From positions 2,356,001 to 2,420,000 of the forward strand of contig NZ_CP061739.1 in NCBI RefSeq assembly GCF_014770435.1: a stretch of 64,000 bases of DNA, given 5' to 3'. Origin of the DNA: Psychrobacter sp. 28M-43. GTDB lineage: Bacteria > Pseudomonadota > Gammaproteobacteria > Pseudomonadales > Moraxellaceae. The notes beneath the pieces were generated by a model. It was not told the origin of the DNA and ran no database searches. It saw only the letters and a list, made by a program, of their open reading frames with translations. Numbering within the stretch: the stretch's first letter is position 1; each line of letters opens with the position of its first letter. This document shows, piece after piece, positions 1-64,000 of the stretch. The translations under genes were made by a program, and so were the position numbers.

Positions 1-65
1 ACCGCGTCAAACGACAGTACACGGATGGCATTGGCTAGTTTACGTTCGCTAATTGGAGCTGGCAT
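1..65 (-). CDS. tkt: Transketolase, N-terminal fragment (runs off the window)
   Basis: The reverse strand opens with ATG at 65-63 and reads without a stop to the window edge. It gives about 21 residues, beginning MPAPISERKLANAIR and then VLSFDA. This matches the start of bacterial transketolases (E. coli TktA begins with a very similar RKELANAIRALSMDAV stretch), the thiamine-diphosphate enzyme of the non-oxidative pentose phosphate pathway. An AGGA ribosome-binding site lies about 8 bases before the ATG. The rest of the gene is outside the window, so domains cannot be checked. The 295 bases between this gene and serS hold nothing else I can support. The identification rests on a short but distinctive segment. 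Confidence 0.75.
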   Translation of the reverse strand, partial: MPAPISERKLANAIRVLSFDA

Positions 66-360
66 AGAGTGTCCTAATATTCGAATGAGTAGTATGAAGA
101 TAAGAGGAGAGTTTACTCAGAGGATAATCCATCAAAAACGCGACAGGCGTCCTCAATAGATAGGCTATAAAATAAAAATGCAATATTAACATATTTGCTA
201 TGAGCCTAGCCAAAAATGCGGTGACAAGACCGTTTATATTTAGCAATGACTCACATCAGTTTTGTTAAACGATAAGTAGTTATAGGTTTTAATTTAAGTT
301 ATAAATAACAAGCTACGAGTAACCTAAGTGACAAGCAGCTCATTACTTATAGTCAATTTA

Positions 361-1647
361 TTAAACTGAAATAGTTTCAGCACCGCCCATAAACGGACGC
401 AATACTTCTGGAATCGTGATGCTGCCATCAGCGTTTTGATGATTTTCCATCACTGCCAGTAGCGTACGACCCACGGCCAAACCTGAACCATTTAAAGTAT
501 GAGCCAAGCTGGTTTGCTTGCCATCTTTGACACGCGTACCCATACGGCGCGCTTGGAAATCACCACAGTTAGAGCAGCTAGAGATTTCACGATAGGTATC
601 TTGGCTTGGTAGCCATACTTCGATGTCATAGGTCTTTTGTGCGGCAAAACCCATATCGCCAGTACACAGCTGTACCGTGCGGTATGGCAAGTTCAACTGC
701 TGCAAGATATATTCAGCCTGTCCTGTCATCGCTTCTAATAGGTCATCAGACTGATCGCTAGTACCGACATTGACCATTTCCACTTTTTCAAACTGATGCT
801 GACGAATCAAGCCACGGGTATCACGCCCATGTGAACCTGCCTCACTACGGAAACATGGCGTATGCGCCGTGAATTTTAATGGCAACTCTTTAATATCCAA
901 ACGTTCGCCGCGTACCAAATTGGTCATTGGTACTTCAGCCGTTGGAATAAGGTAAAAATCCATCTCATCGTTATTAGTGTGATTGCTTAATTTAAACAAA
1001 TCATCTTCAAACTTAGGCAACTGACCCGTACCTTTCAAGCTATCGCTGTTAACGATATAAGGTACATAAGTTTCAAGATAGCCGTACTTCATCGTATGCG
1101 TGTTCAACATGAATTGAATCAACGCGCGATGCAGTTGCGCCAATTGCCCTTTAAGCACGTTAAAACGGCTACCAGTCAGCTTGGTTGCCGCTTCAAAGTC
1201 CAACATGCCAAGTGTCTCGCCAATATAAGTGTGATCTTGAATCTCAAAATCAAACGTACGCGGCGTGCCCCATTTGCGCACTTCTACATTATCATCTTCT
1301 GACGTACCGACTGGTACATCCGCCGCCGGAATATTTGGAATTTGCAAAGCCGCTTGAGTGATACGCTCTTGTAACGTACGCAACTCGTCTTCCGCAGCTT
1401 TAATCTCACCGCTAACGCTTTGCATCTCAGCCAATAGCTCACTAGCATCTTCGCCTGATTTTTTTAGGGCACCTACTTGCTTAGCACCAGCATTACGGCG
1501 CGATTGCAACTCTTCGGTTTTTACTTGTAGAGACTTGCGCTCGTTTTCAATCGTCTGCCAGAACTCCATATCAAGCTCATAACCACGGGTGGCTAGCTGC
1601 TGCTGTAGGTCGCTTAAATCGCCGCGTAAGAGTTTCGGATCAATCAT
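361..1647 (-). CDS. serS: Seryl-tRNA synthetase
   Basis: Class II aminoacyl-tRNA synthetase that charges tRNA-Ser (and tRNA-Sec where present) in the cytoplasm. From the ATG at 1647 the protein is 428 residues and begins [10 protein letters not shown], the usual SerRS start. The N-terminal third is the long antiparallel coiled coil that grips the tRNA variable arm (rich in Glu, Lys and Gln, residues about 25-105). The catalytic core shows motif 2 ([14 protein letters not shown]) and motif 3 ([17 protein letters not shown]). A further in-frame GTG at 1665 would add six residues (MLQATT), but the family start supports the ATG. It reads toward tkt and is separated from the divergent YcxB-like gene by about 500 bases. 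Confidence 0.97.
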
Positions 1648-2145
1648 AGTAGTTGCCTGTAACACTAAAGGTGAGTAAAAGGTTTAAAAGTATTATTTAT
1701 AGAGTAATTGCCTAGCGCATCGCTATCACAGTCTTTGTGATAACCGGCTATGACGTTATGTTTTATATCAACATATCTTGTAGACGCTATAATACCAAGA
1801 CACGGCAGATTTGACCATGTTTTGGATATCTTTGACTGCTTTTCCCTGTTTTTGGCTGACTTTCACTAGCTTTTGTTCATTATGCCAATCGCTTATCGCA
1901 AATTATTCTGTTTTTAATTTCTCACTTTTACTTTCGTCTAGTCTGAATAAGCTGAGTATAGAGCGTGAACTACGTCATTAATATGACATCTATCCGTGAA
2001 CAGTCTTGCTTATATGTTTCATTTAGGAGTACTTTTCGGTAAGATAAGCGCATACCTTTATTCACTTCTAGCCAAGTACAGCATTGCTGCTTCGCTTTGG
2101 CAGTTTTAATCCAACGCTTTTAATATAAGTATTTGAGAAACCTTT
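1648..2145. other. Intergenic region between serS and the YcxB-like gene
   Basis: About 500 bases without a supportable gene, between two divergently transcribed genes. A TATAAT hexamer at 1788-1793 on the + strand could be a -10 element, but no convincing -35 sits 16-18 bases upstream. Short open frames here lack ribosome-binding sites. Confidence 0.5.
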
Positions 2146-2805
2146 ATGGCCCTGTACCCTTACACGCTCCAACCTGTCGCCTTAAACCTAACTGAGGCTG
2201 AATTTCACCAAGCACAGTATGAACTGTTTGCCAGTGCCAGCCCTTCTTTTGGTTTATCAAGCTTTAAGACCAAAGAGTGGATCATCATGGCAGTGGTTGT
2301 GGTACTCGCTATTGCAGGACTTATCTTTGTGACAGGCTATTCAACCATTATATTTTGGTTAATGCTGGTTGGTGTGGTGATTTATCTATTGGCACGTACT
2401 TTAGGTTTTAAATGGTACGTAAAAAGAGAGTTTGACAAACAAGTGGCCGACCAAGAGATGCCAGATGAAATGCGCCAGATGAAGTTGGGTGTGCAAAAGC
2501 ATGGTCTAGTCATGGCGATGCCAAGCAACCAGCCTGATATGATGAAAAACTCGCAAATGCGCGGTATGCAAATGCGTGCGGGCGCGACTCAACAAGCAGT
2601 TATTCCTTGGACCTCTATCAAGAGTTGGGACGAGACTGATGACTATATTTTTATGATGTTTGAGCTAAAAGGTCAGCAAGGTAGCCAAATCGTACCGAAA
2701 CGCTTGCAAGCACAGAAGTTTCCTATCGATACGATACGTCAACATTTACAAGAAGTGGTTCCCGTTAAAGGCTTAAATCCTGAAAACTTGCAGCCACCAG
2801 CGTAA
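2146..2805 (+). CDS. YcxB-like C-terminal domain membrane protein
   Basis: 219-residue protein with two adjacent membrane-spanning segments (about residues 45-63 and 66-85), followed by a soluble C-terminal domain. The domain arrangement, with two helices near the N-terminus and then a domain containing VIPWTSIKSWDETDDYIFM, fits the YcxB-like family, in which a beta-rich cytoplasmic domain follows a membrane hairpin. The family's function is not established. A Met-rich stretch (residues about 125-150, with MPSNQPDMMKNSQMRGMQMR) is unusual; it could be a flexible loop or bind soft metals, which is speculation. The gene stands alone, divergent from serS and upstream of dps. Confidence 0.7.
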   Translation: MALYPYTLQPVALNLTEAEFHQAQYELFASASPSFGLSSFKTKEWIIMAVVVVLAIAGLIFVTGYSTIIFWLMLVGVVIYLLARTLGFKWYVKREFDKQVADQEMPDEMRQMKLGVQKHGLVMAMPSNQPDMMKNSQMRGMQMRAGATQQAVIPWTSIKSWDETDDYIFMMFELKGQQGSQIVPKRLQAQKFPIDTIRQHLQEVVPVKGLNPENLQPPA

Positions 2806-3071
2806 ATGTAATAAGGTCTCTCTATCGTTTAGAAAAACAATAGAGAGACTTGGTTTTAGTTTTATAAAACCAATCGTAAAATTGTATTTATTAAATTTAA
2901 CTTATTAATAATAGTTTGCTATTATTATAAGCATCAGAGGAAGCAATAGAGTCTATATTGATAGATACAGATGAAAAATAAAGTATCTTTCTCTGTATTT
3001 TAATTGATTAGAGTCTTTATTCTTCTTTATTCATTATCATATAACTACACTCACACTATAAGGACAATACT

Positions 3072-3557
3072 ATGAGTAATTCTAATAATGCTACTAACCA
3101 GATCGGTCTAGAAAAAGCAGACATGAGCGAAGTCATCGCCAAATTAAACAATCTACTATCAACATATCACGTGTTTTATCTAAACGTACGTGGCTATCAC
3201 TGGAATGTAAAGGGTGAGCATTTCTTTACTTTGCATCCACAATTTGAAGAGCTATATACGTCACTACAACTTCAAATCGATGAAATCGCTGAGCGTATCT
3301 TAACTTTGGGTGGTACACCACTTCACGCTTATAGCGATTTTACGCAGCATACTAGCATCAGTGAAGACAAAAACGTCAAAGATGGTACAAGCTGTGTCAA
3401 AGGTGTGGTCACTGGCTTGCAAGCGTTAATTGCAGAGCAGCGCCAAGTATCAGCCCTAGCAGAAGAGAGCGAAGACCAGGGTTCAGCTGACTTAGTAGAT
3501 GCTTACGTACAAGAGCAAGAAAAACTGGTATGGATGTATAACGCGTTTTTGGGTTAA
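3072..3557 (+). CDS. dps: Dps family DNA starvation/ferritin-like protein
   Basis: 161-residue ferritin-like protein that should form a dodecamer oxidising and storing iron at dimer interfaces, protecting DNA from Fenton chemistry. The family ferroxidase residues are visible at the right spacing: His43 in YHWNVKG, His55, Asp70 and Glu74 in QIDEIAERI. E. coli Dps has the equivalents His51, His63, Asp78 and Glu82. The short N-terminal tail (MSNSNNATNQ) lacks the Lys-rich DNA-binding extension of E. coli Dps, so direct DNA binding is less certain. A ribosome-binding site (AAGGAC) precedes the ATG. It is monocistronic, closed by a strong hairpin terminator at 3620-3657. Confidence 0.95.
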   Translation: MSNSNNATNQIGLEKADMSEVIAKLNNLLSTYHVFYLNVRGYHWNVKGEHFFTLHPQFEELYTSLQLQIDEIAERILTLGGTPLHAYSDFTQHTSISEDKNVKDGTSCVKGVVTGLQALIAEQRQVSALAEESEDQGSADLVDAYVQEQEKLVWMYNAFLG

Positions 3558-3619
3558 TAGTCGTTAGTTTCTGTTCGGCTTAACCTTACTTACTAGCTCT
3601 AATAATTATCAAATTCTAA

Positions 3620-3657
3620 ACAATAAAAAAGCACCTAATTAGGTGCTTTTTTATTGT
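3620..3657. terminator. Bidirectional terminator between dps and the DUF2057 gene
   Basis: Inverted repeat with stem AGCACCT/AGGTGCT flanked by A-runs on the left and T-runs on the right (AAAAAAGCACC ... GGTGCTTTTTT). It can serve dps on the + strand and the convergent DUF2057 gene on the - strand. Confidence 0.9.
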
Positions 3658-3679
3658 CTATCTTTTAGAAAAGACTGTT

Positions 3680-4384
3680 TTATTTTTGGATCCATTGACG
3701 CATTTTTTCACGTTCAGCAGGCGTGGCTTGTAGCCATACTTGCATAAACGTATCTAACGTACTAGTAGAAGTATTTACGCTAGATGCTTGCTTAACAGTG
3801 GTCGTGCCAGTGTTGACGTTGCTAGTAGTGTTTACTACTGGTTGATCTAAAGAGGCGATAGCACGTTGGTTCTGTAACTCTGCATCACCTGCACCGCCGA
3901 ACACGCCGCCTAGCGCTTTACCAAGGCCTGAAAATAGACCACCTTGGTTACCGGCCATACTTTGCTGGCTAGCAATGACAGTATTGTTCTGTTGCACAGC
4001 GAGCGTTGGCTGCTTAGCATACTCTCTAGCAGCTTCATAATCTTCTGGTTGATTAGGCATAGTCAAACGATATGTTTGATTGTCGGCTAATTGTGCCGTC
4101 ACACTGACATTACCTGAACGCAAATAATCATGCTCATCACGACGCAAGTTATATAAACGGTCATACTTAGCAGTAATAGCATGTTGTCCAGGCTGTAACG
4201 TAAATGTTTTTTGTAGCGGCTGAAAAGCGCTCTGCTGAATTTCCTGCCCATTAATAGCAGTTACTTTGATATGGTCATCAACCTGTAGAGTAACCGCTGC
4301 CTGTGACAACATAGAAACCGAGGCAGCCCCCACCAACAACGTGCCTATCGTTAATTTCTTTAGCAAAAAAGTATTCGATTTCAT
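3680..4384 (-). CDS. DUF2057 (YccT-like) periplasmic protein
   Basis: 234 residues with a clear Sec signal peptide (MKSNTFLLKKLTIGTLLVGA..., cleavage probably after SMLSQA near residue 29). The mature N-terminal half is beta-rich (VTLQVDDHIKVTAINGQEI, FTLQPGQHAITAKYD), as in DUF2057/YccT proteins, and the C-terminus ends in a short helix (AEREKMRQWIQK) also typical of that family. A low-complexity middle (about residues 145-205) contains a Gly-rich segment (GGLFSGLGKALGGVFGG) and Asn/Ser/Thr repeats. The role is unknown; the E. coli homologue is a secreted or periplasmic protein of the curli/biofilm regulon. It converges on dps and shares its terminator. Confidence 0.75.
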   Translation of the reverse strand: MKSNTFLLKKLTIGTLLVGAASVSMLSQAAVTLQVDDHIKVTAINGQEIQQSAFQPLQKTFTLQPGQHAITAKYDRLYNLRRDEHDYLRSGNVSVTAQLADNQTYRLTMPNQPEDYEAAREYAKQPTLAVQQNNTVIASQQSMAGNQGGLFSGLGKALGGVFGGAGDAELQNQRAIASLDQPVVNTTSNVNTGTTTVKQASSVNTSTSTLDTFMQVWLQATPAEREKMRQWIQK

Positions 4385-4451
4385 AAGTTATTCCATTAAT
4401 AGTAAAAGCGAGTTGGACAAAAGATTCGTATTCTTACGGCTATTCATTTTT

Positions 4452-4493
4452 TGCTGCTAAAAGCCTTACTGCTAGAAGCCTTACTGCTAAAAA
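4452..4493. repeat. 15-bp tandem repeat, about three copies, overlapping the hda stop codon
   Basis: On the hda (minus) strand the unit TTYTAGCAGTAAGGC occurs nearly three times in a row. The first copy contains the hda stop codon and the later copies carry further in-frame-style TAG/TAA triplets. On the + strand this is seen as ACTGCTAGAAGCCTT followed by ACTGCTAAAA. It looks like replication slippage at the gene end. Confidence 0.75.
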
Positions 4494-5290
4494 TCAAGTG
4501 GCATCGTATGTTGGTCTTGATCAGGCGTGTCGTTATCTACTTGCGTCTCTTGAGCGATATCCGCCAGCTCCGCGGCAAGCGTCTGCTCATCGATGGTACG
4601 CAAAGCATCACTTATGACTGCTTTTGAGATATTACTGCGACCAAGGTTAGAAAACATTGGTTGAATATAATTAAGTACTTCCATCATCGCACCGATACGA
4701 TGCGGTCCATCAGTTAGTAAGTGATCAATAATTCGATTGTCAAACTGCCATCCACGTCGACGCAAAATAGACTGTAATAGTGCTTGTCTGTCTGCCAAAT
4801 CATGACCAGTAGGCACCTTAAAGGTAGGTGCTTGTGCCAAACGCGTCATTAAATCCCTTAACTGGAATGGTAAGTCGTCGGCTGGTTTATTAGCGGCAAA
4901 CAATAACTGGCGTTGCCCTTCTCGGCTACGATTGATCAGGTGAAATAAAGCTTCTTGCCACTGACTGCTCTGCTCAAGCACTTCCAGATCATCGATAGCA
5001 ATCAGATCAAAGTTCTCTAACGATGATAGTACGTGGACATCTGTATGAATCAGCTCATTAAGGGACAAACAGATAGCCGATTTTTCCATTTCGATAAATG
5101 ACTCGCAAATAGCAGACAGCAAATGGGACTTACCTGTAGCAGGGCTACCAAACAGATATAGTTGACCGATCAGGCCGACATGTAACTGCCGTACTGCATC
5201 GATAATCGACATCCAACCGGGACCGGCAAAGTCGCTGAGACTTGCATCATGCTTAATGTCCAGATTGAGACTTAGCTGTGCTTCTGCCAT
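4487..5290 (-). CDS. hda: Hda, DnaA regulatory inactivator (DnaA-like AAA+ ATPase)
   Basis: 267-residue AAA+ protein homologous to the ATPase core of DnaA but lacking the DNA-binding domain. Hda docks on the beta clamp and stimulates ATP hydrolysis by DnaA after initiation (RIDA). The clamp-binding motif QLSLNL is at residues 5-10, where E. coli Hda has QLSLPL. Walker A is GSPATGKS (48-55), Walker B is LIAIDD (96-101), and the AAA+ lid follows (RGWQFDNRIIDHLL). A C-terminal acidic tail of about 25 residues (VDNDTPDQDQ) extends beyond the usual end. The gene lies beside perM and purM-purN, matching the order in many gamma-proteobacteria. The start has the clamp motif immediately after it, as in the family. 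Confidence 0.92.
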   Translation of the reverse strand: MAEAQLSLNLDIKHDASLSDFAGPGWMSIIDAVRQLHVGLIGQLYLFGSPATGKSHLLSAICESFIEMEKSAICLSLNELIHTDVHVLSSLENFDLIAIDDLEVLEQSSQWQEALFHLINRSREGQRQLLFAANKPADDLPFQLRDLMTRLAQAPTFKVPTGHDLADRQALLQSILRRRGWQFDNRIIDHLLTDGPHRIGAMMEVLNYIQPMFSNLGRSNISKAVISDALRTIDEQTLAAELADIAQETQVDNDTPDQDQHTMPLDF

Positions 5291-5618
5291 GAATCATCAA
5301 CTCGTGTTGCGTAGTGCAATGGAAAAATATAATAGAAAAGATAGGTTGCTTTGAGCTGCATTCATTACTATCAATACTAGCCGCTACAACTGTAAGCAAT
5401 GGCCCTATAGCCTTTGCAAAAATTGGACAGTCGCTTTGTTGAAAACAATGTTAGCAAAGCTGGTACCAAAACGGTTGATACTATCAACACTGCGCCTATA
5501 TATAACATATTTACAAAATGACTGACAAGTCTTTTACCCATTAAGCCTTGTCAATCATTGCGTTCATATCCTAGTATTGCATATCAATATTTATCTAGCA
5601 TGTTCAATAATAAGATAG
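5291..5618. other. Intergenic region between perM and hda
   Basis: 328 bases between two minus-strand genes; nothing supportable seen. It presumably contains the hda promoter and perM 3' sequences. No hairpin followed by a T-run was recognised. Confidence 0.4.
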
Positions 5619-6725
5619 TTATCTTTTTTCAAACAGTGCCAGTTGTTTACGGCCTTTATAAAAGTCCGTTGTACGATAATAGCTGTATAAATGGCGGAAC
5701 AGAACATTTAAGACAGCGGACACTGGTAAGGCAATAAGCATACCGACAAAACCTAATAGACTTGCACCCGCCAATACGGCAAATATGACCCACAATGGCG
5801 ACAGACCAATCTTATCACCTAACAGCAATGGTTGTAGGATATAACCTTCTGCAGCTTGTCCAATCAAGAACGCACCTACGACCAATGACAAATACGTCCA
5901 GTCCAATCCGAACTGAAATAGGCAGGCGATAATAGCTGCGATAAAACCAATACCAAACCCTAAATACGGCACAAAACTGGCAATGCCTGCTACCATACCA
6001 ATGATAAGTCCAAGCTCTAGCCCAATAAGCTGCAACTGTACGGCATAAATAGCGCCTAGCAATACCATCACTAGCAATTGACCTTTGATAAATGCCATCA
6101 ATGCCAGATCACATTCTTTAGCTATTTCAGTCACTTTTTGACAGTAAGCACCCGGTATCGCCATTTTCCAGTTATGCAAACGCTGATCCCAATTAAATAG
6201 AAAATAAAAGGTCAAAATAGGCACCAATACAATAAGACCTGCGTTATTGATGAAGTTCATACTTGAGGTCAGTATTTGGCTCATCATGGTACTGGCATCA
6301 GCGAACTTATAGTTCGTTTGCATATAATCGACGAGGGTATCGGAGAATTCTTTAGACTCTAGCTCAGGCAATTTGATACGAGTATTACTATTGAACCACT
6401 CTCGTACGACTTGATTGTACCAATTAAATATCTTTGGCAAATAATCCCACGCCGCTTGCAACTGATGCCACAATGTCGGTACCAGCCACCATAATAATAA
6501 CGCCATCCCCAAAGTAATCGTTGAGTAGACAATAATAATCGCGACCCAGCGCTTGATGTATTTTGATAGGCGCTTGACTAGAGGATTAAATAGGTAAGCC
6601 AGCATAAAGGCAAAAACGAAAGGTACGATGACGGGCATCATCAAATACAAGAGAAATACAGCCACCACTAACGCCACGACAATAAATAAACGCCGAAAAA
6701 AAGGATCTATTGGTTGGTTCATCAT
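5619..6725 (-). CDS. perM: AI-2E family transporter / PerM permease
   Basis: 368-residue polytopic inner-membrane protein of the AI-2E exporter family (PerM/YfgO/TqsA type). It starts with a hydrophobic pair (FIVVALVVAVFLLYLMMPVI), then a soluble region of about 80 residues, then at least five more hydrophobic segments. The family hallmark PYLGFGIGFIAAII-like segment (FVPYLGFGIGFIAAI) and the C-terminal PLWVIFAVLAGASLLGFVGM are present. Substrate is uncertain: some relatives move autoinducer-2, others act as Na+/H+ exchangers. It neighbours hda as in E. coli. Two adjacent ATG codons (6725 and 6722) are possible starts. Confidence 0.85.
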   Translation of the reverse strand: MMNQPIDPFFRRLFIVVALVVAVFLLYLMMPVIVPFVFAFMLAYLFNPLVKRLSKYIKRWVAIIIVYSTITLGMALLLWWLVPTLWHQLQAAWDYLPKIFNWYNQVVREWFNSNTRIKLPELESKEFSDTLVDYMQTNYKFADASTMMSQILTSSMNFINNAGLIVLVPILTFYFLFNWDQRLHNWKMAIPGAYCQKVTEIAKECDLALMAFIKGQLLVMVLLGAIYAVQLQLIGLELGLIIGMVAGIASFVPYLGFGIGFIAAIIACLFQFGLDWTYLSLVVGAFLIGQAAEGYILQPLLLGDKIGLSPLWVIFAVLAGASLLGFVGMLIALPVSAVLNVLFRHLYSYYRTTDFYKGRKQLALFEKR

Positions 6726-6755
6726 GGCAAGTAATCCTATAGTTGGACGAGGTTA

Positions 6756-6785
6756 AAAAAGTGACAGGTTTGAAAAAGTGACAGG
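6756..6785. repeat. 13-bp direct repeat upstream of perM
   Basis: AAAAAGTGACAGG occurs at 6756-6768 and again at 6773-6785, a 17-base period. It lies 30-60 bases upstream of the perM start. It could be a slippage duplication or a pair of regulator sites; no known motif recognised. Confidence 0.7.
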
Positions 6786-7101
6786 AAGTCAGTGATAGCG
6801 ATTTCTAAATGATATAACTATAGTCATCACGATGTGTCACTAGGCGAATTGCCTTTTTCTCATTAGTTTTAGCTAGCTAAACTGAGACGTATCAAAGTTC
6901 CTAAAAAGCCTGACTCTTAATAGATTTATGTTTAGTAGTTTTTATTCTGTCAATCGCATTTGGACTTGTATTAAAGCCATTATTGACAATAAATTTAGCG
7001 TTCTATTATCGCAGAGTACAACAAAAAATCAGTCATTTTTTGTTTCTTAACCGCTTATTTGCCACTTAATGCAAATCTTAGTCAAATATTGGCAAGTTGC
7101 T

Positions 7102-7131
7102 TTGCGAGTACGGTCTGTTTTTGGGTATAAT
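7102..7131 (+). promoter_or_regulatory. Candidate sigma-70 promoter for purM-purN
   Basis: A perfect -10 TATAAT at 7126-7131 lies 18 bases after a -35-like TTGCGA at 7102-7107. It would give a leader of about 100 bases before purM. The remainder of the 515-base gap between perM and purM (6726-7240) shows no gene. No PurR-type operator was recognised. Confidence 0.65.
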
Positions 7132-7240
7132 GCGCGCACTGTCTTTAAACTTTGCTTTTGAACTTTATAACGCTGATTTTTGCGTGCTCAATTACTTTAC
7201 CTTCTAACCCCAATTATCTATCCCCAACTGTGAGATGACT

Positions 7241-8302
7241 ATGAGTGACAAGCCTTCTTTAAGCTACAAAGATGCCGGTGTTGATATCGATGCAGGCGAT
7301 GCTTTGGTTCAGCGAATCAAGTCCGTTGCAAAAGCCACTACTCGTCCTGAAGTCGTGGGTGGACTTGGCGGTTTTGGTGCGTTATGCCGCATCCCAACAG
7401 GTTATACCTCACCATTATTGGTTTCTGGCACTGATGGTGTCGGCACCAAACTAAAATTGGCGCTACAGCTGAACCGTCATGACACAATTGGTATTGATTT
7501 GGTCGCGATGTGCGTCAATGATCTACTGGTTTGCGGCGCAGAGCCATTGTTCTTCTTAGACTACTATGCAACTGGCAAGCTGGATGTCGATGTAGCGGCG
7601 ACTGTCGTGACTGGTATTGGTGATGGTTGTAAATTAGCTAACTGTGCGCTTATCGGTGGTGAAACTGCTGAAATGCCAGGCATGTATCAAGACGACGATT
7701 ACGATCTAGCTGGATTTTGTGTAGGCGTGGTTGAAGAAGCAGAAGTCGTCACTGGTGAAAATGTCGCAGAAGGCGATGTACTGATTGCACTTGCCTCAAG
7801 TGGCGCACACTCAAACGGCTACTCATTGGTTCGTAAAGTCATCGAAGTTAGCGGTGTGGATGTTACGAGTAGCGACGAGCAACTGGACGGTCAGCCTATT
7901 CAAGACGCTCTAATGGCTCCTACCCGTATCTATGTAAAAGCAATCAAAGCATTACAAGATACGCTTGGTAGCTCAGCCTTACATGCGATGTCACACATCA
8001 CAGGTGGTGGTCTAACGGATAACTTGCCACGTGTACTACCTGATAATCTAGCGGCTAGCATCGATACCAATAGCTGGCAGTTCTCAGAGCTATTCACTTG
8101 GCTACAGACCCAAGGTAATATCGCGCAGAGTGAAATGTACCGTACCTTTAACTGCGGCGTTGGTTTTGTCATCGTTATGCCAAAAGACAAAGCAGATGCT
8201 GCTATCCAGACCTTGACTGATGCAGGCGAGACAGCTTGGCAAATAGGTGAAATGGTTAAACGCAGCACTGATGACCAGGCGGATGCAGTGGTGTACCGTT
8301 AA
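7241..8302 (+). CDS. purM: Phosphoribosylformylglycinamidine cyclo-ligase (AIR synthetase)
   Basis: Fifth step of purine synthesis: ATP-dependent ring closure of FGAM to AIR. From the ATG at 7241 it is 353 residues and begins [20 protein letters not shown], the family N-terminus; an ATG at 7235 would add two residues. Typical PurM signatures are present: [14 protein letters not shown], the Mg/ATP loop [28 protein letters not shown], and the C-terminal [16 protein letters not shown]. Its TAA stop shares its last base with the purN ATG (TAATG), so the two are translationally coupled. A good promoter lies upstream at 7102-7131. Confidence 0.97.
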
Positions 8303-8994
8303 TGTCGATTGATAACGCAAGCCAGCCTATCAAACCGTTGCGTATTGCTGTTCTAGTCTCAGGAAGTGGTAGCAACCTGCAAGTGTTAATCAATGCAATG
8401 CAAGCAGGTGCGCTACCAATTGAAATCGTTGGTGTCATTAGTAACCGTGAAGATGCTTATGCATTGACACGTGCTAAAGATGCCAATATTCCAGTTGCAG
8501 TATTGTCACACGTTGCTAGTGGTAAACGTATGGGCATTAAAACGTTTGAAACCCATGCCAACGAGCAGCTAATAGCATGGCAACCTGACTTGATCGTCTT
8601 GGCCGGATTTATGCGTGTACTAAGTGGCTCATTTATCGATAATGTACCAGCGCCTATGATTAACCTTCACCCTTCTCTACTTCCGGTTTATAAGGGTTTA
8701 GATACTCACAAACGAGTCATACAAGCGGGTGAACGTCTTCACGGCTGTAGTGTTCATAAAGTGACAGCGGAGCTTGATGCAGGTCAGGTGTTGACTCAAG
8801 CCGTATTGAATGTCGATACCAACGATACCGTAGAGAGCTTACAGTCACGGGTACAGAAACTTGAGCATCAGCTACTACCTTGGACGATTCTACTACTAGC
8901 AAAAAACGTATTATCACTTGAAACAAATAATACACCATCGCAAACGGAAACTTATTTACCTAAGTTGCCTTTGCAATTGCTTATAGACGGATAA
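8302..8994 (+). CDS. purN: Phosphoribosylglycinamide formyltransferase (GART)
   Basis: 230-residue 10-formyl-THF-dependent enzyme converting GAR to FGAR, the third step of purine synthesis. The N-terminal nucleotide-binding strand VLVSGSGSNLQVLI and the active-site segment MINLHPSLLPVYKG (Asn and His catalytic) are present, followed by HGCSVHKVTAELDAGQVLTQ with the third catalytic residue (Asp). It overlaps purM by one base, as in E. coli where the same pair is coupled. The C-terminus is about 15 residues longer than in E. coli. A terminator follows at 9044-9083. Confidence 0.96.
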   Translation: MSIDNASQPIKPLRIAVLVSGSGSNLQVLINAMQAGALPIEIVGVISNREDAYALTRAKDANIPVAVLSHVASGKRMGIKTFETHANEQLIAWQPDLIVLAGFMRVLSGSFIDNVPAPMINLHPSLLPVYKGLDTHKRVIQAGERLHGCSVHKVTAELDAGQVLTQAVLNVDTNDTVESLQSRVQKLEHQLLPWTILLLAKNVLSLETNNTPSQTETYLPKLPLQLLIDG

Positions 8995-9043
8995 AAATCT
9001 CGGCTTATTAAGCTGCTTTTTATACTACTTTATATAGCTCAAT

Positions 9044-9083
9044 AAAAAGCCCAGTTACTCATTATGAGCAACTAGGCTTTTTT
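9044..9083 (+). terminator. Rho-independent terminator after purN
   Basis: Stem AAAAAGCC...AGTT paired with AACT...GGCTTTTTT around a hairpin containing ACTCATTATGAG, followed by a T-run. It lies 50 bases past the purN stop. The A-run on its left means it may also act for the convergent aldehyde dehydrogenase gene. Confidence 0.85.
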
Positions 9084-9165
9084 ATTTGATAACTATTTAT
9101 TATTTACTATCATTTAAAATCGTAAATAGTTACCTATTTAGCTAATTTGTCTGATTAGCTCATTC

Positions 9166-10539
9166 TTAGAATACATGAACCGCTTTAATGTTGACAAACT
9201 CTTTGATACCGAAGCCGCCATGCTCACGGCCATAACCTGAGTTCTTCACGCCACCAAATGGTAGTGCAGGATTGGCAAGACCGTAACCATTGATATAGAC
9301 CATACCAGTATCGAATTGCTCACGTGCTAAACGAACAGCTTTCTCTTCATCTTTCGAGAAAATCGCGCCACCTAGACCATAACGACTGTCGTTAGCGATG
9401 CGCATTGCGTCGTCTTCATCTTTGGCACGAATTAGTGAAGCGACAGGGCCAAATAGTTCGTCATCATATGCAGGCTGACCTTTTTCAACGTTCTCTAGGA
9501 TAGTTGCTGGATAGAAGCTACCTTTACCTTCAGGTACTTTACCGCCAACAGCAATCGTTGCACCTTTAGCCACACTTTGCTCTACTTGCTCATGTAGCTG
9601 CTCACGTAGATCTGCACGTGCTAATGGACCGATATCTGAGCTATCATCCATTGGGTCACCCGCTTTAGTACCTTCAAATTTCTCAATGATACGTTTACGG
9701 AACTCATCATATACGCTATCGACTACGATAAAGCGTTTGGCTGCTACACAGGTTTCACCGTTATTGATTAAACGTGCTTGAGTACAAGTTTCTACAGCAG
9801 TTTCAATGTCAGCATCTTCTAACACGATGAACGCATCATTTGAACCTAGCTCTAATACAGCTTTCTTAATCGCTTTAGCTGCTTGCTGTCCAACAAGGGC
9901 ACCTGCACTGTCACTACCTGTTAGTGTCACACCTCGTACTTTGTCATTGCCAATCAATGCTTCTGACTGGTCATGATCAATGATAATCGTACGGAACAAA
10001 TCACTTGGTAATTCAGACTCGTGAAGAATTTTTTCAATTAATAGACCAGAGCCTGTAACGTTAGATGCGTGTTTTAACAGGACGCTATTACCTGCCATCA
10101 AGTTTGCGATGGTATAACGGAATACCTGATACGCTGGGAAGTTCCAAGGCTGCATGCCATAGATAATACCGATAGGTTGGTACGTCACTAGCCCTTTCTT
10201 CATGCTTTCGATATCGCGTACATCATCAGCCAAAGAAGCAACGCCGTTTTCAGCAGTGTAATCACAGATAGCTTTACAGAGATCAATCTCTTGCATGCTC
10301 TGGTTATACAACTTGCCGCGCTCTTCAGTCATTAGCTTAGCCAGCTCTTCTTTATACTCCATCAGCTTGTCACCGATAGATTTGATGACACGGCCGCGCT
10401 CTTCGTGACTTACTGTACGCCATTCTAGAAATGCGTTATGTGAAGCGTCGACAATCTTGTTGACTTCGTCGTTGCTCATATAATTGTAGTTACTGATTTC
10501 TTCGCCCGTGGTTGGGTTAATAGTAGTAATGTCTGACAT
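9166..10539 (-). CDS. NAD(P)-dependent aldehyde dehydrogenase, succinate-semialdehyde type
   Basis: 457-residue member of the aldehyde dehydrogenase superfamily, of the short form typified by E. coli Sad/YneI succinate-semialdehyde dehydrogenase. Catalytic residues are visible: Asn133 in PWNFPAYQ, Glu230 in LELGSNDAF, and the nucleophile Cys264 in NNGETCVAAKR. The C-terminal substrate/cofactor motif LPFGGVKNSGYGREHG is intact. The length and the GETCVAAKR signature favour semialdehyde substrates from GABA, arginine or putrescine breakdown, but the substrate cannot be fixed from sequence alone. A LysR regulator lies upstream on the same strand, separated by a terminator, and might control it. 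Confidence 0.85.
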   Translation of the reverse strand: MSDITTINPTTGEEISNYNYMSNDEVNKIVDASHNAFLEWRTVSHEERGRVIKSIGDKLMEYKEELAKLMTEERGKLYNQSMQEIDLCKAICDYTAENGVASLADDVRDIESMKKGLVTYQPIGIIYGMQPWNFPAYQVFRYTIANLMAGNSVLLKHASNVTGSGLLIEKILHESELPSDLFRTIIIDHDQSEALIGNDKVRGVTLTGSDSAGALVGQQAAKAIKKAVLELGSNDAFIVLEDADIETAVETCTQARLINNGETCVAAKRFIVVDSVYDEFRKRIIEKFEGTKAGDPMDDSSDIGPLARADLREQLHEQVEQSVAKGATIAVGGKVPEGKGSFYPATILENVEKGQPAYDDELFGPVASLIRAKDEDDAMRIANDSRYGLGGAIFSKDEEKAVRLAREQFDTGMVYINGYGLANPALPFGGVKNSGYGREHGGFGIKEFVNIKAVHVF

Positions 10540-10942
10540 AGTTACTGTCCTTATTATTCGAATTTATATTTGGGATCTATAATCGGGTTTATTGCCACTT
10601 GTAGTTATTTTGCTGTGACAGTTTTAATTATTAAATTTACGTCGATAGCACAATCTATTGGTAGCTCGTTTTCTATCTGCCGTTATCTTAACAAGCTATT
10701 TGATGAAAAGTTTTACAATATATTGTGAAGTGTGTTGAAGATGTTAATAGTGTGACTGACTTATTAAGTAAAGCTAAATTCAACATATTAACTATTAACC
10801 CTTAGGACATAAAAAAACCAGCCTAGTGGCTGGTCTAATAACTATATAGAGTGGAAGATAAAGAAAAATATTTTTATTAAAAATTAAGATAATCAGGAAT
10901 ATTCTGCTCTAATAAAAGATAGATTCAACTCACACAAACCAA
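10540..10942. other. Intergenic region between the aldehyde dehydrogenase and LysR genes
   Basis: About 400 bases; contains the terminator of the LysR gene (10811-10834) and, to its left, the presumed promoter region of the aldehyde dehydrogenase. No small gene is supported. Confidence 0.5.
10811..10834 (-). terminator. Terminator of the LysR regulator gene
   Basis: Seven-base-pair stem ACCAGCC/GGCTGGT with a TAGT loop. On the minus strand it is followed by seven T. It lies about 110 bases past the LysR stop codon. Confidence 0.85.
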
Positions 10943-11932
10943 TCAAAACAAATGATTAATAACCGGTATCTCTTGTGGTGGATTTTCTTCTTCAGCAACG
11001 ACTTGTCGTGCCACATGCATAATTAACTGACGTAACCAGCGATGGGCTGGGTGATGCTGCAACAATGGAGACCATGCCATCGTAAGCTCAAACTCAGGAA
11101 TAAAAAACGGCGGATCTTCCATCATGATACTGTCATTGTTTGCCTGCATTCTTGCCACACGCGTGGGCAAAGTCGCGATCAAATCTTTATTTGCTGCAAG
11201 CATAGCAGGCATTTGATAATGTCGAGTAAAGACACTGATTTGGCGTTTTTGACCAAGGCGCTGCAAGGCCTGATCAATAGACCCGAGTCCACCAGATTTC
11301 TCTGGATTAACCCCAAAGCCCACGCCCATCCCTGTTTTAGATACCCAAACGTGCTGTGCTTTAAGGTAGTTTTTCAAATTAAAACGATTGGCATAAGGAC
11401 TGTCAGAAGATAATAGGCAACTAAAAGTATCACGCCACACCAACACTTGGTGAAAACTCTGCGGTATCTCATTAAAACGGTTAATTGCTAAATCAACTCG
11501 TCCCTGCTCCATATCTCGATAAGAGACGTCTGATGGAGTTAAAAAGTCCAAAATAACATTGGGTGCTTCAGAACGTAGTGCTTTTACCAGCTTAGGTACT
11601 AGGGTCGCTTCGGCATAATCCGATGTCATAATACGAAACACACGAGAGGTACTATAAGGACGGAATTCGGTGCGTGGCTCCAACACTTGAGTCAAGTCGG
11701 CAAGTATCTCACGAATACGTGGCTGTAACTCAAGCGCGCGTTCAGTCGGTGTCATACCCTCAGATGAGCGTACCAATAATGGATCATTAAACAGCTTACG
11801 CAAACGGCGCAAGATATTACTCATAGCAGGCTGAGTAATCCCAAGCTGCTCGGCTGCGCGAGTAACGTTTTTTTCTCGTAGCAACACATCTAGATGGACT
11901 AATAAATTTAAATCAACCCGCTGCAAATTCAT
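10943..11932 (-). CDS. LysR family transcriptional regulator
   Basis: From the ATG at 11932 the protein is 329 residues and begins MNLQRVDLNLLVHLDVLL. The winged helix-turn-helix (residues about 5-65: NVTRAAEQLGITQPAMSNILRRLRKLFNDPLLVRSS) is of the NahR/LinR/NodD-like branch of LysR regulators, which mostly control catabolism of aromatics or organic acids. The effector domain follows (RVFRIMTSDYAEATLVPKL). An AAGAGA ribosome-binding site is about 8 bases from this ATG; upstream in-frame ATGs would add a 29-residue Ser/Arg-rich tail unlike the family. It is divergent from aceA and co-oriented with the aldehyde dehydrogenase; either could be its target. Confidence 0.88.
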   Translation of the reverse strand: MNLQRVDLNLLVHLDVLLREKNVTRAAEQLGITQPAMSNILRRLRKLFNDPLLVRSSEGMTPTERALELQPRIREILADLTQVLEPRTEFRPYSTSRVFRIMTSDYAEATLVPKLVKALRSEAPNVILDFLTPSDVSYRDMEQGRVDLAINRFNEIPQSFHQVLVWRDTFSCLLSSDSPYANRFNLKNYLKAQHVWVSKTGMGVGFGVNPEKSGGLGSIDQALQRLGQKRQISVFTRHYQMPAMLAANKDLIATLPTRVARMQANNDSIMMEDPPFFIPEFELTMAWSPLLQHHPAHRWLRQLIMHVARQVVAEEENPPQEIPVINHLF

Positions 11933-12630
11933 ATTTGGTTCTCTTGGCTTTTGAATAAACGCCATATTAAGGCTGGCATTTGTAGTGCTGCTACGGTGAT
12001 TTGTGCGCTGTAACAGCATAATTTCATTATTTTTTACTAATTTTGTTCTGGATTTTTCTATTAGCTATCCATTATAACTCATTCAACCTATCGTAAGGCC
12101 CTGTTATATAAACATTATATCATACAGAAATACCAAAGATAACTATCATAAATTAGATAAATCTTGGTAAGGTGGTTATAGTGAGTTCTATAAAGGATTT
12201 GCAGCATAGATGACGAACTTTAGGTTCATAAGCTGTTTTCATCCGATTAAATATTGTCGCTAAGTAATATATTAATGGTTTTTATCAGTCGTTAAATACG
12301 GTTAATTGACCTCATTATTGTAACATCTCTTGCTACCAATTATGACATCACTGCCTATTAAGTATTCAGATACCTTTTAGATATATAGTGAGAATCGATA
12401 AATATTTATAAACCAGCAATTATTTTCAACTGTTGAGTTCAGCAAACTTCTTGTAATAGCCTAACGGTTTGTTTAGGGTAAATAGAGCTTCGATAGATAA
12501 ATGATAGACCAAATTTTGAATATTACTTTTTAGTACAAAGGTTTTAGTAAAGCGGATTTTAGTAAAACGACAGACCCATTATTTTAACAATTAACTTATT
12601 TGTTTTTACACCCCACCAAGGAGACTATAG
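11933..12630. other. Long control region between the LysR gene and aceA
   Basis: About 700 AT-rich bases between divergent genes with no supportable coding frame. It should hold the promoters of both. Three spaced copies of TTTTAGTA (12528-12564) lie just upstream of aceA. An AAGGAGA ribosome-binding site (12618-12624) precedes the aceA ATG. Confidence 0.6.
12528..12564 (+). repeat. Three direct repeats of TTTTAGTA upstream of aceA
   Basis: TTTTAGTA at 12528-12535, 12542-12549 and 12557-12564, each followed by an A-rich run (CAAAG, AAGCG, AAACG). Centre-to-centre spacing is 14 and 15 bases. The array ends 66 bases before the aceA start, a plausible position for a regulator array or a product of slippage. 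Confidence 0.6.
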
Positions 12631-14217
12631 ATGTCAACTGCATATAAATCAGCGATCGACTTAGTACGTGAATTAAAGCAAAAGCACGGCAACTGGCAGA
12701 ACATTAGCGAAGTTGATGCTGCACGTATGATGTCACAAAACCGTTTCAAAACGGGTTTGGATATCGCAAAATATACTGCAAAAATCATGCGTCAAGACAT
12801 GGAAGATTATGACAATGATACGTCTCAGTACACGCAGTCTTTAGGTGCATGGCATGGTTTTGTTGCACAACAAACTATGTACGCTAAGAAAAAATATTTC
12901 GGTACGACTTCTAAAACTTATATCTACCTTTCAGGTTGGATGGTAGCTGCCCTACGTTCTGAATTTGGTCCACTACCTGACCAATCTATGCACGAAAAAA
13001 CGTCAGTACCTAAGCTAATCGAAGAAATCTACACCTTCTTGCGTCAAGCAGATGCTAAAGTATTGAACGACTACTTCCGTGAGCTAAACGCTGCTGAAGA
13101 AGCTGGCCAAGATACTTCAGCTATCCTAGAAAAAATCGAAAACTTTGATTCACATGTTGTGCCAATCATCGCTGATATCGATGCAGGTTTCGGTAACGAA
13201 GAAGCTACTTACCTATTGACTAAGCAAATGATCGAAGCTGGTGCTTGTGCCATTCAGGTTGAAAACCAAGTATCTGATGCTAAGCAATGTGGTCACCAGG
13301 CTGGTAAAGTAACTGTGCCACATGAAGACTTCATCTCTAAGCTAAACGCTATCCGTTATGCATTCTTAGAGCTTGGTGTTGAAGACGGCGTTATCGTTGC
13401 TCGTACTGATTCTGAAGGCGCATCACTAACGCAAAAAATTCCAGTATCAAATGAGCCAGGCGACCTTGCTTCTAAATATATCGATTTCATCGAAATGGAA
13501 GAAGTAACGCTAGAGAATGCTCAAGAAAATGACAGCTTACTTAAGCACAACGGCAAACTAGTACGCCCAGTTCGTCTACCTAACGGTCTATATCAGTTCC
13601 GTGAAGAGACTAACATTGACCGTGTTGTACTTGACTGTGTAACTGCTCTAGAAAACGGCGCTGACCTACTATGGATCGAAACACCGACTCCAGACGTAGA
13701 ACACATCAAAATGATGGTTGACCGTATTAAAGAGCAACAGCCTAAAGCCAAGCTTGTATACAACAACAGCCCATCATTCAACTGGACGCTTAACTTCCGT
13801 AAGCAAGTTATCGCTCAGTGGGAAGAAGAAGGCAAAGACATCTCTGCATACAATAAAGATGACTTGATGAGTGCTGATTATGACGGTACTGAACTTGATG
13901 CAGCAGCTGACGTAGCCGCTAAGAACTTCCAACGTGATGCGTCACGTGAAGCTGGTGTATTCCATCACTTAATCACGCTACCGACTTACCACACGACTGC
14001 TCTTAGCGTTCATGAGCTTGCTAAAGGCTACTTCGGTGAAGAAGGCATGCTTGCTTATGCAGCTGGCGTACAGCGTAAAGAAATCCGCGAAGGCATCTCT
14101 TGTGTTAAGCACCAAGCAATGGCTGGTTCTGACCTTGGCGATGACCACAAAGAAATCTTCTCAGGCGATAACGCTCTGAAAGCTGGCGGCGGCAAGAACA
14201 CGATGAACCAGTTCTAA
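12631..14217 (+). CDS. aceA: Isocitrate lyase
   Basis: First enzyme of the glyoxylate bypass: cleaves isocitrate to glyoxylate and succinate. The 528-residue length and the signature K218-Q-C220-G-H222 (QVSDAKQCGHQAGKV) mark the longer Acinetobacter/Pseudomonas-type enzyme, as opposed to the 434-residue E. coli form with KKCGH. Cys220 is the catalytic acid. The metal-binding strand IADIDAGFGNEEATYLL and the segment NNSPSFNWTLNFRKQ are intact. A strong AAGGAGA ribosome-binding site precedes the ATG and an exceptionally good terminator follows. Malate synthase G (glcB), the second bypass enzyme, is about 20 kb away in this window. Confidence 0.97.
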   Translation: MSTAYKSAIDLVRELKQKHGNWQNISEVDAARMMSQNRFKTGLDIAKYTAKIMRQDMEDYDNDTSQYTQSLGAWHGFVAQQTMYAKKKYFGTTSKTYIYLSGWMVAALRSEFGPLPDQSMHEKTSVPKLIEEIYTFLRQADAKVLNDYFRELNAAEEAGQDTSAILEKIENFDSHVVPIIADIDAGFGNEEATYLLTKQMIEAGACAIQVENQVSDAKQCGHQAGKVTVPHEDFISKLNAIRYAFLELGVEDGVIVARTDSEGASLTQKIPVSNEPGDLASKYIDFIEMEEVTLENAQENDSLLKHNGKLVRPVRLPNGLYQFREETNIDRVVLDCVTALENGADLLWIETPTPDVEHIKMMVDRIKEQQPKAKLVYNNSPSFNWTLNFRKQVIAQWEEEGKDISAYNKDDLMSADYDGTELDAAADVAAKNFQRDASREAGVFHHLITLPTYHTTALSVHELAKGYFGEEGMLAYAAGVQRKEIREGISCVKHQAMAGSDLGDDHKEIFSGDNALKAGGGKNTMNQF

Positions 14218-14243
14218 TAACCGACACACTAGCAGTATTTATT

Positions 14244-14278
14244 AAAAAACCGCCCTACATCATGTAGGGCGGTTTTTT
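14244..14278 (+). terminator. Terminator after aceA
   Basis: Long perfect stem AAAAAACCGCCCTACAT/ATGTAGGGCGGTTTTTT with a three-base loop, starting 27 bases past the stop. Confidence 0.97.
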
Positions 14279-14370
14279 ATTGCGGTTTAAATAATCAGAG
14301 AATGGTAGACTAATAATGGTTTATCACAACTACCGATCAGAGCCATCAGTCAGAATTATTAGGAGCTAAT

Positions 14371-15969
14371 ATGCAAGAGATAGAGCTGAAGTTTTTGGTA
14401 CCAGAGTCACGACTAAAGGGTTTGATGCGTCAAACACACGTTAAATCCTCACAAGTGACACAACTGGCTGCACACTATTATGATACGCCTGACCAACAGC
14501 TTGCACAGGCAGGTATCGGTCTGCGTATTCGCAAAGAAGGCGATACATGGGTCCAAACCATTAAAGCTGGTGGTGATGGTATCGCGGCACGCTTGGAGCA
14601 CAATGCCGTACTCGATAATGAGCAAATACAAGCGATGCTCGATAATAATGAGCTGATGCCTGATTTAGCGATATATCAAGACACTCCAATCGCTGCGGCA
14701 TTGACTGATTTTAAACTCAAAAAGTTAGCGAAAAATCTGACACGACTTTATGTGACTGACGTCGAGCGCACTACGCGGTTGCTAACAGAAAGTAATGAAG
14801 ATGAAACCGATAATTACATCGAAATGGCTTACGATCAGGGAGAAATCATCCATGGTACTGATGACTCGCTACGCAAAGCCATTCAAGAGATAGAGTTTGA
14901 ATTGGTGTCAGGAGATTTAGATTTTCTATTTACGACTGCCAAAACATGGTGCAAGCGCTATAAGCTGTGTTTATCTACCGTTACCAAAGCTGAAAACGGT
15001 AGCTTACTTATTAATGGACAAAAACACAGTCCAGCAGTCAACGCAAACCTAAGTCAATTGCAAATAGACAAAGACAGCAGTGCACCTGCCTTTATACGTG
15101 CGGTCGTACATAATTGCTTATTGCAGATATTACCAAACAGCAGTGCTATCGTCGCTGGCAGTATAGATGACGATCATATTCTACAGTTGCGGATTGGTAT
15201 TGATCGCTTGCGTACTGCGTTGAAAGCATTTGCTGACTTCTCTGATGAGATTAATCCTGAATGGCTGCCGATACTAAAGCAAACTGCAACCTTGCTTAGC
15301 GACTACTATCAACTTGCTTATATCAATACACAGATCGAACCTGAGCTACAAGCATGTGGCGCGCCTGCCGTTGACTGGACAACAGATATTGAAAATATCA
15401 AAATTACGCCTATCAATACGTTGCAAGCCAATGATTTTCAGATAACCTTGCTAGAGCTGATTGCCTTTACGATGAGCGACCCAAGCATTGAACCTCAGAC
15501 TGATCAGCTTGCCCGCGATAAGCTAACGAAAGTCCTTTCTAAACAACATAAAAAATGTCTTAAAACCAATAAAAAAGCTGGCGAAGTAAGTGATGAAGTA
15601 AGTAATACCGAGCTTGTGAGCGATGACACAAATGTAAGCACAGATGTTGCTGATAATGACCAACCTGAAAGCGACCTCCTTAATCAGTTAAAAGATTTGC
15701 ATTACACCAGTGAATTCACCGCACCTTTACTAAGTAAGAAAAAAGATAAAAAGAAAACCAAACGTTGGCTAAAAAGGCTGATAAAAGCGCAAAAAGCGTT
15801 AGAACAACTTAATGATGATAATCAATATCAGCAGTTCTATGAGTTAAAATCAACAACAGATACTAATGCTTTATATGGTGCGGGTTGGTTTACGGCCATA
15901 CTGACTGATGACCAGAGTCATATTGATGCACGTTTAGCAAAATTTGCAGACAGCTCAACGTTTTGGTAG
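14371..15969 (+). CDS. CYTH-CHAD domain protein, probable inorganic triphosphatase
   Basis: 532 residues. The N-terminal CYTH domain (about 1-205) starts with the signature ExExK seen as QEIELKFLV and continues with LRIRKEGDTWVQTIK and a C-terminal EIEFELVSGD, all metal/phosphate-binding features. The C-terminal half is a CHAD domain: helical, with paired basic residues such as RIGIDRLRTALKAF, thought to bind polyphosphate. E. coli YgiF has the same architecture and hydrolyses inorganic triphosphate. An acidic, low-complexity linker (about 405-440, SDEVSNTELVSDDTNVS) interrupts the CHAD region. AGGAG lies five bases before the ATG. Its pairing with a ppk1 gene elsewhere in the window fits polyphosphate metabolism. 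Confidence 0.85.
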   Translation: MQEIELKFLVPESRLKGLMRQTHVKSSQVTQLAAHYYDTPDQQLAQAGIGLRIRKEGDTWVQTIKAGGDGIAARLEHNAVLDNEQIQAMLDNNELMPDLAIYQDTPIAAALTDFKLKKLAKNLTRLYVTDVERTTRLLTESNEDETDNYIEMAYDQGEIIHGTDDSLRKAIQEIEFELVSGDLDFLFTTAKTWCKRYKLCLSTVTKAENGSLLINGQKHSPAVNANLSQLQIDKDSSAPAFIRAVVHNCLLQILPNSSAIVAGSIDDDHILQLRIGIDRLRTALKAFADFSDEINPEWLPILKQTATLLSDYYQLAYINTQIEPELQACGAPAVDWTTDIENIKITPINTLQANDFQITLLELIAFTMSDPSIEPQTDQLARDKLTKVLSKQHKKCLKTNKKAGEVSDEVSNTELVSDDTNVSTDVADNDQPESDLLNQLKDLHYTSEFTAPLLSKKKDKKKTKRWLKRLIKAQKALEQLNDDNQYQQFYELKSTTDTNALYGAGWFTAILTDDQSHIDARLAKFADSSTFW

Positions 15970-16026
15970 AAGTAGAAATATTATTTTTATGACAGATAGT
16001 GCTTTCATAAAGTAAAACTACTCCAT

Positions 16027-16066
16027 AAAAAAGACAGCTTGTTATATAACAGGCTGTCTTTTTTTA
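16027..16066. terminator. Bidirectional terminator after the CYTH-CHAD gene
   Basis: AAAAAAGACAG...TTGTTATATAACA...CTGTCTTTTTTT hairpin with T-run on the + strand and the complementary A-run on the other side. It is positioned to stop the CYTH-CHAD transcript and possibly the convergent YkuD gene. Confidence 0.88.
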
Positions 16067-16116
16067 TTGTGTTGAAATAGTTTCTGTCAGCGCCATGGCT
16101 AAATGTGCAACATGTC

Positions 16117-16632
16117 CTAATTAGCCACAATCGTAACAGGCATACCCTCTTCTACTTGCTCAAATAATTCTACAATATCTTCATTACGCATACGGATACA
16201 GCCATGTGATAGCGGAATACTCATCGGTTCAGTATCTGGTGTGCCGTGAATATAAATATAGCGCTCATAAGTATCGCAGCCACCTTGGCCATTGCTACCT
16301 TTGTTTAATCCTTCTTCAAGACCGCTTAACCAAAGAATACGGCTTAATATCCAGTCACGCTTGGGATGTAGCTCACCAAGATTTGCATCGTATATCTCAC
16401 CTGTCGGTACACGCCCAACAAATACCGCATTCATAGGCTCACTACCACCTATTTTTTGTTCAATGACATGCCTACCGAGCGGCGTGCAACCACTATCCTG
16501 CTGACTACCAATACCATTCTTTGCAGTGGAGACTACGTATCTCGCAACCTCAGTCTGCTGCTGGTACATCGTTAATGTTTGCTCAGCGATATTAATCATG
16601 AGTTGTTTATCAAGGGTCTTATTATTGGTCAT
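16117..16632 (-). CDS. YkuD-family L,D-peptidase without signal peptide (ElsL-like L,D-carboxypeptidase)
   Basis: From the ATG at 16632 (GGA about 8 bases upstream; an in-frame TTG at 16644 is less likely) the protein is 171 residues. It carries the YkuD catalytic motif: His129 in YIHGTPD and S142-HGC145-IR147, with Cys145 as nucleophile. There is no signal peptide, transmembrane segment or LysM domain, so it should stay in the cytoplasm, unlike L,D-transpeptidases that crosslink the wall. Acinetobacter baumannii ElsL (formerly LdtK) is a cytosolic YkuD enzyme acting as L,D-carboxypeptidase in peptidoglycan recycling, trimming tetrapeptides to tripeptides. Size, family and location make that the best functional guess, by inference. 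It converges on the CYTH-CHAD gene. Confidence 0.75.
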   Translation of the reverse strand: MTNNKTLDKQLMINIAEQTLTMYQQQTEVARYVVSTAKNGIGSQQDSGCTPLGRHVIEQKIGGSEPMNAVFVGRVPTGEIYDANLGELHPKRDWILSRILWLSGLEEGLNKGSNGQGGCDTYERYIYIHGTPDTEPMSIPLSHGCIRMRNEDIVELFEQVEEGMPVTIVAN

Positions 16633-16772
16633 AAATGATTCCAACTATTAGTCATTCATCAGATTACTATTAAGGTTATTAGTAAAATGATTGAAAATTT
16701 CTATTATCAAGGGATTGTATCAAGACATTTGGCACCGTAATATAGGGGCACACTTTTTGATGCTAGCAGATT

Positions 16773-18041
16773 ATGACGACTATTTCACCGACACGTGTGT
16801 CGATGTATGATTTTTTATATCATGATACCCAGCCTATGCTGTCACTTTTGGCCGATGCGGCACAGCTCTCTCTACCGCAAGCTCGCTTAGGGATGGATGC
16901 CAGTCTACAAGCCATCGTAAGTGCGCTTCTCGCCTATCAGCAGCGTCATCAGGGACAAGCAGTCAGCAAAAAGCTGTTTGGTCGTGGTGCTGTCAAAGAG
17001 TTACGACAGTATAATTCAATGAACTTTGCTACCATTAGCGCCACACTCTACCATCGTCACGATGCAGCAGATGCCGTATTTAGTGACAACGCCCGTGTCA
17101 TAAAGGCAAGCGAGCATATCGCTGAGAAGATTGATGCAACGATGCAACAGACTCAAACTCTACTCACCTCCTTGTGCGTGATTGTGCTGCGTGAATTGGC
17201 TATCCTGACAGAATACAGTCAACTAGACAGTGATGAGATCAATAAATGGTTTGCACTACAACCACAGTTTTTATCAGCGGCCCGATTTAGCCCAGAGCAT
17301 ACACATACCTTATCTGCTGAGACAGAAAGCAATAGTGACCTGCCCGAATCAACTACTGAAGCTGTTGAAGCGATAGAGAATAACTCAGAGAGTAATGCGG
17401 AGCATACGTTATTAAATGCTGAGCAGTTATCAAGCACTCCACCTCCTTTTGATCCTTACTGGTATGAGCTATCTGGATTCAAACCTGAAGACTATGAACC
17501 TGTACAAGACATGCAAATGGCGACAGGCAATTACCTAAAAGCCATTGGACGCTCACTTGATAATCTACAGCAAGGTCGTCACAACGATATGCTGGTATTT
17601 ACCGAGATGCATGCCGTTGCCTTACCACATCAACGTTGGCTGCTTCAATTAGCCAAAATCTCAGATATCTATCTCAGTCGAAATCGACTGCGCGTTAATT
17701 CTGAACCAGCCAATCCGCCCAAACCGCCTTTAGTAAGTTTAGGACTAATCGGCGGCAATAACGACAATACACCGACCACCACTAGTGAAAAGCCCATCGA
17801 GTATGAAGCTTCTACACCACTATGGAAAAATCCTGTCATTCTTATCATCATACTTGTCGTTGGTGTCCTTGGTGCACTCGCTACCTTAAAGTACCAATCG
17901 CAAAAATCTGACGGTGCGATTCTGGCAACTGAAGAAGTATTAGAACAAGATGCTATTGATGAGCGGCAACAGCAAGATGTAGCCATCGTAATGGTAAACG
18001 AAGATGAATCTGACTTTGTAGAGACAGAAAAAGCTGAGTAA
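16773..18041 (+). CDS. Conserved hypothetical tail-anchored protein (weakly DUF937-like N-terminus)
   Basis: 422 residues, function not recognised. The N-terminal 130 residues are helical (AQLSLPQARLGMDASLQAIVSALLAYQQRHQ) and weakly resemble DUF937 proteins. A low-complexity Glu/Ser/Asn region (about 185-225) follows, then a second conserved-looking helical block (PFDPYWYELSGFKPEDYEPV onward). One strong hydrophobic segment lies near the C-terminus (about 357-376, PVILIIILVVGVLGALATLK), followed by an acidic tail. With no signal peptide, it is probably a cytoplasmic protein anchored by its C-terminal helix. It sits between the YkuD gene (divergent) and argG (convergent). Confidence 0.6.
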   Translation: MTTISPTRVSMYDFLYHDTQPMLSLLADAAQLSLPQARLGMDASLQAIVSALLAYQQRHQGQAVSKKLFGRGAVKELRQYNSMNFATISATLYHRHDAADAVFSDNARVIKASEHIAEKIDATMQQTQTLLTSLCVIVLRELAILTEYSQLDSDEINKWFALQPQFLSAARFSPEHTHTLSAETESNSDLPESTTEAVEAIENNSESNAEHTLLNAEQLSSTPPPFDPYWYELSGFKPEDYEPVQDMQMATGNYLKAIGRSLDNLQQGRHNDMLVFTEMHAVALPHQRWLLQLAKISDIYLSRNRLRVNSEPANPPKPPLVSLGLIGGNNDNTPTTTSEKPIEYEASTPLWKNPVILIIILVVGVLGALATLKYQSQKSDGAILATEEVLEQDAIDERQQQDVAIVMVNEDESDFVETEKAE

Positions 18042-18104
18042 AAAGCTTTACTATTAAAACAGCTATTCTAAAAGTGATGGTTTTAACAATCATTTACTAG
18101 CCAT

Positions 18105-18142
18105 AAAAAAGAGACCCTATCAACATAGAATCTCTTTTTTTT
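18105..18142. terminator. Bidirectional terminator between the tail-anchored protein gene and argG
   Basis: Hairpin with AAAAAAGAGA and TCTCTTTTTTTT arms and inner pairing CTATCAACATAG. It lies between two convergent genes and can work on both strands. Confidence 0.8.
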
Positions 18143-18184
18143 GTGCTATCTAAGTTATGAATTGGCTATCAGTAGCCAAAAAAC

Positions 18185-19423
18185 TTACTTAGATAAATCG
18201 CGACCACGGCTAGCTTCGATAGCTAGACGTAAGCCATTTAGACGAATAAAGCCTTCTGCGTCTTTTTGATCATAAGCGCCCGCATCATCTTCGAAAGTGG
18301 CGATTTTTTCATCAAATAATGAATCGTCAGATTTACGGCCGACGACGCTCACGCTACCTTTATAGAGTTTTACGCGTACAGTACCGTTGACGTATTCTTG
18401 TGATTTGTCAATCAATGCTTGTAGCATCATACGCTCAGGGCTGAACCAATAGCCATTGTAGATAATTTTTGCGTAGCGCGGCATTAGCTCATCTTTTAGA
18501 TGGGCAGCTTCACGATCAAGCGTTAACGACTCAATACCGCGATGCGCTTTTAGCATAATAGTACCAGCTGGCGTCTCGTAGCAACCACGTGACTTCATGC
18601 CGACGTAACGGTTTTCAACGATATCCAAACGGCCGATACCATGTTTGCCGCCGATTTCGTTCAGCTTAATCATAACTTCATAAGGCTTAAGTGCTTCACC
18701 ATCGATAGCAACGATGTCGCCTTTTTCATATTCTAGTTCTAGATATTGCGCTTCATCAGGTGCTTCTTCTGGGCTAACAGACCAGCGCCACATATCATCT
18801 TCTGCTTCAGTATACGGTTCTTCTAGAACACCACCTTCATAAGAGATGTGTAATAAGTTAGCATCCATTGAGTAAGGAGACTTTTTCTTATTGCCCGCAT
18901 AATCAATGGCGATATCATGCTCTTCAGCATATTTCATCAAGCTTTCACGGCTTGATAGATCCCACTCGCGCCAAGGAGCAATGGTTACTACGTCTGGTGA
19001 CAAAGCGACAGCACCTAGCTCAAAACGAACTTGGTCATTGCCTTTACCAGTCGCACCATGACTGATAGCATCGGCGTTGTGCTCTTTAGCAATCTCAACC
19101 AAACGCTTGGCAATCAATGGACGAGCAATAGACGTACCTAGCAAGTACTCACCTTCGTAAATGGCGTTAGCACGGAACATAGGGAATACATAATCACGAG
19201 CGAACTCTTCGCGCAAATCTTCGATATGAATATGCTTGATACCCATTGCTTGAGCTTTGGCTCGTGCTGGCTCAACTTCTTCGCCTTGACCGATATCAGC
19301 GGTAAAGGTGATTACTTCCGCATCATAAGTTTCTTGTAGCCATTTAGCGATGATTGAGGTATCAAGACCACCTGAATAAGCCAAGACGATTTTATTGATA
19401 TTTTTTGGATCAAGTTGAGCCAT
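18185..19423 (-). CDS. argG: Argininosuccinate synthase
   Basis: 412 residues; ATP-dependent condensation of citrulline and aspartate in arginine synthesis. The PP-loop [10 protein letters not shown] lies near residue 15, and the citrulline/aspartate-binding segments [13 protein letters not shown] and [11 protein letters not shown] are present. The length (about 400) is of the common bacterial type rather than the 447-residue E. coli form. It is followed across a divergent gap by pyrC and rnt, reproducing the argG-pyrC-rnt order known in Pseudomonas. An AGTTC/GGGAGTTC element upstream of the ATG provides a GGAG ribosome-binding site. Confidence 0.97.
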
Positions 19424-19758
19424 GAAGAACTCCCATTATGAAATATAGTTTTAGAAAAGGCGACGATCAAATCGAAAGCAAGTCGAACGATAATTACCTG
19501 CTCAGTGTACATCATATTTACTATGGGCAAAAGTCTAACTGCCATAAGGCGTGCGCTTTTGACTTAAATTCTGGCCAACCTCATTTTTGCCACCAGAATT
19601 TAAACATCATTTAACGACAAGATATTAATCTTAGCCCGATGAATTATGTACAGATATCTAGCCTTATATTTAGTCAAGTGGGCAAATCTGTTATGATAGA
19701 CCCACAGTATTACTCCCTTTTGTTTCCTTTATTTGACGATATAGAGCGCTTTGACACT

Positions 19759-20829
19759 ATGACTGATTCGATTAGAGAATTGACCATCCTTCAGCCAGAT
19801 GACTGGCATATTCATTTGCGTGACGATCTCGCTTTGAGCACGACCGTACCTCATGCAGCAAGCAGCTTTAACCGTGTCATCTGTATGCCAAACCTTGTGC
19901 CTCCAGTCAAAAATGCACAAGAGGCTATTGCCTACCGCGCACGTATCATGGAGCAATTAGCAGCAAGTAACTTAAGTCTTGAGCGCAAGTCAGCTTTCGA
20001 TCCGCGTATGACTCTATATTTAACGGATAATACCACTGCCCAAGATATCGAGTTGGCAGCGCAGTCAGGTATCGTACAAGCTGTCAAACTCTACCCTGCT
20101 GGAGCGACTACCAACTCCGCAGATGGCGTCACCAATATTAATGCCTGCGTCGATGTCTTTGAAGCATTAGAAAAGTACAATTTGCCACTACTGATACATG
20201 GCGAAGTGACTCAAGACCATATAGATATCTTTGATCGCGAAAAGCGTTTCTTAGACGAAGTATTGGCTCAAATTATCGTAAAATTCCCTACGTTGAAAAT
20301 AGTAGTAGAGCACATCACTACCAGCGATGCAGCAGATTTTGTATTGTCACAAGGTAACCATGTTGCTGCCACTATCACGCCGCAGCATTTAATGTTTAAC
20401 CGCAACCATCTATTGGTTGGTGGTATCAAACCGCACTTTTATTGCCTACCTATCTTAAAACGTGAGAGCCATCAAAAAGTGCTATTAGATGTAGCTACTA
20501 GTGGTAATCCAAAGTTCTTCTTAGGTACTGACTCTGCGCCACATGCGACAGACAAAAAAGAAGCCGCTTGTGGCTGTGCCGGTTGCTATAGTGCAGCCAC
20601 GGCGCTGCCTTTGTACGCGACTGCTTTTGATAGTGTTGGAAAAATAGATAAGTTAGAGGGCTTTGCCAGTCGTTTTGGTACCCAGTTTTACGGCTTACCT
20701 CTAAATGAAAGTACTATCACACTTGTCAACACGCCTATGCAAGTACCGACTGACTATCCTTATTTTGATGGTGCATCATTGACGCCTTTAATGGCAGGTG
20801 AGACGCTACCTTGGTCAATTAAGGCTTAA
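19759..20829 (+). CDS. pyrC: Dihydroorotase
   Basis: Class II zinc dihydroorotase of pyrimidine synthesis: cyclises carbamoyl-aspartate to dihydroorotate. From the ATG at 19759 it is 356 residues, beginning [17 protein letters not shown], which aligns with E. coli PyrC. Metal ligands are visible in DDWHIHLRD, the carboxylated lysine in [25 protein letters not shown], and the catalytic Asp in [13 protein letters not shown]. Upstream in-frame ATGs at 19639 and 19693 would add an unrelated 40-residue tail; a -10-like TATGAT at 19692-19697 would place transcription start after them. It may be co-transcribed with rnt. Confidence 0.96.
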
Positions 20830-20870
20830 TGCCCGCAAAGCTTAGCATTCAATAAACGACCTATTATTTT

Positions 20871-20940
20871 ATCCTATGATATTAATGATACCTTTGTAGT
20901 AGATTTCTTTGTACTAAAGGTGCAGTTAGTATCATAGGAT
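20871..20940. repeat. 70-base imperfect palindrome between pyrC and rnt
   Basis: ATCCTATGAT (20871-20880) is matched exactly by ATCATAGGAT (20931-20940). Inward, pairing continues with only two mismatches and a few G-T pairs through ACCTTTG/TAAAGGT, giving a near-continuous stem of about 26 pairs and a loop of roughly 18 bases. There is no T-run after it, so it is not a standard terminator. It may be an mRNA-processing or stabilising hairpin or a miniature mobile palindrome. Confidence 0.7.
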
Positions 20941-20994
20941 GCTTAGTTCTTATTTAATATATTAGTACGACTGATAAAAGTGATTTAACTTTAT

Positions 20995-21780
20995 ATGACC
21001 AATCAAAACATAGCGACCTTGCCTGACGAAGACTTATCAAACCCTAAATCTGCTAGTCTTGATGCTACTCTAAGCACTTCCCCGAAAGATGCAGCTTCAG
21101 TGACAGATGGGCAAGCGCCTATGGCCTTAAAAGACCGCTTTCGCAAGTTCTTGCCTGTCGTCGTCGATGTGGAAACAGCAGGTTTCAACGCCCAGACTGA
21201 TGCCCTGTTAGAAATTGCCTGTATTCCCGTCTTACTGAATGAGCAAGGTGTATTTTATCCAGGTGAAGCTTTTAATGCTCATATCGAGCCTTTTGAAGGC
21301 GCAAATTTAGAGCCAAGTGCGCTTGCCTTTACGGGTATTGACCCTAAAAACCCAATGCGCAAAGCCATTGCGGAAGATGAAAAAACAGCCTTACGCCGCA
21401 TTTTTAAAGGGTTAAAAGACGTACGCCGTGACGAAGAATGCCGTCAATGTGTCTTAATTGGACACAATGCCCATTTTGACTTGGCTTTTTTGAATGCAGC
21501 CGTGCTACGAACCAATAGCAAAAATCACAATCCATTTCATAACTTTTCAGTATTCGATACCGTCACCTTATCAGCATTAGCCTTTGGTCAAACTGTCCTA
21601 GCACGTGCTTGTAAAGCAGCAGGGTTAGAGTTTGATGGTAAGAATGCTCACTCAGCTCTGTATGACACTCAAAAGACTGCTGAGCTATTCTGTCATATAC
21701 TGAATAACTACCCTATGTTGGCCAATGCGCTGCACAATGAAGACGCGAAAGAAGAGTCAGCTGATAGCGACAGTCAATAA
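20995..21780 (+). CDS. rnt: Ribonuclease T
   Basis: DEDDh 3'-5' exonuclease that trims tRNA 3' ends (CCA turnover) and 23S/5S rRNA and small RNA precursors. All five catalytic residues are visible: Asp58 and Glu60 in VVVDVETAGFNAQTDALLE, Asp162 in GHNAHFDLAFL, and His219 and Asp224 in NAHSALYDTQKTAELF. The protein is 261 residues, longer than E. coli RNase T (215) because of a Ser/Asp-rich N-terminal extension of about 35-40 residues and a short acidic C-terminus. An internal start at Met43 (MALKDRFRKF) would give the usual length, so the true start is uncertain. Confidence 0.93.
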   Translation: MTNQNIATLPDEDLSNPKSASLDATLSTSPKDAASVTDGQAPMALKDRFRKFLPVVVDVETAGFNAQTDALLEIACIPVLLNEQGVFYPGEAFNAHIEPFEGANLEPSALAFTGIDPKNPMRKAIAEDEKTALRRIFKGLKDVRRDEECRQCVLIGHNAHFDLAFLNAAVLRTNSKNHNPFHNFSVFDTVTLSALAFGQTVLARACKAAGLEFDGKNAHSALYDTQKTAELFCHILNNYPMLANALHNEDAKEESADSDSQ

Positions 21781-22060
21781 GTCACATATCCTATATTGCC
21801 AATCATACATAATAGTGCTATTTGTAATACTTGATGACTTTGACATCTTGATTTGGCAATCAATAGGGATATGATTGATATCATAATAAATAGACGGAAC
21901 TATTTATTGATTACAGATGTGGTTGTTTTATTCGATATGAATAACAGTCTGATGATAAAATATCACTCTTAAGCGATGTAGTTATATCCTATAGATGGTT
22001 TAAGTTGCTCACACTGTCTTGATAGCAAGCACTATCAAGATTAATAGGAGGGACTTTATT

Positions 22061-22258
22061 ATGGATCCACAGCTCAAGTTATGGGGCACCATTCTCGGCT
22101 ATATGCTACTCGCATTGACGATTAGCGCCTGCACTTCTTTATGGATTCGCTATCATTTAAAGCGAAATGACCTACATCCTCGTCGCGCAATTAAAAAAAG
22201 ATATTTAATTTTAAAAAGACGTAGAAAAAGGCTTGACAGGAAGCGCCGACGCTATTAA
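22061..22258 (+). CDS. Small membrane protein with Arg/Lys-rich tail
   Basis: 65 residues from the ATG at 22061, preceded by a very good ribosome-binding site TAGGAGGG (22045-22052) eight bases away; this decides the start over an upstream TTG. One hydrophobic helix (about residues 7-27, WGTILGYMLLALTISAC) is followed by a strongly basic tail ending KRRRKRLDRKRRRY. No family recognised. The tail could bind nucleic acid or anionic lipids, which is speculation. The last codons overlap the promoter of the following tRNA-Glu gene. Confidence 0.7.
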   Translation: MDPQLKLWGTILGYMLLALTISACTSLWIRYHLKRNDLHPRRAIKKRYLILKRRRKRLDRKRRRY

Positions 22259-22261
22259 AAT
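22233..22261 (+). promoter_or_regulatory. Sigma-70 promoter for tRNA-Glu
   Basis: Consensus -35 TTGACA (22233-22238), a 17-base spacer, and -10 TAAAAT (22256-22261), 50 bases upstream of the mature tRNA 5' end. It lies within the final codons and stop of the preceding small gene. Confidence 0.8.
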
Positions 22262-22310
22262 ACGCACCACTTCAGCATAAATGGTGAAAGCAGTTGAAGT
22301 GTTGTTACTA

Positions 22311-22386
22311 GTCCCCATCGTCTAGAGGCCTAGGACACCGCCCTTTCACGGCGGTAACGGGGGTTCGAATCCCCCTGGGGACGCCA
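22311..22386 (+). tRNA. tRNA-Glu (anticodon TTC)
   Basis: 76 bases folding as a complete cloverleaf: acceptor GTCCCCA/TGGGGAC, anticodon arm CCGCC-CTTTCAC-GGCGG with anticodon TTC at 22345-22347, and a T arm containing GGTTCGAATCC. CCA is encoded at 22384-22386. It has its own promoter upstream and a terminator downstream, so it is a single-gene unit. Confidence 0.98.
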
Positions 22387-22449
22387 CTATTTGGCGTCAC
22401 TTGTTAGCACTATTGCTTAGCATTAGATTAGACTAACAAGCGTACCACC

Positions 22450-22487
22450 AAAAACCCAGTTCATAATTTATTATGAACTGGGTTTTT
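22450..22487 (+). terminator. Terminator after tRNA-Glu
   Basis: Perfect stem AAAAACCCAGTTCATAA/TTATGAACTGGGTTTTT with a four-base loop and a run of seven T. Confidence 0.95.
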
Positions 22488-22525
22488 TTATGTCTGTCAT
22501 TAAGAGCTAACTTATTCTTTTAAAT

Positions 22526-22560
22526 AAAAAAGCCAGCATCAATTGAATGCTGGCTTTTTT
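22526..22560. terminator. Second terminator, serving the convergent BLUF gene
   Basis: AAAAAAGCCAGCATCAATTGAATGCTGGCTTTTTT-like hairpin (stem AGCCAGCAT/ATGCTGGCT). It lies 65 bases past the BLUF gene stop on the minus strand and can act in both directions. Confidence 0.9.
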
Positions 22561-22625
22561 ATTTGGTTGTCTTATTGATTATAAATATAGCTTGGCTCAA
22601 TGGGAACTTTTTTCATATCTATCGA

Positions 22626-23234
22626 TTACAGCAGCAACCATAGCAACGTAGCCACTATCATCAATCCCAATATCGTCTGGATTAAAAAGAACGCCTGATG
22701 CTGCCCTACAACCTTACTTAGAGTCACCCCTAGCGTACTATATTTGACAGGAGGCGTATCAACGTTACCTGTTCTCGTTTGCTCTTCATAGTAGCCTTGC
22801 AACACGTCCAAGAACTTCTGCCACTCATTAGAATCCCACTCATAAGGCTTAAATGGCATTAACTTTTTAAGCTCAGGCTCTTTAGTCATCCAACGCTCAA
22901 GGGTAATTGAACGTAATGACCAACTGGCAAAGCGACGTTCGGTAATCTCAGAAAAATCTAAAATCTTTAATTCTTTATGTCGATCATCTACCAACAAACG
23001 ATTTTTTAGATTGGTTAGTGCCTGCTCTGAGCCTTCGACACACTGCAAAAAGTAGCCATTGCCATAGCAAAGAATACCCGTGACATTATCTATGTGATTG
23101 CGTTCAACCGCGGTCTCTGAGATATCATTAAGCGTGCTAGGACTTGAAAGACCAGTAGAGGTAATCCGGCTTATATATACAAGCTGGCAGAGATCTGTCG
23201 TTACTGGATTTGTTGAATCGTTGATTGTTGACAA
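22626..23234 (-). CDS. BLUF-domain blue-light sensor with C-terminal membrane anchor
   Basis: 202 residues. The BLUF (FAD-binding blue-light sensor) domain covers about 14-110. The key flavin-contact residues are in place: Tyr20 in LVYIS, Asn50 in NVTGIL, Gln64 in GYFLQCVEG, and Trp105 in FASWSL, matching AppA Tyr21, Gln63 and Trp104. Acinetobacter BlsA is a soluble relative that uses light to control iron uptake and motility through protein contacts. Here the C-terminus ends in one strong hydrophobic helix (about 182-202, FFLIQTILGLMIVATLLWLLL), so the sensor is probably tail-anchored in the inner membrane. There is no effector domain such as EAL, so output must be by a partner. It is monocistronic. 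Confidence 0.88.
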   Translation of the reverse strand: MSTINDSTNPVTTDLCQLVYISRITSTGLSSPSTLNDISETAVERNHIDNVTGILCYGNGYFLQCVEGSEQALTNLKNRLLVDDRHKELKILDFSEITERRFASWSLRSITLERWMTKEPELKKLMPFKPYEWDSNEWQKFLDVLQGYYEEQTRTGNVDTPPVKYSTLGVTLSKVVGQHQAFFLIQTILGLMIVATLLWLLL

Positions 23235-23665
23235 TCAGCTTCTCCCTATTATCAGGTAAATGTCGCTAAAACAATCATACTAACTTCAGAAAAAATATAG
23301 AGACAACATAACTAAGCGTAATGAATCGGTCTGATATATTATTGATTTTATAAGTTTTTATATTAATTGTATTAAGTTAGTTACATCATAGGTTAGTTTG
23401 GTCATTAAAGCAACCTATTACTGGACATAGGCCCGCTCAGAAACAAAAAACATATGTAATAACCATATTATATTCCAAAGTAGATTATATATATTCTCGG
23501 TATAGGTTTTAGTAATAGATTATTTCTGAATTCATTAATTTTTTAGAATAGTACAGAAAAGTCTAACGAGGATATAGTGGCTACTGAAGCCATAATTCTT
23601 ATCATGGCCACCATTAAGTATAAAAGGAGTAAAACTGATGCTCGTTAGCGGAAGCAGAGTTGAAA
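23235..23665. other. Intergenic region between ispD and the BLUF gene
   Basis: About 430 AT-rich bases, expected to hold the BLUF promoter. A 15-codon frame at 23638-23685 on the + strand has a good AAGGAG site but overlaps the ispD 3' end in the opposite direction; not called as a gene. Confidence 0.5.
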
Positions 23666-24394
23666 CTAAGACTGAAGCGCCATAATCGCTGTTAACAGTA
23701 CCGCATCATCAGGATAGGTCAGTTTTATATTCTGGCGACTACCAGAGACTAAGCGTATTGGTAAACCTAGTTGTTCAAAAGCACTGGCTTCATCTGTGAT
23801 GCTTAGCTGATGTTCAAACACATGATTTAGGACTTTTTTTAATTGACCTAAACGGAATACTTGCGGGGTTTGTGCTTGCCACATATTGCTACGGTCGATA
23901 GTAGATTTGGTATAAGAATGTGGACGACTCTCTTCTACGGAGGTAGCTAGCTGATAGGAAGCTTTTAACGTATCGGCCACTGGTGTCGCTAGAATAGCGC
24001 CGTAAGGCTCCAACATCGCTGCTTCAATCACTTGATCGATATCTACATTCGGTACAGCAGGACGTGCTGCATCATGGATAAGCACCAAATCCGAATCATC
24101 AGCACCTGTCTGACTAATTGCTTCCACACCTGCCTGTACTGACTGCCAACGCTCTGCCCCGCCGACTGCATAGCTTATAGGAAGTGCAAATTCTAATTGT
24201 TGCGCCGTGCTGTCATCGGCTGATATGACCAATAGACACTTATCAATGTAATCGCTATAAGCAAGTCGTACCACGCTATGCTGCAATAGCGTCTGACCTT
24301 CTAGCATTGTATATTGCTTGGCAATAGACGCACCAAAACGGCTACCGCGACCAGCTGCGACGATCATGGCATGTATATTAGGGGTTGTATTCAT
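23666..24394 (-). CDS. ispD: 2-C-methyl-D-erythritol 4-phosphate cytidylyltransferase
   Basis: Third step of the MEP isoprenoid pathway: couples MEP with CTP. From the ATG at 24394 it is 242 residues, beginning MNTTPNIHAMIVAAGRG; an ATG at 24421 would add nine residues, and neither has a strong ribosome-binding site. Nucleotide-binding motif AAGRGSRFG...AKQY, the substrate motif LIHDAARPAVP and the C-terminal TDEASAFEQLG and NIKLTYPDD segments are all typical. Gene order eno-ftsB-ispD is the standard one in gamma-proteobacteria. Confidence 0.95.
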   Translation of the reverse strand: MNTTPNIHAMIVAAGRGSRFGASIAKQYTMLEGQTLLQHSVVRLAYSDYIDKCLLVISADDSTAQQLEFALPISYAVGGAERWQSVQAGVEAISQTGADDSDLVLIHDAARPAVPNVDIDQVIEAAMLEPYGAILATPVADTLKASYQLATSVEESRPHSYTKSTIDRSNMWQAQTPQVFRLGQLKKVLNHVFEHQLSITDEASAFEQLGLPIRLVSGSRQNIKLTYPDDAVLLTAIMALQS

Positions 24395-24564
24395 AGTAGT
24401 GTACTCATGGTTTGAGCCCATGACAGTATATGTAAAGAGGAATAAAGCAGGTGTTAAGTATAATGAATGGTGTCAGATAACAACATTATAATGCTACGTC
24501 ATGAAAATTAATTCATGTCGTAAAAATTAGTGTATTCGTTAAAGCTAGTGTATTTATAAAGCTA

Positions 24565-24870
24565 CTAGTTGCTGTGCGTGGTTGGTGCGGTGGATACTTG
24601 GACAAAAGTCTCATTGGGTTTGATTAAACCTAAATCTAAGCGAGCATGCTCTTCTACGGCCTCAAGTCCCGTTTTTAAATCTTGAACATCGGTGCGTAGT
24701 AAGTTGTTTGCTGCAACTTGATTGTCATTCAAGCGTTGTTGCTCTTCGATTTGAGCTGTCAACTTATTATGCTCAAATCGGCCATTTTCACCCAACCAAT
24801 ACTGATATTGCAGTCCTAAAAGCACTGCAACGGCTAAAGCAAGTAGTATAAATTGGCTAAAATATTTCAT
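24565..24870 (-). CDS. ftsB: Cell division protein FtsB
   Basis: 101-residue bitopic divisome protein that forms FtsQLB and activates septal wall synthesis. A short cytoplasmic N-terminus (MKYFSQ) is followed by a transmembrane helix (7-22, ILLALAVAVLLGLQYQ), then a periplasmic coiled coil (residues about 30-70), ending with the family motif EEHARLDLGLIKPNETFVQV. It is positioned between eno and ispD, the classical neighbourhood, which supports assignment as FtsB rather than another DivIC-family protein. Confidence 0.93.
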   Translation of the reverse strand: MKYFSQFILLALAVAVLLGLQYQYWLGENGRFEHNKLTAQIEEQQRLNDNQVAANNLLRTDVQDLKTGLEAVEEHARLDLGLIKPNETFVQVSTAPTTHSN

Positions 24871-25036
24871 AAGGTGATAACGCCAAACGGTATAAAAGAG
24901 GATAGTAAATTTTAAGCTGATTAGGCGATATACAAATGATTATATATCGCCTAAATATTGACTTCAGCTGATGAGTTTAGGCTTTTTAGCGTATATTACT
25001 TAACGTATATTATACGCCAAAGAGCCAGCCAAACTC

Positions 25037-26679
<1,643 letters not shown>

Positions 26680-29037
26680 CTATTTCGCTATGCGCTTATT
26701 ATCCGTATGAGAGGTAGATATCGTATTATCTAGCTCAACCTCTGTCTTAAACCGTGACAATCGTAGTGCATTCATAAGTACTGAGATGGAGCTAAGCGCC
26801 ATAGCAGCGGCAGCAATCATCGGATTCAAAAATCCAAATGCAGCAAGCGGAATACCGAGACAGTTATAAATGAAGGCAAAAAATAGATTTTGTTTAATAT
26901 TGCGTAGCGTTGCTTGAGCGATTTTTTGTGCCGCATCGATATGCATGAGCGACTCACCCATGAGACGTGCAGAGGCACTATGCTGAGCGACATCAGTCCC
27001 CTCAAACATCGCAAAACTGGCGTCGGCAGTGGCCATCGCTGGTGCATCGTTGACGCCGTCTCCTGCCATCGCTACCTTATGACCAGCAGTTTGCAATAGT
27101 GCAATTTGACTGGCCTTGTCACGTGGGCTCATCTTGCCATAAGCCTTATCAATACCCAACTGCCCTGCTACATGATCGACGACGGACTGCTTATCACCAC
27201 TCATCAGAATCACATTAATACCCGCATCTTGTAGTGCAGCGATTGCTTGCGGCGTATCTGCCTTTAAATCATCGGCTAGGGCAAACGCGCCTAGTGGCTC
27301 ATCATTGATACTAATCGCAACGGTACTGGCAATTTGCCATACTTTTGGCATGAATCTTGGCAACGTCAAGTTCGCAAACTCTGCCGTACCCACTTTTATC
27401 AGCCCAAGACCTTCGATATTTGCTTGTATACCAGCACCTTTTATCACACTGATGTCAGTCACACTAAATGAAGGTAGTTGGCGGTCTTTAGCCGTATTGA
27501 CGAGAGCCGTTGCTAATGGATGACTGGCGTGCGCTTCGACACTGGCCGCAATCTGCAATACGTCATCAACAGCAAGCGACTTATCCACCATGACATGATC
27601 GACGATAGTCGGTTTACCAATAGTCAATGTGCCTGTTTTGTCGAGCACCACCGTATCAATATTACCCGCGGCTTCAAGACTTTGTGCATCCTTGAACCAC
27701 ACCCCATGACGCGCGGCGACGCCCATACCAGCCATGATCGCCGCTGGCGTGGCCAAACCAAGTGCACAAGGACAAGCAATGACCAATACCGATACTGCGT
27801 GCATTAAAGCAGTATCAACCATACCTGTTAGCCACCATGTGACCCCAAAGGTAATCAACGCAATCGTTACCACCACGGGGACAAAAATAGCCGTTACTCG
27901 ATCAGCGAGACGCGCTAGATTGGCTTTTGATCCTTGTGCATCACTCAACGCTTGTACCATATCGCCGAGTTTCGTGTCACTGCCCTTTGCACTGACACGA
28001 TATAGCAGACTGCCATTCTCTACCAAAGCGCCTGCCAGCAATCCATCTCCTTGTTCTTTTTTGAGTGCGACTGATTCGCCAGTTAAATGACTCTCCACGC
28101 ACCAACCGCTGCCTTCTGTGACGGTACCATCTGTAGCGACGCGGCTGCCTTGCTTTGCACGTAAGACGTCATCCACTTGCACGTCAGACAACGCAATATT
28201 ATGAAATTCACCATTTGGCTGCTGCTGCTCTACTTCATCAGGTGTCAATGACAATAATAAATCAATACTGTTTAGGCTGTGTTTTTTGGTACGTTCCTCA
28301 AGATATTTACCTGTACGTACAAAGGCAATGACCATCACCCCTGCTTCAAAATATACGGCTGGGCTATTACTCGCACCGTGTCCACCCAAATGCCCACTTT
28401 GCAATAGACTGTTTAAAGTACCATCGCCGTGCGTGAGCCAAAGATACGTCGAATACGCCCATATCGTCAATGTACCAATGACCACCAGTACATCCATATT
28501 GGCAAGGCCGCCCTTTATAGATGCCCATGCACTCTTATAAAACGGTAACGCCAAACCAAACTGTACTATGGTCGCTAAAATAAATTGCACCCAGACTGGC
28601 GGCATCCACGCCATACCAAAACCCGCCAACATACCTGCCATACCCACCAAAAATGGCACCAAACAAACCCATAATCCAATCAAACGCCATGGATATTGAG
28701 TGGCGGTATCTTCGTCAGTCTGAGTAAATAAGCTATCGGCTGCCTGCACATTAGCCACAAAGCCTGTTTTATTCACCCAATCTGTCACCTGTTCGGGCGT
28801 CGTCTGGGTTGGATCATAATCAACATTGGCGGTCTCGCCAGCAAAACTTACACTTACCTCGTACACCGAAGGCTTTTTGTTAAGTACTTTCTCGATTCTC
28901 GAGGCGCAGGCCTGACAAGTCATGCCGTCAATCGCCAATTGCAAATGCGCGCGTTGCGGTGTCAGTGGCGTGTTGGACTCAACATCAGTTTCGACATCAT
29001 AAGACTCATCTTTGGTAGTACGGGTGGTATCGTTCAT
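26680..29037 (-). CDS. copA: Copper-exporting P1B-type ATPase
   Basis: 785-residue heavy-metal P-type ATPase. A single N-terminal HMA domain carries MTCQACASR (Cys41, Cys44). Eight hydrophobic helices surround the phosphatase loop TGES (319-322), the ion-binding CPC (422-424) and the catalytic aspartate Asp466 in DKTGT. The P1B hallmark HP dipeptide (ASHPLATAL) and the hinge GDGVNDAPA follow. CPC plus the helix segments YN and MxxSS (IYNCLGIPLAAFG, AAMALSSISVLMNA) indicate Cu(I) specificity. A 30-residue acidic N-terminal lead precedes the HMA domain. A copZ-like gene lies upstream on the same strand. The group is placed between kdsA and eno. Confidence 0.95.
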   Translation of the reverse strand: MNDTTRTTKDESYDVETDVESNTPLTPQRAHLQLAIDGMTCQACASRIEKVLNKKPSVYEVSVSFAGETANVDYDPTQTTPEQVTDWVNKTGFVANVQAADSLFTQTDEDTATQYPWRLIGLWVCLVPFLVGMAGMLAGFGMAWMPPVWVQFILATIVQFGLALPFYKSAWASIKGGLANMDVLVVIGTLTIWAYSTYLWLTHGDGTLNSLLQSGHLGGHGASNSPAVYFEAGVMVIAFVRTGKYLEERTKKHSLNSIDLLLSLTPDEVEQQQPNGEFHNIALSDVQVDDVLRAKQGSRVATDGTVTEGSGWCVESHLTGESVALKKEQGDGLLAGALVENGSLLYRVSAKGSDTKLGDMVQALSDAQGSKANLARLADRVTAIFVPVVVTIALITFGVTWWLTGMVDTALMHAVSVLVIACPCALGLATPAAIMAGMGVAARHGVWFKDAQSLEAAGNIDTVVLDKTGTLTIGKPTIVDHVMVDKSLAVDDVLQIAASVEAHASHPLATALVNTAKDRQLPSFSVTDISVIKGAGIQANIEGLGLIKVGTAEFANLTLPRFMPKVWQIASTVAISINDEPLGAFALADDLKADTPQAIAALQDAGINVILMSGDKQSVVDHVAGQLGIDKAYGKMSPRDKASQIALLQTAGHKVAMAGDGVNDAPAMATADASFAMFEGTDVAQHSASARLMGESLMHIDAAQKIAQATLRNIKQNLFFAFIYNCLGIPLAAFGFLNPMIAAAAMALSSISVLMNALRLSRFKTEVELDNTISTSHTDNKRIAK

Positions 29038-29273
29038 AAATAAAACTCGTCATGGTGCCTATAAATTTGTAGGAACCACGATAAAATATCAGTGGGTGGG
29101 CAAGAAATTCAAATAAAGCAATTAGGTTATATCGTATTCAGTATGAGTATTTTAGACAAAGTAGCAATGTATCAATGTATCAATGCTAAATACTCATAAT
29201 CGTTAATCATTAAAAAACCAGCTATCATGCTTGTAATAACATGTTAGCTGGTTCTGTAAATAAGTGATGGAAT

Positions 29274-29498
29274 TTATGAGTCAGCAACTGTCGCCTCAAA
29301 TCCCGCATCGTCAATAACTGAAGCAATAGCCTCTGCACTGGTTTTACTATCATCAAAGGTTATCGTCGCTAGGTTATCAGCGAGGTCAACGGTAATAGCC
29401 TCTAATCCATCAATATCAGCTGTTGCTGTATGTACGCTTGCTACGCATCCGCCACAGGTCATACCATCAATTTTAATAATACGTGTTTGATCTGCCAT
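29274..29498 (-). CDS. copZ: Copper chaperone, HMA domain protein
   Basis: From the ATG at 29498 this is a 74-residue single HMA domain with the metal-binding motif GMTCGGCVAS (Cys15, Cys18). The ribosome-binding site AAGGAG (29505-29510) six bases upstream decides the start; a longer frame from 29531 is not needed. CopZ-type proteins carry Cu(I) to the CopA ATPase. The Tyr/Lys residue often found after the motif is not obvious here, so zinc or other metal cannot be excluded. It is on the same strand and 236 bases upstream of copA. Confidence 0.85.
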   Translation of the reverse strand: MADQTRIIKIDGMTCGGCVASVHTATADIDGLEAITVDLADNLATITFDDSKTSAEAIASVIDDAGFEATVADS

Positions 29499-29752
29499 AT
29501 TGGGCTCCTTATTTTTATTAGTAATGAACACCTCTAATAGTGATTCTGTTAATGCTTACTTTGATGTTTTTTAAGTTATCAAAGTAAGAGCAACTATCAA
29601 AGCTACATTAAATAAGCATAAGCCCTATTACCCTCGACAACAAGACCGTTTGGTTGTTGCTTTATTAACGAGATGCTATTAACAAGACAGGAAATTATCA
29701 ATAAAAATGCAAAAGAGCGCATCGACAAATTTATAGCAATAGCTATTTGTAA

Positions 29753-30010
29753 TTATAAATTGTTATGGTGCGGGTTCTGCGGTGAATCAATCGGAAATGG
29801 CTGAGTCACATAGTCCACCATACTAATCGCTGCTGTTAAGGCATGGATACTAGTATCTGTATCATCATAGCTCACCATTGCGACATTATGCTCAGGATCC
29901 AAATTAATATCCGTCACGCCTGAGATATTCTTAAGCGCGGTCATTACGCTATTTAAGCCTTCTGCATCATCGATATTTTCGATGCTTACTTGCGCCATCT
30001 GAATTGCCAT
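29753..30010 (-). CDS. HMA-like protein lacking metal-binding cysteines
   Basis: 85 residues with the alternating beta-alpha pattern of an HMA/ferredoxin-like fold (AQVSIENIDDAEGLNSVMTAL, then GVTDINLDPEHNVAMVSYDD, then a second helix). The CxxC motif is absent and there is no cysteine at all, so it should not bind copper in the CopZ manner. An AGAGGG ribosome-binding site lies seven bases before the ATG at 30010. It starts 27 bases after the kdsA stop on the same strand and is probably co-transcribed with kdsA. It may be a diverged paralogue of the copZ product, with a protein-protein role; function unknown. Confidence 0.75.
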   Translation of the reverse strand: MAIQMAQVSIENIDDAEGLNSVMTALKNISGVTDINLDPEHNVAMVSYDDTDTSIHALTAAISMVDYVTQPFPIDSPQNPHHNNL

Positions 30011-30037
30011 TATATAGCCCTCTTATCACGTACCGTA

Positions 30038-31051
<1,014 letters not shown>

Positions 31052-31060
31052 TTAAGCAAA

Positions 31061-31090
31061 AAAAAGACCAATCCGGAGATCAGTCTTTTT
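31061..31090 (-). terminator. Terminator of pyrG
   Basis: AAAAAGAC/GTCTTTTT stem with an inner ATC-CGGA-GAT pairing. On the minus strand the T-run follows the stem, 40 bases past the pyrG stop. Confidence 0.82.
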
Positions 31091-31128
31091 TATAATAAGC
31101 GCTTTCACTTTGCACTACGTTGTAAGAA

Positions 31129-32880
<1,752 letters not shown>

Positions 32881-32903
32881 CTATTATTAAAACGCTACAC
32901 AAC

Positions 32904-32934
32904 AAAAAACTCACCCCGAAGGATGAGTTTTTTT
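32904..32934 (-). terminator. Terminator of the porin gene
   Basis: AAAAAACTCA/TGAGTTTTTTT stem around a CCCCGAAGGA loop, 20 bases past the porin stop on the minus strand. The T-run on the other strand would also let it act rightward. Confidence 0.85.
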
Positions 32935-32955
32935 AAAATCAAATTCTAGTTGTTA

Positions 32956-33984
32956 CTAGAATAAGTATTCTAGACCAGTACCAACTACGACTACGTCTGC
33001 ATCACCTCTGGTATCCATGTATGGAACGTTATCAGCATTGTTTACGCCAGCATAGGCATGAGCAATGATGTTGTCTTTATACATGTATTTACCACCAACA
33101 ACGATTTGGTCTGAATCAGCATTATCAAGACCATCTAAGTTGTCAGTTTTGTTGTACTGTGCATATACAGCTGCTGGATAAGCAAAGTTATTTAGACCCA
33201 TCTGAGCGCTAACAACTAGACCTTTTTCATCTTTAGTACCGTAATCGTAATCACCTACTTGGTATAGCGCGCCTAGAGTGACAGGAGCGGCCATGTATTT
33301 ACCTAGATCAACAGTCGCTGTACCACGGATGATATCACCATCGATGTTTTGGTCTTTATCGTAAGCAATACCAGCAGTGAAGCCAGTACCTTGGTCAAAC
33401 AACATTGCTACACCGAAGCCTGCGTTGTCATTACCGTTTGCATCATCAGAGCTATACATTGCAGACAGTTGTAATGGTAGGCCATTGTATTTTGGTGCAG
33501 TCCAGATGACTGAACTGTTGATACGGTTACTATCCGCCATGTTTAAAGCACTAACAACTTCACTTTCATTTTGAGTTTGGCCTAGGTTATCCCAGTAACC
33601 TTGGTTAACAACAACGTTGTCAATACGAGCTAGGCTTGATTGGTTTTTACCAACACGGAACTCACCAAACTGCTTGTTTACAACACCAAGATACGTATCA
33701 CGGTTACTGAAAGTAGCGTTATCACCATCGATGCTTGTACCGTACTCTAAACGATAGATAACATCAGTATTAGCAGTCATGGCTTCAGAACCTTTAAGGC
33801 CGATACGTGAAGCATGAGAGTTAATCTGTACTGTATCTTCGTCATACATGTTGCCAGCAGGGCCATCAAATTCAGCGTTCTCATAGTCAGCCGCTAAGAA
33901 AGCTTTACCGTATAGAGTTGGTGCTGCATTGGCTGCAGATACAGATAGGGCTGCGATTGCTGTAGCTAAAAGTAGTTTTTTCAT
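32956..33984 (-). CDS. Outer-membrane porin (Neisseria-type)
   Basis: From the ATG at 33984 (GTGGAGA ribosome-binding site) it is 342 residues. The signal peptide MKKLLLATAIAALSVSAANA is cleaved before APTLYGK. The mature N-terminus (TLYGKAFLAADYE) and segments such as SRIGLKGSEAM, AIYRLEYG-like VIYRLEYGTS and FGEFRVGKNQSS are typical of beta-proteobacterial and Moraxellaceae trimeric porins. It ends in Phe (GTGLEYLF), the beta-barrel assembly signal. Asp/Asn-rich external loops suggest cation preference, which is only inference. It is a strong single-gene unit with a terminator; the 610-base upstream region suggests regulated expression. Confidence 0.92.
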   Translation of the reverse strand: MKKLLLATAIAALSVSAANAAPTLYGKAFLAADYENAEFDGPAGNMYDEDTVQINSHASRIGLKGSEAMTANTDVIYRLEYGTSIDGDNATFSNRDTYLGVVNKQFGEFRVGKNQSSLARIDNVVVNQGYWDNLGQTQNESEVVSALNMADSNRINSSVIWTAPKYNGLPLQLSAMYSSDDANGNDNAGFGVAMLFDQGTGFTAGIAYDKDQNIDGDIIRGTATVDLGKYMAAPVTLGALYQVGDYDYGTKDEKGLVVSAQMGLNNFAYPAAVYAQYNKTDNLDGLDNADSDQIVVGGKYMYKDNIIAHAYAGVNNADNVPYMDTRGDADVVVVGTGLEYLF

Positions 33985-34449
33985 GGGGTATCTCCACTTT
34001 ACAATTGTAGTAATGAGCAAGCTATTATTAGCTGGCGCCCATAATGGTATCGTCACAAATCCTCAAAGATATAATGTGTAACTGGCTACCGAGATTAGTC
34101 AGAAACAAGTGTGGCGAAGTTCTATTACAGTAAGATGAAAAAAACCATGATTTACATAACTGGGATTAAAAAAGTAACTGCCATGTAATCTTTAGTTTTT
34201 ATCCTTCCATTGCGTAACATCCGTTACCAAACTCATACTTCGAGTACAAGCATAACAACTTTGACATAATTTGCAACATATTTTTTTGCCTTTTCGATAC
34301 ATCTATTATCAAATAACAGACCCTTCATTTTATTTGAACGATTGTTAAAAAACTTCCGCTTACTCAATTAGATACGAATAATATTGGTTAATATGATTAC
34401 TAATATTCTTAAATTTTTATAATAAACATCGAATAATAGTCCAAAATAA

Positions 34450-34479
34450 AGCGCTATTTACTAAAAAATAAATAGCGCT
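34450..34479 (-). terminator. Possible terminator hairpin downstream of glcB
   Basis: Perfect 11-bp stem AGCGCTATTTA/TAAATAGCGCT with an 8-base A-rich loop. On the minus strand it is followed by TTATTTT, a weak U-tract, about 115 bases past the glcB stop. Confidence 0.6.
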
Positions 34480-34540
34480 AACTAAGAAGTTAATAATCTA
34501 TTTGAGCAAATTTATCAGTTACAAACGAGCAAAACTAACT

Positions 34541-34565
34541 AGCATACTTGCTCATCAAGTATGCT
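34541..34565 (-). other. Perfect hairpin just after glcB
   Basis: Ten-base-pair stem AGCATACTTG/CAAGTATGCT with a 5-base loop, 30 bases past the glcB stop on the minus strand. No T-run follows, so it may stabilise the mRNA 3' end instead of terminating. Confidence 0.6.
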
Positions 34566-34594
34566 CAAATGCCTGTCATATTTAGTCTATTGTT

Positions 34595-36793
34595 CTAGGC
34601 GTTTGCTTTAAGATCCAAACGTGCTTGATGCAATAATGGCTCAGTATAACCACTAGGCTGCTCACGTCCTTTGAAGACTAAATCACAGGCTGCTTTGAAC
34701 GCGTAAGAGCTATCAAAGCTATCTGCCATCGATTGATAGTCATTATCGCCTGCATTCTGCTCATCGACGACCTTGGCCATGCGTTTCATCGTATCCATCA
34801 CTTGCTGCTCACTAACCACGCCATGATGCAACCAGTTAGCAATATGTTGGCTTGAGATACGCAAAGTAGCACGATCTTCCATAAGACCGACATCGTTGAT
34901 ATCAGGCACCTTGGAGCAACCAACGCCTTGATTTACCCAGCGTACAACATAACCCAAGATACCTTGAGCATTGTTTTCAAGCTCTTGCTGCTTTTCTTCG
35001 TCAGTCCAATCGGTATTTTTTGCTAATGGAATGGTCAGGATGTCATCCAAGCTAGCACGTTCGCGTGATTTTAGCGTGTCCTGTACATCAGCTACGCTCA
35101 CTTGATGATAGTGTATGCTATGCAAGGTAGCGCCCGTTGGTGATGGTACCCACGCAGTGCTAGCACCAGACTTAGGATGAGCAGCTTTAGTATCCATCAT
35201 CTCTTTCATTTCATCAGGTTTGGCCCACATACCCTTACCTATTTGCGCACGACCTTGTAGGCCTGTCTCTAGACCGATATCGACGTTCCACTGCTCGTAA
35301 GCAGGCTGCCATGCTTGCGACTTCATTTCGCCTTTTGGTACAAATGGACCTGCATTCATACTGGTATGCATCTCATCACCAGTACGGTCTAAGAAACCTG
35401 TGTTAATAAAGATAACGCGCTCTTTGGCTTGGCGGATTGCTTCTTTTAAATTGACCGTCATACGGCGCTCTTCGTCCATGATGCCGATTTTGAGCGTATT
35501 GCGTTCTAGACCTAACAGGTCTTCAGATGCATTAAATAAGTCATTGGCCATTTTAACTTCTTCAGGGCCGTGCATTTTTGGTTTCACGATATACATTGAG
35601 CCTTGACGTGAGTTTGATAGCTCGTTTTTGCCTTTGATATCATTAAGTGATAATAGTGGCGTGATTAAGCCATCCATTAAGCCTTCAAATATCTGCTCTT
35701 GACCATCACCTAGATCGACTAAGATGGCAGGGTTCTGCATTAAGTGACCGACGTTACGAATTAATAATAGTGAACGACCTGGCAAGATCAGCTTGCCACC
35801 ATCTGGCGTGTTATATTCACGATCTGGGTTTTGCTTACGTGTACGCGTTTTGCCGCCTTTTTCAAAGGTTTCTTGTAGGTCGCTATTCATTAAGCCAAGC
35901 CAGTTACGATAGACTTCGACTTTTTCTTCTGCATCTACAGCAGCAACTGAGTCTTCACAATCCTGAATGGCTGTCATGGCTGACTCAAGCAGTACGTCCT
36001 TGATATTTGCTGGATCGTCTTTACCCACTGGATGATTACTGTCGATTTGAATCTCAGCATGCAAGCCGTTGTTCTTCAACAGTACACCTGTAGGAGCTTC
36101 AGCGTCACCGACAAAGCCGACAAACTTAGCCGTATCTTTTAACTCGGTACTGCTATCACCTTGTACGACCTCGAGCTTGCCATCGACTACTTTAAAGCCA
36201 GTCACATCATTGTAAGAGCCGGATGCTAGTGTGAAGTGCTCATCTAAAAATGCTTTGGCGTAAGCAACAACAGCAGCACCGCGAGTAGGATTATAGCTAC
36301 CACCCGCTTCTTGGCCATTATCACTGCTAATAACATCGGTACCATACAACGCATCGTATAAGCTACCCCAACGTGCGTTGGTCGCGTTAAGCGCATAACG
36401 AGCATTACGAACTGGTACGACCAGCTGTGGCCCTGCGATGTGCGCGATTTCGTCATCAACGTTTTTGGTATCAACCGTAAATGCTTCGCCTTCAGGTAGC
36501 AAATAACCAATCTCTTGCAGGAATGTCTTGTAAGTTGGATAATCGATTTCGCCATCTTTTGCAGGATTATCTAAGTGCCACTGGTCAATCTGTGCTTGAA
36601 TCTTGTCACGAGTCGCAAGCAACGCTTTATTGCGCGGGGTAAACTCTTTAATAACCTTTTCGAAACCTGACCAATAATCGTCTGAATCCACACCGACTTT
36701 CGGTAATACTTCGTTTTCAATAAAGTCATATAACTGCTGATCGATGGCAAGACTGCCTTTTTGAATACGATTGGTGTTAGAAGACTGGCTCAT
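34595..36793 (-). CDS. glcB: Malate synthase G
   Basis: 732 residues; condenses glyoxylate with acetyl-CoA to malate, completing the glyoxylate bypass with the aceA product. The G-isoform length (about 720) and its segments are intact: [40 protein letters not shown] [17 protein letters not shown], the catalytic Arg/Glu region [14 protein letters not shown] and [18 protein letters not shown], and [17 protein letters not shown]. The active-site Cys/Asp region ([30 protein letters not shown]) is present. It is monocistronic with about 550 bases upstream before miaE. Confidence 0.97.
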
Positions 36794-37343
36794 ATTGTTA
36801 TCCTTATCTGTTCGTGAGGGGTACTAATACTGAGTTATGACAGTAACTGTTTAAGATTTTTTAATCTTGTGAGGTTTAAACGTTCATATCTCATTCGTTA
36901 TGGAATCTTTGATTCTCTAATTTTTCTGAGAAGATATATCTACAATTTTTATGTTCTAATAAAAGGTGACCTATTAATATTAGACTTACTCTTTACTAAG
37001 AGCGAATCATAAAAGTAAGACGAAATGCTTAAACAGCAAAATCTCATCCTACTATCAAACAATAAAATTAACAAGGAAACACCATTCACTAAGTAAATAC
37101 TTAGGCTGTTTAATAATGATAATGTATAAGCGGTCTACTCTAAGAGCTATAATCATCATCTGGGAAATAGGTGCAGCAACGTTAATATAAACAGTAAGTA
37201 ATCATTAATACCTTTAATTATGCTTAACCGTTATCTATTAATAAACACCTATTGATGACTGTCTGTTATTTAGCATCGTATCTAGGTCAGACTAACGATA
37301 TAATTACTGGTATTACCATTCATAAATAAAGTTTTCTTAGACT
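36794..37343. other. Intergenic region between glcB and miaE (divergent)
   Basis: About 550 AT-rich bases with no supported gene. It should contain both promoters. No recognisable operator; the TTTTAGTA repeats found upstream of aceA are not clearly present here. Confidence 0.45.
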
Positions 37344-38141
37344 ATGACTATCATTCAACAAGACCTCGCAACATTACAATCAACAGCAAATACGATAGAT
37401 AACGATAGTATCGAGAAAAAATCTGTCGAAGAAAATATCTCTCAAACTGTAAATAATAGTGCCGAAACATATCTAATCGAAAAAGAGCTGCCTGAAGAAG
37501 ACAGTGTCGATATTACGCATCTACGTACTCCTATAAAGGTAGACTTATCTCCTGTTTATAACTTTTTAGGTGCTCGAACCACGCAAGCTTGGGTAAATGC
37601 TGCGATTGAAAACCTACCTATGATCATTCAAGACCATGCCAACTGCGAAAAAAAGGCCGCTGGTACTGCGATGAATTTGATATTTCGTTATGAGTTCTCG
37701 TATGACTTGCAACGTAAACTCGCACAGCTGATACGAGAAGAAATGCTGCACTACGAGCAAGTATTAGGTATCATGAATGAGCGCGGTCAAGAGTGGAAAT
37801 ATCTAAGTGCTGGACGCTATGCTAAGGGCATGTTGAAGCATAAGCGCACTTACGAGCCAGCAGCGATGGTCGATGTATTAATAATTGGGGCATTTATTGA
37901 AGCGCGCTCTTGTGAGCGTTTTGCAGCGTTAGCCGAAGTCATTAATGATGAACGCTTAGCGAAGTATTATCGTTATCTACTCAAGTCAGAGAGTCGTCAT
38001 TTCGAGGATTATCTTGCGCTCGCTCAATCATTATCAGATGAGAATATCGATGAGCGAGTCGCTTTCTTTAAGGAAGTGGAGGCTGAATTAATAAGTAGCC
38101 CAGATGCTGAGCTACGCTTTCACAGTGGTACACCTGCTTAA
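37344..38141 (+). CDS. miaE: tRNA-(ms2io6A)-hydroxylase MiaE
   Basis: Ferritin-like di-iron monooxygenase that hydroxylates the isopentenyl side chain of ms2i6A37 in tRNAs reading UNN codons. Iron ligands are visible: Glu102 in NCEKKAAG, Glu133 and His136 in REEMLHYEQV, Glu186 in FIEARSCERF, and Glu216 with His219 in KSESRHFEDY. The C-terminal RFHSGTP is a MiaE hallmark. The conserved core begins near residue 66 (VDLSPVYNFLG). The first 60 residues are an acidic, Ser/Asn/Glu-rich extension not found in the Salmonella enzyme. It is monocistronic with a terminator at 38204-38260. Confidence 0.93.
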   Translation: MTIIQQDLATLQSTANTIDNDSIEKKSVEENISQTVNNSAETYLIEKELPEEDSVDITHLRTPIKVDLSPVYNFLGARTTQAWVNAAIENLPMIIQDHANCEKKAAGTAMNLIFRYEFSYDLQRKLAQLIREEMLHYEQVLGIMNERGQEWKYLSAGRYAKGMLKHKRTYEPAAMVDVLIIGAFIEARSCERFAALAEVINDERLAKYYRYLLKSESRHFEDYLALAQSLSDENIDERVAFFKEVEAELISSPDAELRFHSGTPA

Positions 38142-38203
38142 AGCCCACGCCTTACCTAAACATATCTACCTATATAATGTAGAAAGTAAAAATGCAGGAA
38201 GCA

Positions 38204-38260
38204 AAAAAGGCACCGTGTTTGATACGAGTTATATACTCTTACCAAACACAGTGCCTTTTT
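38204..38260. terminator. Bidirectional terminator between miaE and the acidic-protein operon
   Basis: Long stem AAAAAGGCAC...GTGTTTG paired with CAAACAC...GTGCCTTTTT, with an inner GAGT/ACTC pairing. It lies between convergent transcription units and has U-tracts on both strands. Confidence 0.88.
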
Positions 38261-38319
38261 ATCTATGTACAGATGCCTATTTATGTACAAATACTAATAG
38301 CTACCGATATAGTTAATTC

Positions 38320-38520
38320 TTACTTTTTATCTTCCATCAGTGGACTATCATACTGTTTGTTACTCTTAGCGACATTATGCGGATCATGATCTTCCGTAGC
38401 CTTTTCTGCTGCGGCCGGATTTGCTTTCTGTAATGCATCATCAGGGACAATACCATTATTGTCATCTGCATCTTTTAAGTTATGATCGCTATCGACGCTT
38501 TCATTATGTGAGTTATTCAT
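38320..38520 (-). CDS. Small acidic disordered protein (hydrophilin-like), gene 4 of cluster
   Basis: 66 residues, no recognised family. Very rich in Asp, Asn, Lys, Glu and Ala (NNSHNESVDSDHNLKDADDN near the start), with no Cys or Trp and few hydrophobics; predicted to be disordered. GGGAG lies five bases before the ATG at 38520, supporting translation. It is the last of four similar minus-strand genes (39477 to 38320) separated by 63-72 bases, each with its own ribosome-binding site, ending at the terminator 38204-38260. Composition resembles hydrophilins that protect against desiccation and cold; this is inference from composition only. Confidence 0.7.
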   Translation of the reverse strand: MNNSHNESVDSDHNLKDADDNNGIVPDDALQKANPAAAEKATEDHDPHNVAKSNKQYDSPLMEDKK

Positions 38521-38592
38521 TGCTACTCCCTACTATGATAATTACTCGTCTAACCCAAGAGACAATATATATCTTTCGAGATTTAAACCTGT

Positions 38593-38919
38593 TTAATCTT
38601 TCTCATCAGGATTTAAGATACGAGTTTGTGCGTTATCAATGTTGGCATAACGATTCAAATCATTAATACCCTCACTCTTTGGTGCTGCACTACCGACAGT
38701 ATCTTCATTGATATTATCGTCAAATGCGGTACTGCCCTCTTGATCACGGCGATCTGGTTGGCGCGCTGGATTGTCATTATCATTTACGTGTTCTGAATCG
38801 ACTACAGATTCATCAAAAGTATCAGTCCCTTTGTTCTCAGTAGTATTTTTCTCAATTGCACTATGATCGTCAGATCCTAGTACTTTTGTCTTATCTATTG
38901 CTGAGTCTTTGGCTTGCAT
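38593..38919 (-). CDS. Small acidic disordered protein (hydrophilin-like), gene 3 of cluster
   Basis: 108 residues from the ATG at 38919, chosen because AGAGG lies eight bases upstream; an ATG at 38925 has the site only two bases away. The sequence is dominated by Asp, Asn, Glu, Ser, Thr and Lys (for example VVDSEHVNDNDNPARQPD), lacks Cys and Trp, and has no predicted hydrophobic core. A slightly more ordered end (GINDLNRYANIDNAQTR) might be a short helix. No family recognised. It sits 72 bases upstream of gene 4 and 66 bases downstream of gene 2 of the cluster. Confidence 0.7.
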   Translation of the reverse strand: MQAKDSAIDKTKVLGSDDHSAIEKNTTENKGTDTFDESVVDSEHVNDNDNPARQPDRRDQEGSTAFDDNINEDTVGSAAPKSEGINDLNRYANIDNAQTRILNPDEKD

Positions 38920-38985
38920 TATCATATCCTCTTTTTATATTTATAATTTTATCGATTTGGTTAGCCCGCTGTTATTTGTAGTCCT

Positions 38986-39243
38986 TTACTCATTACCTTT
39001 TCGGCTCAAGTCATAGGCACTTAGTTCTGCTGCGTTCTTGCCACCTGCTGGAAGATTCTCTTCTTTACGTGGGTCAGCATAAACTTCGTCGGTCTCTTGT
39101 GAGTCTTGCTCAGGGCCATCTATTTCAGGCTTGTGCTTGCGCCCTGCATAGCTATCTTTAGGGTTTTCTAATTCATTAGCAGCAGGGTCATCCACGATTA
39201 CTTTTTCTTCTGTATCTGTTGCTACTGGTTCTTCCATAGTCAT
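38986..39243 (-). CDS. Small acidic disordered protein (hydrophilin-like), gene 2 of cluster
   Basis: 85 residues from the ATG at 39243, with GAGGGA six bases upstream. Rich in Glu, Asp, Lys, Pro and Asn (ENPKDSYAGRKHKPEIDGPE), no Cys or Trp. The C-terminus (GGKNAAELSAYDLSRKGNE) is the only stretch likely to be helical. No recognised family. It lies within the four-gene cluster of small acidic proteins, 63 bases after gene 1. Confidence 0.7.
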   Translation of the reverse strand: MTMEEPVATDTEEKVIVDDPAANELENPKDSYAGRKHKPEIDGPEQDSQETDEVYADPRKEENLPAGGKNAAELSAYDLSRKGNE

Positions 39244-39306
39244 GGCGCGTCCCTCGCTTTATTATTGGTTATTATTAATTATTAGGTCGATGTTTGATGT
39301 CGTAGA

Positions 39307-39477
39307 TTACTTATCAGTACGTAGATCACTATCGATAAAAGGCGTTTGCTCTTGCTCGCTTAATGATTCAGGAGAGTCGACTTTTTTGTTCTCTGCTAAG
39401 TTCTTCTCAACTTCCTGACCATTTACTCGTTCTGCAGCTTGCTTGATATCTGAATTGTCATCGTTAGTAGTACTCAT
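39307..39477 (-). CDS. Small acidic disordered protein (hydrophilin-like), gene 1 of cluster
   Basis: 56 residues beginning MSTTNDDNSDIKQAAERVNG and ending DLRTDK. AGGAAA lies eight bases before the ATG at 39477 and the stop TAA is at 39307-39309. Charged and polar throughout (Glu, Asp, Lys, Asn, Gln, Ser), no Cys or Trp, a single Phe. The spacing to the next gene (63 bases), the ribosome-binding site and the shared composition indicate it is the first gene of the cluster although it is very short. No family recognised. Confidence 0.65.
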   Translation of the reverse strand: MSTTNDDNSDIKQAAERVNGQEVEKNLAENKKVDSPESLSEQEQTPFIDSDLRTDK

Positions 39478-39708
39478 GATTTATTTCCTATTAGTATGAT
39501 TTGTTTATATGGTTTTGAAACATTAAATAGATATACGTTTCGAGATTGTACCAACGCTCAAATGAGTAACCAATACTTATCAAGTAGCGTCAGAATTGAT
39601 ATTAATTATAGGTATGACCTTGGGTAATGCACCAGTGTACTGCCGTATCAATATGTGAATAATTGTGAGGTTGCAAGTCAGTTTGTAACTTTTGCAATTG
39701 GTGAGCAC

Positions 39709-39744
39709 AAAAAAACCAAGAACCAGTATTTACCAGTGCTTGGT
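39709..39744 (-). terminator. Terminator of ppk1
   Basis: ACCAAG/CTTGGT stem with inner ACCAGT-type pairing. On the minus strand it is followed by seven T, about 50 bases past the ppk1 stop. The rest of the 315-base gap (39478-39792) holds the promoter region of the acidic-protein cluster and nothing else recognised. Confidence 0.75.
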
Positions 39745-39792
39745 CAGATAGATAACTGAACAGCTGATTATTGCCTAAAGGTATTTTACGAA

Positions 39793-42033
39793 TTAGCTAG
39801 ACTCTTCGACACGATTAATCGTTTTTAATAAATGCTCTTGTGCGACGTGTGGCTCCTCACCTGCTGGCTGTAACTGCTGCCAAACGCCAGTGCCATCAAG
39901 TGTCCACGCTTGCGTATTATCTTGTAAGTAATTAATTAAGCCATCCCGATAAATCTGCTTAAACAGTTTCTTGTTCTCAATCGGGAATGCTACTTCTACG
40001 CGATGGAACAGGTTACGATCCATCCAGTCTGCACTACCGCAGTATAGACGCTCATCGCCGTCATTATAGAAATAATAAACACGCGTATGCTCCAAAAACC
40101 GACCAATAACAGAGCGCACAGTAATGTTTTCGGAGAGTCCTTTTACTTGCGGACGTAAACAACACATAGACCGTAAAATAAGCTCAATCTTAACGCCTGC
40201 CTGCGAGGCATCATATAACTTATCAATGAGGCGTCGCTCAGTTAGCGCATTGGCTTTGATAATAATATGAGAACGTTTGCCCGCTTTGGCATGGGCGATT
40301 TCATCATCGATAAAGCTCATCAATTTCTCATGCAAAGTAAACGGTGCATGTAGCAGTTTTTTGAGGTTGGCAGGCTTACCCATGCCGGTTAGCTCTTGGA
40401 ATATTTTATGGACGTCTTCTGAGATATCAGGATCAGCGCTAAACAGACCATAATCTGTGTAGACCTTGGCATTGGCCGCATGGTAGTTACCTGTACCCAG
40501 ATGCACATAACGGCGGATTCGATCGTCCTCGCGGCGTACGATTAGCATAAGCTTGGCATGGGTCTTGTAACCGACGATACCGTAGACCACGACCGCGCCT
40601 GCTTCTTGTAGATAGTTGGCAACTGCGATATTAGACGCTTCATCAAAACGCGCACGCAGCTCGATAACAGCCGTGACTTCTTTGCCATTACGAGCAGCGG
40701 CAGCAAGTGCTTTGACAATTTCTGAATTGGTGCCTGAACGATATAGCGTTTGTTTAATTGCCAATACTTTGGGATCGCTGGCTGCTTGCCAAAGTAAATT
40801 GATAATCGGTGAGAACGCATGAAAAGGATGATGAACCAGCACATCGCTTTTACGCATGGCAGCAAACATACTTGTCGATTTATCTGACTTATCCATTTCT
40901 CGGCGGAATGCCTTTGGCACGACATGAGTAAATGGCTGGTAGCGTAGCGCAGGAATATTAAAGTCAAACAGCAAACGCGTTAGGTTAACTGGGCCATTGA
41001 CACGATACAGCTGATTGTCATGCAGCTCAAACTCATTGAGCAGATACTCACTGATATGCGTTGGGCAATCGGTCGTGACCTCAAGGCGCACCTTATCACC
41101 GAAGCGTCGGTTTTCGAGCTCGCCTTCTAGTGCTTTGGCAATGTCTTCGACATCATCGGCCAAATCTAAATCGGCATTACGTGTCAGCCTAAATTGATGA
41201 CAACCAGTCACACTCATTCCAGGGAATAGCTCACCGATATGCTCATGAATGATAGCGGATAGCATCACATGATGCTCTTTACCACCAGTCAGTTCATCTG
41301 GCAGACGAATCACACGCGGCAGACTGCGCGGCGCAGGTACAATCGCCAAGTTGATATCGCGTCCAAACGCATCTTTGCCTTCCAAGGTAGCGATAAAGTT
41401 TAAGCTTTTATTTACCAGACGCGGAAATGGATGCGCCGGATCAATGCTAATCGGCGTCAATACGGGTACGACTTGCTCCGTAAAATAACGCTTCATCCAT
41501 GCAGACTGCTCAGCGTTTAGCTCATCACGTTTGAGATAGCGAATATCTTCGAGCGCAAGTGCTGGCAAGATATCCTCATTGAGAATACGATACTGCTCAC
41601 TGATTGCAGCATGAGTGATAATAGATATCTCGTTTAGCACTTCGCTAGGACGCATGCCATGAGCACTGGTAGATACATCACCGATGTTAAGCTTTTGCAT
41701 GATACCAGCGACACGAATCTCAAAAAACTCATCAAGATTGGATGAAAAAATAATCAAGAAAAATAAGCGCTCAAGCAATGGGTGACGCGAACTAGATGCC
41801 TGCGCTAATACCCGCAGATGAAACTGTAATAAAGACAAATCACGATTGATATAACTGCTCGGTGAATAGCTGCCATCTTCTGAGCGTTGCCATTCAATTT
41901 CTGCTAAGTTATTTGGGCTATTATCTACACTAACGTCTTTATTAATATTGTCGTTAGCGCCATCTTCAACATTATTAATGTCAATCATATCATTAACATC
42001 ACCGCTGCCCTGATTACTAGTCATCTCTACCAC
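39793..42033 (-). CDS. ppk1: Polyphosphate kinase 1
   Basis: 746 residues; makes long-chain polyphosphate from ATP, membrane-associated. The N-terminal domain begins near residue 61 ([16 protein letters not shown]) with [15 protein letters not shown]. The two phospholipase-D-like halves carry the phosphorylated histidine in [15 protein letters not shown] and the second histidine in [30 protein letters not shown] start at 42033 is chosen because AAAGGAG lies seven bases upstream, while the ATG at 42024 would be 16 bases from it. The first 55 residues are an acidic Asn/Asp-rich extension absent from E. coli PPK. The CYTH-CHAD gene elsewhere in the window belongs to the same chemistry. Confidence 0.94.
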
Positions 42034-42089
42034 GTCACTACTCCTTTTGCGTTATCGATACGCCATCATCTTTTATCGTTCTGTCTTTA

Positions 42090-42105
42090 TTAGGGTCTGT
42101 CCTAG
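42090..42105. mobile_element. Possible solo terminal repeat of an IS5-like element
   Basis: TTAG followed by GGTCTGTCCTAG. It resembles the neighbouring MITE end (GGCGTGTCCTCA) with the same YTAR-type tetranucleotide in front. No partner end was found nearby, so it may be a relic. Confidence 0.35.
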
Positions 42106-42152
42106 TTTTATTCGAAATAGCCGAGCCTACAACATTCGATCCTATAATCTAG

Positions 42153-42320
42153 GGCGTGTCCTCAATTCAAACGAGTGTCCTCTAAATGGGTTAAAAACAG
42201 CTAAATTTTGCCAAACATCGTCAAATAGTTGGTCAATATCTCGATATTATCTGCACTATTTTCCTTGTTTGACGGCAATTTATCTCATTTTTATTACCAT
42301 TTTTAAAATGAGGACACGCC
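42153..42320. mobile_element. 168-bp MITE with 12-bp terminal inverted repeats and CTAG target duplication
   Basis: Left end GGCGTGTCCTCA (42153-42164) is the exact inverse of the right end TGAGGACACGCC (42309-42320). Both are flanked by CTAG (42149-42152 and 42321-42324), fitting the YTAR duplications made by IS5-family transposases. No transposase is encoded, so it would be moved in trans. It fills most of the gap between ppk1 and mtgA. Confidence 0.75.
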
Positions 42321-42345
42321 CTAGCCCAACCCTCATGCTTTATAT

Positions 42346-43035
42346 TTACGAAGCTGCTTGCGGTAATACAGCATTTTTCATGCGTTTTTTGATAATACGT
42401 TGCTTGTTACGCAAACGCTTATCACCTTGATTGTCTTCGTAGTACTTTGGATTGGTAAGCATCGCAATCAGAAGCGCTGACTCATCTCGGTTTAGATTGG
42501 CCGCAGACTTATCGAAATAATGATGCGCGGCTGCATCAATACCATAGATACCATTACCAAACTCCGCTACATTTAGGTAAGCGGTCATAATGCGCTGCTT
42601 ATCCCATAGCGTTTCAATCATCACAGTGATGACAGCCTCTTCCGCTTTACGCACATAAGAGCGATGCGAGGTGAGGAACAAGTTCTTTGCCAATTGCTGA
42701 GTAATCGTTGAACCGCCAGCAGACATTTTGCCTGTCTCTTCGTTTTTCTTTTGCGCGGCTTTGATACCTTTAAAATCAAAACCGCTGTGCTGACTAAACG
42801 TCGAGTCTTCACTCACAATCGCCGCTTGCTTGGCAGATTTGGCAATCGCATCATATTCAGCCCATGTCTGAGTGACTGTGCCGCCTGTTAGGCGATGCGT
42901 CAACATAAACATGCTGTTGTTAATTGGCTGCGTTTTCCAAATTAATAGTAGCCCAACGACCAATATATGGAATGCGACAACCAATAGCATAATTGCCAAT
43001 AACAGACGTTTGATAAATGTGCCAAAACTTGCCAT
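42346..43035 (-). CDS. mtgA: Monofunctional biosynthetic peptidoglycan glycosyltransferase
   Basis: From the ATG at 43035 the protein is 229 residues; the longer frame from a TTG at 43089 is not favoured. One N-terminal transmembrane helix (about 10-32, LLLAIMLLVVAFHILVVGLLL) is followed by a GT51 domain that polymerises lipid II. Motifs: the catalytic Glu in SEDSTFSQHSGFD, GGSTITQQLAKNLFLT, RKAEEAVITVMIE and the second Glu region LNVAEFGNGIYGI. No transpeptidase domain follows, so it is the monofunctional MtgA. Its 3' end is 25 bases from the MITE. Confidence 0.94.
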   Translation of the reverse strand: MASFGTFIKRLLLAIMLLVVAFHILVVGLLLIWKTQPINNSMFMLTHRLTGGTVTQTWAEYDAIAKSAKQAAIVSEDSTFSQHSGFDFKGIKAAQKKNEETGKMSAGGSTITQQLAKNLFLTSHRSYVRKAEEAVITVMIETLWDKQRIMTAYLNVAEFGNGIYGIDAAAHHYFDKSAANLNRDESALLIAMLTNPKYYEDNQGDKRLRNKQRIIKKRMKNAVLPQAAS

Positions 43036-43332
43036 GCGCGATATCCGAGTGGTTAAAAAAGTAATAAGATAAGGTTGATACTCTATCAATGACTATGAGA
43101 CATCAACTAAGAATCAATGATTGTAAACGGGCTATATATAGCCAATCATTAACTGTTGAGCATTAGTCATTAATAACGATCAATAGCAGGTCATCTTACC
43201 TAATCTCACAATCGCTGTCATTATTTACCCCACTTCTTTATGATGTAATGACCGTTAAAGTATTTCATGTTTTAGATAAGCGCGTACTGAGCATCAGCGC
43301 TTTGCAATCAGTATGAAGATAAGAGACTACCC

Positions 43333-43641
43333 ATGTACGATGATAATATAGAAGTATTACGAGCGCGTGTTATTGCAGCAAACCCAAGCCTCGGCATTGA
43401 TGAAAATAGCAATCAATGGTGGCTACTAGGCACCTCGGGCTGTCACTTATGTGATATCGCTGAGCAAATACTCACTCAGTTTCAGGCCGTACAACCGATT
43501 AGTTACCAAAATGTCGATATTGCAGACTTTGATGAGGCGCTGATGATGGAATTTGCCACAGCTATTCCTGTGATTTTGACACCATCCAAACGATTAAACT
43601 ATCCGTTTTCGGTGATGGATTTGCAGCAGCTGCTCGCTTAA
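43333..43641 (+). CDS. Glutaredoxin-like protein (DUF836 family)
   Basis: 102-residue thioredoxin-fold protein. The redox motif is Cys-His-Leu-Cys in LLGTSGCHLCDIAE, followed by the cis-proline strand ATAIPVILT. DUF836/glutaredoxin-like proteins of this size are common next to metabolic genes; their partners are mostly unknown. About 25 residues precede the first strand (WWLLGTSGC), slightly more than in relatives. It is 56 bases upstream of lldD on the same strand and probably co-transcribed. Confidence 0.82.
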   Translation: MYDDNIEVLRARVIAANPSLGIDENSNQWWLLGTSGCHLCDIAEQILTQFQAVQPISYQNVDIADFDEALMMEFATAIPVILTPSKRLNYPFSVMDLQQLLA

Positions 43642-43697
43642 TAGCATTAGACCTATAACAAAGACGCCCTATTACGATGATAAAGTGGTGAGAAATC

Positions 43698-44897
43698 ATG
43701 AAAGATTTAAAACCTGTCTTAAAGAAAATAACAGAGATTGAAGACCTGCGCCGTGTCGCCGAGCGCAAAGTGCCGCGCATGTTTTATGACTATGTCGATT
43801 CAGGCTCATGGACTGAGACTACGTATCGCAGTAATGAAACGGACTTTGACCGTATTAAGCTACGCCAACGAGTATTGGTCGATATGGACAATCGCAGTCT
43901 AGCGACACAAATGATTGGCGAGTCCGTCAATATGCCCGTTGCCATCGCTCCGACTGGGTTCACTGGTATGATGTGGGCAGATGGCGAAATTCATGCCGCG
44001 CGTGCCGCTGAAAAATTTGGCGTGCCTTTCTCGCTCTCGACCATGAGCATCTGCTCTATCGAAGATATCGCCACTCATACCAGCAAACCGTTTTGGTTTC
44101 AGTTATATGTCATGCGCGATCAAGATTATATGGCCAATCTGATTCAACGGGCCAAAGATGCCAATTGCTCAGCACTGATATTAACTGCCGACTTGCAGGT
44201 CATGGGTCAACGCCATAAAGACATCAAAAACGGCTTGTCTGCACCGCCTAAACCGACACTTACCAACATCATCAACCTAATGACTAAGCCTCAGTGGTGT
44301 ATGAATATGCTAGGCACCAAACGTCATAGCTTTGGCAATATCGTCGGTCATGCCAAAGGCGTTGAAGACTTGTCCTCATTGAGCTCATGGACAGAAGAGC
44401 AGTTTGATCCACGTTTGAGCTGGGATGATGTGGCGCGTATCAAAGACATGTGGGGTGGCAAGCTCATCATCAAAGGCATCATGGAACCTGAAGATGCCAT
44501 CATGGCGGCCCGTAGCGGTGCCGATGCACTGGTCGTCTCAAACCATGGTGGCCGTCAATTAGACGGTGCGCTGTCTTCTATTTCTGCGCTGTCTGACATC
44601 GTACAAGCTGTCCATGCTGAAGATAGCGATATCGAAGTGTGGTTAGACAGTGGCATTCGCTCTGGTCAAGATGTGCTAAAAGCGATATCACTGGGTGCGA
44701 AAGGCACGATGATTGGTCGCGCTTTTCTCTATGGATTGGGCGCTTATGGTGAAGATGGTGTACGCCGTGCGCTTGAAATCATCTATAAAGAATGTGATAT
44801 CTCAATGGCCTTCTGCGGTCATACCGATATCAATAAAGTTACGGACGATATCTTGGTAAAAGGTACTTATGAAAATCTTAAAGTTGGTAATTTTTAG
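43698..44897 (+). CDS. lldD: FMN-dependent L-lactate dehydrogenase / alpha-hydroxy-acid dehydrogenase
   Basis: 399 residues of the FMN alpha-hydroxy-acid oxidoreductase family; oxidises L-lactate to pyruvate and passes electrons to the respiratory chain. FMN and substrate residues are visible: N-terminal PRMFYDYVDSGSWTE, MPVAIAPTGFTGM, FWFQLYVMRD, LTADLQVMGQRHKDI, the catalytic His in VSNHGGRQLDGA, and DSGIRSGQDVLKAISLGAKGTMIGRAF. It follows the E. coli LldD pattern, although glycolate or another 2-hydroxy acid cannot be excluded. A glutaredoxin-like gene precedes it. The stop codon is the start of a 17-bp degenerate repeat array. Confidence 0.9.
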   Translation: MKDLKPVLKKITEIEDLRRVAERKVPRMFYDYVDSGSWTETTYRSNETDFDRIKLRQRVLVDMDNRSLATQMIGESVNMPVAIAPTGFTGMMWADGEIHAARAAEKFGVPFSLSTMSICSIEDIATHTSKPFWFQLYVMRDQDYMANLIQRAKDANCSALILTADLQVMGQRHKDIKNGLSAPPKPTLTNIINLMTKPQWCMNMLGTKRHSFGNIVGHAKGVEDLSSLSSWTEEQFDPRLSWDDVARIKDMWGGKLIIKGIMEPEDAIMAARSGADALVVSNHGGRQLDGALSSISALSDIVQAVHAEDSDIEVWLDSGIRSGQDVLKAISLGAKGTMIGRAFLYGLGAYGEDGVRRALEIIYKECDISMAFCGHTDINKVTDDILVKGTYENLKVGNF

Positions 44898-44974
44898 AAC
44901 TATCCATTTCTAAGAACTATCCATTTTAAAAAACTTTCGATTTCTAAGAGCTATATAGTTTTAAAAGCTATCAG
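44891..44974. repeat. Degenerate ~17-bp tandem repeat, five copies, starting at the lldD stop
   Basis: Successive units TTTTTAGAACTATCCA, TTTCTAAGAACTATCCA, TTTTAAAAAACTTTCGA, TTTCTAAGAGCTATATAG and TTTTAAAAGCTATCAG. The first unit contains the lldD TAG stop codon. It ends about 105 bases before the rhomboid gene. Confidence 0.75.
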
Positions 44975-45081
44975 CCATCAAGACTATGAAAACTTATACC
45001 ATGATGACCTGCGGATAAATAACATTATCTGACCATACCCTTTATACTATATATACAACATTTTGATGATATCTCGCTTTT

Positions 45082-46155
45082 ATGACCATTCAACAACTAT
45101 TAAAAACAGCGCCCGTCACTACCCTGCTACTAGTCAGCTTTATCGGGCTATTTATTATGCAGATACTAACGGGTGTCGATGCCAACAACCCCTCCACTGA
45201 GGCACTGCTCAAATGGGGTGCCAATGCATTACCATTTACCATGGGTGATGATCCTTGGCGACTGGTCAGCAGTGCATTTTTGCACATTGGTTTGATGCAT
45301 TTATTGTTTAATGGGTTTGCCATGTATTTCTTTGGTCAGATTGCCGAGCCGATGTTTGGCTCAGCCAAGTTTTTGGCATTATTTTTACTGGCGGCAATTG
45401 GCGGTAACTTACTCAACAGCTATGTGACGTGGCAAAGTATTTTGGATGGTACGGGACAGCCTGGACTATCAGCTGGGGCATCTGGCGGTATCATGGGTAT
45501 TGGCGCGGCATTATTAATTGCTGCACTGTTTAAAATATCGGTCAATGGCATGGTACTGAATCTTAAGAGCCTGATATTTATTATGGGCATCAACCTCGTC
45601 TATGGGTTTGCTGTACCGGGTATTGATAATGCTGGTCATATCGGTGGCGCAATCACAGGACTAGTGATTGCATTGGCTTTTGCGATTGGCTACCGTCAGC
45701 GTCTAGCAGCCGCTATACAGAATGCAGCGATTCAGCAGCAGCGCACGTTTAACCCTTATCAAACCAACTACTCATACAGTACTCACGACAACTCATCATA
45801 TAACAGTCAGTATAGTGGCCAATATCGTGAACAACATGATAATCAAGGCCGCTATGACGCCAACTCTATCGACCAGTCACCTCACCTTGATACCAACTCA
45901 ACCGAGCAAGATACTGCGTTTGCCAACAATGAAACGAATACAGCAGACATATATGCCGAAAGCGTTACCGCTAACAATTCACCGTTAAGTAATGAAGCTG
46001 TTCATAATAGTATTGATCCCAAAGCACTTAAAAAACCTTCTATTATTTGGCAGCTATTACCATGGCTTGCGATGTTACTTATTAGCATTGGCTTCGTCTG
46101 GTGGTGGCAAGATATTCATCAGCAATTACTGCAAGTACTAAAAGCCATTGAGTAA
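45082..46155 (+). CDS. Rhomboid family intramembrane serine protease with C-terminal extension
   Basis: 357 residues. The six-helix rhomboid core spans about 10-205, with Asn77 in HLLFNGFA, the nucleophile Ser134 in AGASGGIMG and His186 in NAGHIGGA forming the dyad. Rhomboids cut single-pass membrane proteins within the bilayer. After the core comes a long hydrophilic Gln/Asn/Ser/Tyr-rich region (about 210-320) and a seventh hydrophobic helix near the end (about 325-345, LLPWLAMLLISIGFVWWW). The substrate is unknown. It lies between lldD and a MipA/OmpV gene on the same strand. Confidence 0.9.
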   Translation: MTIQQLLKTAPVTTLLLVSFIGLFIMQILTGVDANNPSTEALLKWGANALPFTMGDDPWRLVSSAFLHIGLMHLLFNGFAMYFFGQIAEPMFGSAKFLALFLLAAIGGNLLNSYVTWQSILDGTGQPGLSAGASGGIMGIGAALLIAALFKISVNGMVLNLKSLIFIMGINLVYGFAVPGIDNAGHIGGAITGLVIALAFAIGYRQRLAAAIQNAAIQQQRTFNPYQTNYSYSTHDNSSYNSQYSGQYREQHDNQGRYDANSIDQSPHLDTNSTEQDTAFANNETNTADIYAESVTANNSPLSNEAVHNSIDPKALKKPSIIWQLLPWLAMLLISIGFVWWWQDIHQQLLQVLKAIE

Positions 46156-46302
46156 ATGCTCATACTTATCTATCATTGCTATATAGACTCCAAAAACAGC
46201 ATACTGACCTATATTACTGATTCATTTTATTACTTACTCTTTTGAACACGTTTTGCTTACTCGCACCACTCAGTTATTTATACTTACTTACGAGATTCAA
46301 TT

Positions 46303-47115
46303 ATGTTAAAACTTGCAGCGCTACCTAATATCTCTACACGTACTATGTTTAGCGCGTTTACCGCTACTGCACTATTTAGTGTGGCTAGCCTGTCTAACGC
46401 CGCACTTTTTAATGATAACCTGCCGACTGACAAAGATGCTGAGCTCAGCGTTGGGGTCAATGTCATGGCGGTCAAATCAGCCTATGATCTCGAAGATAGT
46501 ACTGAAGTGCGCGTGCTACCAGGTGCATTTTATGACAATAACAAAGTCTATGTACGCGGTGCGCAAGCTGGTGCGTATCTGATCAACGATGGTGTCAATC
46601 AGCTGTCTGCCTATGCCAAGCTTGCAGGTTCTGAGTTTGAACCTGATGATGCCAATGGCGCACTGCAAGGCTTGGATGAGCGTAAATCCTCAGCAGAAGC
46701 AGGTCTTAGCTATCAGCGTCGTACGGCTATTGGCGGCATCCGCGCGCAGATAGGTGCTGATGTATTAGATCGTAGTGGTGGTAACACAGCTCGCTTGACC
46801 TATCTCTCTAGAATCACCAAAGGCAAGCTAACGGTCTATCCAAGTATTGGCTTTGAATATCATGATGCTGACTACAATGAATACTACTATGGTGTCAGTG
46901 AAAAAGAGGCTGCTAAAACAGGCGTTGACGCTTATAAATCTAACTCAAGCCTGAATCCGTATATCAACATTAGCGCTAACTACGACTTTAATGAGCGCTG
47001 GGCAGGATTTGCCAATCAAAGCGTAAGCTATGTACCAAATGAGCAGTACGATAGCCCAATGGTCGACTCACGTACTGAAGCAGCGACGACACTTGGTTTG
47101 CTTTATAAGTTCTAG
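46303..47115 (+). CDS. MipA/OmpV family outer-membrane protein
   Basis: 270 residues with a signal peptide (cleavage probably after SLSNA near residue 33). The mature protein alternates beta strands with polar turns and ends in Phe (LGLLYKF), as outer-membrane barrels do. The segment NEYYYGVSEKEAAKTGVDAY is characteristic of MipA/OmpV proteins (in MipA it contains the conserved YYGV). In E. coli MipA scaffolds murein enzymes; elsewhere relatives take up or resist antibiotics. The exact role here is unknown. A strong terminator follows at 47138-47174. Confidence 0.85.
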   Translation: MLKLAALPNISTRTMFSAFTATALFSVASLSNAALFNDNLPTDKDAELSVGVNVMAVKSAYDLEDSTEVRVLPGAFYDNNKVYVRGAQAGAYLINDGVNQLSAYAKLAGSEFEPDDANGALQGLDERKSSAEAGLSYQRRTAIGGIRAQIGADVLDRSGGNTARLTYLSRITKGKLTVYPSIGFEYHDADYNEYYYGVSEKEAAKTGVDAYKSNSSLNPYINISANYDFNERWAGFANQSVSYVPNEQYDSPMVDSRTEAATTLGLLYKF

Positions 47116-47137
47116 TTGAGCTTAGAAGTTTGATAAC

Positions 47138-47174
47138 AAAAAGACCTTACCGCGTGATGTGGTAAGGTCTTTTT
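47138..47174. terminator. Bidirectional terminator after mipA, left flank of the HEPN gene
   Basis: Perfect 14-bp stem AAAAAGACCTTACC/GGTAAGGTCTTTTT. It ends mipA on the + strand and the convergent HEPN gene on the - strand. Its stem is almost the same as that of the terminator at 48196-48243. Confidence 0.93.
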
Positions 47175-47195
47175 TTATGGAACATTTGATAAAAA

Positions 47196-48074
47196 CTATA
47201 CTTTAACCTTTGAGATGTTTTCTCCAATTTCTTGGATAGCTGCCTTCAATACATGTAAACATATTTTGGCGGTATCTTCTCTTGGATTAAATCCAACACT
47301 CATTTGCTGATGCGGATGAATATAGTTCCGAAAATCTCGTAGCGTATGGCTAAACCTCTGTATATCATGTTGTACCAAACCTAATTCATAAGCAACATCA
47401 ATAAAAGCGCTTAACGACCATTTGGAGAGTTCGTAAACTTTACCTGATTTATCCTTAGGAGAGGATTTTGCAGTATTAAAATGTCTAGGATACTGATTCG
47501 CTAAACCTAACAAAATTCCTTCGAGAGTACTGCCTGCTATGATAATCACAGACAAATAGGCTTCTGAAGAATAGCACCTTTCTATTTCTTTTATTCTTCC
47601 TTCTATTACTTCCGACACCATTCCTTCTAATCCAATTTTCTGTACAGAAACATTTGAAAATTCTCGTCTTAAAAATTGGTTCTCAGTAGTAGTCTGAGTA
47701 GGTTTTAAAGGCTCCTGCACCTCAATCTTATCTAGCCGCTTAAAATCAATGTTAGCACCGTTACGAACCACCTTCCATTTATCAAAAGCAATATATTTAT
47801 TAAATCCCGCGATGTATGTATCTAGGTCCTCTAAACGCTCTATAAAATTCGCAGGATTAAACAACTCTTTGATACAACGACCTAGCTGAGGAGACCCATT
47901 AATAGCTTCCAATTTGTCATCAGTATACGCCCAGCGTGAGGGGAAACCCTGGCCGTAAGTATCATTGAATCCAAAACTGTTAAATAGGCGAACCAGCTGA
48001 GGACCTGTCCTATACTCAGTATCTTCATTAATCAAAATACGTAATTTCTCAAGCGACTTAGAACTTAAAAACAT
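47196..48074 (-). CDS. AbiJ-like N-terminal domain plus HEPN domain protein (putative abortive-infection RNase)
   Basis: 292 residues. The N-terminal domain (about 1-115: YRTGPQLVRLFNSFGFNDTY, then GQGFPSRWAYTDDKL) resembles the AbiJ-NTD3 type domains that occur upstream of HEPN domains in phage-defence proteins. The C-terminal half (about 150-290) is helical and contains a HEPN-style active-site motif, RDFRNYIHP (Arg246/Arg249...His253, with Asn250), typical of metal-independent RNases. GGAG lies seven bases before the ATG. Codon use looks foreign (AGA, AGG and ATA where neighbours use CGT and ATC). It stands alone between mipA and fumC, bracketed by two similar terminators. Defence role is inference; no partner antitoxin is visible. 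Confidence 0.65.
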   Translation of the reverse strand: MFLSSKSLEKLRILINEDTEYRTGPQLVRLFNSFGFNDTYGQGFPSRWAYTDDKLEAINGSPQLGRCIKELFNPANFIERLEDLDTYIAGFNKYIAFDKWKVVRNGANIDFKRLDKIEVQEPLKPTQTTTENQFLRREFSNVSVQKIGLEGMVSEVIEGRIKEIERCYSSEAYLSVIIIAGSTLEGILLGLANQYPRHFNTAKSSPKDKSGKVYELSKWSLSAFIDVAYELGLVQHDIQRFSHTLRDFRNYIHPHQQMSVGFNPREDTAKICLHVLKAAIQEIGENISKVKV

Positions 48075-48195
48075 TCATGAGCTCCAGTTTTATAACATAT
48101 ACGATAGTATATAGCTAAAAATCAGTCATAGCTTTTTTCTCTAGCAGTCAGTATATAATGTTAATCTATTAATTTGATATGCAAATTACAACCAA

Positions 48196-48243
48196 AAAAA
48201 AGACCTTGCCACATTCTCATACAAGAAGTGACAAGGTCTTTTT
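48196..48243. terminator. Terminator of fumC, right flank of the HEPN gene
   Basis: Stem AAAAAGACCTTG/CAAGGTCTTTTT with further inner pairing CACATTCT/AGAAGTG. It lies downstream of fumC on the minus strand and upstream of the HEPN gene. It resembles the terminator at 47138-47174. Confidence 0.82.
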
Positions 48244-48280
48244 ATTTCTAACTTCTCAGTGGAAAAAATATGATGCTGCT

Positions 48281-48337
48281 ACCAGAAAGACGAATGCAAA
48301 TTGTACTTATCGTACATTAAGCGAGTCTGACGCCGTA
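48281..48337. repeat. 57-bp dispersed repeat, copy A (3' of fumC)
   Basis: Matches 56477-56533 at 48 of 57 positions. Contains AATGCAAATTGTAC, a 5-base loop, then GTACATTAA and GAGTCTGACGC. The TGTAC/GTACA stem is identical in both copies; three of the nine differences fall in the loop. It lies 25 bases from the fumC stop and just right of a terminator. Confidence 0.8.
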
Positions 48338-48361
48338 GCAGGTCATTATTTGGTCTACTGC

Positions 48362-49765
48362 TTACTTAGGATGTACCATATCAGCAGGAATTACCCACTC
48401 ATCGAACTGAGCTTCAGTTAGTAGCTCTAGCTCAACCGCCACTTGCTTCAAGGTCTTGTTTTCTTTATAAGCCGTCTTAGCGATTTTTGCAGCGTTTTCA
48501 TAACCAACATGACGGTTCAATGACGTGACTAGCATCAATGAATTGTGCAAGAAGTCATCGATTTTGTCTTTTACTGGCTCGATACCAACGGCACAGTTTT
48601 CGTTGAAGCTGTTGCAAGCATCGCCAAGCAGTTTGATAGACTGTAACAAGTTAAAGGCGATAACTGGCTTATAAACGTTTAGCTCAAAGTTACCTGATGC
48701 GCCAGCCATGCTGATAGTGGTGTCGTTACCCATGACCTGAGCGACAACCATGGTCATTGCTTCTGACTGAGTTGGGTTTACTTTGCCTGGCATGATAGAA
48801 GAGCCTGGCTCATTTTCAGGAATCGTCAACTCGCCCAGACCGCAACGAGGACCTGAAGCCAACCAACGTACGTCGTTAGCGATTTTATTTAAGCTGGCTG
48901 CTAGCGTTTTTAATGCGCCTGACGCAAATACTTCTGCATCACGAGCGGCTAGTGCTTCAAATTTGTTCGGTGACGTGACAAATGGTAAGCCAGTCAAAGT
49001 CGCTAGTTGCGCAGCTGATTTTACTGCATAGTCAGGATGGGCGTTTAGACCAGTACCAACCGCAGTACCACCTAGTGGCAATTCATATAGGCCTTGTAGC
49101 GCGTTGTCGATACGAGTTAACGCGTGGTCAAGTTGGCTTACATAGCCGCTGAACTCTTGGCCTAAAGTCAAAGGCGTCGCGTCTTGTAAATGCGTACGAC
49201 CGATTTTTACGATGCTATCGAATTCTTTGGCTTTAGCCGCTAGTGTATCGCGTAGTGCTTTTACCGCTGGAATCAACAAGCTGTTAATTTGACGCGCAGC
49301 AGCCACACGAATCGCCGTTGGGAAGCTGTCGTTGGTAGACTGTGCATGGTTTACATGGTCATTTGGGTGAATTGGCGTGTAGCTGCCACGCTCAGAACCA
49401 GCGATTTCGTTGGCACGGTTGGCCAATACTTCGTTCATGTTCATGTTTGACTGGGTGCCAGAACCTGTCTGCCATACAACCAATGGGAACTGATCGACCA
49501 GACCACCATTGATGATTTCGTCAGCGGCTTGTACGATAAGGTCACGCTTGTCGCCTTCGATACGCTCTAGGCTTGCATTGGTAATCGCAGCGGCTTTTTT
49601 GACCAGTGCCATCGCTTCAATCATTGGACGCGGCAAAGTCTCGCCACCGATTTTGAAGTTTTCGCGGCTACGCTGAGTTTGCGCACCCCAATAAGCATCA
49701 GCTGGGACTTCTACGTTACCCATGGTATCTTTTTCGGTACGAGTTGCCTGATTCTGTGTCGACAT
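48362..49765 (-). CDS. fumC: Fumarate hydratase class II
   Basis: 467 residues; iron-independent, oxidation-resistant fumarase of the TCA cycle (tetrameric, aspartase/fumarase superfamily). The superfamily signature [15 protein letters not shown] is present, with [32 protein letters not shown] and [13 protein letters not shown] as the other active-site segments. No cysteine-based cluster is expected. A homologous class I enzyme could exist elsewhere. It ends 25 bases from repeat copy A and its terminator lies at 48196-48243. Confidence 0.97.
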
Positions 49766-49909
49766 AACTACCCTCTTTACTGGTTTGTTGTTAAATAACT
49801 GAACGATAAAAAGTGCAACAGCTGCTGCACATAAACGGAAATACGATGTAAAGTGGCGTTATGATAGCATGACTAAGGCGTGTTGAATATTCACAAATAG
49901 CCTTGAGCA

Positions 49910-49936
49910 ATGTCTAAAAACGAATGTCTAAAAACG
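49910..49936 (+). repeat. 14-bp tandem duplication at the start of the cyclo-ligase gene
   Basis: AATGTCTAAAAACG is present twice in succession (ATG at 49910 and 49924). The two ATGs are in different frames; only the second is in frame with the cyclo-ligase. Confidence 0.8.
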
Positions 49937-50643
49937 CCTGTCATCACCAATCTGATACTTTATTGGATAAGATACCTATGCACTCTAAAACTATGCCCAC
50001 TGAGCCAAAAACTTTTAACTCACAAGAACCCACACTAAGTAATCCGCCTAGACGACACTTTACTCGCCAGCGTCGACAGTTGAGTGTTGGCGCGCGCAGA
50101 CAGTTTGCTCAGTCTGCAAGCTTACATCTATCTAAGCTAAAGCAGCGATTGCCTACACATGCACGCATTGGGCTTTATTATGATGGATTTGGTGAGCTAC
50201 CTACTCAGCCACTATTGGACTGGTGCCAACGCTTAGGCTATTCTCCTTATTTACCGGTTGTCGGTTCTCTTGGTCGTACTAGCAATGGCAATGATGATAA
50301 ACGATTGCGTTTTGTGCCTGTCTATCACTCAAAACTGGTGAATGTTCCCACTCGCATTCACCAATTGGGCATGAAGCAAAATCACAGCAGCGCCCTGCTC
50401 TGGGCGTCGGAACTAGACGTGATTATTTGTCCACTTGTGGCGGTAGACCTAAACGGTAACCGCATGGGCATGGGTGGCGGGTTCTATGATACGACGCTTG
50501 GGAAAAGCTATCGGTCGGGCGCTAAAAAGCCATTAAAGATAGGCTGGTGCTATGATTTTCAAGTGGTTGAACAATTAGCGCGTCAACCGTGGGATGTGCC
50601 GTTAGACGGCTTAATTACCCCAAGTGGCATAAGGTGGTTTTAA
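49924..50643 (+). CDS. 5-formyltetrahydrofolate cyclo-ligase
   Basis: 239 residues in the longest frame; ATP-dependent conversion of 5-formyl-THF to methenyl-THF (YgfA/FAU1 family). Core motifs: the basic N-terminal helix RRHFTRQRRQLS, the substrate region VPVYHSKLVNVPTRIHQLG and the ATP/Mg loop NRMGMGGGFYDTTLG, then the C-terminal WDVPLDGLITPSGI. The first 40 residues are polar and not conserved. No good ribosome-binding site precedes the ATG at 49924, so Met19 (49978, after GGATAAG) may be the true start. The stop TAA overlaps the next ATG (TAATG), coupling it to a small acidic protein gene. Confidence 0.88.
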   Translation: MSKNACHHQSDTLLDKIPMHSKTMPTEPKTFNSQEPTLSNPPRRHFTRQRRQLSVGARRQFAQSASLHLSKLKQRLPTHARIGLYYDGFGELPTQPLLDWCQRLGYSPYLPVVGSLGRTSNGNDDKRLRFVPVYHSKLVNVPTRIHQLGMKQNHSSALLWASELDVIICPLVAVDLNGNRMGMGGGFYDTTLGKSYRSGAKKPLKIGWCYDFQVVEQLARQPWDVPLDGLITPSGIRWF

Positions 50644-50897
50644 TGAAAGACGATAAACAGTTTGAAAAAGACTCTAGCGCTTCTGATTCCAGTGCAGACA
50701 GCGTGGATGAATATTTGCAAGCATTAGGCAATGAGGACGCTAGAGAGATACGTTACTACAGTCAAGAGCAACCGTTTAGCGCTGATGAAATGACACGGCT
50801 CGTCAATGAAGAACGCTTAAATGAATTACTAGCGCAAAGCGATGCGTTTTTGAGTAATTTGAGTGGTGAGATAAATGATTTTGATGAAGATTATTGA
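50643..50897 (+). CDS. Small acidic conserved hypothetical protein
   Basis: 84 residues from the ATG at 50643 that overlaps the cyclo-ligase stop by one base. Acidic and helical, beginning MKDDKQFEKDSSASDSS and ending INDFDEDY, with no Cys, no signal peptide and no membrane segment. The overlap indicates translational coupling. The helical middle (ADEMTRLVNEERLNELLAQ) may bind a partner. No family recognised. Confidence 0.65.
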   Translation: MKDDKQFEKDSSASDSSADSVDEYLQALGNEDAREIRYYSQEQPFSADEMTRLVNEERLNELLAQSDAFLSNLSGEINDFDEDY

Positions 50898-50933
50898 GTC
50901 TCGCATCAATTCAGTAATCGATAAAAACTAAAA

Positions 50934-50968
50934 AAGGCAAGCATAGCTTACAGCTATACTCGCCCTTT
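50934..50968. terminator. Weak hairpin terminator between the small acidic gene and the antiporter gene
   Basis: AAAGGC...AGCATAGCT paired with AGCTATACT...GCCCTTT. The stem has mismatches and a short T-run, but it lies between two convergent genes. Confidence 0.55.
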
Positions 50969-50997
50969 ATATCAGACCCAATCATTCAAATAATTTA

Positions 50998-52359
50998 CTA
51001 CAACACCATCGCTGCAATCCAACCAAATACCAGTAGTGGAATGTTGTAGTGTAAGAAAGTCGGTATCACACTGTCTTTGATATGGTCATGCTGTCCATCG
51101 ATGTTTAGACCAGACGTTGGCCCCAATGTCGAATCTGACGCAGGCGAACCCGCATCCCCAAGCGCGCCAGCCGTACCGATAATCGCCACAGTAGCCAATG
51201 GCGAAAACCCTAAAGAGATACACAGCGGCACATAAATCGCGGCCAAAATAGGAATGGTCGAAAATGACGAGCCGATACCCATAGTCACAATCAAACCAAT
51301 CAATAGCATGATAAATGCGGCCATCGCTTTGTTACCAGCGAACAGCGATGCTGCCCCATCGACCAATGGCTGAATCTGCTCAGTCGCTTTCATTACTTCA
51401 GCAAAGCCTTGCGCGGTAATCATAATAAAGCCAATCATCGCCATCAGCTTGATACCGTCATTAAAGACGCTGTCAGCATCACGCCACTTCACCACGCCAG
51501 TCGCCATAAAGACGCCAAAGCCAAACATCGAGCCGAGAAGTAGCGAGTCAGTATATAACTGCACCACAAAAGCCGTAACGATAGCAGCCAGTGCAACCAG
51601 TGTCTTTAGCTTGCTTTGCGACTGTGCGCCAGCAGCAGTTTTGCTTAATGCATCACCTTCTACTACGGCATCATGCGCTTGCTGATCTATCGCAATCTGC
51701 TGATATGCGCGTGGCTTACGGTAGCTGACAAATACGGCAACCAGCAAACCAATTAGCATGCCCAACGCAGGAATTGCCATGGCTTGCACCACAGAGATAT
51801 TGGCAACATCAATGCCCGCTTCACCCACGTTTTTTAGCATAATCTGATTGAGATAGATATCACCAAAACCATAAGGAATAAACATATAGGTGGTGACTAG
51901 CCCGAAAGTAATCAGACAAGCAATCAGGCGTCTATCAATCTGCATGCGATTAAACGCTAACAGTAGTGGCGGTACCAGTAGCGGAATAAAGGCAATATGA
52001 ATAGGGATTAAGTTTTGGCTAAAACAGCTCATGGTAATGAGGCCTGCAAACAGCATGTACTTAATCATGCCACTCGTACCCGCAGCATCAATACGCTTGA
52101 TGACCGCGCCTGCCAATGACTGCGGCAAGCCCGAATGAGCAATCGCTACCGCAAACGCCCCAAGCAGTGCATACGACAGCGCAATCTCTGCGCCATTACG
52201 GATGCCTTCTTGAAAAGCATTAAGCGTATCAGTAATACCAAGCCCTGCCAGCAGTCCACCTGCCAGCGCGCCGATTAATAAACTGAGCACCACGTGCACT
52301 CGCGAAAGTGACAGTCCTAGCATAATAATAACTGCTAGCAATACTGCATTGATGGCCAT
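50998..52359 (-). CDS. Na+/H+ antiporter family protein (YuiF/NhaC-like)
   Basis: 453 residues with about eleven hydrophobic segments and no signal peptide. The C-terminal conserved segment ALGDAGSPASDSTLGPTSGLN, and SCFSQNLIPIHIAFIPLLVPP, are typical of the Na+/H+ antiporter family (Pfam Na_H_antiport types, YuiF/HI1107-like), within the ion-transporter superfamily. Some members instead exchange amino acids or dicarboxylates, so the substrate is open. An AAGGGG ribosome-binding site precedes the ATG. It is convergent with the small acidic gene and divergent from lon. Confidence 0.8.
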   Translation of the reverse strand: MAINAVLLAVIIMLGLSLSRVHVVLSLLIGALAGGLLAGLGITDTLNAFQEGIRNGAEIALSYALLGAFAVAIAHSGLPQSLAGAVIKRIDAAGTSGMIKYMLFAGLITMSCFSQNLIPIHIAFIPLLVPPLLLAFNRMQIDRRLIACLITFGLVTTYMFIPYGFGDIYLNQIMLKNVGEAGIDVANISVVQAMAIPALGMLIGLLVAVFVSYRKPRAYQQIAIDQQAHDAVVEGDALSKTAAGAQSQSKLKTLVALAAIVTAFVVQLYTDSLLLGSMFGFGVFMATGVVKWRDADSVFNDGIKLMAMIGFIMITAQGFAEVMKATEQIQPLVDGAASLFAGNKAMAAFIMLLIGLIVTMGIGSSFSTIPILAAIYVPLCISLGFSPLATVAIIGTAGALGDAGSPASDSTLGPTSGLNIDGQHDHIKDSVIPTFLHYNIPLLVFGWIAAMVL

Positions 52360-52813
52360 GTGTTGCCCCTTGTTCTTTATACTTTGGTCTTATTGAGACC
52401 TATGAATATTGAAACTAATGAATATCGCCCTGTTGTCTAAAACGTCTCAATATGAGAGCCTGTTTTAGACGCGCGCCAGTTTACCTTATTTTGCTTATAA
52501 AGCCTACGCATAGAACCGATTAGACATCATCATAGATAGCCAAATACCACCTATACATCTAAACCCTCTTCTATAATTTCTGACTGTCTTTATCCTTCAT
52601 AGACCAGTCATAGACCAGTCATACTCCTGACGACACAGTATTGATAACATTAATAGCATTAATAGCATTGCTTACTGGACGCTCAAACAACTATTTAACA
52701 AAGATAAGCAGACGACTTCATCATTCAGCCTTGCAATTTTTTTCGTGAGCACCATTTATCTAAACATGAACCACGAACTTGACTTTACAAGTCTGGGGAA
52801 CGAGGAAAAACAT
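52360..52813. other. Control region between the antiporter gene and lon
   Basis: About 450 bases between divergent genes. It contains two short tandem duplications: CATAGACCAGT twice at 52598-52619 and CATTAATAG twice at 52648-52665. No clear heat-shock (sigma-32) promoter was recognised upstream of lon. A GTG at 52745 opens the same frame as lon but is not favoured as start. Confidence 0.55.
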
Positions 52814-55417
52814 ATGAGTGAACATAATATTGATAAAGACAACATCGACATCGATGTATCATCTGCCCTGAACACTGACACGACGTCTGACGCAAATACT
52901 GACACTGACGCTAACATCAGTGCTGACGCGAATAATGAGACAGAAAGCTCATCTACGGATGCGTTAAATGCCTCATCCAAGGCTGTCAAAGACGATGAAG
53001 ATGAAAGCTATCTGCCACTGCTGGCATTACGCGACGTCGTCGTCTATCCACATATGCAAATTGCATTGTTTGTGGGACGTGCGCCATCGGTGAAAGCGGT
53101 TGAGTTGGCACAGGCTGAGTATGGCAATAAAGTATTGGTAGTCGCGCAAAAAGACTCACTGACCGAAGATATTGATCAAGACAACTTGTATCAGTACGGT
53201 ACGGTGTGCCGCATCGTCAGCACTATGCCACACGATAGCGATGAGAACTGCATTAAAGTATTGATCGAAGGTCAATACCGCGCTCGTGTCGATAACATAG
53301 AAGGCCATGATGATTTATTAATGGCGAGATTTGAACGTGCCGACCTTGATGTCAGCATGGATGAGAGCCAACAGAAAAACACCATTCAAGCATTAACTAC
53401 ATTATTCGAAAGCTATGCAGATGCGCGACTTCGCAATGCACGTGAGCTGACTCGTGTGGCTAAGCGTATCGACGACTTGCTTGAGTTGGTTTATTTCATC
53501 TCAACTCGTGTGTCGATGGATCTTGATATCAAACAGTCTTTCTTAGAAGAAGACGATATCAAAACGCATATCAATACCTTGACTGAATATCTGGTTAAGC
53601 AAAGTGCTGAGCAAAACATCGAGCAAGATATTCAAGATGCTGTCCGTCAGCAAATGGAAGACAATCAGCGCGAATATTTCTTGAATGAAAAGATGAAAGC
53701 CATCAAAAACGAGCTGTCAGATATGAATGACGGCGCGTTCGATGGTGAAGATGATGTTGCTGAGTTAGAGCAGCGTTTAGAAGATGCTGACCTACCAGAC
53801 GATGTGCGCAAAAAAGCTGAGCAAGAGTTCAAAAAACTTAAAATGATGCCACCTGCATCAAGCGAATCGTCAGTGGTACGCAACTATATTGAATGGATTT
53901 TGGACACGCCATGGAATGCGACGACCAAAGTATCTATCAATTTAGACAAAGCTAAGACGGTATTAGACGAAGATCATTATGGCTTGCAAGATGTGAAAGA
54001 CCGCATCTTAGAATATCTCGCCGTGCAATCACGCGTGAAAAAACTTCGTGGCCCGATTCTATGTCTCGTCGGTCCTCCAGGTGTTGGTAAAACTTCACTA
54101 GGCGAATCTATCGCCCGTGCCACTGGTCGTAAGTTTGTACGTATGGCGCTTGGCGGCGTACGTGATGAAGCAGAGATTCGTGGTCATCGCCGTACTTATA
54201 TCGGTGCGATGCCGGGTAAAATTGTTCAGTCATTGGCAAAAGTAGAAGTCAAAAACCCGCTGTTCCTATTGGATGAAATCGATAAGATGGCGCAAGACTT
54301 CCGCGGTGATCCAGCATCAGCGTTGCTTGAAGTATTGGATCCATCACAGAACGATACATTTAACGACCATTATTTAGATATGGACTTAGATTTGTCGCAA
54401 GTGATGTTCATCTGTACTGCCAACAGTATGGATATTCCGCCTGCGCTGCTTGACCGTATGGAAGTCATCCGCTTGCCAGGTTATACCGAAGAAGAAAAGG
54501 TCAATATCGCACAAAAATACCTAGTGCCAAAAGCAATTAAGCAAAACGGTCTCAAAGAAGGCGAAATTGAGATTGTTGAAGCCGCATTGCACAGCATCGT
54601 GCGTAGCTATACGCGTGAAGCAGGTGTGCGTAACCTTGAGCGTGAAGTGAATAAAATCTGCCGTAAAGTGGTTCGTGGTTCGGTTGAAACTCATGGCGCA
54701 CGTGCTCCGAAAAAAGCAGAACGTCAGCTAGTGACAGTCGATGACAAGAACATCGATGACTATCTAGGTGTGCACCAGTATGACTACGGTCTGGCTGAAG
54801 AAGAGCCTGAGATTGGTCGTATTACCGGTCTTGCATGGACTCAGGTCGGCGGTGAGCTATTGACTATTGAAGCGGTCGGTATGAAAGGGAAAGGCGAGCT
54901 TAGCTTTACCGGTTCACTCGGCGATGTAATGAAAGAATCGATTCGCGCAGCAATGAGTGTGGTTCGTGCTCGCGGTGATAGCTTAGGCATTGATTACGAG
55001 ACGTTTAAAACAACAGACGTCCATGTACATATGCCAGAGGGTGCGACGCCAAAAGATGGCCCATCTGCTGGTGGTGCACTGACGACAGCGCTCGTCTCTG
55101 CGTTGACAGGTATCGCTATCCGTCCAGATATTGCGATGACAGGTGAGATTACCTTACGCGGTAAGATATTACGCATCGGTGGTCTCAAAGAGAAATTGCT
55201 GGCGGCACATCGCGGCGGTATCAAGCACGTCTTGATCCCAGCGACTAATGAGCGTGATCTGGCTGATATCCCTGACAACGTAAAAGAAGGCCTAACCATT
55301 CAGCCAGTCGCCACGATTGAAGAAATCTTAAAGGTTGCTTTGGTGAGTATGCCAACACCAATCAAACCTGCAAAAGTTACGGTTGATAAAACCTCTGGCA
55401 AAGCACTGCATAACTAA
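52814..55417 (+). CDS. lon: ATP-dependent protease Lon
   Basis: From the ATG at 52814 (GAGGAAA seven bases upstream) it is 867 residues, versus 784 in E. coli. The first 65 residues are an Asp/Asn/Ser/Thr-rich disordered extension; the substrate-recognition domain starts at YLPLLALRDVVVYPHMQIALFVG. The AAA+ module has Walker A GPPGVGKTSLGE and Walker B PLFLLDEIDK. The C-terminal Ser-Lys protease has the nucleophile in PEGATPKDGPSAGGAL and the lysine in IGGLKEKLLAAHRGG. Lon degrades misfolded and regulatory proteins in the cytoplasm. It is monocistronic. Confidence 0.96.
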   Translation: MSEHNIDKDNIDIDVSSALNTDTTSDANTDTDANISADANNETESSSTDALNASSKAVKDDEDESYLPLLALRDVVVYPHMQIALFVGRAPSVKAVELAQAEYGNKVLVVAQKDSLTEDIDQDNLYQYGTVCRIVSTMPHDSDENCIKVLIEGQYRARVDNIEGHDDLLMARFERADLDVSMDESQQKNTIQALTTLFESYADARLRNARELTRVAKRIDDLLELVYFISTRVSMDLDIKQSFLEEDDIKTHINTLTEYLVKQSAEQNIEQDIQDAVRQQMEDNQREYFLNEKMKAIKNELSDMNDGAFDGEDDVAELEQRLEDADLPDDVRKKAEQEFKKLKMMPPASSESSVVRNYIEWILDTPWNATTKVSINLDKAKTVLDEDHYGLQDVKDRILEYLAVQSRVKKLRGPILCLVGPPGVGKTSLGESIARATGRKFVRMALGGVRDEAEIRGHRRTYIGAMPGKIVQSLAKVEVKNPLFLLDEIDKMAQDFRGDPASALLEVLDPSQNDTFNDHYLDMDLDLSQVMFICTANSMDIPPALLDRMEVIRLPGYTEEEKVNIAQKYLVPKAIKQNGLKEGEIEIVEAALHSIVRSYTREAGVRNLEREVNKICRKVVRGSVETHGARAPKKAERQLVTVDDKNIDDYLGVHQYDYGLAEEEPEIGRITGLAWTQVGGELLTIEAVGMKGKGELSFTGSLGDVMKESIRAAMSVVRARGDSLGIDYETFKTTDVHVHMPEGATPKDGPSAGGALTTALVSALTGIAIRPDIAMTGEITLRGKILRIGGLKEKLLAAHRGGIKHVLIPATNERDLADIPDNVKEGLTIQPVATIEEILKVALVSMPTPIKPAKVTVDKTSGKALHN

Positions 55418-55451
55418 TTGAACCTTTATTAAACTCGTCCTATAGATTAAG

Positions 55452-55485
55452 AAGCCGCTCATCACAATGATGGGCGGCTTTTTAA
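55452..55485 (+). terminator. Terminator after lon
   Basis: AAGCCGC-TCATCA/TGATG-GGCGGCTT hairpin with a CAA loop and following T-run, 35 bases past the stop. Confidence 0.88.
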
Positions 55486-55689
55486 TGCCTATTTATTATT
55501 CATTTTCTTGCAGTTCATAGCTTTCTTAGTAGATTTCTCACACATTCAAAACCATTTAATTTTAAAAATCATTTATCTTAGTTCGTTTTTCAAACCCATA
55601 CGTTACTTACATTTATTAACTGATTGTTGCGCATTTGATGAATAACTATAGAGTTAGCTTGGCTATACTGACTCCGATGTTAACGAATA

Positions 55690-55719
55690 TTGACACCGAT
55701 TTTTATAGAACAATAACGA
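55690..55719 (+). promoter_or_regulatory. Possible promoter of sodC
   Basis: A consensus -35 TTGACA at 55690-55695 is followed 18 bases later by a weak -10 TAACGA (55714-55719). The rest of the 290-base gap between the lon terminator and sodC shows no gene. Confidence 0.4.
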
Positions 55720-55778
55720 TAGATATTCGCGGCTTTAATGAAGATTAAAAATAACAACTCAAACAATTGGAGATAATA

Positions 55779-56336
55779 ATGAATAAGACATTACTTGCAA
55801 GTACCCTATTATGCGGTTCAGCGTTAGCAATGACTGGTTGCCAAACGGTAGAAAGTCAAATGCAAACAGGCAATCCTTTAGCACAGCCAACGCTAAAATC
55901 AACCATACAAACAGTAGATGGCAAGAAGAAAGAAGTTGGTCAAGTTTTCTTACGTCCAGTTGATGGTGGCGTCCAAGTTTACGGTAAACTTACTAACCTA
56001 CAGCCAGGCAGAACTGTCTCATTACATATCCACGAAACAGGCAGCTGTGACGTTATGGGTAAAGCGGCAGGCGGTCACTTCAATCCAGACAACAAACCAC
56101 ATTCTAATCCAGATGACATGAATGGTCATGCTGGTGACTTGCCAAACTTAACTGCTAATGAAGATGGTGTTGCTACTATTAACTATGTGAATAAGAAAAT
56201 CGCAGCGACTGAAGCAGGTAAATACAGCGTAAATCGTTTGGCCTTTATCGTCCATGCTGGCGTTGACGACTATACCAGTCAGCCTTCAGGTAATGCAGGC
56301 GATCGTATTGGTTGCGGTATCATCGTAAAAAACTAA
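55779..56336 (+). CDS. sodC: Cu,Zn superoxide dismutase, lipoprotein
   Basis: 185 residues from the ATG at 55779 (GGAG six bases upstream). The signal sequence MNKTLLASTLLCGSALAM leads to a lipobox ending in Cys21 (AMTGC), so it is a lipoprotein, probably on the periplasmic side of the outer or inner membrane. Cu and Zn ligands are all present: HIHETGSCD, GGHFNPDNKPHSNPDDMNGHAGDLP and the final His and Cys in FIVHAGVDDY...GDRIGCGII; the disulfide Cys pair (SCD...IGCG) is kept. It removes superoxide outside the cytoplasm. A terminator follows. Confidence 0.96.
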   Translation: MNKTLLASTLLCGSALAMTGCQTVESQMQTGNPLAQPTLKSTIQTVDGKKKEVGQVFLRPVDGGVQVYGKLTNLQPGRTVSLHIHETGSCDVMGKAAGGHFNPDNKPHSNPDDMNGHAGDLPNLTANEDGVATINYVNKKIAATEAGKYSVNRLAFIVHAGVDDYTSQPSGNAGDRIGCGIIVKN

Positions 56337-56408
56337 TACTGTCCAAACCTATGGACTTAGGCTAAGTCTGCAAACGTAGAAATGGCTAAAAAGCAATATT
56401 ACAAGCAC

Positions 56409-56442
56409 AAAAAAACCCTCTTAAATGATAAGAGGGTTTTTT
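56409..56442. terminator. Bidirectional terminator after sodC
   Basis: AAAAAACCCTCTT/AAGAGGGTTTTTT perfect stem with a seven-base loop. It lies between the convergent sodC and topA genes. Confidence 0.93.
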
Positions 56443-56476
56443 GTTGGAAGTAACTATTAGGTTTGTTTAAGCCAAT

Positions 56477-56533
56477 ACAAGAAAGACCAATGCAAATTGT
56501 ACCTGTAGTACATTAAATGAGTCTGACGCTATA
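56477..56533. repeat. 57-bp dispersed repeat, copy B (3' of topA)
   Basis: Second copy of the repeat at 48281-48337, 84 percent identical. It again lies just right of a terminator (here 56409-56442) and 28 bases from the stop of a minus-strand gene (topA). The TTGTAC-loop-GTACATT stem is conserved while the loop differs (CTGTA here, TTATC in copy A). Confidence 0.8.
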
Positions 56534-56560
56534 AAAGCACTATATTGGATGTAACAATAT

Positions 56561-59227
56561 TTACTCCTCTACCCATTCACCTTTACGCCAGTAAACACCC
56601 CAACGTGTGGCCTTGCCGTTTTTCTCAGAGCCGATATACTGCTCTTTTTTCTTACGTGACCAGCGCAATATGGTTGGGTTGCCTTCAGGATCTTCATCTG
56701 GTCCTGCAAACAGATACTGGAACTTATCTTCCATTTTATCTTTAATTTCTCGTAGCTCAGCCAGCTTTGGCGGACGTGTCTCGCGCACTTTTGGGAACTT
56801 AGACGCTGCTAAGAACATCCCAGCCGCCCCTTCACGCAAAATGAAATAATCATCGTGCTTGGTCGACTTTAGCTCTGGCAGATGGATTGGATCCATACGT
56901 GGCGGCGCTGCTTCGCCTGTTTTTAGCACCTTGCGCGTATTGTCACATTTCTGACAAGCGAAGTAAGGACCAAAACGTCCCGTCTTCAGCTCCATCTGTC
57001 CATCACATTTATTACAATCAATGGTTGGTGCATCTGAACCAGGTACTTCAAATTTACCTTCTTCTAGGATATAACCATCGCAATCAGGGTTGTTACCGCA
57101 AATGTGTAGTTTGAGGCCACCGTCTACGATGTAACCATTCATCGCCGTGCCACATTTCGGACAGCGTTTTTTCTCCATCAAATCTTTAACTTCTGCTGCT
57201 TCGTCATCACCTTCCGCATCATCTAGATTGGCGAATGCTTCAACTGGCATTAGATTTTTGGTGCCTTTACAGCGCTCTTTTGGCGGTAAGTTATAACCAG
57301 TACAACCTAAGAATACACCTGTTGAGCCTGTGCGCAGCTGCATCGGACGATCACAGATATCACAGTGGACATCTGGTACATCGGTCGGATCGTTTGGACG
57401 CATGCCGTCTTTTTCTTTGGCGCGCTCTAGAGTGGTTTTGAACTCGCCGTAGAAATTATCAAGCACATCTTTCCAGTCTTGATCACCTTCTGCCACATGA
57501 TCGAGCTTGTCCTCTAACGCAGCGGTAAAGGTATAATCCATTAAATCTGGGAAGCTAGCCGTCAATCTATCAGTAACGATATCGCCCATTTTTTCAGCAA
57601 ACAGACGCTTATTCTCAAGCTTCACGTAGCCGCGATCTTGAATGGTTGAGATAATTGAGGCATACGTCGATGGACGACCGATGCCTTTTTTCTCAAGCTC
57701 TTTTACTAGACTGGCTTCAGTATAGCGAGGCGCAGGCTTGGTAAAGTGTTGACTCGGATCAAGCTTATCTAGGTTTAACTTATCGCCTTTTTTGACATCA
57801 GGCAGTAAGGTGTCATCAGTCTTGGCCGGTGGCATGACTCTTGTGTAGCCATCAAATACCATGGTACGACCGCGGGCTTTTAGCTCGATATCATCTGCAC
57901 CGACAAACAGGTTCACTGACAGATATTTGGCAGGTAACATCTGACACGCCACAAATTGACGCCAGATTAGCTCGTATAGACGTATCGCATCACGCTCAAC
58001 ACCTTTGAGCTGTGTTGACTTCATATTGACATTAGAAGGACGAATCGCTTCATGCGCTTCTTGTGCGCCCTGCTTGTTACCATAGAAATTTGGTTTTTCT
58101 GGTACGTACTTTGCGCCATAGCTGTCTTCGATATGACCACGGACAGCAGCAAGCGCGTCGCCTGATAAGAATGTCGAATCGGTACGCATATAAGTAATAT
58201 GACCGGCTTCGTATAGACGCTGCGCTAAGATCATGGTTTTCTTAACAGAGAACCCTAAGCGTGTACTAGCAGCCTGTTGCAAGGTCGAAGTAATAAACGG
58301 CGCACTTGGACGTGATTGCGTTGGTTTCTCTTCACGCTCTTTAACGATAAAGTCACTTGCCTTGAGCACCTCTAAAACTTCATCGGTCTGCTCTTTATTA
58401 CCAAGCTTTAGGGTTTTCCCGCCTTGTTTGGTCGCCTCTAAGCGGATACCGATTTGCTCAGCGTCTGAGGTTTTTTTGGCTTTACCATTAGCAATGTGCG
58501 TATCAGCATGAATTTGCCAGTACTCTTCTGGAATGAACGCGCGAATCTCATGCTCACGCTCGACGACCAAGCGCATAGCGACTGACTGCACACGACCTGC
58601 AGACAGTCCACGAGCAATCTTTTGCCACAATAATGGCGATACCATAAAGCCAACAACACGGTCCAAGAACCGACGGGCTTGCTGCGCGTTCACGCGGTCA
58701 ATGTCTAATTTTGAAGGCTGCTTAAATGCACTTTGAATAGCTGATTTGGTAATCTCGTTAAAGACCACACGTTGATACTTGTTATCAGGGCCACCGATGA
58801 CTTCTTTTAGATGCCAAGCAATCGCTTCCCCTTCTCTATCCATATCCGTTGCTAGATAGATTTTGTCAGCGTCTTTGGCTAATGCTTTAAGCTCTTTGAT
58901 GACCTTGGTTTTATTTGGTAGTACTTCGTAGACTGCTGCCCAGTCATGCTCTGGATCTACACCCATGCGGCGTACCAGTGCTTGCTGCGCTTTTTCTTCT
59001 TTGGTCAGACTGTCATCTTTTTTAGCGGTTGTTGCTTTCTTTGCGCTTTTACTCGCACTGACCGGCAAATCACGGACGTGACCGATACTTGAGCGTACGA
59101 TAAAGTCATCACCAAGGTATTTATTAATCGTTTTTGCCTTGGCTGGTGATTCTACAATCACCAAAGACTTACCCTTTGGGCTGTCAGCAGCTGGTGCTGG
59201 ACTTTTTTTGGTTGTGGTTTTTGCCAT
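56561..59227 (-). CDS. topA: DNA topoisomerase I
   Basis: About 888 residues; type IA topoisomerase that relaxes negative supercoils. The Toprim domain has [18 protein letters not shown] and the acidic [13 protein letters not shown]; the active-site tyrosine is in [11 protein letters not shown]. The C-terminal region has Cys4-type zinc-ribbon repeats ([52 protein letters not shown]), then a basic end ([20 protein letters not shown]). The ATG at 59227 ([10 protein letters not shown]) is preferred over one at 59242; both lack a strong ribosome-binding site. Repeat copy B lies just past the stop. Confidence 0.96.
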
Positions 59228-59510
59228 GTTTGACGACACCATAATATAAGTAAATTAAAAGTAAGGTTAAATTCAGCAGCACGGCAATTTATGGAAGCGG
59301 ATACTCATGGTTTGACCATGGTTCAACTATTTATAGTAATAATCGCTGCTGATAAAAAAGGTTATAAAACAAATAATAACCATAAAATAAAGATATAGTT
59401 ATAAAGACGTTACACTGCTAAGCGTTAAACTGTCAACTTTAAATAATTTGAATATGACAAACCGCTTGCATATTGCCCTTTAATGGAGACGAAAAAACGC
59501 TTTACTAGGT

Positions 59511-60107
59511 TTATGCTTGTTTTTGCATCTGTAGCGCCCATTTCTCAAGGTTTTCTTTGAGCACTAATAAGTCCGCTTCGATCCGTTTTTGATGGTACGT
59601 AGGATTGGATGCTGGACGTACATAAGCAATATCTTCCCAATAAATAATAATGCTATTGGCCTTGGTCAATAGACCTTTAACAAACGGTTCGATACTTACG
59701 GGTAGCTCCAACGGCACTTGATCCAAGCTAAAATCAGTCTTTTTGACTACTGGATTATTGCTGATTTGACTAGAACGAATCGCACTGGGAATAGTAAGCG
59801 TCTTATCATCTGTACTGGTATCGACAAAACTGCTGTCTGGTCGCCACTGTCCATCAATCACTTGATAACGAGTATGCGGCAGTTTAGTGTCTTCAAATAT
59901 CAGGCAGTACTGTCCAAGCATACCGCGGCCATACTCATTGTCACGGCCTTTAATCCAATCAGGGCACGAAACGAGTTTTGGATTGAGCTGTAGACGACGC
60001 GCGGTCATACGCAGCTTATCCAAACGCTGATCGATACCGTTCGGTTTGAGCGCCATCATACTCCCTAATACGAATAGTACAATGATAACGCCAATCAATG
60101 TTCCCAT
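59511..60107 (-). CDS. Conserved hypothetical membrane-anchored protein
   Basis: 198 residues, no family recognised. A single N-terminal hydrophobic helix (about 3-19, TLIGVIIVLFVLGSMMA) anchors a soluble domain on the opposite side or cytoplasm; the Lys/Arg-rich stretch after it (RLDKLRMTARRLQLNP) suggests the bulk faces the cytoplasm. Conserved-looking segments: SCPDWIKGRDNEYGRGMLGQYCLIFED and IYWEDIAYVRPASNPTYHQKRIEADLLVL. Two cysteines in the first could matter. It is isolated, between topA and the DUF2799 gene. Confidence 0.6.
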   Translation of the reverse strand: MGTLIGVIIVLFVLGSMMALKPNGIDQRLDKLRMTARRLQLNPKLVSCPDWIKGRDNEYGRGMLGQYCLIFEDTKLPHTRYQVIDGQWRPDSSFVDTSTDDKTLTIPSAIRSSQISNNPVVKKTDFSLDQVPLELPVSIEPFVKGLLTKANSIIIYWEDIAYVRPASNPTYHQKRIEADLLVLKENLEKWALQMQKQA

Positions 60108-60464
60108 GATGGTCTGGCCTTTTGACTAAATGAAAAAGATACTAAGAGATATAGCGGTAAATATCGCTAATGAACCGTTATTTATAAATAGTACATATAG
60201 TTTTGCGATTAGTACGATAATAAACAACGATATATAAGGGCTTATAATGAGCACGAACCATTAAAAATCAAGCGTTGTCGTCCAATCGCGGTGCAACAGG
60301 TGCTTTTAAAGCATATGACAATTTAGCAAGTTACACTATTAAATCAGCTATTTAGCGTATACAAACTTACTGAGTACAGTACACTATAAAAACCAGATGC
60401 GAAAAGTGGTCAGTTCAAAAAAGTGCTATGATAAACCATAATTTTAAACGCGCGCAGGTTTATT
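60108..60464. other. Intergenic region between the hypothetical membrane protein and DUF2799 gene
   Basis: About 355 bases between divergent genes; no RNA gene, repeat or promoter of note was recognised. Confidence 0.4.
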
Positions 60465-61004
60465 ATGAATTATCTTATTGAGTCAAACTCATCGGGCGCT
60501 TATCACGCTCGCAAGCTGATGAGTAAAGTCATGAGCAAAACAGGCATGAGCCTATCGCTACTTGGCGCGGTCGTACTGACATTATCAGGCTGTGCCACGA
60601 CTCAGAGCCTAACCCCGCAGCAGTGTCAAAGCAGCAACTGGCAAGAAGTCGGCTACACTGATGGCTCGCAAGGACGTTCTGGTGCCTACTTCGGTCACTA
60701 TACCAATAGCTGCGCCAGTGTCGGCGGTGCTAGTCCTAACCGTATCCAATGGGAACAAGGGCGTCAACAGGGTCTCAAAAACTACTGTACCGAGCTGAAT
60801 GCTTATAAGCTCGGTCGCGAAGGCTATGACTGGCAACCTGTCTGTCCGTTAGAAGGTATTGAGAAGTTAGAAGAAGCCTACTCCCAAGGGCGCTACTACT
60901 ATATCCGTCAGCGCGATCTCGACTACTTACGCTCACCTTACCCATTTGGCTACAGACATGCAGGCTTCGGTTACGGCTACCGTCCGTTTGGCTACGGCTG
61001 GTAA
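60465..61004 (+). CDS. DUF2799 domain lipoprotein
   Basis: 179 residues. The lipobox LSGC lies after a hydrophobic stretch (SLSLLGAVVLTLSGC), predicting an outer-membrane lipoprotein. The domain carries the family pattern WxEVGYTDGSQGR and QWEQGRQQGLKNYC, with regularly spaced Gly-Arg-Tyr residues. The C-terminus is Gly/Tyr/Phe-rich (RHAGFGYGYRPFGYGW). AGGT lies five bases before the ATG at 60465, but that start gives an unusually long 27-residue n-region; Met19 or Met23 would give a normal signal. Function of the family is unknown. Confidence 0.75.
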   Translation: MNYLIESNSSGAYHARKLMSKVMSKTGMSLSLLGAVVLTLSGCATTQSLTPQQCQSSNWQEVGYTDGSQGRSGAYFGHYTNSCASVGGASPNRIQWEQGRQQGLKNYCTELNAYKLGREGYDWQPVCPLEGIEKLEEAYSQGRYYYIRQRDLDYLRSPYPFGYRHAGFGYGYRPFGYGW

Positions 61005-61229
61005 AAAAAGAAAACCTCACTAACGACTTAATTTGAGGTTTAAGTAGTTAATGAGGTTGGAGAAAATTTTATTATTTTAATTGTTTTTATTATAGCGGTG
61101 CTGGTTGTTTTACTGGTTGGGCTATTGATTTATCTAGCCAGTTTTCTAATATAAAGTCAAAGCTACTAGCACTAACTCACAGTGCTTAAACTATTCAATG
61201 CTTAAGTTCTTAAAGATTTAGCTACTAAA

Positions 61230-61631
61230 CTATTCATTCACAAATGCGATTTTGGTCAGTCCAGCATTACTTGCGGCTGCTAAGACTTGAGCAACCGTAT
61301 CGTACTTGCCTTCTTTATCCGCACGTAACTGTACCGCTGGATTCTTACCAGTCGCGCCTTGTTGCTGCAAGCGTGTCTCTAACTCTTCCATACTGATTGG
61401 ATCACTATCCCAGAATATCCCTGCATCTTTATCAATACTGACTTGAATCGCTTCTGGCGGCGTTTCATTGAGCGCGGCACTAGTCTCTGGCAAATCTAAA
61501 GGCACCGTCGGATTCAGCACGGTCGCTGTCAATAAAAATATAATCATCAATACCAGCATGATATCGATAAGCGGAATGAGGTTCATCTCATCCATGCTTC
61601 GTACGTCATCATCACCCAATTGAAATGCCAT
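61230..61631 (-). CDS. exbD: ExbD, biopolymer transport protein
   Basis: 133 residues from the ATG at 61631 (GAGAG six bases upstream). One N-terminal transmembrane helix contains the proton-carrying aspartate Asp23 in MNLIPLIDIMLVLMIIFLL; the rest is a periplasmic domain (VQLRADKEGKYDTVAQVL). With ExbB it forms the proton-driven motor that energises TonB. It is the last gene of the tonB-exbB-exbD unit; only one exbD copy is present, unlike the paired exbD genes of some relatives. Confidence 0.93.
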   Translation of the reverse strand: MAFQLGDDDVRSMDEMNLIPLIDIMLVLMIIFLLTATVLNPTVPLDLPETSAALNETPPEAIQVSIDKDAGIFWDSDPISMEELETRLQQQGATGKNPAVQLRADKEGKYDTVAQVLAAASNAGLTKIAFVNE

Positions 61632-61757
61632 AGTTACTCTCAATGCTTTTGGTTATTTTCACACAGCCAAGCCGTTTTTTGACGGTTTTTCGACTTGTCG
61701 TTTGAGCCTTTACAGACCTAGCGCTAGCAGACTTAATGCCTGCAAAATCAACACTAT

Positions 61758-62447
61758 CTATAGCTGCTTTGGCACAGAATTACTGTAGTTGCTGGTATGC
61801 TGAGTCTCGCTCGTCGTTGAACGACTGCTTGTTGCAGTGTGTACTTGTGAGGCGCTAGCAGCATGGCTCGCGGTTACCTTGGTAGTATCCACAAGACCCG
61901 TTGATTGCGCCAATAGATCATGCGCTCTATCGTTGGCTTGATACATTATGCGGCGATTGATACGTACTGCAAGGTTATAAAACACCACGGCTGGAATCGC
62001 TACTGCAATACCAAGACCCGTCATAATCAATGCTTCACCGACTGGCCCTGCAACTTGCCCCAATCCTGCCTGACCACTCATACCGATATTGTGCAAGGCG
62101 TGGAAAATACCCCATACCGTACCAAACAAGCCAATGAACGGTGCAATCGCTGCCGTCGTACCAAGAATCGGCAGACCGCGCTCACTAGCAAAACGATAGC
62201 GACCGATATGCTTGAGCAAAGTCTGCTCAGTCACCAAACGGCGAGTGGCAGCATCAGTACCAGCCAAGTCAGACTGCCTGGCTTGTAATTGCTGGCTCAA
62301 ATCATCTGCTACATTGGTCGCCAGTTTACGGCTTTGCAATACGCGGACGATACCTGTCACCCAAGAGAGAATAGATAACGCAAGCAACAAAAAGAACAAC
62401 GTTTTTGTCACCATGTCGCTGATCTGCCAGTATTGCATAAAGTCCAT
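61758..62447 (-). CDS. exbB: ExbB, biopolymer transport protein
   Basis: 229 residues from the ATG at 62447, decided by AAGGAG seven bases upstream; a longer frame from 62474 is not needed. Three transmembrane helices: near 13-32, then two close to IAPFIGLFGTVWGIFHA and GLGIAVAIPAVVFYNLAV, the MotA/TolQ/ExbB signature. A 45-residue Ser/Thr/Gln tail (HTATSSRSTTSETQHTSNYS) follows the last helix. It works with ExbD and TonB in the inner membrane. Gaps of 108 bases to tonB and 126 to exbD suggest one operon. Confidence 0.93.
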   Translation of the reverse strand: MDFMQYWQISDMVTKTLFFLLLALSILSWVTGIVRVLQSRKLATNVADDLSQQLQARQSDLAGTDAATRRLVTEQTLLKHIGRYRFASERGLPILGTTAAIAPFIGLFGTVWGIFHALHNIGMSGQAGLGQVAGPVGEALIMTGLGIAVAIPAVVFYNLAVRINRRIMYQANDRAHDLLAQSTGLVDTTKVTASHAASASQVHTATSSRSTTSETQHTSNYSNSVPKQL

Positions 62448-62555
62448 GTCAGACTCCTTAATGTGTAATGCCATTACATGATACTGAGGTAAATATCATG
62501 TTTAGTTTTATAATGAAAAATGATGAATAAATACGTTTTTATAAAATATGAGCTA

Positions 62556-63515
62556 TCAAGGAACCGCGTAACTGATCGGTAGGGTCACATCACCTACCAC
62601 GGGTACGCCATTCTTAGTAAAGGGTTTGAATTTGCCAGACCGTACTTGACGTCTGGCTTCTTTGTCTACTAGCGGATTACCTGATGATTGAGCAACTCGC
62701 ACGTTATCGATGCCGCCTTGCTTGTTGACTCGTAATACCAAGACAACGTTGAGCGTATCACCAGAACGGGCTCTACGTGCAGCGCGCTCAGGGAAACTAA
62801 AGTTTGGCGCAGATGCCCAGTTGGCAGAGCTAGCAGTAAAGCTAACAGGCTCATTACTCTGTGCTAAAGCAGCTGCTGCTTCCGCCTCAGCTCTTGCTTG
62901 AGCAGCGGCGGTCTCTGCGGCAGCCTTCGCTTGAGCGGCAGCTTTGGCGTCGGCGACTCTTTTGGCTTCTTGCTCTGCCCTAGCTTGCGCCTCTTGCTCA
63001 GCTTTTCTGGCTTGGCGCTCTGATTCAGCTTGGGCAGCTGCTTGACGTTGTGCTTCAGCTGCTGAGTTATCAACCTTTGGTTCCGGTAGCGGCTCTTTTG
63101 GGGCTACTTTTTGACTGGTATCAGGACGAGGCTTTTCTGACGCTATCACAGGCGTCACTTTCGGCTCTACATTTTTTACAACAGGCTCTTTTGGTTTTAC
63201 TGGTGTCTCTGTTGGTTTTCTAACCGGCTCTTTAGGCTTTGGTTCAGGTTGCGGCGCTGGCTGAACTTGTACCTCAGGCTGTACTTCTTTTTTGACTGTG
63301 ACTGTTTGTTTTTCTACTTCAGTTGAGACCGTTTTTGCCGGTAATGACACAAACTTTATCTCAAGTGGTGACATCTCTTTTTTTGGCTCAGGTTTGAGTT
63401 CAGGGGTTTTTATTGCCACTAGTGCAATTGCGGCAAGCACATGGAGTCCTAAGACTGCAACAATAGCTAGCAATAACGACTTAAGTGGTGGCGCGTCTAA
63501 ATCCGTTGAACTCAT
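62556..63515 (-). CDS. tonB: TonB energy transducer, with TolA-like middle region
   Basis: 319 residues. A transmembrane helix (about 13-35) is followed by a Pro/Lys/Glu-rich span (about 40-150, PAPQPEPKPKEPVRKPTE), then an Ala/Glu/Lys/Gln coiled coil (about 150-215, QARAEQEAKRVADAKAAA) that resembles the middle of TolA, and finally the TonB C-terminal domain (FSFPERAARRARSGDTLNVV to the end). It should span the periplasm and energise TonB-dependent receptors for iron uptake. The first helix has the expected His (LGLHVLAAIA). A Fur box lies upstream at 63569-63581. It heads the unit with exbB and exbD. Confidence 0.92.
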   Translation of the reverse strand: MSSTDLDAPPLKSLLLAIVAVLGLHVLAAIALVAIKTPELKPEPKKEMSPLEIKFVSLPAKTVSTEVEKQTVTVKKEVQPEVQVQPAPQPEPKPKEPVRKPTETPVKPKEPVVKNVEPKVTPVIASEKPRPDTSQKVAPKEPLPEPKVDNSAAEAQRQAAAQAESERQARKAEQEAQARAEQEAKRVADAKAAAQAKAAAETAAAQARAEAEAAAALAQSNEPVSFTASSANWASAPNFSFPERAARRARSGDTLNVVLVLRVNKQGGIDNVRVAQSSGNPLVDKEARRQVRSGKFKPFTKNGVPVVGDVTLPISYAVP

Positions 63516-63568
63516 AACAGCCTAATGTTTATTACTCAGAGTAGAATGGCGTAGATAATAATGCAAAC

Positions 63569-63581
63569 GATAATTATTATC
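63569..63581. promoter_or_regulatory. Fur box upstream of tonB
   Basis: Perfect 6-1-6 palindrome GATAAT-T-ATTATC, with related GATAAT-like words around it (GATAATAATG, TCAATAATAA). It lies 54-66 bases before the tonB start. Iron-dependent repression of tonB-exbB-exbD is the natural inference. Confidence 0.85.
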
Positions 63582-63765
63582 AATAATAATTTACAATATT
63601 TTCGTTATTTAATACATCTCTGACACGTGATATTGCTTAGTGGTTTTTCCTATCTCAACGCTCATTTCTATGAACGTTACCTACTTTTATACCTCACTAC
63701 TATGAACCTTATTTTTCATCAAATGATACGTTGCGTTTAATATAACAAGTACTGTTAATAAAAAC

Positions 63766-63788
63766 CATTATCATTTATATTGATAATG
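63766..63788. promoter_or_regulatory. Second Fur-like palindrome
   Basis: CATTATCA and TGATAATG form an 8-bp inverted repeat around a 7-base AT spacer. The spacing is longer than that of the tonB box, but the half-sites match Fur binding words. It may regulate a gene beyond the window or act with the tonB box. Confidence 0.5.
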
Positions 63789-63839
63789 AGTCTCAACTAC
63801 TTTATTATAACGGCTGTGTTGTCTACCCATACTATTTTT

Positions 63840-63887
63840 ATAAAAACTATTCGTATAAAAAGTATAAAAACTATTCGTATAAAAAGT
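63840..63887. repeat. Perfect 24-bp tandem duplication
   Basis: Two exact 24-bp copies at 63840-63863 and 63864-63887, each containing ACTATTCGTATAAAAAGT. A degenerate partial copy precedes them (ACTATTTTTATAAAA). No gene covers it. Confidence 0.9.
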
Positions 63888-64000
63888 TATTAATTGGTAC
63901 TAAGTAGACTATTTATTTTATGCTTTTTATCTCAGCATCTTTCAGACTTAATATTTTTAGGATTTTTCATCTGCAATTATTTTAGACAATTGCTTAAACA

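Follow-up and report, generated by a model that had tools for sequence, protein, structure and literature searches.

A probable single-gene abortive-infection protein with a HEPN domain on an exchangeable chromosomal cassette of Psychrobacter

Introduction

Fusions of small N-terminal modules to C-terminal effectors are catalogued by Anantharaman et al. 2013 (PMC3710099), whose sections on these proteins list AbiJ-NTD1 in front of HEPN domains of the AbiJ, DUF4145 and Ymh families, PLD/HKD nucleases (HKD phosphoesterases) and kinases, and AbiJ-NTD3 in front of AbiJ, ABC ATPases, a nuclease, TIR domains and kinases. The authors proposed that such modules make contact with components of the virus and that they may hold back the toxin at the C-terminus. 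Lactococcus AbiJ (PADLOC profile PDLC02347) is built in this way (PMC3710099), and the kinase Stk2 (PDLC02375) is, according to a review (PMC6532042), activated by a phage protein. As described in the report on BxaP (PMC10799925), that protein carries a DUF4145-type domain at its N-terminus, followed by a HEAT-like part, is encoded by a gene that goes with BREX, and has anti-T4 activity in E. coli, likely through abortive infection. Concerning genomic setting, the Neisseria minimal mobile elements (PMC3898611) are described as differing whole-gene cassettes between two conserved genes, often restriction systems, and are defined also by incorporation solely via homologous recombination.

Here we describe a gene of Psychrobacter sp. 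28M-43 whose product, like the AbiJ-NTD1 plus HEPN proteins, consists of a small N-terminal module and a C-terminal HEPN domain. The module spans about 115 aa, compared with about 140 aa for AbiJ-NTD1 as given in PMC3710099, and its identity rests on its partner domains. The protein shares the layout of Lactococcus AbiJ but differs from it in that the C-terminal half is unmatched, the HEPN domain being nearest to DUF4145. With Stk2 it has about 85 N-terminal residues in common, whereas the effector is a HEPN domain here and a kinase in Stk2. BxaP is likened by description only, through its DUF4145-type domain, and differs in domain order and in its association with BREX. HepT/MntA-type HEPN toxins differ in that no second gene is present in the interval studied here and, unlike in those pairs, the N-terminal module may act as an in-cis regulator. 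The chromosomal slot resembles the Neisseria minimal mobile elements as outlined in PMC3898611, except that the cassette edges often coincide with one bidirectional terminator hairpin.

Results

A gene of foreign composition between fumC and mipA

The window, that is, the whole 64,000-nucleotide stretch of contig NZ_CP061739.1 that was analysed, contains the features listed in Table 1. The initial annotation had claimed a 292-residue ORF carrying RDFRNYIHP, and this ORF is present and intact, with an ATG start codon and the motif at residues 246–254. It had also placed the gene alone between mipA and fumC: the gene is indeed the sole substantial ORF there (an 80-aa ORF on the plus strand, 48179–48421, overlaps a hairpin and the end of fumC), but the picture of a simple lone gene has to be revised to that of a cassette bounded by hairpins within a hotspot. 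A search of the region upstream of the gene gave no sigma-70-like promoter. Its composition was compared with that of 320 mechanically defined ORFs of at least 150 aa, drawn from the window together with 400 kb of its genome. The GC content is 0.371 vs a reference mean of 0.449 (sd 0.024), a value that 2 of the 320 reference ORFs match or fall below, and AGA, AGG and ATA together make up 4.8% of codons vs 1.4% (7/320 as high or higher). Both measures are atypical, in agreement with the earlier remark that the codons are unlike those of the neighbours, and the check on native codon use thus indicated a foreign gene.

Table 1. Features of the fumC–mipA slot in the window (positions) and examples of the cargo of the same slot in other Psychrobacter genomes (genome handles).
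Feature	Position or genome	Strand	Remarks
HEPN gene	47196..48074	-	292 aa; N-terminal sensor-like module and C-terminal HEPN domain
N-terminal domain, residues 1-115	47730..48074	-	helices and beta-hairpin
Linker, residues 116-130	47685..47729	-	low confidence; pLDDT <50 at 123-129
C-terminal HEPN domain, residues 131-292	47199..47684	-	structural match spans 148-292
Predicted catalytic motif R246-D-F-R249-N-Y-I-H253	47316..47339	-	both Arg and His invariant in alignments
fumC	48362..49765	-	conserved hotspot boundary
mipA	46303..47115	+	conserved hotspot boundary
fumC-mipA cassette interval (hotspot) with HEPN gene	47116..48361	.	
fumC-side hairpin T1	48197..48243	.	bidirectional terminator, class AAAAAGACCTTG...CAAGGTCTTTTT
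mipA-side hairpin T2	47138..47174	.	same class as T1
Cargo: AbiLi and AbiLii	G103		
Cargo: TdeIII endonuclease with C5 methylase	G003, G053		
Cargo: NsnA/GmrSD protein	G023		
Cargo: NucC-like DUF6602 protein	G034, G052		
Cargo: PIN protein	G068		
Cargo: DUF4145 protein	G020, G083		

The C-terminal half is a HEPN domain with an invariant motif

A HEPN fold had been proposed for the C-terminal half, and the structural comparison returned a HEPN match rather than another fold; helical bundles can reach middling Z scores by chance. R246, R249 and H253 were invariant across 66 aligned sequences and across 27 sequences of the domain, including fusions to another N-terminus. The domain thus has both the helical-bundle fold and the conserved Arg...His motif of the HEPN superfamily. 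The usual spacing of the HEPN motif is Rx4-6H, to which R246-x6-H253 alone conforms, R249-x3-H253 being shorter. Catalytic geometry and the domain interface lie beyond the reach of the predicted model because the predicted active-site loop (residues 248–252) has a pLDDT <50 and the model a pTM of 0.50.

The query matched no Pfam model at E<=1, and 22 of the 66 aligned members matched DUF4145 (PF13643) at this threshold (best E 0.0018). Two relatives outside the 66 scored 17.6 and 19.4 vs a DUF4145 cut-off of 23.1. These profile scores fall under the curated cut-off for membership, and DUF4145 appears to be the Pfam model nearest to this HEPN domain. Among solved structures, the sequence search with the query matched nothing and profile searches gave E-values of 0.098 or worse, which were not used; a library of viral folds gave no match at E<=0.001. 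The same HEPN domain was found behind other N-termini at four loci (L139, L141, L142 and L143), where the differing N-terminal domain is one that we take, by eye, to be of AbiJ-NTD type. At L139 and L143, long ORFs follow the HEPN-domain gene, either immediately or after a short distance. Two Psychrobacter proteins of 511–513 aa (L006:1372-2907 in G025 and L007:364-1905 in G048) end in a region with weak similarity to this HEPN domain, and in the former a type I restriction specificity domain scored upstream of it.

The N-terminal module is shared with other effectors

Residues 20–103 matched the N-terminal part of the PADLOC Stk2 profile (PDLC02375, positions 22–114 of 500, E 2.5e-10), and residues 12–82 weakly matched the AbiJ profile (PDLC02347, positions 16–83 of 281, E 0.0021), the C-terminal half being without a match to the rest of that profile. 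The protein kinase domain of Stk2 is absent, the match being confined to profile positions 22–114. When the Stk2 profile was searched against 398 genomes, most of the matches listed fell at positions 104–367, taken as the kinase part, and a few started at 63–77; because of this distribution the N-terminal region of Stk2 looks like a separate module. The count of genomes matched in that survey (285/398) says little about the N-terminal module because ordinary kinases probably swamp it. A survey with the N-terminal domain found it in 2 of 369 genomes of the class at E<=1e-3, one of them being this genome.

Elsewhere the module precedes Abi_C (PF14355) in an Acinetobacter protein, for which hhalign gave 99.7% against the module, and in a protein of a Megaera plasmid. 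In another Psychrobacter genome (G102, L005:940-1740) it is joined to a PLD nuclease (PF13091; hhalign 98.3% over 71 columns), and a search with that copy of the module returned 46 proteins, 45 of which had PLD domains. Since these partners (HEPN in this family, PLD, and the kinase of the Stk2 profile) match the AbiJ-NTD1 list, the module fits an AbiJ-NTD1-like type, as judged from its partner domains. The label AbiJ-NTD3, suggested for it earlier, was dropped: neither the query, in the Pfam search at E<=1, nor the 66 aligned members matched an AbiJ-NTD model of Pfam, which presumably includes one for AbiJ_NTD3, and the partners fit NTD1.

The family is widespread and the gene has probably moved within the genus

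A protein search gave 2530 relatives at E<=1e-3. Among the best 120 of these, 118 cover 98–100% of the query; the best 120 are 63–99% identical to it, nearly all are 287–302 aa long and, where named, they come from Psychrobacter, Pseudomonas, Halomonas, Rheinheimera and a few other gammaproteobacterial genera. The 26 loci on named genome contigs include Bacteroidota and MAGs labelled cyanobacterium, Omnitrophica and Cloacimonadota, with identities of 49–61%, and this wide spread at high identity fits horizontal transfer. Relatives were also found in 21 plasmid records (in 7 of which the match spans 80% or more of the query) and on 14 IMG/VR contigs, and tblastn against annotated phage records gave no match. 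On a Bacteroides fragilis plasmid, a stretch with no annotated gene (L169:4001-4150) matches residues 238–287 and is perhaps a remnant. Six of 5426 E. coli genomes, five of them one strain, contained a DNA match of 65% identity that spans 93% of the gene. In the two E. coli regions examined (L206 and L207), the homologue shares an element with integrase and MobQ relaxase genes, DUF3644, a TIR protein and a reverse transcriptase; the element adjoins ssrA in one genome and yaeI in the other. Around 18 relatives, several of 126 ORFs matched models for restriction systems of types I, II and III or for other defence functions, in a screen that covered the best 25 of 266 families as listed and was counted without a control set.

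Within the genus, the full-length gene is present in 4 of 105 genomes, all of which hold it between fumC and mipA; the presence at the locus is thus patchy. Between this genome and two other carriers, the dS of the HEPN gene was 0.18 and 0.23. The corresponding pairs of values were 0.37 and 0.46 (fumC), 1.03 and 1.06 (mipA), and 1.82 and 1.28 (the next gene). Because its dS is below that of the flanks in these two carriers, the gene has probably moved between at least some lineages; flank replacement or codon constraint could contribute to the contrast. For the fourth carrier, dS gives no sign of recent transfer (1.24 for the HEPN gene vs 0.99 for fumC, with the other two genes at 1.75–1.77). 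Foreign composition, patchy presence and the dS contrast together support acquisition by transfer, as had been proposed at the outset.

The fumC–mipA interval is a mixed cassette hotspot

The fumC gene is present in all 105 genus genomes. Five of these (G037, G063, G066, G073 and G086) were left out of the interval survey, as fumC was partial or lay at or close to a contig end. In 86 of the 100 remaining loci, fumC and mipA lie in one stretch, with gaps of 84–3731 bp; from the other 14 stretches mipA was missing, in three cases owing to the end of the contig. Across the 85 loci usable for both distances, the fumC–mipA gap had an sd of 830 and the mipA–rhomboid distance (328–683 bp) an sd of 90. 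ORFs of at least 90 aa were present in 79 of the 86 intervals, with 141 ORFs in 48 clusters. For annotation, the best 25 Pfam families (out of 45) and the best 25 PADLOC families (out of 148) were considered, and representatives of 25 of the 48 clusters, one per cluster, were scanned singly against one or both libraries. The largest clusters were ACP-like (16 ORFs), redoxin (15), an unassigned 142-aa cluster (9) and EamA transporter (8); for several cargo ORFs neither Pfam nor PADLOC gave a match, and a few intervals hold transposase- or integrase-like ORFs. Because the largest identified clusters are non-defence, location in the slot alone does not imply defence, and the slot is a mixed cassette hotspot rather than a pure defence island. 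The ACP-like (e.g. L062) and redoxin (L044) cassettes, found in 31 intervals, never occur together in this set and nearly all adjoin fumC. Like minimal mobile elements, the slot holds differing whole-gene cassettes between two conserved genes, here compared across species and not among strains of one species. No report of this slot or of hairpin-bounded cassettes in Psychrobacter was found among the open-access papers searched.

Terminator hairpins mark many cassette edges

Both hairpins in the window fold strongly (z -7.5 and -6.7). A scan of 464 kb gave 103 hairpins with T or A runs, and these two are the sole near-identical pair among them at a spacing of 0.2–4 kb. The exact hairpin occurs in two copies in this genome, both in the fumC–mipA interval, a number on which a genome-wide repeat or uptake sequence was rejected for this genome. 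Across 86 genomes of the genus, 93 of 163 exact copies lie inside the interval and 70 outside, some of the latter with other loops. Under a rule allowing two mismatches, each of the six shortest gaps (84–199 bp) contains one AAAAAGACCTTG...CAAGGTCTTTTT hairpin. With this rule, for which the background was 15 matches per 400 kb, each with two mismatches, the hairpin was found in 85 of 86 intervals. In the 79 loaded intervals it lies on the fumC side in 70, on the mipA side in 41 and on both sides in 36, so that 43 lack it on at least one side; on the mipA side of some intervals there is a hairpin of different sequence. It also separates 22 of 62 neighbouring cargo ORF pairs.

In 4/4 carriers the HEPN ORF is directly flanked by hairpins. 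Homology to one carrier (G002) runs from the fumC-side hairpin to the end, the leader being unmatched. In another (G070), the leader matches up to the hairpin, after which comes an extra redoxin ORF. Similarity resumes only where the HEPN ORF starts, some 130 bp beyond the hairpin, and this second break is thus not at a hairpin. The homology between carriers thus breaks partly at hairpins. The copies may be recombination handles, or each cassette may simply keep an insulating terminator of its own. In a tentative model, which we consider possible but on balance doubtful, cargo would travel with a copy of the bidirectional terminator hairpin native to the locus, and recombination between hairpins would add, swap or delete genes without an integrase, giving arrays in which hairpins and genes alternate, with the HEPN gene as one such cassette.

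Discussion

We consider it likely that the gene encodes a single-gene abortive-infection protein, composed of an N-terminal module and a HEPN domain, on an exchangeable chromosomal cassette. The AbiJ-NTD1-like module would restrain the C-terminal HEPN RNase and sense a trigger made by the phage. Once infection occurs, the HEPN domain would cut RNA, probably as a dimer through R246/R249 and H253, and this would halt the infected cell. The gene would have entered this genome by transfer, and the cassette would move within the genus in the fumC–mipA slot, with homologous recombination in the hairpins and the core genes on either side as the probable route. Of this reading, the analysis supports the gene and its domains, the HEPN fold with its invariant motif, the sharing of the module, the foreign composition, the transfer within the genus, the hotspot and the duplicated hairpins. 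A role in defence also fits the context of the homologues, some of which lie beside defence genes and on mobile elements, and the slot itself, in which relatives carry other defence genes. The publications consulted included no phage or RNase assay of this protein family.

That relatives lie near type I, II and III restriction genes and on elements with integrase and MobQ genes, together with the link between HEPN domains and restriction systems drawn in Anantharaman et al. 2013 (PMC3710099), would also suit a protein that defends against plasmids or other incoming DNA or supports restriction-modification, its HEPN RNase being released by restriction products or conjugation. We regard this as unlikely, as the intervals of the four carriers contain no second ORF of 90 aa or more, save one redoxin ORF, and the N-terminal module is common to Stk2, a phage-triggered kinase. 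Somewhat less probable again is a non-defence regulator of stress or RNA processing, carried as a chance passenger in a slot rich in metabolic cargo: the ACP-like, redoxin and EamA clusters agree with it, but the sporadic distribution, the transfer, the invariant HEPN motif, the occurrence of the module in Abi proteins and a kinase, and the defence-type neighbours elsewhere argue against it. Broken copies do exist, since a relative in Pseudomonas straminea (L122:10001-10876) carries an in-frame stop; that the gene studied here is itself a non-functional remnant of transfer is nevertheless very improbable, given an intact ORF, retention of the invariant residues and a dN/dS of about 0.18 against the nearest carrier.

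As a probable abortive-infection protein, the gene is a further member of the known kind that joins an N-terminal module to a HEPN domain, and the hairpin-bounded slot is the more surprising element. The family of the gene is large and widespread and has no name. The gene indicates that the N-terminal part of the anti-phage kinase Stk2 is a module of the type found ahead of HEPN and PLD effectors, and because the module is common to all three, sensing can be tested by effector swaps. The genus-wide fumC–mipA slot yields a list of candidate defence genes, and its hairpin-bounded layout suggests a simple, integrase-free exchange of single genes.
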